DNA of 20,656 nucleotides, taken from assembly GCA_021789095.1 (NCBI GenBank), contig JAJYJX010000017.1, positions 1 to 20,656 on the forward strand, written 5' to 3'. Each line of letters starts with the position of its first letter. Within the stretch, counting starts at the first letter, position 1. This stretch comes from a bacterium (GTDB lineage: Bacteria > JAMCPX01). Both the position numbers and the translations under genes were made by a program. Below are positions 1 to 20,656 of the stretch, piece after piece. Below the pieces are notes generated by a model, which saw only the letters and a list, made by a program, of their open reading frames with translations, was not told where the DNA came from and made no database searches.

Positions 1-64
1 TAAGTTTTTTGTTATAAAGGATGTTAAAGTCCTCTGTAAGTTTATATGCAGTCACCTTTCGCAT
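1..64 (-). CDS. 5' end of a leftward gene, cut by the window edge
   Basis: Reading leftward from an ATG at 64-62, 21 codons are open to the edge, beginning MRKVTAYKLTEDFNILYN. The composition is protein-like, but this is too short to assign a family. There is no clear Shine-Dalgarno sequence. The gene would be divergent from the nicotinamidase gene, sharing a spacer of about 115 bases that holds repeat copy R1-A. It could be a chance ORF; the sequence to the left decides. Confidence 0.35.
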   Translation of the reverse strand, partial: MRKVTAYKLTEDFNILYNKKL

Positions 65-110
65 TGTTTTACTGATATTCGAAGAATACCTTTGTTTGAC
101 GCAGGGTTAT

Positions 111-155
111 CGTTCATTACTCAAACTTCCTTATTTTGAAAACGCATTTTTCGGG
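111..155 (+). repeat. R1-A, partial copy of the AT-rich palindromic repeat
   Basis: This stretch matches the right half of the R1 family seen at 5530-5591, 16516-16566 and 20320-20388. It shares the TCATT loop, the arm CTCAAACTTCCTTATTTT and the end GCATTTTTCGGG. The left arm is not recognisable, so the hairpin is lost. It lies directly upstream of the hydrolase gene and contributes the TTGAAA hexamer of its probable promoter. Confidence 0.7.
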
Positions 156-163
156 ATTATAAT
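136..163 (+). promoter_or_regulatory. Probable sigma-70-type promoter of the nicotinamidase gene
   Basis: TTGAAA (136-141) is followed after 16 bases by a consensus TATAAT (158-163). Transcription would begin near 170, downstream of the ATG at 164, which favours the ATG at 182 as the true start. The -35 lies inside repeat R1-A. Confidence 0.55.
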
Positions 164-181
164 ATGCAAAAAGAGGACATA

Positions 182-763
182 ATGAGATTGATGCTGTCAA
201 AATATGATGCGCTTATAGTCGTTGATGTGCAAAAGGACTTCTGCCCGGGCGGGTCTCTTGCTGTTTCGGAAGGGGACAGGGTTGTACCGGTTTTAAACCG
301 TTATATAGAAAAGTTCGGTTTAAACACCCTTCCTGTTTTTGCAACAAGAGACTGGCATCCGGAAAATCATATCTCGTTCAAGGCGTACGGCGGTATATGG
401 CCCCCGCACTGCGTAAAAGAAACGGATGGAGCTAAGTTCCATCCGGGACTGAGACTTCCTGACTCAGCAGGCATAATATCAAAGGCAACAACACCGAGAA
501 AAGAGGCTTATTCGGGATTCCAGGGAACAAAGCTGAAATCCATGCTCCAAAGGCTGAGAATCAAAAGGTTATTTATCGGAGGTCTTGCTACAGACTACTG
601 CGTAAAGAATACGGTGCTCGATGCACTCAGGGCAGGGTTTACCACTTTTCTTCTGATGGATGCATCACGAGGCGTCGATGTTAATCCTGGGGACAGTGAA
701 AAAGCCATTGAACAGATGCTCTCCACAGGTGCATCAGGCATAACGATCGACGAGATTATTTAA
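182..763 (+). CDS. pncA: Nicotinamidase/isochorismatase-family cysteine hydrolase (PncA-like)
   Basis: Predicted cytosolic nicotinamidase, deaminating nicotinamide to nicotinate for NAD salvage. Numbered from the ATG at 182 (193 aa), the family's catalytic triad is visible: Asp15 in VVDVQKDF, Lys101 in ISKATTP and Cys140 in GLATDYCVKNT. The metal ligands fit Asp57 and His59 in TRDWHPENH and His76 in PPHCV. The FCPGGSLAV motif is also typical of nicotinamidases rather than isochorismatases. Length matches the family. I chose the ATG at 182 because AGAGGA (172-177) precedes it and the TATAAT at 158-163 would start transcription after the alternative ATG at 164; that longer form would add six residues. 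The gene stands alone, with no NAD-salvage partner visible. Nicotinamidase is the most likely role, but a related amidase is possible. Confidence 0.88.
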   Translation: MRLMLSKYDALIVVDVQKDFCPGGSLAVSEGDRVVPVLNRYIEKFGLNTLPVFATRDWHPENHISFKAYGGIWPPHCVKETDGAKFHPGLRLPDSAGIISKATTPRKEAYSGFQGTKLKSMLQRLRIKRLFIGGLATDYCVKNTVLDALRAGFTTFLLMDASRGVDVNPGDSEKAIEQMLSTGASGITIDEII

Positions 764-840
764 GATTTAACTTGTAATTCTCTGCTGTCTTGTCACAGGG
801 TAGTTCATTAAATATAGAAATAAAATTGCCAGGAACTGCA

Positions 841-862
841 GGGGCACGCCGCAGCGTGCCCC
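841..862. repeat. GC-rich perfect hairpin (REP-like palindrome)
   Basis: GGGGCACGC (841-849) and GCGTGCCCC (854-862) form a perfect 9-bp stem with a 4-base loop, inside an otherwise AT-rich spacer. It has no following T run. Short GC-rich palindromes of this form are commonly dispersed between bacterial genes. It is the only copy in the window. Confidence 0.6.
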
Positions 863-865
863 TAC

Positions 866-894
866 TTGTAGATTTATATTTACCTGCCTATAAT
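866..894 (+). promoter_or_regulatory. Probable promoter of the B12-binding-like radical SAM gene
   Basis: TTGTAG (866-871) is followed after 17 bases by a consensus TATAAT (889-894). Only 11 bases separate the -10 from the ATG at 906, and no Shine-Dalgarno sequence is present, so the transcript would be almost leaderless. Confidence 0.55.
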
Positions 895-905
895 AAACAA
901 CATCT

Positions 906-2570
906 ATGAAACCGGTACATCATGAATCGGGTGCGATAAAAAAGGAATGGGGCGGAAAGCTGCCCGTGCTGCTCGTCTACCCTGATACCTACAGGGCAGG
1001 CATGAGCAACCTTGCCCTCCATACGCTTTACAGGATATTGAACGGCATGAACACTGTAGTTTGCGAGAGGTGTTTCTGGCATAAGGGGCATGCGGGCAGA
1101 CCCGTATCAATAGAAAGTAACAGGCAGGCAAGCGATTTTTCCCTTGTCGCCTTTTCGATCTCTTTTGAAACGGACTATATCAATGTAGCAGACTTTCTTT
1201 CGTCCTGCGGTATAGGACTTTATGCATCCGGGCGCACCCGCGGATCCTTGATAATGGCCGGCGGTATTGCCGTGACCCTCAATCCCGAGCCCGTTGCCGA
1301 TTTTATGGATGCATGCGTCATAGGAGAGGCCGAGGGTCTTGTGCAGGATATTATGCATGTCATTCAGGAAGGTATGGGCGCAGGTAAGAGCAGACGGTTC
1401 ATCCTTAACAGGCTCGATCGTCTGGACGGGGTATACGTGCCGTCGTTTTACAATGTTAAATACGGTCCAGACGGAAGGATCAGAGAGATAAGCCATAAAT
1501 ATAAGAAGGGGAAGAAGGTAAGGCGCCATACTGCAGATTCTTTAAGTCTTGTATCATCAACTGTGATCTATACGGATGATACGGCGTTTTCCGGCATGCA
1601 CCTGCAAGAAGTTTCAAGAGGATGCAGTTACCGGTGCAGGTTCTGTATCTCCGGATACGCCTACCTGCCTCCAAGGCACAGGCAGATTAATGATTTGAAG
1701 GAGGATCTGCATTACTTGCCTCCCGGGGTAAAGAAAGTGGGCGTTGTCAGTCCGATGGTTACGGATTATCCGTATCTAAAGGAACTGCTTGATTATATTC
1801 ACTCGCTTGGTCTTAAGGCAACCCTGTCATCAATGCGAGCCGGCAGTCTCGCCTTACTTGATATGAACAGTATAGAGATGTCAACAGACCAGTTTTCCGC
1901 TGCAATAGCACCTGAGGCCGGCACATACAGGCTCAGGAGGATCCTGAACAAGCAATTGACGGATGAGCAGATACTTCAGGCGGTTGAATTCCTTAACGAA
2001 CATAATATTCATACGTTAAAGCTATACTTCTTGATAGGGATACCGGGTGAAACAGATGACGATGTCGCCGCTATTCCTGATCTGTCATTAAAGATCAAGA
2101 AGCAGTTTAGATCCGGAAGGGGCAGGGTGCATATAAGTATTAATCCGCTCATACCAAAGCCGTTTACACCGTTCCAGTGGATCAGGGTAATAAACCCGAC
2201 AGATGCAAGGCACAGGCTGGATATAATAATGGGGAAATTAAAAGGCGCAGGCATAAATGTTGAATGGGAGAAGCACTACATGCTTCAGGCCGTTCTTTCA
2301 AGGGGTGACAGACGACTTTCTGATTTTCTTGTATATATGTCAAAAACGGATAAATCCATGAGCCGGGCCATACATGACAGCGGCATTGATATTATACACT
2401 ATGGATTCAGGGAGCGCGGTCAGGATGAAGTATTGCCGTGGGATTTTATAGATTATGGTTTTAAAAAATCTTTTCTTTTCAAGGAGTATAAACTCGGCAT
2501 GAAGGGTATTATAACCCCGGCGTGCAGGCCCGATACATGCACCATGTGTGGAATATGCATCAAAAAGTAA
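906..2570 (+). CDS. Radical SAM protein with N-terminal B12-binding-like domain and C-terminal Cys cluster
   Basis: 554 aa, function unknown. Residues about 18-150 resemble the cobalamin-binding-like Rossmann domain of B12-binding radical SAM proteins (VLLVYPDTYRAGMSNLAL near the start; MAGGIAVTLNPEPVADFMD, then IGEAEG). The radical SAM CX3CX2C cluster motif is C240, C244 and C247 in EVSRGCSYRCRFC, followed by a TIM-barrel-like region with the TLKLYFLIGIPGETDDD strand. The last 15 residues carry C540, C545, C548 and C551, a CX4CX2CX2C arrangement that could hold a second iron-sulfur cluster. Cobalamin binding is not assured, since no DxHxxG motif is evident. The ATG at 906 is needed to keep the conserved N-terminus; it has no Shine-Dalgarno sequence but a promoter lies just upstream. 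The substrate cannot be told from the sequence or its neighbours. Confidence 0.85.
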   Translation: MKPVHHESGAIKKEWGGKLPVLLVYPDTYRAGMSNLALHTLYRILNGMNTVVCERCFWHKGHAGRPVSIESNRQASDFSLVAFSISFETDYINVADFLSSCGIGLYASGRTRGSLIMAGGIAVTLNPEPVADFMDACVIGEAEGLVQDIMHVIQEGMGAGKSRRFILNRLDRLDGVYVPSFYNVKYGPDGRIREISHKYKKGKKVRRHTADSLSLVSSTVIYTDDTAFSGMHLQEVSRGCSYRCRFCISGYAYLPPRHRQINDLKEDLHYLPPGVKKVGVVSPMVTDYPYLKELLDYIHSLGLKATLSSMRAGSLALLDMNSIEMSTDQFSAAIAPEAGTYRLRRILNKQLTDEQILQAVEFLNEHNIHTLKLYFLIGIPGETDDDVAAIPDLSLKIKKQFRSGRGRVHISINPLIPKPFTPFQWIRVINPTDARHRLDIIMGKLKGAGINVEWEKHYMLQAVLSRGDRRLSDFLVYMSKTDKSMSRAIHDSGIDIIHYGFRERGQDEVLPWDFIDYGFKKSFLFKEYKLGMKGIITPACRPDTCTMCGICIKK

Positions 2571-2622
2571 CACCCCCGATTTGAGTTGTGTAAAAATGTA
2601 AAATCTGATAATTCCACAAGTG

Positions 2623-5034
2623 ATGAAAATGCAACACGTAAGGAAAGCAAAGAACCGCAAGTCAAAAAGATCAATTAGACCGCATAATAAATCAGCAGTG
2701 CCTGACAGACCTCGGCGTACTGCCCGGGGAACAAAAGGATTCCTGGATTTGACGGATGACCTGTTTAAGGTGCTTACAGAGTCTTTGCAGGTCGGTGTTT
2801 ATATTGTTCAGGAAGAGGTTATAAAATACGTAAATCCTGCGGCATTAAAGCTATTCGGTTATTCTGCTGAAGAAGTAATCGGCAGAATGGGTGTGAAAGA
2901 CTTTGTAGTGCCTGAAGAGGCAGAGCTTGCAGCAAGGAACATACAGAGGCGCATGTCCGGTGAGGTACAATTATACCCTAACGTATATAGGGCAATGACA
3001 AAAGACAAAAGAATTATTTATTTTGAGACATCCGGTTCCCGTACTATATACAAAGGCAAACCGGCAGTCTTTGGCAGTGTAATGGATATTACCGAACGTA
3101 AAAAAGCAGAGCAGCAGCTTGTTGAATCGGAAGAAAAGTTCAGGACACTTGCAGAGGCATCCGTTGTAGGCGTTTATATTTTTCAGGACTGGATATATAA
3201 ATATGTAAATCCTAAGGCCGCTGAAATAATGGGTTATTCCGTTGAAGAGACGGCAGGAAAGTTGAGCCCGAAGGATATAGTCGTACCGGAAGATATGCCG
3301 TTTTTGGAAGTTGAGATACAAAAACGTCTTTCCGGTGAAGTACCATCAATGCATTATGAAGTGAGAGCCATCAGGAAGGATAAAAAAATCATTCATTGCG
3401 AGGTATATGATTCAAGAATAATATATCAGGGAAGAACGGCAATTATGGGAAGTTTTGCAGATATTACGGGAAGAAAAGAGGCAGAAGAAAAGCTCAGGGA
3501 ATCGGAAGAAAAATTCAAGATTCTTGCAGAAGCATCACTGATCGGTGTTTACCTCATACAGGACAAGGTATTTCGATATATAAACCCTGTATTCGCAAAA
3601 ATGAGTGGTTACACTAGAGAAGAAGTGATTGATAAAATGAGTCCGGAGGATGTTGTTTTTCCCGGGGATGAACCGCTTATAAAAGACAGCCGGAGAAGGC
3701 TTTTATCAGGAGAAGCGGAATCAACCAACTACAAGTTCAGGTTGATAAAGAAGAACAAAGAGGTTATCGATGTTGAGGTTTACAGCTCATTTTTAATGTA
3801 TAAAGGCAAGCCGGCAATTGTGGGTAGCATGCTGGATATAACGGATCGCAACAGGGCGGTCAAGGAAAAAGAGGACATGCAGGCTAAGCTTTTCCAATTG
3901 CAGAAGATGGAAGCTCTCGGACTCCTGGCAGGCGGTGTTGCGCATGATCTTAACAGCCTGTTGACCGTAATCCAGGGATATGCAGAACTCGGATTAATGA
4001 GAAAAGAAATTGACAAAACAATACCCCTTAATATGGAAGAGATTGTCAATGCCGCCGCAAAAGGTACTGCTATTACCCAGCAGTTGCTTATGTTCGGCCG
4101 TAAGCATCCAATGCAGCCTATACCTCTTAATATTAATACAATTATTAATGATTTTCAGGATATGTTTAGCCGGTTAATAGGAGACAATATCAAGATTAAA
4201 ACAGATCTTGAACAAGGGCTATGGACGGTTGTTGCCGATAAAGTAAGTATTGAACGGATAATAATGAACCTTGTGGTTAATGCCAGAGACGCAATACTGA
4301 AAGAAGGTACAATAACTTTAGAAACCAGGAACATAGACCTCGATCAAATAAAAAATATAAATTTCCCGGAAGTACATTCAGGCAGTTTTATATGCCTTAC
4401 GGTTACTGATACCGGTACCGGTATGGACGATGAAACCGTTCAACATATGTTTGAACCATTTTTTACCACAAAGGAAAAGGGAACAGGGCTTGGGTTATCC
4501 GTTGTACACGGGATTATTAAACAGCATGGCGGCTGGATGAGTGTACACAGCAAACCGGGTTATGGTACAATATTTAAGTCGTATCTTCCTGCCGTTCCAA
4601 CAAAGCATGAGGAGGCAGCTGAAGAAGCTATATCTTTAAAGGAACTCGCAGGTAATGGAGAGCGGCTGCTTGTTGTTGAGGATGAAGCATTGATAATGGA
4701 CTTTATAGGTATTGCACTTGGTGAAAACGGGTATAAGGTTTTCCCTGCAGCAAATGCAGAAGATGCAATAAAGCTTTTTAAACAGGAATACGGGAAGTTC
4801 GATCTTGTTTTCAGCGATGTTATGCTGCCGGGCAAAAGCGGAATAGAACTTGTTGAGTACCTTGTATCGGAAAAACCGGACCTTAAATTCATCCTTACGA
4901 GCGGGTATATTCGTTATGAATCAAATTGGTCTTTTATACAGGAACGCAGCTATCCGTTTATACAGAAGCCATATGCTTTGCAGGTACTGTTAAAAACTAT
5001 CAAGGATGTCCTTTCAGATAAAAAAGAGCATTAA
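2623..5034 (+). CDS. Soluble hybrid sensor histidine kinase (PAS-PAS-PAS-HisKA-HATPase-REC)
   Basis: About 803 aa with no membrane segment, so a cytosolic sensor. A basic N-terminus precedes three PAS domains (about 43-160, 168-285 and 293-410) of very similar sequence, each with a GVYI-Q, Y-NP and GY-EE pattern and ending DITxR. The H-box GGVAHDLNSLLT puts the phospho-accepting His at 441. The N-box NLVVNARDA (near 548), DTGTGMD and FEPFFTTKEKGTGLGLS complete the ATP-binding domain. A C-terminal receiver has VVEDEA, acceptor Asp732 in FSDVMLPGKSG and Lys782 in QKPY. No DNA-binding output or separate regulator is nearby, so downstream partners are unknown. A GTG at 2620 and an ATG at 2629 are alternative starts; none has a Shine-Dalgarno sequence. 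The gene converges on the ferredoxin gene with 7 bases between stop codons. Confidence 0.9.
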   Translation: MKMQHVRKAKNRKSKRSIRPHNKSAVPDRPRRTARGTKGFLDLTDDLFKVLTESLQVGVYIVQEEVIKYVNPAALKLFGYSAEEVIGRMGVKDFVVPEEAELAARNIQRRMSGEVQLYPNVYRAMTKDKRIIYFETSGSRTIYKGKPAVFGSVMDITERKKAEQQLVESEEKFRTLAEASVVGVYIFQDWIYKYVNPKAAEIMGYSVEETAGKLSPKDIVVPEDMPFLEVEIQKRLSGEVPSMHYEVRAIRKDKKIIHCEVYDSRIIYQGRTAIMGSFADITGRKEAEEKLRESEEKFKILAEASLIGVYLIQDKVFRYINPVFAKMSGYTREEVIDKMSPEDVVFPGDEPLIKDSRRRLLSGEAESTNYKFRLIKKNKEVIDVEVYSSFLMYKGKPAIVGSMLDITDRNRAVKEKEDMQAKLFQLQKMEALGLLAGGVAHDLNSLLTVIQGYAELGLMRKEIDKTIPLNMEEIVNAAAKGTAITQQLLMFGRKHPMQPIPLNINTIINDFQDMFSRLIGDNIKIKTDLEQGLWTVVADKVSIERIIMNLVVNARDAILKEGTITLETRNIDLDQIKNINFPEVHSGSFICLTVTDTGTGMDDETVQHMFEPFFTTKEKGTGLGLSVVHGIIKQHGGWMSVHSKPGYGTIFKSYLPAVPTKHEEAAEEAISLKELAGNGERLLVVEDEALIMDFIGIALGENGYKVFPAANAEDAIKLFKQEYGKFDLVFSDVMLPGKSGIELVEYLVSEKPDLKFILTSGYIRYESNWSFIQERSYPFIQKPYALQVLLKTIKDVLSDKKEH

Positions 5035-5041
5035 ATATCCA

Positions 5042-5374
5042 TTATCGTTTTTCAAATGCCTTTTCCGGCAGCAATAATCTTTTTACAACCCTGTTGTTTA
5101 CAATGTGCTCATTTATGATCTCTTCAATGTCACTCATCTTGATCCCGCAATACCATACATCTTCAGGGTATATTACCATGTTAGGTCCGTACCGGCATGG
5201 TCCAAGGCAGCTTGTGGTATTGACCTTTATTTTTCCGCGCAGTCCGCAGGATTCAAGCTCGTCCTTGAATTTTTTAGCAATTCCTGTGCTGCCCTTGTCA
5301 GCACAGCATCCCTTGGGATCTTCAGGCGGTCTGCGGTTTACACAAATAAAAATATGTTTTTCAGGTTTTCGCAT
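5042..5374 (-). CDS. Thioredoxin-like [2Fe-2S] ferredoxin
   Basis: A 110-aa protein of the thioredoxin-fold [2Fe-2S] ferredoxin family (the fold of Aquifex Fd and of the NuoE C-terminal domain), an electron carrier. The four cluster ligands fit C11 (HIFICVNRRPP), C24 (GCCADKGS), C56 and C60 (TSCLGPCRYGP). The segment MVIYPEDVWYCGI is the usual strand after the cluster loop. An extra Cys23 sits beside the second ligand. Length is normal for the family. It is transcribed alone from a good promoter (5385-5413) ending 10 bases before the ATG, and there is no Shine-Dalgarno sequence. No partner hydrogenase or dehydrogenase is in the window, so its redox partner is unknown. Confidence 0.88.
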   Translation of the reverse strand: MRKPEKHIFICVNRRPPEDPKGCCADKGSTGIAKKFKDELESCGLRGKIKVNTTSCLGPCRYGPNMVIYPEDVWYCGIKMSDIEEIINEHIVNNRVVKRLLLPEKAFEKR

Positions 5375-5384
5375 ACTGTATCAT

Positions 5385-5413
5385 TTTATAATCACAAAAA
5401 ATAAATTTATCAA
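5385..5413 (-). promoter_or_regulatory. Probable promoter of the ferredoxin gene
   Basis: On the minus strand, TTGATA (5413-5408), a 17-base spacer, then TATAAA (5390-5385). The ATG at 5374 is 10 bases past the -10, predicting a leaderless or nearly leaderless mRNA. Confidence 0.55.
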
Positions 5414-5475
5414 ATTTATCCGTGTACTTGCGCTCCCCCCGGTTTCTGACAGGGCTCTTAGTTGTCATTGCGGAT

Positions 5476-5491
5476 TGACGCCCTGGCGTCA
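5476..5491. repeat. 16-bp near-perfect palindrome in intergenic DNA
   Basis: TGACGCCCTGGCGTCA has 7-bp arms around a CT centre. It lies in the 222-base spacer between the ferredoxin start and the methyltransferase stop, beside GTCATTGCGG, which resembles common dispersed intergenic repeats. It could equally be an operator; nothing decides. Confidence 0.35.
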
Positions 5492-5529
5492 TAACAAAGC
5501 CGGTTCAATTACACTCTTCCAGTTATACA

Positions 5530-5591
5530 CAAAAAATGCAATAAGGAAGTTTGCTCATTCGCTCAAACTTCCTTCTTATCAAATGCATTGT
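5530..5591 (-). repeat. R1-B, palindromic repeat and likely terminator of the methyltransferase gene
   Basis: This copy has nested inverted repeats: outer AAAAAATGCA (5531-5540) and TGCATTG (5584-5590), inner arms 5540-5553 and 5564-5577 (13 of 14 paired) around a 10-base loop. Read on the minus strand it starts about 6 bases after the methyltransferase stop and its strong stem is followed by ATTGCATTTTTT, so it could act as an intrinsic terminator. It matches R1-D in opposite orientation over nearly its whole length. Confidence 0.75.
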
Positions 5592-5596
5592 TTGAG

Positions 5597-6709
5597 TTAC
5601 AGGATGCTGTTCCTGTAGGTAAATCCAGCGGGTACGGGCAGATGCAGATCGCCTTTGTACTGAAGCAGGACCTTGAATATATCACCCATTGCATCGGGCA
5701 TAATCAGGAACTTCGATGCCGACGTAAGCCTGTAATAATCAACCGGATCGTTTACGGTATTCTTGATCCGTGAAAGCAGGTCATCGTACCCAAGGGAAAA
5801 TATGAAATCCCTCTGTCTTACATAACCGACCGTGCTTAACAAGAGTTCTCTGCCCCATTTCCCAAGACTGGTGAAATCAACATGGCTTGTTATGTCTTTT
5901 TCTCCTGCGAGTTCATAGGGGTTTTTGTCCACAGTATGGCTGTGATAACAGGCAAGTGTCCCATTGCCCCTGTACGGGGAATAATACTCTTCACTGCTAT
6001 AGCCGTAATCTATTGTAAGGATGTATCCATGGTTTAACGCGGCTGTCATCGCTTCAAGGAGGTGCCGCGCCCTGAGGTTGATCTCGGTACGCATGCCCTC
6101 GGAGAGTTTTACGCCGATTGAATCAAGATGGCCCAGAAGTTCGTCCGGCGCAGGCATACGTACCTCTTCGAAACGGCCGTCTTTAAGGGTGACATAAACT
6201 TCGTAAAGCCTGTGATCCATAACAACGATATGAACGGGCAGTGCGTCGAAAAGTTCGTTTGATATTATACAGCCTGTAAACGGCTTAATGTCTGAGAGGG
6301 CCTCATGTATTCCGATCTTATCAGGACGTTCAACGGTCAGGCCTTTTTGCTTTTCCACAATAGCGTACCTCGCGGCGTCATAAACATCTTTATGCCATCT
6401 GGACATTGATTCCATGATATCGTTTGCCATCCTGCCAGTGCCGCCACCGACCTCTACAATATAAAAAGGATCCGGCTGTCCCAGCAGATCGAAAAACTGA
6501 GCAATCTGCCTTGCGAGGATCATGCTCATTACCGACGATGCATATGGCGCCGTGTAATAATCGCCGTGAACGCCGATCCTGTGCCTGCCTGATGTATAAT
6601 AGCCCAATGACGGGTAATACAGACAGAACTCCATAAACTGCTCAAACGTGATCGGCCCCGTCTGGTTTATCGTATCTTTTATAATCTGCTCCAGCCTGTT
6701 AACCGCCAT
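5597..6709 (-). CDS. SAM-dependent methyltransferase of the MidA/NDUFAF7 family
   Basis: 370 aa, class I methyltransferase of the COG1565 (DUF185) family. Mitochondrial members methylate an arginine of a complex I subunit; bacterial roles are poorly known. Visible landmarks are the N-terminal ITFEQFMEFCLYYPSLGYYT, the glycine-rich SAM loop VEVGGGTGRMANDIM (about 88-102), SNELFDALPVH, LTIDYGYSSEEYY and CYHSHTVDKNPYELAGEKDIT, all in family order. Length is typical. AGGA at 6720-6717, seven bases upstream, supports the ATG at 6709. It lies 140 bases downstream of the octahaem cytochrome gene on the same strand, but the palindrome in between makes co-transcription uncertain. No complex I genes are present to suggest the target. 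Confidence 0.88.
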   Translation of the reverse strand: MAVNRLEQIIKDTINQTGPITFEQFMEFCLYYPSLGYYTSGRHRIGVHGDYYTAPYASSVMSMILARQIAQFFDLLGQPDPFYIVEVGGGTGRMANDIMESMSRWHKDVYDAARYAIVEKQKGLTVERPDKIGIHEALSDIKPFTGCIISNELFDALPVHIVVMDHRLYEVYVTLKDGRFEEVRMPAPDELLGHLDSIGVKLSEGMRTEINLRARHLLEAMTAALNHGYILTIDYGYSSEEYYSPYRGNGTLACYHSHTVDKNPYELAGEKDITSHVDFTSLGKWGRELLLSTVGYVRQRDFIFSLGYDDLLSRIKNTVNDPVDYYRLTSASKFLIMPDAMGDIFKVLLQYKGDLHLPVPAGFTYRNSIL

Positions 6710-6798
6710 TTTTCTGTCCTGTTCTGGTTTTTACCAGCCTCATCTTTTTAATAATGTCTGTTGCAATGAAGTCAAGCCAGCACGGATAACGGAACCGG

Positions 6799-6819
6799 AT
6801 TCCGCATCGTGTGCGGAAT
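6799..6819. repeat. Hairpin in the cytochrome-methyltransferase spacer
   Basis: ATTCCGCA (6799-6806) and TGCGGAAT (6812-6819) form a perfect 8-bp stem with a 5-base loop, flanked by two GAACCGGA-like direct repeats (6792-6799 and 6829-6836). This resembles the dispersed 'GGAATGACA' repeats of many bacterial genomes. It may also end or attenuate the cytochrome transcript, though no T run follows. Confidence 0.5.
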
Positions 6820-6849
6820 GACAGGATTGAACCGGACTCCTGTTTTGAA

Positions 6850-8154
6850 TTATTTCTTTTTTTCCATCTCTTCCATCTGTTGCATGAGTTCGATCTTGTT
6901 GAGCTCGAGTTCATAAAAACCATGCCACAGTTCGTAGTCAGGACCCTGCATAAACGCACCGAATCTTGCCCTTCTGCCCTCATGGTGCCAGTATTCGAAG
7001 AATTTAAACTGTACAGGCGTTGAGAACGGTGTTTTTGCCCATTTGCCTTCAGACACTAGCTTTTGTTTCATATCAAACACTGGTTTGTAATATCTGTTTT
7101 CGTAAACTTCTAAAGTTGTATCTGCCTGTTTGAAATAGTTTTGTGTCCAGATCGTTGAATGGCAGTGGTAACATACCTCCTGCATTTTTTCCTGTTTTGC
7201 CTGCCAGTCAGTATAATGATAGGTAAGTGGTGCCTGAAGCGTCCATGACAGATTGGAGCTCAAGTTATGGGTTGTCTTCATATCGGGCAGTCCTGCATCC
7301 ATATGGCATGTAACACATACAGGTGCTACACCTGTTTTTAATATGTTCCATTTACCCGCGGGTGCCTTCCAGTCCCAGTTTGCACCTCTTGTAGCATAGA
7401 TATTGCCATGCTTTGATTCCATATAAATTTCATACTGAGGATGATCAGGACCGATATGACAGTTACCGCATACCTCGGGTTTTCTCGCCTCTTCAATAGA
7501 AAATCTGTGCCGTGTATGGCATGTTGTACAACTGCCGAAGCTTCCGTCGGGGTTTATCCTGCCTATTCCCTGATTGGGCCAGGTTTCAGGCGATGGTGTG
7601 CCGTCTTTATTTATCTTCACAACTGTGCCGTGACATGCCTGACATCCCCTTATCGTTATTTTATCACCCATTGTTGCAAAAAGCGTGTTTTCTCTGGTGA
7701 CTTCAAGTCCCGGCATGCCTGCTATAAACTGTCTTGCAACTGCATGCCTGCTTTCTTCAAATTCTTTTGTTTCCGACTGATGACATGCGGAGCAGTCTTT
7801 CGGAGATACAACCACGTGGATTATAAAGCCGTTGTGTTCAAATGCACCCGGTGCCCCTTTATCATTGCTCTTGTGGCATTCATAACATCCGATGTTTTCC
7901 TTCGCATGCCAGCTCTGCTGCCAGTCAGAAACGATGCCCGGTGTTATGCCTGTATGGCACTGTATGCACTCCTTGCTCTGGTCGCTCAATGCTTTGAACG
8001 TCCTTTGCTTTGCAGGAGGATACAAGCTGAGCTTTACAGGGTCGATCTTCTGATCTGCTCTTGCGCGGGATACCGTGGAGAAACTTATCACAAAAATAAG
8101 TCCCGTTAGAAAATACAGGGTTTTAACCGTCGGGCTAAATATAATTTTTTTCAT
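6850..8154 (-). CDS. Octahaem c-type cytochrome of the hydroxylamine oxidoreductase (HAO) family
   Basis: 434 aa, periplasmic. A signal peptide spans residues 1-33 (hydrophobic TLYFLTGLIFVISF, cleavage near ARA-D). Eight CXXCH haem sites are present, with first cysteines at 63, 90, 121, 171, 209, 229, 280 and 328. GRINPDGSFGSCTTCHTRH, CGNCHIGPDHPQYEIYMESKHG and the C-terminal WHHEGRRARFGAFMQGPDY are HAO-family hallmarks, and Asp237-His238 fit the HAO active-site pair. Known relatives oxidise hydroxylamine or hydrazine, or reduce nitrite or hydroxylamine. Which applies depends on whether a cross-linking Tyr follows haem 8; Y351, Y355 and Y356 are candidates that need alignment. There is no C-terminal membrane anchor. 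AAGGAG (8166-8161) supports the start, and a promoter lies upstream. The gene is divergent from the receptor-TonB pair. The nitrogen substrate is an inference. Confidence 0.9.
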   Translation of the reverse strand: MKKIIFSPTVKTLYFLTGLIFVISFSTVSRARADQKIDPVKLSLYPPAKQRTFKALSDQSKECIQCHTGITPGIVSDWQQSWHAKENIGCYECHKSNDKGAPGAFEHNGFIIHVVVSPKDCSACHQSETKEFEESRHAVARQFIAGMPGLEVTRENTLFATMGDKITIRGCQACHGTVVKINKDGTPSPETWPNQGIGRINPDGSFGSCTTCHTRHRFSIEEARKPEVCGNCHIGPDHPQYEIYMESKHGNIYATRGANWDWKAPAGKWNILKTGVAPVCVTCHMDAGLPDMKTTHNLSSNLSWTLQAPLTYHYTDWQAKQEKMQEVCYHCHSTIWTQNYFKQADTTLEVYENRYYKPVFDMKQKLVSEGKWAKTPFSTPVQFKFFEYWHHEGRRARFGAFMQGPDYELWHGFYELELNKIELMQQMEEMEKKK

Positions 8155-8192
8155 AACCGTCTCCTTGGATATATAGTAGTATATAATACCGG

Positions 8193-8222
8193 TTATTAAG
8201 TTTCTACCGCCTACGTTGTCAA
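8193..8222 (-). promoter_or_regulatory. Probable promoter of the octahaem cytochrome gene
   Basis: On the minus strand, a consensus TTGACA (8222-8217) is followed after 17 or 18 bases by TTAATA or TAATAA (8199-8193). The predicted start near 8186 leaves a leader of about 30 bases carrying AAGGAG. Confidence 0.5.
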
Positions 8223-8252
8223 GATTGTCATAGAAATTTGCACTTTAATAGC

Positions 8253-8281
8253 TTGTCTATAAGAAATTTATGTTACATAAT
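8253..8281 (+). promoter_or_regulatory. Possible promoter of the TonB-dependent receptor operon
   Basis: TTGTCT (8253-8258), a 17-base spacer and CATAAT (8276-8281), ending 8 bases before the ATG at 8290. It is back to back with the cytochrome promoter. It is a modest match, noted because the gene has no Shine-Dalgarno sequence. Confidence 0.35.
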
Positions 8282-8289
8282 ATATTATT

Positions 8290-10647
8290 ATGTATAAGAG
8301 GCCTTATTTATACCGGATAAGCTATTTTCTTGCACCCTTTGCGATGCTCCTGTTTTTTTCTGGTACCGCTATAGCTGCCTCCGTTTCCGGCATTGTGACC
8401 GACGGTTATACAAACTTGCCAATGAAGGATGCAGAGGTTTACGTAAAGTCAGGCAGTACAACTGTAAAAAAAACAGTCTCCGGCAGCAACGGCGGATACT
8501 CAATCGAGGATATTCCCGCAGGGACTTTTATGCTAGATGTGGAGCATCCGGATTATGAACCGGTGCAGAAAGATATTACACTTACCGGTAATGAAGCACT
8601 TAAACTGGATATGCAGCTCGTTCCTGTTGCTGTGATCAAGGGCAGGGAATTTGTCGTTACCTCCAGCAGGATCAAACAGAAGTACATGAACAAGGTCGAG
8701 CTGAGCAAGCCGTCTACAGAGTATGTGATAGGCGGGCAGGAGGCAAAGCGGATTGCGGCAGGCCTGGAAAACCCGGTCCAGGCCATTGTAACGTTGCCGG
8801 GCGTATCCGATGCCGGAGAACTTTCATCGTATATGTACGTGCTTGGCGGAGATGCGGGTGAGAACGCCTATTACCTTGACGGTATACCGCTGTTCGATCC
8901 TACGCACCTCGGCGGTACAACGAGCGTTTACAACGACGACATGGTTGATGTGATGCAGTTCTACCCCGGAGGTTACCCGTCATCGTACGGCTATGCGTTG
9001 AGGGGCATCCTCAATGTCAATTACAGGAACGGCAACATGGATAAATATACCGGCAAAGTCAACCTGAGCCTTATAGATGCGTCCCTGCTGGCAGAGGGAC
9101 CGATAAAGAAGGACAAAGCCTCTTTCATCATTACGGCCAGGCGAACATATTATGACTGGCTCATAAAAGCGCTGAACCTTGCCAACGGGGTCGTGATACC
9201 GAGCTTCTATGATGTCCAGGTAAAGCTTTCCTACATACCGGAGGACAATCTGAAGATCTTTGCCGATTATATCCTTGCAGGCGATAATGTGTCCGGCTAT
9301 TTGAAGCAGTCGGACCAGTACAACCAGCCGGGATACGGGAACATCTACTGGCTGCACCTGCAGAATATACTCGGCATCGGGCTCGAATACACGCCGGAAA
9401 AGTTCCTCAGGTATAAGCAGGTCATCTACGGCGTCATGGACCGGAACAACGCCTCATTGATCGGGTCAAGCTCGAACATAGCGACCACGCTTATCCAGCA
9501 GGCAGGTACAAGAGGCACGCTGGATATATATCCGTCATCATGGGACGACCTGTTTCTCGGATACGAGGTGGAATATGCGCCTATAGCGGCGTCCGCGTCC
9601 CTTATGAGCGCGCTCATTGTCGGCTCCGCGCAGAACCAGACGACAAACTATAATTCGAGGAACAAGGGGCAGGCAAACCTGGCATTCCATGATATATTCA
9701 GGATATACAGCGGGTTTCTCGGCAACAGGTTTACCATAGCAAAGAAGTTTTTTCTTACGCCGTCGTTGCGCTACGATTACTTCCAGCTGAACGGGCAGAC
9801 AACGTACAGCCCGAGGCTGGAACTGGGCTACCAGATTAACAAGGAACAGACGATCAAGTTTGTGACCGGCGAATACCACCAGATCCCGCTCGCACAGATT
9901 GCGATGACAACCAACCAGTCGCTGCTCCCGGAAAGATCCACGCATTTCATACTCACGTACGAGGTCAACAGCAGTGACTATTACGCCAGGGCCGATGCCT
10001 TTTACCTGCTCGACAACGATCTTGTCTATACGTACATAAACCCGGCTGATATAACCTTTATAACCCCGTGCGAGCCTGTCGTTAAGATAAGCTCTGTCAA
10101 TTCGGGACGGAGAATGGTCTACGGGGGTGACATCATGATACAGAAGTACGTGACAGGCCGGTGGGATGGATGGATAAGCTATACATACCTGTTTATACAA
10201 CAGCAGGATCAGGCGGGCGGCCCGTGGTATTTTCCGCAGCAGGATCAAAGGCATACGGTAAATCTCGTGGCGGACTACAGGCCGTTTACAAACTGGGAAT
10301 TCTCGTGGAGGCTGAGCATGCATTCGGGCAACCCGTACACTCCCATCACCGGGACGACGACGATACCGAACCCCCTGGCACAGTGTCCTGATCAGCCCCA
10401 GACAGTTGTTGTGCCGCTGCAGGGATATCCGGATTCATCGCGGTTTCCATTTTATAACCGTCTTGACTTCAGGGTGCAGAGGAGCTTTATGTACGGTGCT
10501 TCAACACTCAAAGTATACCTCAACGTTATTAACATACTGTATGATCAAAACGTGGTCGGATATTTTTATAACAACGATTATACGCAGAGGAAGACCGTAC
10601 GTTCGCTGCCGATCATTCCCTATGTCGGCGTAGAGTACGATTTCTGA
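8290..10647 (+). CDS. TonB-dependent outer-membrane receptor with N-terminal carboxypeptidase-regulatory-like domain
   Basis: 785 aa. A signal peptide (1-30, ending GTAIAA) is followed by a carboxypeptidase-regulatory-like beta-sandwich (about 31-113: SGIVTDGYTNLPMKDAEVYV, GGYSIEDIPAGTFML). Next comes a plug domain (about 125-240) with NPVQAIVTLPGVSD, YVLGGDAGENAYYLDGIPLFDP and a GGYPSSYGYALRGILNV segment, then a long beta-barrel ending in GVEYDF, with the C-terminal Phe expected of outer-membrane barrels. It would import a substrate powered by TonB; the ligand is unknown. The start lacks a Shine-Dalgarno sequence, but the next ATG (8344) would spoil the signal peptide. The TGA overlaps the tonB-like ATG by one base. 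Parts of the gene are clearly GC-richer than the kinase gene. Confidence 0.88.
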   Translation: MYKRPYLYRISYFLAPFAMLLFFSGTAIAASVSGIVTDGYTNLPMKDAEVYVKSGSTTVKKTVSGSNGGYSIEDIPAGTFMLDVEHPDYEPVQKDITLTGNEALKLDMQLVPVAVIKGREFVVTSSRIKQKYMNKVELSKPSTEYVIGGQEAKRIAAGLENPVQAIVTLPGVSDAGELSSYMYVLGGDAGENAYYLDGIPLFDPTHLGGTTSVYNDDMVDVMQFYPGGYPSSYGYALRGILNVNYRNGNMDKYTGKVNLSLIDASLLAEGPIKKDKASFIITARRTYYDWLIKALNLANGVVIPSFYDVQVKLSYIPEDNLKIFADYILAGDNVSGYLKQSDQYNQPGYGNIYWLHLQNILGIGLEYTPEKFLRYKQVIYGVMDRNNASLIGSSSNIATTLIQQAGTRGTLDIYPSSWDDLFLGYEVEYAPIAASASLMSALIVGSAQNQTTNYNSRNKGQANLAFHDIFRIYSGFLGNRFTIAKKFFLTPSLRYDYFQLNGQTTYSPRLELGYQINKEQTIKFVTGEYHQIPLAQIAMTTNQSLLPERSTHFILTYEVNSSDYYARADAFYLLDNDLVYTYINPADITFITPCEPVVKISSVNSGRRMVYGGDIMIQKYVTGRWDGWISYTYLFIQQQDQAGGPWYFPQQDQRHTVNLVADYRPFTNWEFSWRLSMHSGNPYTPITGTTTIPNPLAQCPDQPQTVVVPLQGYPDSSRFPFYNRLDFRVQRSFMYGASTLKVYLNVINILYDQNVVGYFYNNDYTQRKTVRSLPIIPYVGVEYDF

Positions 10648-11297
10648 TGATGCAGGCAAGGCCCGGCGGCGGCATAGATAAAAGATTCAAATACTTCCTG
10701 ACCGTTTCCTTTCTTATCCATGCGCTTTTTTTGTCCTACATATTCGTTTACCAGAGGCTTGGGCCGCAGGCCCCTGTATCAATAATAACCATTAACCTCG
10801 GCATGCCGGGTGGCGGCACAAAGAATGAAACCGTTAAAAGGGCGCCGCTGATTGTACATAAGGAAGAAAGCAAAATGGTAATACCGGAAAAAACTATTGA
10901 GCAAAAAAAGCCGGCAGAAAAGCAGGAGCAGGCTAGCAGCGCTACTGCAACCACACAGGAAAGTAGTGTATCGGGAGGCGGATCCGGCGGAGGGCATGGA
11001 ACAGGCGAGGGCGCTGTACAGTCAAACGAACTCGACAATCAGCCTTCACTGGTCAATTTCAGCAACCCTGTTTACCCTGTAGAAGCAAGAAAAGAAGGCA
11101 TCGAAGGCGTAGTGCTGCTAAAAGCACTTATAGCGCCTGACGGCAGGATAAAGGATGTAAAGGTCTTAAAATCGATATCCGTGCTTGATTCGTCTGCAGT
11201 AAATGCTGTGAAGCAGTGGCGTTTTACTGCAATCACGTCGCACGGCAAACCGGTTTACGTGTGGATGATCATACCGATAAGATTCCAGCTTAAGTAA
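10647..11297 (+). CDS. TonB-family energy transducer
   Basis: 216 aa. A short cytoplasmic N-terminus is followed by one membrane anchor (about 16-36, YFLTVSFLIHALFLSYIFVY). A periplasmic linker rich in Lys, Glu, Gln, Ser and Gly (GGGSGGGHGTGEG) leads to a C-terminal TonB domain (about 136-216) with NPVYPVEARKEGIEGVVLLK, APDGRIKDVKVLKS, LDSSAVNAVKQWRF and a final IPIRFQLK. It should couple the proton gradient to the receptor encoded just upstream. The ATG overlaps the receptor stop in TGATG, so translation is probably coupled, and a second ATG follows at once. No ExbB or ExbD gene is in the window; these must be elsewhere. No T-rich terminator is visible downstream. Confidence 0.88.
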   Translation: MMQARPGGGIDKRFKYFLTVSFLIHALFLSYIFVYQRLGPQAPVSIITINLGMPGGGTKNETVKRAPLIVHKEESKMVIPEKTIEQKKPAEKQEQASSATATTQESSVSGGGSGGGHGTGEGAVQSNELDNQPSLVNFSNPVYPVEARKEGIEGVVLLKALIAPDGRIKDVKVLKSISVLDSSAVNAVKQWRFTAITSHGKPVYVWMIIPIRFQLK

Positions 11298-11447
11298 GAT
11301 TTATCCCATTTTCATTTTGTATATCTCTTGACAAATCGAAACTAATAATTTTAGGGTTATAATAATTGCTGTATAGTCATTCCATGATCACGGCAAAAAT
11401 GGGAACGGACATAATAAAGATTCAGGTAATGAGCAGTAGTCATGATA

Positions 11448-11486
11448 TAGTTTGTTGATTGAGCGTACAAGCTCAACAATAAACTG
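11448..11486 (+). promoter_or_regulatory. Stable hairpin abutting the ribosome-binding site of the YihY-family gene
   Basis: Bases 11448-11464 pair with 11471-11486 around a 6-base loop: a perfect 6-bp top (TTGAGC with GCTCAA), one bulged A, then about 10 more pairs including G-U wobbles. It ends one base before CAGGAG (11488-11493). It has no T run, so it is more likely a translational or mRNA-stability element than a terminator for the tonB operon. Confidence 0.45.
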
Positions 11487-11498
11487 ACAGGAGAATAT

Positions 11499-12854
11499 TT
11501 GAGCATTCTCATGAGGAACGGAATTATTAAGAAGGCCGTTGATAAACTTTTTGAACTTTTCCTGATAAAGGAACTTGTTGATATCAAAGGGCTGAAGCGT
11601 TTCTGGATAAAGTGGACGAGGATATTTGCAATAACAACAAGGGAATTTTTTAAGAATAGAATAAGCCTCAGGGCATCATCATTAACCTATGTTTCATTGG
11701 TTTCCATTGTTCCTGTTCTTGCCTTTGCATTTTCAATAGGCAAAGGGCTTGGATTTAATGATAAATTAAGGGACTTCTTAATAAACAAGGTTGCATCAAG
11801 TACAGCTTTGAATGCTGGCAACGAGGTTAGCGGGGTTTCATTTGCGCTTGAAAAGGTTTTTAACTACATAGAAAAAACAAACTTCGAGACACTCGGGTTA
11901 ATAGGCATTGTAATGCTTGTTTACCTTGTGATCAAATTGCTGGGGAGCATTGAAAACACCTTTAATGATATCTGGGGTGTTTCAGTGCAAAGGAGTCTGA
12001 GAAGAAAATTCAGCGACTATATCAGCGTAGTGGTAATATTCCCCTTTTTTGTACTTATTGCCGCCACATTTACCGCTGCACTTGCAAGCCATAAGTTTAC
12101 GTACATGCTTTATAACAAAGGCAGCATCGGAATGTTGCTCAAAGTGATCATTGGCTATTCCTCTTACATCTTCTTATGGATAGCATTTATTGCTTTATAC
12201 ATGTTCATGCCGAATACAAAGGTGAAGTTTTCGTCTGCCCTGATAGGCGGAATTATAGGCGGTACATCGTGGGAGATTATCCAATGGGCATATTTTCACT
12301 TTCAGGTCGGGATTTCAAAATACAATGTAATATATTCGACACTGGCTGCACTCCCTGTTTTTCTCATATGGCTGTATATGTCATGGATGATATTGCTGTT
12401 CGGAGCCGAACTCACCTTTGCCCATCAGGTGGTCGGCACTTACAGGTTTTTTGACAAAGGCAAAAGTCTGCAGAAAAAGGCCGCAGAGATTTTCGCTTTA
12501 TCGATAATTCTGCTAATAGCAAGGAATTTTTTAGAAGGTAAAAAGCCTTTCGGTATAAAACATCTGTCAGACGCGCTCGGAGTCAGGCCCGAGACTATCA
12601 GGCCTGTTATTGATAACCTGCGGGATAAGGAGATACTGTTTGATGCAACAGGTTCAAACAATACGTATCTTTTTTCCGTTCCACCTGATAAGCTTTCGAC
12701 ATTCCAGGTTATAGATGCCGTTTCAGGCAATATAGGGCCGGATATAAATATAAGCCGCATTGATCCCGGGTTGTACAGATTTTATACGGAAATGGATGAA
12801 GATATACGCAAGAAATATCAGGATCACACTATAGCGGATCTTTTGCCCCGTTAG
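11499..12854 (+). CDS. YihY/virulence factor BrkB-family inner-membrane protein
   Basis: 451 aa. The YihY/BrkB domain (about 40-315) begins with FFKNRISLRASSLTYVSLVSIVPVLAF and contains about six hydrophobic segments, including LGLIGIVMLVYLVIKLL, YISVVVIFPFFVLIAA and ALPVFLIWLYMSWMILLFGAELTFA. The soluble C-terminal part (about 325-451) looks like a winged helix (HLSDALGVRPETIRPVIDNLRDKEIL), a common extension in this family. The family was once misannotated as ribonuclease BN; its molecular function is unsettled. A TTG start at 11499 is favoured because CAGGAG lies 5 bases upstream; the ATG at 11511 would be 17 bases away. The TAG stop falls within CCCCGTTAGA, matching the end of repeat family R2. 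It converges on the next gene with 26 bases between stops. Confidence 0.87.
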   Translation: MSILMRNGIIKKAVDKLFELFLIKELVDIKGLKRFWIKWTRIFAITTREFFKNRISLRASSLTYVSLVSIVPVLAFAFSIGKGLGFNDKLRDFLINKVASSTALNAGNEVSGVSFALEKVFNYIEKTNFETLGLIGIVMLVYLVIKLLGSIENTFNDIWGVSVQRSLRRKFSDYISVVVIFPFFVLIAATFTAALASHKFTYMLYNKGSIGMLLKVIIGYSSYIFLWIAFIALYMFMPNTKVKFSSALIGGIIGGTSWEIIQWAYFHFQVGISKYNVIYSTLAALPVFLIWLYMSWMILLFGAELTFAHQVVGTYRFFDKGKSLQKKAAEIFALSIILLIARNFLEGKKPFGIKHLSDALGVRPETIRPVIDNLRDKEILFDATGSNNTYLFSVPPDKLSTFQVIDAVSGNIGPDINISRIDPGLYRFYTEMDEDIRKKYQDHTIADLLPR

Positions 12855-12880
12855 AGTAAGCGGTCTTGCTGCAGCGAGGG

Positions 12881-14008
12881 TCACTCGAAAATCACGAACC
12901 TTTTTGCCTTTTCAAGTCTTTTACCTTTTATACCGAGGTTTTCAAAGCCGTTTATTCTCCCGGATCCCCTCGCCGTCAGGATTATTTCTACTGTTTTTGG
13001 ACCCAGTCCAGGAACCCTTAACAATGCCTCTTTTTCAGCCCTGTTTATCCTGACAGGATAGAATTCAGGATGCCTTTCCGCCCATATCTCCTTCGGGTCT
13101 TTATCAAGCCTTAAATTGCCGGAATTGTCCAGGAGGATGTCATTATTGTTGAAACCATACCTGCGGATAAGAAAATCTACCTGATACAGGCGGTGTTCAC
13201 GCACAAAGATTTCTTCAGCATCCTGTGCAGGCTTCCGTTCCCCGGGGATCTCCTGAACTCCGAGACCTTTTTGATAGGCGGAAAAATACACTCTCTGGAA
13301 GTCCAGCCGGTTATATAAACCGAACATGTAATCTATAATTTCAGAGTCCGTTTCATCAGACGCTCCGACAATAAACTGGGTTGTGCACTTTACCCTTGAA
13401 AACCTGCTTCCTGAGGAAGTGAGTCTGCTCATAAGTTTTATAGGACGTATGATGTCGTTCATATAGTCTTTCTTTTCAGAAAGGATTTCAAAGTGTTTCT
13501 TGCCCGGTGTCTCTATATTCAGGGATACTGCACTTGCAAGAGAGACGGAGTCTTCAACAGCGGCATCCGAAGCGCCGGGTATGATCTTCAGGTGGATGTA
13601 TCCTTTAAAATGATGTTTGTACCTGAGGATACGGGCAACGGCATTGATCCTGTCCATTGTATAATCCGGGTTGCTGATGATACCGGAACTCAAAAACAAA
13701 CCGAATACCTTTTTCTGTCTTGCGTACTCCATGAATATATCGGCTGCCTCTTCAGAGCGTAAAGTACAACGCCTGACATTTGTATCAGATCTCAGGGGGC
13801 AGTATTTGCAGTCGTTAGAGCAGGCATTGGAAAGGAGTGTTTTCAAAAGTATGGAGTAACCGCCGTTGGGAAGTGTTACAGGATAAAGCCATTTTCCCTC
13901 AATGCCCCTTTTCCTGTGCTCGTCCTTGCCGGTAGCACATGCACACGCAAGATCGTGCCTGGCATCTTCTGAGAGGATCTTAAGTTTTTCAATAGTGTCC
14001 ATAGGCAT
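12881..14008 (-). CDS. Radical SAM protein of the putative DNA modification/repair family (UDG-linked type)
   Basis: 375 aa. The radical SAM CX3CX2C motif is C63, C67 and C70 in LSNACSNDCKYCPLR, followed by barrel-like segments (FGLFLSSGIISNPDYTMDRI, GYIHLKIIPGASDAAVED, CTTQFIVGASDETDSEII). A C-terminal helix-hairpin-helix (about 325-350, ALLRVPGLGPKTVEIIL) suggests DNA binding. This matches the family named putative DNA modification/repair radical SAM protein, usually encoded beside an unusual uracil-DNA-glycosylase-like protein. That partner is not in the window, and the reaction is unknown. The start has no strong Shine-Dalgarno sequence; an ATG two codons later is equally possible. The gene begins 30 bases after tRNA-Pro on the same strand, so the two may share a transcript. 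Confidence 0.87.
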   Translation of the reverse strand: MPMDTIEKLKILSEDARHDLACACATGKDEHRKRGIEGKWLYPVTLPNGGYSILLKTLLSNACSNDCKYCPLRSDTNVRRCTLRSEEAADIFMEYARQKKVFGLFLSSGIISNPDYTMDRINAVARILRYKHHFKGYIHLKIIPGASDAAVEDSVSLASAVSLNIETPGKKHFEILSEKKDYMNDIIRPIKLMSRLTSSGSRFSRVKCTTQFIVGASDETDSEIIDYMFGLYNRLDFQRVYFSAYQKGLGVQEIPGERKPAQDAEEIFVREHRLYQVDFLIRRYGFNNNDILLDNSGNLRLDKDPKEIWAERHPEFYPVRINRAEKEALLRVPGLGPKTVEIILTARGSGRINGFENLGIKGKRLEKAKRFVIFE

Positions 14009-14038
14009 TATCCAAACAATATCAGCAAAGTCCTATAA

Positions 14039-14115
14039 TGGTCGGGGCGGGCGGATTTGGACCGCCGACCTTTCGGTCCCGAACCGAACGCTCTACCAGG
14101 CTGAGCCACGCCCCG
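14039..14115 (-). tRNA. tRNA-Pro(CGG)
   Basis: On the minus strand the acceptor stem CGGGGCG (14115-14109) pairs with CGCCCCG (14049-14043). The anticodon loop TTCGGGA gives CGG (14081-14079). The T arm carries GTCCAAATC in place of the usual GTTCAAATC. A discriminator A and an encoded CCA (14041-14039) follow. It reads proline codon CCG. The first 23 bases overlap the doubtful small ORF. Confidence 0.93.
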
Positions 14116-14377
14116 TATTACCGCTTTTAACCATGTGCTGGACCGCTTCCAGAGGTATGTTCACCCCGTTAGAAAGCCCCGCAGTAACGCATATCTGTTG
14201 AAGCATAAGATATACTTCGGCACGCAGGCACATCCTTTCTAACGGGGTGAACAAATTATTAATACATGAGTATGTGTCATCGGTCAACTCAAATAATATG
14301 CCGGGACGATTGGCAACTTTCCGGTGGTACCATTGAAAAGTATTATCAAACATTACTATTGACAAATGCTCTTTCAT
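14093..14377 (-). CDS. Doubtful small ORF that runs into tRNA-Pro
   Basis: 94 aa of unknown function, beginning MKEHLSIVMFDNTFQWYHRK. In its favour is an excellent ribosome-binding site: AGGGGTGAT (14391-14383) five bases before the ATG. Against it, about a third of the frame is repeat element R2-a, and the stop codon (TAG) lies in the D arm of tRNA-Pro, so the last residues (GRGSAW) are tRNA sequence. The element is 94 bp, not a multiple of three, so an insertion would have shifted the frame. It may be a real leader peptide, a gene broken by the element, or chance. Confidence 0.3.
   Translation of the reverse strand: MKEHLSIVMFDNTFQWYHRKVANRPGILFELTDDTYSCINNLFTPLERMCLRAEVYLMLQQICVTAGLSNGVNIPLEAVQHMVKSGNTGRGSAW
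14159..14252. repeat. R2-a, 94-bp element with 18-bp terminal inverted repeats
   Basis: GTTCACCCCGTTAGAAAG (14159-14176) is perfectly repeated, inverted, at 14235-14252. The core CCCCGTTAGAAA is shared with R2-b and R2-c; the interior is not. A smaller ATATCT/AGATAT pair lies inside. No convincing target duplication is seen. It sits upstream of tRNA-Pro, within the doubtful small ORF. Confidence 0.75.
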
Positions 14378-14387
14378 GGCATATCAC
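14359..14387 (+). promoter_or_regulatory. Probable promoter of the small lipoprotein gene
   Basis: A consensus TTGACA (14359-14364), a 17-base spacer and TATCAC (14382-14387). Transcription from near 14394 gives a leader of about 30 bases with a perfect AAGGAGGT. The -10 overlaps the ribosome-binding site of the opposing doubtful ORF. Confidence 0.45.
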
Positions 14388-14423
14388 CCCTGTAAATATA
14401 CTACTTTAAGGAGGTAAAGATAA

Positions 14424-14609
14424 ATGAAGAAGTTGATGGTATTAGCGATTGTTTTGGTTTTTGCTGCAGGTATGACCAGCTGCCACAAAGAAGAGGCAAC
14501 AGAACAGGCTGCTCCGGCTGTATCAACCCCGACTTCAACAACAGCTGCACCGGCTTCCCCGACAACTGCTGCGCCGGCTTCACCAACGACAGCTGCACCG
14601 GCAAAGTAA
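14424..14609 (+). CDS. Small lipoprotein with Thr/Ala/Pro tandem repeats
   Basis: 61 aa. A lysine-hydrophobic signal sequence (MKKLMVLAIVLVFAAGMTSC) ends at Cys20, the probable lipidation site, although Met at -3 makes the lipobox MTSC slightly unusual. After a short charged HKEEATEQ segment the mature protein is low-complexity: 8-residue units TTAAPASP repeated twice plus a partial third, ending in Lys. Such a chain would be a flexible tether or surface-exposed peptide; no function is known. AAGGAGGT (14408-14415) eight bases before the ATG and a strong terminator 22 bases after the stop indicate a well-expressed single-gene unit. Confidence 0.8.
   Translation: MKKLMVLAIVLVFAAGMTSCHKEEATEQAAPAVSTPTSTTAAPASPTTAAPASPTTAAPAK
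14538..14606 (+). repeat. 24-base in-frame tandem repeat
   Basis: Two full 24-base units (14538-14561, 14562-14585) and a 21-base partial unit encode TTAAPASP. The units differ mostly at third codon positions, so the repeat is not brand new, yet its length could still vary between strains. Confidence 0.75.
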
Positions 14610-14631
14610 AAAAAACTGTTGCATGAAGAGG

Positions 14632-14658
14632 GAGGGAGCTTCTGCTCCCTCTTTTTTT
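14632..14658 (+). terminator. Intrinsic terminator of the small lipoprotein gene
   Basis: GAGGGAGC (14632-14639) and GCTCCCTC (14644-14651) form a perfect 8-bp stem with a TTCT loop, followed by seven T's (14652-14658). Element R2-b begins two bases later. Confidence 0.92.
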
Positions 14659-14659
14659 A

Positions 14660-14762
14660 CCCCGTTAGAAATCCTTTCAATTTCTTTGTCTGCAGAAATG
14701 ATGATTTTTACCAATAACAAATGAGCTTGGAATTCGAACCTGCAGTAGGATTTCTAACGGGG
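14660..14762. repeat. R2-b, 103-bp element with 16-bp terminal inverted repeats
   Basis: CCCCGTTAGAAATCCT (14660-14675) is perfectly inverted at 14747-14762. The interior is AT-rich, has no ORF, and differs from R2-a and R2-c. It fills the space between the lipoprotein terminator and the meaB stop codon (14764-14766), ending one base short of it. Confidence 0.8.
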
Positions 14763-14763
14763 G

Positions 14764-15735
14764 TTATTTCAATATCTTCTCAAGAAAGCTCTTGTCCTGC
14801 ATGAGCTGTTTCAGTATTTTGTAAGGGCTGATGGACGGGTTCTTTAATTTTGATATGTAATCGCCCATTGTTGATCCGTTGATCGCATCTTCTATGTTCG
14901 TACTCAGCTGTTCGGACGCAATCTGTTTTAATTCATGAAGCCTTTTGCGCAAAAAAAGCTCTGTATCTGTATGGCTGTTTAAGAAATCAATATGTCTGAG
15001 GATGGTCCGGAACAGTTCATCCGTACCTGTACCGTCGAGTCCGTTTGTGAGTACTACGGGTATCTGCCACATGTCCTGTACAGCATTGGAAGTCTCGATC
15101 AGGAACTTCAGTGAGTTTAACATCTGTTTTGAGCCTTCTCGGTCGGCCTTGTTAACGACGAAGATGTTTGCAATCTCCATAAGCCCAGCCTTCATAGTCT
15201 GTACAAAATCACCCGATTCAGGCACCAGTACCACGGCCACGGTATCCGCTATATTCATGATATCGAGCTCTGTCTGTCCCACACCGACGGTTTCCAGGAT
15301 GATAAATTTATATCCTGCTGCCTGCATAAGGTATGAAGCGTCCCTTGTGATCCTTGATATGCCGCCTTTTGCACCCCTTGAGCCGAGGCTTCTTATAAAC
15401 ACCTGCTGGTCAAGAAAGTGGTGCTGCATCCTGATCCTGTCACCGAGTATTGCTCCGCCTGTGAAAGGACTCGAAGGGTCTGTCGCCAGTACACCGACCA
15501 TTTCATTCGAATTCCTCATGTGCTTTATAAGCCAGTCTATAAGCGAGCTTTTTCCTGCGCCTGGAGGTCCTGTGAAACCTATCCTGTATGATTTACCCTT
15601 GCCGTTGATCAGGTCTTCGATAGAGGATATGTCCAGTTCGCCTTCCTCAATAAGTGTTATTGACCTTGCAAGGGCAGAGACATCGCCCTGTTTTAGTTTA
15701 TCTATAAGTTTTTTTGTCCGGTCGTCTATTCCCAT
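14764..15735 (-). CDS. meaB: MeaB/ArgK-family GTPase, chaperone of adenosylcobalamin-dependent mutases
   Basis: 323 aa, cytosolic G3E-type GTPase. Known MeaB proteins bind methylmalonyl-CoA mutase or its relatives and control cofactor loading and protection. The P-loop GPPGAGKS is at 56-63. The family signatures VLATDPSSPFTGGAILGDRIRM, ETVGVGQTE and guanine-specifying NKAD are all present, as is the C-terminal helical extension. Length is normal. It overlaps the SAM hydrolase gene by 10 bases on the same strand, so the two are translationally coupled. No mutase subunit or B12 gene is in the window, so which mutase it serves is open. Element R2-b begins one base beyond its stop codon. Confidence 0.92.
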   Translation of the reverse strand: MGIDDRTKKLIDKLKQGDVSALARSITLIEEGELDISSIEDLINGKGKSYRIGFTGPPGAGKSSLIDWLIKHMRNSNEMVGVLATDPSSPFTGGAILGDRIRMQHHFLDQQVFIRSLGSRGAKGGISRITRDASYLMQAAGYKFIILETVGVGQTELDIMNIADTVAVVLVPESGDFVQTMKAGLMEIANIFVVNKADREGSKQMLNSLKFLIETSNAVQDMWQIPVVLTNGLDGTGTDELFRTILRHIDFLNSHTDTELFLRKRLHELKQIASEQLSTNIEDAINGSTMGDYISKLKNPSISPYKILKQLMQDKSFLEKILK

Positions 15736-16499
15736 GTTATTTTTACCTTATCCCCGATGTTTACACCCAGCTTCCCGTGGGCGCTCCCGGAGCTTACCGC
15801 AATTTCAAGCAGGTTTAAACTGTTTATAAGCGCACACGGTTTATTCCAGGCGCACTGCTCGTACATGTCCTTTATGCCTTTTATCTTAAACCTTTTTACC
15901 ACTATATCCGGTTTTTTGTCAGCAGGAATCATATCGGAATGTACGTTTGTTATAATGTTGCCGAAATGGTCTATATGTATGACCTCGCCCGTGATGCAGC
16001 TCGCACCGGCACGGGGCTTATGTATGTCAAGCACGACCGGTCTTTTTATCTGTGCTCCCAGCAGGGAACTGTCCCATCCCAGGGACATTCTTGCTGCTGC
16101 AGGTGCAAATACGTCCCTGCCGTGGAAGGTCGCGGATGGCTCACTTGATAGACCCTGCCTTGTATTGATCTCATAGCACTGTGCAGGATTGTCCATCAAA
16201 ACGTAACTGAACACGCCGTTGTCAGGGCCTACGAATACATGGTCTTTTGTTTTTACAACTATACCCAGCCTGGGACCGCCGACCCCCGGGTCAACAACCG
16301 CAATATGCACTGTGCCTTTTGGAAAGTATCTGTAATAGCCGTTAAGGACAAATGCTGCGAAAGGAATATTATGGGGTGGTATGTCATGGGTTGCATCTAT
16401 TATGCTGACCGAAGGATTTATACCGAGGATCACGCCTTTCATGCTTGCAGCATAACTGTCGCTGGTACCGAAATCCGTGCAAAGTGTTATGATGGACAT
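15726..16499 (-). CDS. SAM hydroxide adenosyltransferase (SAM hydrolase, DUF62 family)
   Basis: 257 aa. This family cleaves S-adenosylmethionine with water-derived hydroxide to adenosine and methionine, and is related to fluorinase and chlorinase. Motifs in order: ITLCTDFGTSDSYAASMKG at the N-terminus, DATHDIPPHNI, VVDPGVGG, VGPDNGVFS, FHGRDVFAPAAA, IDHFGNIITN and, near the end, NSLNLLEIAVSSG. Length is normal. GGAG (16507-16504) precedes the ATG at 16499. Its stop overlaps the meaB start, forming a two-gene coupled unit; the link between SAM hydrolysis and a mutase chaperone is unexplained. It lies 70 bases downstream of the DedA gene on the same strand, with repeat R1-C between. Confidence 0.9.
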   Translation of the reverse strand: MSIITLCTDFGTSDSYAASMKGVILGINPSVSIIDATHDIPPHNIPFAAFVLNGYYRYFPKGTVHIAVVDPGVGGPRLGIVVKTKDHVFVGPDNGVFSYVLMDNPAQCYEINTRQGLSSEPSATFHGRDVFAPAAARMSLGWDSSLLGAQIKRPVVLDIHKPRAGASCITGEVIHIDHFGNIITNVHSDMIPADKKPDIVVKRFKIKGIKDMYEQCAWNKPCALINSLNLLEIAVSSGSAHGKLGVNIGDKVKITWE

Positions 16500-16515
16500 A
16501 ATGCTCCGATCTTAA

Positions 16516-16566
16516 CCTGAAAAATGTAATAAGAAAGTTTGTTCATTATTTTCAAATGCGTTCTTT
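16516..16566 (-). repeat. R1-C, internally deleted copy of the palindromic repeat
   Basis: Both ends match R1-D (on this strand TGAAAAATGTAATAAGAAAG and TTTTCAAATGCG), but one hairpin arm of about 13 bases is missing between TTCATT and ATTTTCAAATGC. It lies just after the DedA stop codon. With one arm gone it can no longer fold as in R1-B. Confidence 0.65.
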
Positions 16567-16569
16567 TGC

Positions 16570-17193
16570 TCAACGCTCATTCGCTATGTGCTTCAGGTGC
16601 CTTCTCAAATAAATTATAAAGAGTATAATACCCGTTATAAGTATAAGGTAATCGAATCTGTGGAAATAAGGCCCCAGTGTGTCCCACTGCTCGCCGAGCT
16701 TGAATCCTATCCATGCGATAAAAAGGCTCCAGAGGAATGAGCCGGCGAGCGTATAGAAAATAAACTGCACGAAGTTCATCCTTGCAATGCCAGCAGGCAG
16801 GGATATGAATGTTCTGATGATCGGAAGAAGCCTGCCCGTAAAAACAGTGATGCTGCCGTGCCTGCTGAACCATCGGTCCGCAATATCAAGATCGTGCCTG
16901 CTGATGAGTATATATTTGCCGTATTTCTCTATGAGCGGCCTTCCGCCGTATGCACCGGCCGCATAAGCTATTACAGAGCCGATTACACATCCAACAGCTC
17001 CGGCGATCGCAACATACAGCAGCTGGAACTTCTTGATAAATACAAGGTATCCTGCGAACGGCAGTATGATCTCCGAGGGCAGGGGGATGCAGGCGCTCTC
17101 TATTGCCATTAAGATCACGACACCCCCGTAGCCAAGGAGGTTTATGGTTGCTATGATAAATCCAGCTACAATCCCGAATAAGCGCGATACCAT
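16570..17193 (-). CDS. DedA-family inner-membrane protein
   Basis: About 207 aa from the ATG at 17193 (211 if the in-frame GTG at 17205 is used). DedA/VTT-domain proteins are linked to undecaprenyl-phosphate or phospholipid translocation and membrane-potential homeostasis. Visible are the N-terminal hydrophobic segment, MAIESACIPLPSEIILPFAGYLV with the conserved acidic and proline residues, VGCVIGSVIAYAAGAYGG, and FTGRLLPIIRTFISLPAGIARM with the conserved arginines. A final membrane span precedes a basic tail. The ATG at 17193 follows the stop of the preceding lipoprotein gene by one base (TAATATG), and the GTG would overlap it; neither has a Shine-Dalgarno sequence, so coupling is likely. 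Confidence 0.88.
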   Translation of the reverse strand: MVSRLFGIVAGFIIATINLLGYGGVVILMAIESACIPLPSEIILPFAGYLVFIKKFQLLYVAIAGAVGCVIGSVIAYAAGAYGGRPLIEKYGKYILISRHDLDIADRWFSRHGSITVFTGRLLPIIRTFISLPAGIARMNFVQFIFYTLAGSFLWSLFIAWIGFKLGEQWDTLGPYFHRFDYLILITGIILFIIYLRRHLKHIANER

Positions 17194-17194
17194 A

Positions 17195-18574
17195 TTATTT
17201 GGCACAGTGTGCGGGCTGTTTGCCCTGCAGCAGTCCCTGTTTCCCTATTATCGGCGACAGCTCGAATATATTTACGGATTGAACCGGGTTGGCAGGGTCG
17301 ATGAGTTCCGTGTTGTTGATGAGCAGGGCAAACCCTGCTTTCCCTATGCCCAGTTCGGATGCAGCGGAATTGTTTTGTGCTATTCTTTCTTTTACCGTCG
17401 TTTCTTTGAACGGCCCTGAATGGTAGGCGCTGTTGAATTCCTTCAATGAATTGCTCCTGGAGAGTTTGTCCAGCACCTTCATGAGGTTATTCGTGGATTT
17501 CTCTCTTCCTATTATAGCCGCAGTTTTCAGCGTTTCATTGCCTATAGTGCTGCCGATCACGTTTATTACAGGAGTGTACCGGAGCTGTTTATACGCCAGA
17601 AGCAGTTTCAGTACGGATATGCACGCATTCAGTGCAGGCTTGCTTGAGACGTCCAGGAACATTACCATTTTATTGTCTTCAGCAGGCCTGTTGGTAAGGT
17701 GCCTGTACCCGAGATCGTCCATGCTGTCCATATACGCCCCGTTTACGTCCCTTAATCTTGCCTTGATTGTATTGTAATTCGTGGTCATTGTTACATTTTT
17801 GCTGAAGAGCAGTGCGGGTATTTCTGAAATCCCGAATTTCTTTGAAAGTTCTTTCCCTTGATTGCTGTTTATGTCCGTCATGTTAATGGTTGATTTGTAA
17901 AAAAAGTCAGAGAGGTTTTCCTTTATAATCTCGGGGCGGTACACATTCTCCCATCCCCCTGTAAGGATTGTCACGTTCACATCGACCGGTGGTTTTAGTG
18001 TCTTGCAATAAGCAAGCCCGGGTATAGCAGCGCATACAGCCCGTAGTATATGCTCCGGCTGCATTGGATCGCTGTACTTCGAGTCATTTATGTAGAGGGT
18101 GGGGCTTGCAAGTATGTGGAGTTTTTCTGTTTCATTGTAATCGGCATCGAGTATTTTTTCAGCTTTCCCGGATTTTACGAATGCATCTATTTCAGCTTTA
18201 TCTATATTGTTGTCCTTAAGACACCTGTCCCTGTCCATGGTACTGTTGTAGCACAGCAGGTAGGTGTAGAACCTGCCGCTGTGAAGCTCCTGTATGGCTA
18301 TCTGGTGCAGGTCTTCATCAAGCTCCGGAGGGCCGTGAAGGCTCGTAAAATTATTATCTTCCTTCCCTACTATGTAACGGATATGGAGTGCGAGTCCGTT
18401 GTCAAAATGAGCCATTACGCCGATTATGGTGTCCTCGGCCCTTATGCCGAACGGGCAGTGGCTCATTACATACAGGTTTAGTACCGGTTTCGTATCATTC
18501 TTCGTTGTGCATGATATTGCTGTTATGCATATCACCGATAAAACTATTATCAAATTTCTCGGGATTCTGAACAT
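17195..18574 (-). CDS. DsbA/thioredoxin-like lipoprotein with extended C-terminal region
   Basis: 459 aa from the ATG at 18574, chosen because GGAGA (18585-18581) precedes it by 6 bases and a lipoprotein signal follows (MFRIPRNLIIVLSVICITAISC, lipid Cys22). A DsbA-like domain (about 31-190) begins LNLYVMSHCPFGIRAED. It carries only one active-site-like Cys (C40 in CPFG) in place of CXXC, then further cysteines and the cis-Pro-like ASPTLYIN. A second, weaker thioredoxin-like part (about 200-310) has KKFGISEIPALLFSK. The rest is unassigned. A periplasmic thiol or redox-chaperone role is inferred only. Upstream the frame stays open to a second start at 18832, so a 545-aa fusion is possible. It is followed immediately by the DedA gene. 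Confidence 0.72.
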   Translation of the reverse strand: MFRIPRNLIIVLSVICITAISCTTKNDTKPVLNLYVMSHCPFGIRAEDTIIGVMAHFDNGLALHIRYIVGKEDNNFTSLHGPPELDEDLHQIAIQELHSGRFYTYLLCYNSTMDRDRCLKDNNIDKAEIDAFVKSGKAEKILDADYNETEKLHILASPTLYINDSKYSDPMQPEHILRAVCAAIPGLAYCKTLKPPVDVNVTILTGGWENVYRPEIIKENLSDFFYKSTINMTDINSNQGKELSKKFGISEIPALLFSKNVTMTTNYNTIKARLRDVNGAYMDSMDDLGYRHLTNRPAEDNKMVMFLDVSSKPALNACISVLKLLLAYKQLRYTPVINVIGSTIGNETLKTAAIIGREKSTNNLMKVLDKLSRSNSLKEFNSAYHSGPFKETTVKERIAQNNSAASELGIGKAGFALLINNTELIDPANPVQSVNIFELSPIIGKQGLLQGKQPAHCAK

Positions 18575-18575
18575 T

Positions 18576-18832
18576 TCAACTCTCCATTGCGTGGTTTTTT
18601 TTTCTCTCTTGTATATTGCTACCTCGAAATTAAGTACATCTACCACATAGTGGTAGTCATCTATATAAACCTCGTACATCTGCGGCATTTCCATGTGGTA
18701 TTCTTCGCCCTTGCTGAATGCATTTTCTTCTACAAGATAATCCAGGAGTTTTCGTATCTCTGCAAAGCTTATGTCCTGATCGGTTATGATATTGAATATT
18801 AAATTTTTATGCGTAATCGGATATATATCCAT
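18576..18832 (-). CDS. Small unknown ORF, in frame with the downstream lipoprotein through an A9 run
   Basis: The ATG at 18832 has AAGGA (18845-18841) eight bases upstream. The product begins MDIYPITHKNLIFNIITDQD and is acidic and aromatic-rich (MYEVYIDDYHYVVDVLNFEVAIY), with no signal peptide and no family I recognise. As sequenced, the frame continues without a stop into the lipoprotein. With one more A in the nine-A run at 18603-18595 the product would be 85 aa and end at TGA (18578-18576), one base before the lipoprotein ATG, a typical operon junction. Either the junction slips, the genes are fused, or the run length is wrong. A TTGACA (18871-18866) lies upstream. Confidence 0.5.
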
Positions 18833-18881
18833 TATGATTTTCCTTGTAGAAGAGCATTTTAACGCTGTCAAGACAAAAGCA

Positions 18882-18908
18882 TTGCAAATATATTTTTTAT
18901 GGTATAAT
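18882..18908 (+). promoter_or_regulatory. Probable promoter of tRNA-Glu
   Basis: A consensus TATAAT (18903-18908) preceded by TGG, making an extended -10, with TTGCAA (18882-18887) 15 bases upstream. The tRNA begins 23 bases after the -10. Confidence 0.5.
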
Positions 18909-18931
18909 AACACACACAACAGCAACTGTGC

Positions 18932-19004
18932 GGTCCTATCGTCTAGAGGCCTAGGACGTTGCCCTCTCAAGGCAAAAACGAGAGTTCAAATCTCTCTAGG
19001 ACCA
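18932..19004 (+). tRNA. tRNA-Glu(CTC)
   Basis: Acceptor GGTCCTA (18932-18938) pairs with TAGGACC (18997-19003). The anticodon stem TTGCC/GGCAA closes the loop CTCTCAA with anticodon CTC (18966-18968). T arm GAGAG-TTCAAAT-CTCTC. Discriminator A at 19004; CCA is not encoded. It reads GAG. R2-c starts 6 bases later. Confidence 0.93.
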
Positions 19005-19010
19005 TTTTAT

Positions 19011-19109
19011 CCCGTTAGAAATCCTATCGATTTTCTTATCTACATAAAGGATAAATTCTCGCACAAACAGATAATCATGGAATCAAACCCATGATAGGAT
19101 TTCTAACGG
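19011..19109. repeat. R2-c, 99-bp element with 17-bp terminal inverted repeats
   Basis: CCGTTAGAAATCCTATC (19012-19028) is perfectly inverted at 19093-19109. A small internal hairpin, ATCATGG/CCATGAT, lies near the right end. The element fills the gap between tRNA-Glu and the opposing esterase gene, whose stop codon starts at 19112. Confidence 0.8.
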
Positions 19110-19111
19110 AA

Positions 19112-20260
19112 TTACTGTAATAGATCCTGCCAAGCTGTGGTATCTGTCATGATGTCCGCTGTCCATTGGGAAAAGTATGCACCGTTGATCTGCGTTGAAT
19201 AGTATGTAGGAAGTTCAAGGATCGTGTGAGAGCTTCCGTTTATGAAGTAGCGCTTGAAATGGCCGGGATGAGCGTTGTGGATCTCGTTTGTCACACTGAG
19301 CAGCAGGTTTTTGAAATCCGTGCCGTTCATCTGCAGGAACACTCCGCCGATAATGGCATCGGTATAATAAGAGAAGAAGCCGAAGTTTTCGTTCGGGTCC
19401 CTGTTCAGCGCCCAGTCCGCAAGGTATGTCATCTGCTGATCGCACTTAGGGCAGTCGGGCGGTATGATCTCCTTGATATTCCATACCTGCAGTATTGTCT
19501 GGAACAGCTGGGCTTGCTTTGGATTGAACAGCCCGACCCCGGAGTCATTTATGACCTGAAGTGTTGTGAAAGGGTATTGTGTCCGTGTTACAAAATAACC
19601 CATAAATGTTCCGTAACCTCCTGCACTGCTTCCGGATACGAGTATCTTGTCCGGGTTTATGAAGTTTTGTTTCATCAGGGTAATGGCTGCGGACAGGTTG
19701 GCAAGGCCGTGGAAGTAGGTCGTTGCGGTTGTGCCTGTAGCTGTATCTGTAAAGGTTACATCATTATCACCCGACCATACACTGCCGTCGCAGTAGGATG
19801 CGTACACGATGCTATAATCAGAGAACGGGTTACCGGCATTTGTTGTATCGAGAAAGCCTCCGGGGTGGGCAGGATTGGCATAATTTTTTGCAAGGGACGC
19901 ATTATAACAGGTATTATAGTCCCAGCATGCGCCGCCGCCTTCGAGGTACAGCATGACCTTTTTCGGATCACCCCTGTGGATGGAGACCATGTACTGGTTG
20001 CCGTTAAAGCATCTCGCGGGTGAGGCCGGATCATAATAATATACTTCCCATGTGCTGTTGTTTATTATTGTCTGTGTAGTTCCCGGGGTGGGCTCTAAAC
20101 CTATGTATTTATCAATGCCCATTGAGTACAGCGTGTCAATATAGCTTGAATAGACGGTGTCTGTTTTTGTACTGGAACCGCAGCCGGACAACAAGACCAG
20201 CAAAGGGACGAAGAGAACGATCAACGGGTACGGGACAGCAACAACATTGGACTTTTTCAT
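19112..20260 (-). CDS. Pectin acetylesterase/Notum-family lipoprotein esterase
   Basis: 382 aa. The start at 20260 is set by AAGGAGG (20272-20266) five bases upstream and by the lipoprotein signal it exposes (MKKSNVVAVPYPLIVLFVPL then LVLLSGC, lipid Cys27). The frame is open upstream to 20365, but that would bury the signal peptide. The catalytic domain has the family's LYLEGGGACWDYNTC oxyanion region, VYASYCDGSVWSGD, the nucleophile motif VSGSSAGGYGTF (Ser near 212), an Asp candidate in INDSGVG and a His candidate in NGSSHTI. Cysteine pairs such as CPKC could form disulfides. The family deacetylates pectin in plants and removes palmitoleate from Wnt in animals; bacterial substrates are mostly unknown, so I call it only a carboxylesterase. 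Confidence 0.83.
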   Translation of the reverse strand: MKKSNVVAVPYPLIVLFVPLLVLLSGCGSSTKTDTVYSSYIDTLYSMGIDKYIGLEPTPGTTQTIINNSTWEVYYYDPASPARCFNGNQYMVSIHRGDPKKVMLYLEGGGACWDYNTCYNASLAKNYANPAHPGGFLDTTNAGNPFSDYSIVYASYCDGSVWSGDNDVTFTDTATGTTATTYFHGLANLSAAITLMKQNFINPDKILVSGSSAGGYGTFMGYFVTRTQYPFTTLQVINDSGVGLFNPKQAQLFQTILQVWNIKEIIPPDCPKCDQQMTYLADWALNRDPNENFGFFSYYTDAIIGGVFLQMNGTDFKNLLLSVTNEIHNAHPGHFKRYFINGSSHTILELPTYYSTQINGAYFSQWTADIMTDTTAWQDLLQ

Positions 20261-20281
20261 GACAGCCTCCTTAGCAATTTC

Positions 20282-20309
20282 TATTAACATACAATGTTGT
20301 GATTGCCAA
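20282..20309 (-). promoter_or_regulatory. Probable promoter of the esterase gene
   Basis: On the minus strand, TTGGCA (20309-20304), a 16-base spacer, then TTAATA (20287-20282). The leader would be about 15 bases with AAGGAGG. Confidence 0.45.
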
Positions 20310-20319
20310 ATGGATTTAC

Positions 20320-20388
20320 CCCAAAAAATGCATTTGAAAATAAGGAAGTTTGAGCGAATGAGCAAATTCCCTTATTGCATTTTTCGGG
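20320..20388 (+). repeat. R1-D, best-preserved copy of the AT-rich palindromic repeat
   Basis: Ends CCCAAAAAATGCA and TGCATTTTTCGGG are inverted repeats. Inner arms AATAAGGAAGTTTG and CAAATTCCCTTATT pair at 12 of 14 positions around AGCGAATGAG. Together with R1-B it defines the family. It lies between the esterase promoter and tRNA-Arg. Confidence 0.78.
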
Positions 20389-20408
20389 TTTATATGAAGA
20401 TTATTACG

Positions 20409-20437
20409 TTGAAATTCCCGGGCTAATGGCGTAATAT
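20409..20437 (+). promoter_or_regulatory. Probable promoter of tRNA-Arg
   Basis: TTGAAA (20409-20414), a 17-base spacer and TAATAT (20432-20437), 15 bases before the tRNA. Confidence 0.5.
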
Positions 20438-20452
20438 AAAAACAAACCGTTT

Positions 20453-20525
20453 GCGCCCGTAGCTCAGTGGATAGAGCGTCGGACTTCGAATCCGCAGGTC
20501 GTGGGTTCAAATCCCACCGGGCGCT
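20453..20525 (+). tRNA. tRNA-Arg(TCG)
   Basis: Acceptor GCGCCCG (20453-20459) pairs with CGGGCGC (20518-20524). The anticodon loop CTTCGAA gives TCG (20486-20488), reading CGA and related codons. T arm GTGGG-TTCAAAT-CCCAC. The outermost anticodon-stem pair is mismatched. Discriminator T; CCA is not encoded. Confidence 0.92.
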
Positions 20526-20656
20526 TTTGTTTTTCAAGCACTTAGACGTTTCATTGTTTCCGCCAGCACTGCCTATGGCTGTTTTTGACCTTTAGCACAC
20601 AAATCAATTCTCTCCGATATTGACAATACCGTTATGAGGTTATAAACAAGGCAAAG
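20526..20656. other. Right-edge intergenic DNA
   Basis: No gene is visible. TTGACA (20621-20626) with TATAAA 15 bases downstream may be the promoter of a rightward gene beyond the window. I see no copy of the tRNA 3' end, so there is no evidence for an integration site here. Confidence 0.3.

Follow-up and report, generated by a model that had tools for sequence, protein, structure and literature searches.

The question raised by this locus is what three short palindromic stretches of a bacterial contig are: mobile elements, hairpins kept at gene boundaries, or accidents of sequence or assembly. The window, by which we mean the whole 20,656-nucleotide stretch of DNA that was analysed, had been described from its letters alone as carrying three elements of ~100 bp with inverted ends, and all three are present, with limits refined to those listed here. 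We find that these elements are real and mobile and behave as MITEs, and that what stands out is ends found across phyla together with in-frame insertions in essential genes. The features of the window are:

28-164, no strand assigned: empty copy of a dispersed carrier repeat; a relative (G001) has the repeat with and without a 94-bp element
8102-8112, + strand: unpaired end CCCGTTAGAAA, no partner found within normal element length
14160-14163, no strand assigned: left flanking tetranucleotide of element 1, TTCA
14164-14247, no strand assigned: element 1, 84 bp, CCCCGTTAGAAAG...CTTTCTAACGGGG
14656-14659, no strand assigned: flank of element 2, TTTA (read as TAAA along meaB), one copy of the duplicated 4-bp target
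14660-14762, no strand assigned: element 2, 103 bp, of a subfamily common with element 3
14763-14766, no strand assigned: flank of element 2, GTTA (read as TAAC along meaB), differing from TAAA by a single base
19010-19111, no strand assigned: element 3, 102 bp, arms 95% complementary

The arms of element 1 (14158-14176/14235-14253) are complementary at all 19 bp and folding predicts a single hairpin (z -5.7), whilst its right flank at 14248-14251 reads TGAA, the mirror of TTCA and no direct repeat. The meaB stop codon (TTA, 14764-14766) lies inside the GTTA flank of element 2; element 3 is preceded at 5 bp by a tRNA gene (18932-19004) and abuts the stop codon of a convergent gene (19112-20365). 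Seven exact copies of CCGTTAGAAA occur in the window, six of them forming the three inverted pairs and one (8103-8112) unpaired. The interiors had been taken to be unrelated, which does not hold for elements 2 and 3, as these share 75% identity over 79 nt and cluster with a third copy on another contig (C140); the interiors in the window look unrelated because the copies are old, diverged and of different subfamilies.

Anatomy, copy number and host range

Across the family, an element consists of 13-bp terminal inverted repeats, YCCCGTTAGAAAN, around a variable interior. Elements measure 26-140 bp; the interior may be only a few bases long, commonly reaches no more than about 110 bp and in rare cases extends to about 280 bp. 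In a set of 201 non-redundant elements, complementarity between the two ends runs over positions 1-13 (89-100%) and falls towards background at position 14. Positions 1, 11, 12 and 13 vary yet stay complementary within an element (at position 13, 89% vs. 40% shuffled), a covariation of the arms that may partly reflect subfamily-specific ends; within the G085 subfamily both GAGAT/ATCTC and GAGGT/ACCTC are present. As single strands, the elements are predicted to form one long hairpin each (z -4.2 to -6.2), and a search with Rfam covariance models over 13900-20656 gave no family match beyond tRNAs, the remaining matches being chance ones below threshold. Copies within a genome form a homologous size class of their own, and outside the genome of the window the homology clearly extends over their full length: 94 bp in G001, 110-112 bp in G089 (Yanofskybacteria), 103 bp in G101 (Doudnabacteria), 59 bp in G085 (Ca. 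Nealsonbacteria) and 61 bp in G064. In the genome of the window (G000) the usual length is 101 bp, and miniature forms of ~32 bp occur.

The original prediction of many further copies was borne out in this genome (2.15 Mb in 203 contigs), where CCGTTAGAAA occurs 110 times against 9 for the control, the same pattern read backwards, and CCCGTTAGAAA occurs 101 times against 1, and is thus far above chance. Most of these ends are paired inversely, and for many of the others a degenerate partner lies at the normal spacing. Relatives of the same family carry from 1 to 78 ends, whilst genomes of other families show no excess over the control except for a single pair in one. Further afield, the inverted pair was found in at least 115 stretches of named genomes, and the host groups among the matches listed are Patescibacteria (many lineages), Omnitrophota, Deltaproteobacteria/Syntrophaceae, Planctomycetota, KSB1, Stahlbacteria, Nitrospirae and Kazan bacteria. 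All 49 named host genomes among the matches listed hold 3-196 ends each, against 0-4 for the control, and most other bacteria have no ends above control; the distribution of the family over many phyla is patchy. In viral sequences the pair was present in only three stretches. Single ends in viral contigs were rejected as real elements, since they match phage genes by chance and lack a flank repeat.

Target duplications, empty sites and placement

If the elements are mobile, target duplications and empty sites should accompany them, as had been proposed, and both were found. Exact 4-bp repeats flank 70 of the 132 elements of other genomes, compared with 12.1 when the flanks are shuffled, and repeats of other lengths gave no comparable signal in the same elements. 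The duplicated 4-mers mostly fit TNNA, among them TTTA/TAAA, TTCA/TGAA, TCCA, TTGA and TCTA. For example, in G085 the exact repeat is present at 11 of 12 homologous copies in eight kinds of 4-mer (2.25 expected), and at 23 of 25 copies overall. With eight kinds in one genome, genome-specific end sequences cannot explain the repeats.

Two comparisons with empty sites point the same way. A dispersed carrier repeat of about 230 bp in G001 occurs with and without the 94-bp element, the empty form reading GCATATAAACATACAG and the filled form GCATATAAA, the 94-bp element and TAAACATACAG. In the meaB orthologs of G002 and G005 element 2 is absent: the sequence reads ...GGA-TAA-AAAAA(G)GAGGGAG, a stop codon and then a terminator, so that the stop TAA continues directly into AAAAAGAGGGAG, where the window has element 2 in between (...AAATAAC, element 2, TAAAAAAAGAGGGAG). 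Element 2 therefore entered TAAA at the meaB stop, and the left copy later changed by one base. The genomes G004 and G003 likewise have no element 2 at this locus, whilst G001 and G008 carry a related, degenerate insert.

Of the 17 copies in G089 only 3 retain the exact 4-bp repeat, and there is a systematic difference between the two flanks. In G089, G101, G064 and G000 the interior shows a preferred orientation with respect to the asymmetric target. The orientation bias in several genomes and the poor flank repeats of G089 are observations that speak against a plain symmetric transposase; the bias could come from selection on orientation relative to genes.

Between genes, the surviving copies often lie right at a stop or start codon, which the duplication restores. 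Taking the same 4-mers in the same intergenic space as the expectation, and simple longest-ORF calls as genes, a stop or start codon is reused by 13 copies in the genome of the window (3.9 expected) and by 26 copies at named loci (9.4 expected). All 17 copies in G089 contribute their last base as the A of the following ATG; 14 of them start 0-1 nt past a stop codon. Thirty copies lie inside long reading frames. In 29 of them the length of the element plus 4 bp is divisible by 3 and the frame remains open, which adds peptides of the form NPVR...SNG or TPLE...LTG. In G085, the 59-bp element and its 4-bp duplication make 63 nt, or 21 codons, and such inserts are found in CTP synthase, NAD-dependent DNA ligase, trigger factor, alanyl-tRNA synthetase, UvrA and topoisomerase I, with 29-bp forms within DnaX and NrdG. 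Family models (HMM) span the inserts in full-length G085 housekeeping proteins, and in alignments to solved CTP synthase, ligase and topoisomerase structures (PDB matches) the insert falls in a gap. In all eight 59-bp copies inside genes the sense strand is the purine-rich strand, coding a hydrophilic peptide. Similar copies are present in SdhA and in a RarA-like ATPase of other genomes.

Candidate movers

A full-length element with a transposase between the same ends had been expected. Neither the fetched sequence nor the coordinate lists of the own and other genomes, which are mostly drafts, yielded a gene-bearing copy with these ends and matching flanks. Genes for Y1_Tnp were detected in 17 of the 24 element-bearing genomes tested, with three in the genome of the window, and went undetected in the other seven (G089, G101, G098, G107, G105, G094 and G061). 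At none of 33 Y1 loci (30 fetched and the three own) were inward-facing family ends seen on both sides. DDE_Tnp_1 went undetected in G085, G089, G101, G098, G070, G088 and G064, among others, and rve in G101, G098, G107, G094 and G061; in these last five element-rich genomes, mostly draft metagenome assemblies, none of the three was detected. We rejected Y1/RAYT, DDE_Tnp_1 and rve as parents, since these went undetected in several of the genomes rich in elements and since, where checked, the Y1 and DDE loci had no family ends around them.

The IS1380 family (piggyBac-like) has short ends that start with CC and a 4-5 bp duplication, and was considered as a relative because of these two features. 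It was rejected as a parent: its genes were detected in 7 of 36 genomes and undetected in 29, and its ends differ, one copy with likely ends having CCTGAATTTTGC and a 5-bp duplication. Four long inward-facing pairs were rejected as full-length elements, L298 because it bounds ordinary genes, and L330, L541 and L542 because their flanks are unmatched. Integron attC sites, which start with a YAAC box and end with GTT, were considered for the GTTAG/CTAAC motif; the reversed polarity and the 4-bp duplication led us to reject them.

Competing explanations and relation to known repeats

The sequences are very probably a family of non-autonomous, MITE-type palindromic mobile elements; copy number, the 4-bp target duplication and the empty sites all support the original suggestion of a non-autonomous transposable element. 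A transposase supplied in trans would recognise the 13-bp ends, cut the target with a 4-nt stagger and join the ends, and repair would duplicate 4 bp; this DDE-like mechanism (staggered cut, 4-bp repair) would be one read from the insertion product, not from an enzyme. The placement of the surviving copies between genes, at stop and start codons and in frame would mainly be what purifying selection leaves. That the repeats arose by chance or by misassembly has a negligible probability: the metagenomic origin of the genomes is all that favours it, and it is refuted by the counts, a 12-fold excess over the control, as well as by identical ends in many independently assembled genomes and by the empty sites. 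Hairpins of RNA or DNA domesticated as leaders, insulators or terminators, selected at gene boundaries and with mobility past or minor, would account for the stop-to-start placement of the G089 copies, the enrichment at stop and start codons in both sets, the covarying arms and the biased orientation. We nonetheless consider this unlikely: interiors are unrelated between genomes, about ten G085 copies sit inside unrelated coding genes, and purifying selection on random insertions likewise yields placement at boundaries. Moreover, rather than an RNA family conserved at the same loci, we find orthologous sites that are empty in relatives and no Rfam match.

A different mover is implied by REPINs, in which conserved inverted ends, a variable spacer, a length of about 70-110 bp, a hairpin and compensatory changes are described and movement in trans is proposed (PMC3116915). 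The present family is similarly an inverted doublet with a variable spacer, about 100 bp in total, that folds to a hairpin as single-stranded DNA, its arms show compensatory changes and its insertion beside a tetranucleotide is biased in orientation, so that an inverted pair moved as an ssDNA hairpin by a Y1 (HUH) tyrosine transposase in trans has the anatomy, as well as the Y1 genes of most genomes tested, in its favour. We judge it highly improbable all the same. The family has 4-bp target duplications, of many kinds in one genome, unexpected from Y1 transposition and without counterpart in REPIN/RAYT (Y1 chemistry), whilst several element-rich genomes have no detectable Y1. None of the Y1 loci seen is a RAYT gene flanked by the same repeats, and the C43 gene of the window's genome has different flanking repeats. 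The ends of the family contain GTTAG rather than a GTAG/CGTC tag, and copies also occur inside genes.

The MITE-type reading instead places the family beside bacterial MITEs (ERIC, Correia, Nezha and others), which are likewise short, non-autonomous and mostly intergenic, with terminal inverted repeats and target duplication; the 13-bp inverted ends, the 4-bp duplication and the empty sites in the carrier repeat and at meaB are features of this kind. A known MITE family is as a rule confined to a single lineage and can often be linked to a parent IS, whereas here no parent IS was found (in mostly draft genomes), the same ends recur across phyla and each genome has an interior of its own. The in-frame copies recall the Rickettsia palindromic elements (RPEs), described from Rickettsia as short palindromic repeats of about 150 bp in ten families, many copies of which lie in frame in unrelated protein genes and add a peptide (PMC10969869). 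Our family is likened to them by behaviour, and RPEs are taken from their description: copies keep the frame in unrelated coding genes and form 21-codon inserts in essential ones. Unlike in RPEs, one 13-bp end is common to many phyla here, and the 4-bp duplication and empty sites are shown. Full-text searches for the end sequence and its peptide, and literature searches on the family, turned up no description.

In-frame mobile palindromes in essential proteins are known mainly from Rickettsia, and here the same outcome is seen in unrelated, uncultured phyla, with an insertion mechanism that is readable from the 4-bp duplication and the empty sites. The family accounts for the recurrent peptide motifs NPVR...SNG and TPLE...LTG in proteins of its host genomes, and calls for caution in gene annotation in candidate phyla. 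Strict common ends in genomes where the tested common transposase families went undetected point to an undescribed mover. It is conceivable, and we offer it tentatively, that one 13-bp end, recognised by a single such mover, defines a selfish element that has spread across many bacterial phyla and is itself shaped to do no harm. Its ends would be open in two of three frames, its length with the duplication would often be divisible by 3, a final A or G would rebuild ATG or GTG, and the purine-rich strand would code a hydrophilic linker. If this is true, the family would quite generally supply essential proteins outside Rickettsia with new peptide segments.

Repeats within repeats

Besides the palindromic elements, a second dispersed repeat family, with ends AACCCGAAAAATGCGTTTGAAAATAAGGAAGTTTGAGC...GCATTTTTCGGGTT, has copies in the window at these positions:

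28-164, second dispersed repeat
5524-5599, second dispersed repeat
20317-20392, second dispersed repeat

The copies at 5524 and 20317 exhibit 87% complementarity, and the full length of the repeat is ~230 bp in the relative G001, where it carries that genome's 94-bp palindromic element. Another repeat sits within the 94-bp element itself at the following loci of G001, and three repeat families are therefore mutually inserted:

L345:13386-13586, nested 201-bp form of the 94-bp element
L338:8167, nested 201-bp form of the 94-bp element

Composite forms in a further genome, G088, have additional internal arms and matching outer 4-mers (L551, L552, L554, L558, L559), as if one element had inserted into another.

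A Y1 transposase gene

Contig C43 of the window's own genome encodes a RAYT-like Y1 transposase of 221 aa (L036:171-836). The gene has inverted flanking sequences that are its own, GGTCGCTGTCCCTATTTT, and together with these flanks constitutes a separate REP-like system within the genome.

Insertion sites and flanks

The left flank of copies in the Yanofskybacteria genome G089 (L482-L494) differs systematically from the right: the left is a stop codon, the right is TGAA, within ATGAA. An exact 4-bp flank repeat occurs in only 3 of 17 copies, and the pattern is unexplained by simple duplication. The genomes G008 and G001 contain an insert, CCCCGTTACCCGCG... (L591, L592), downstream of meaB that is related to the window's palindromic copy at 14660-14762 yet different from it. 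Its position at the meaB stop codon, where the window copy also lies, suggests either a site used repeatedly or a sister subfamily.
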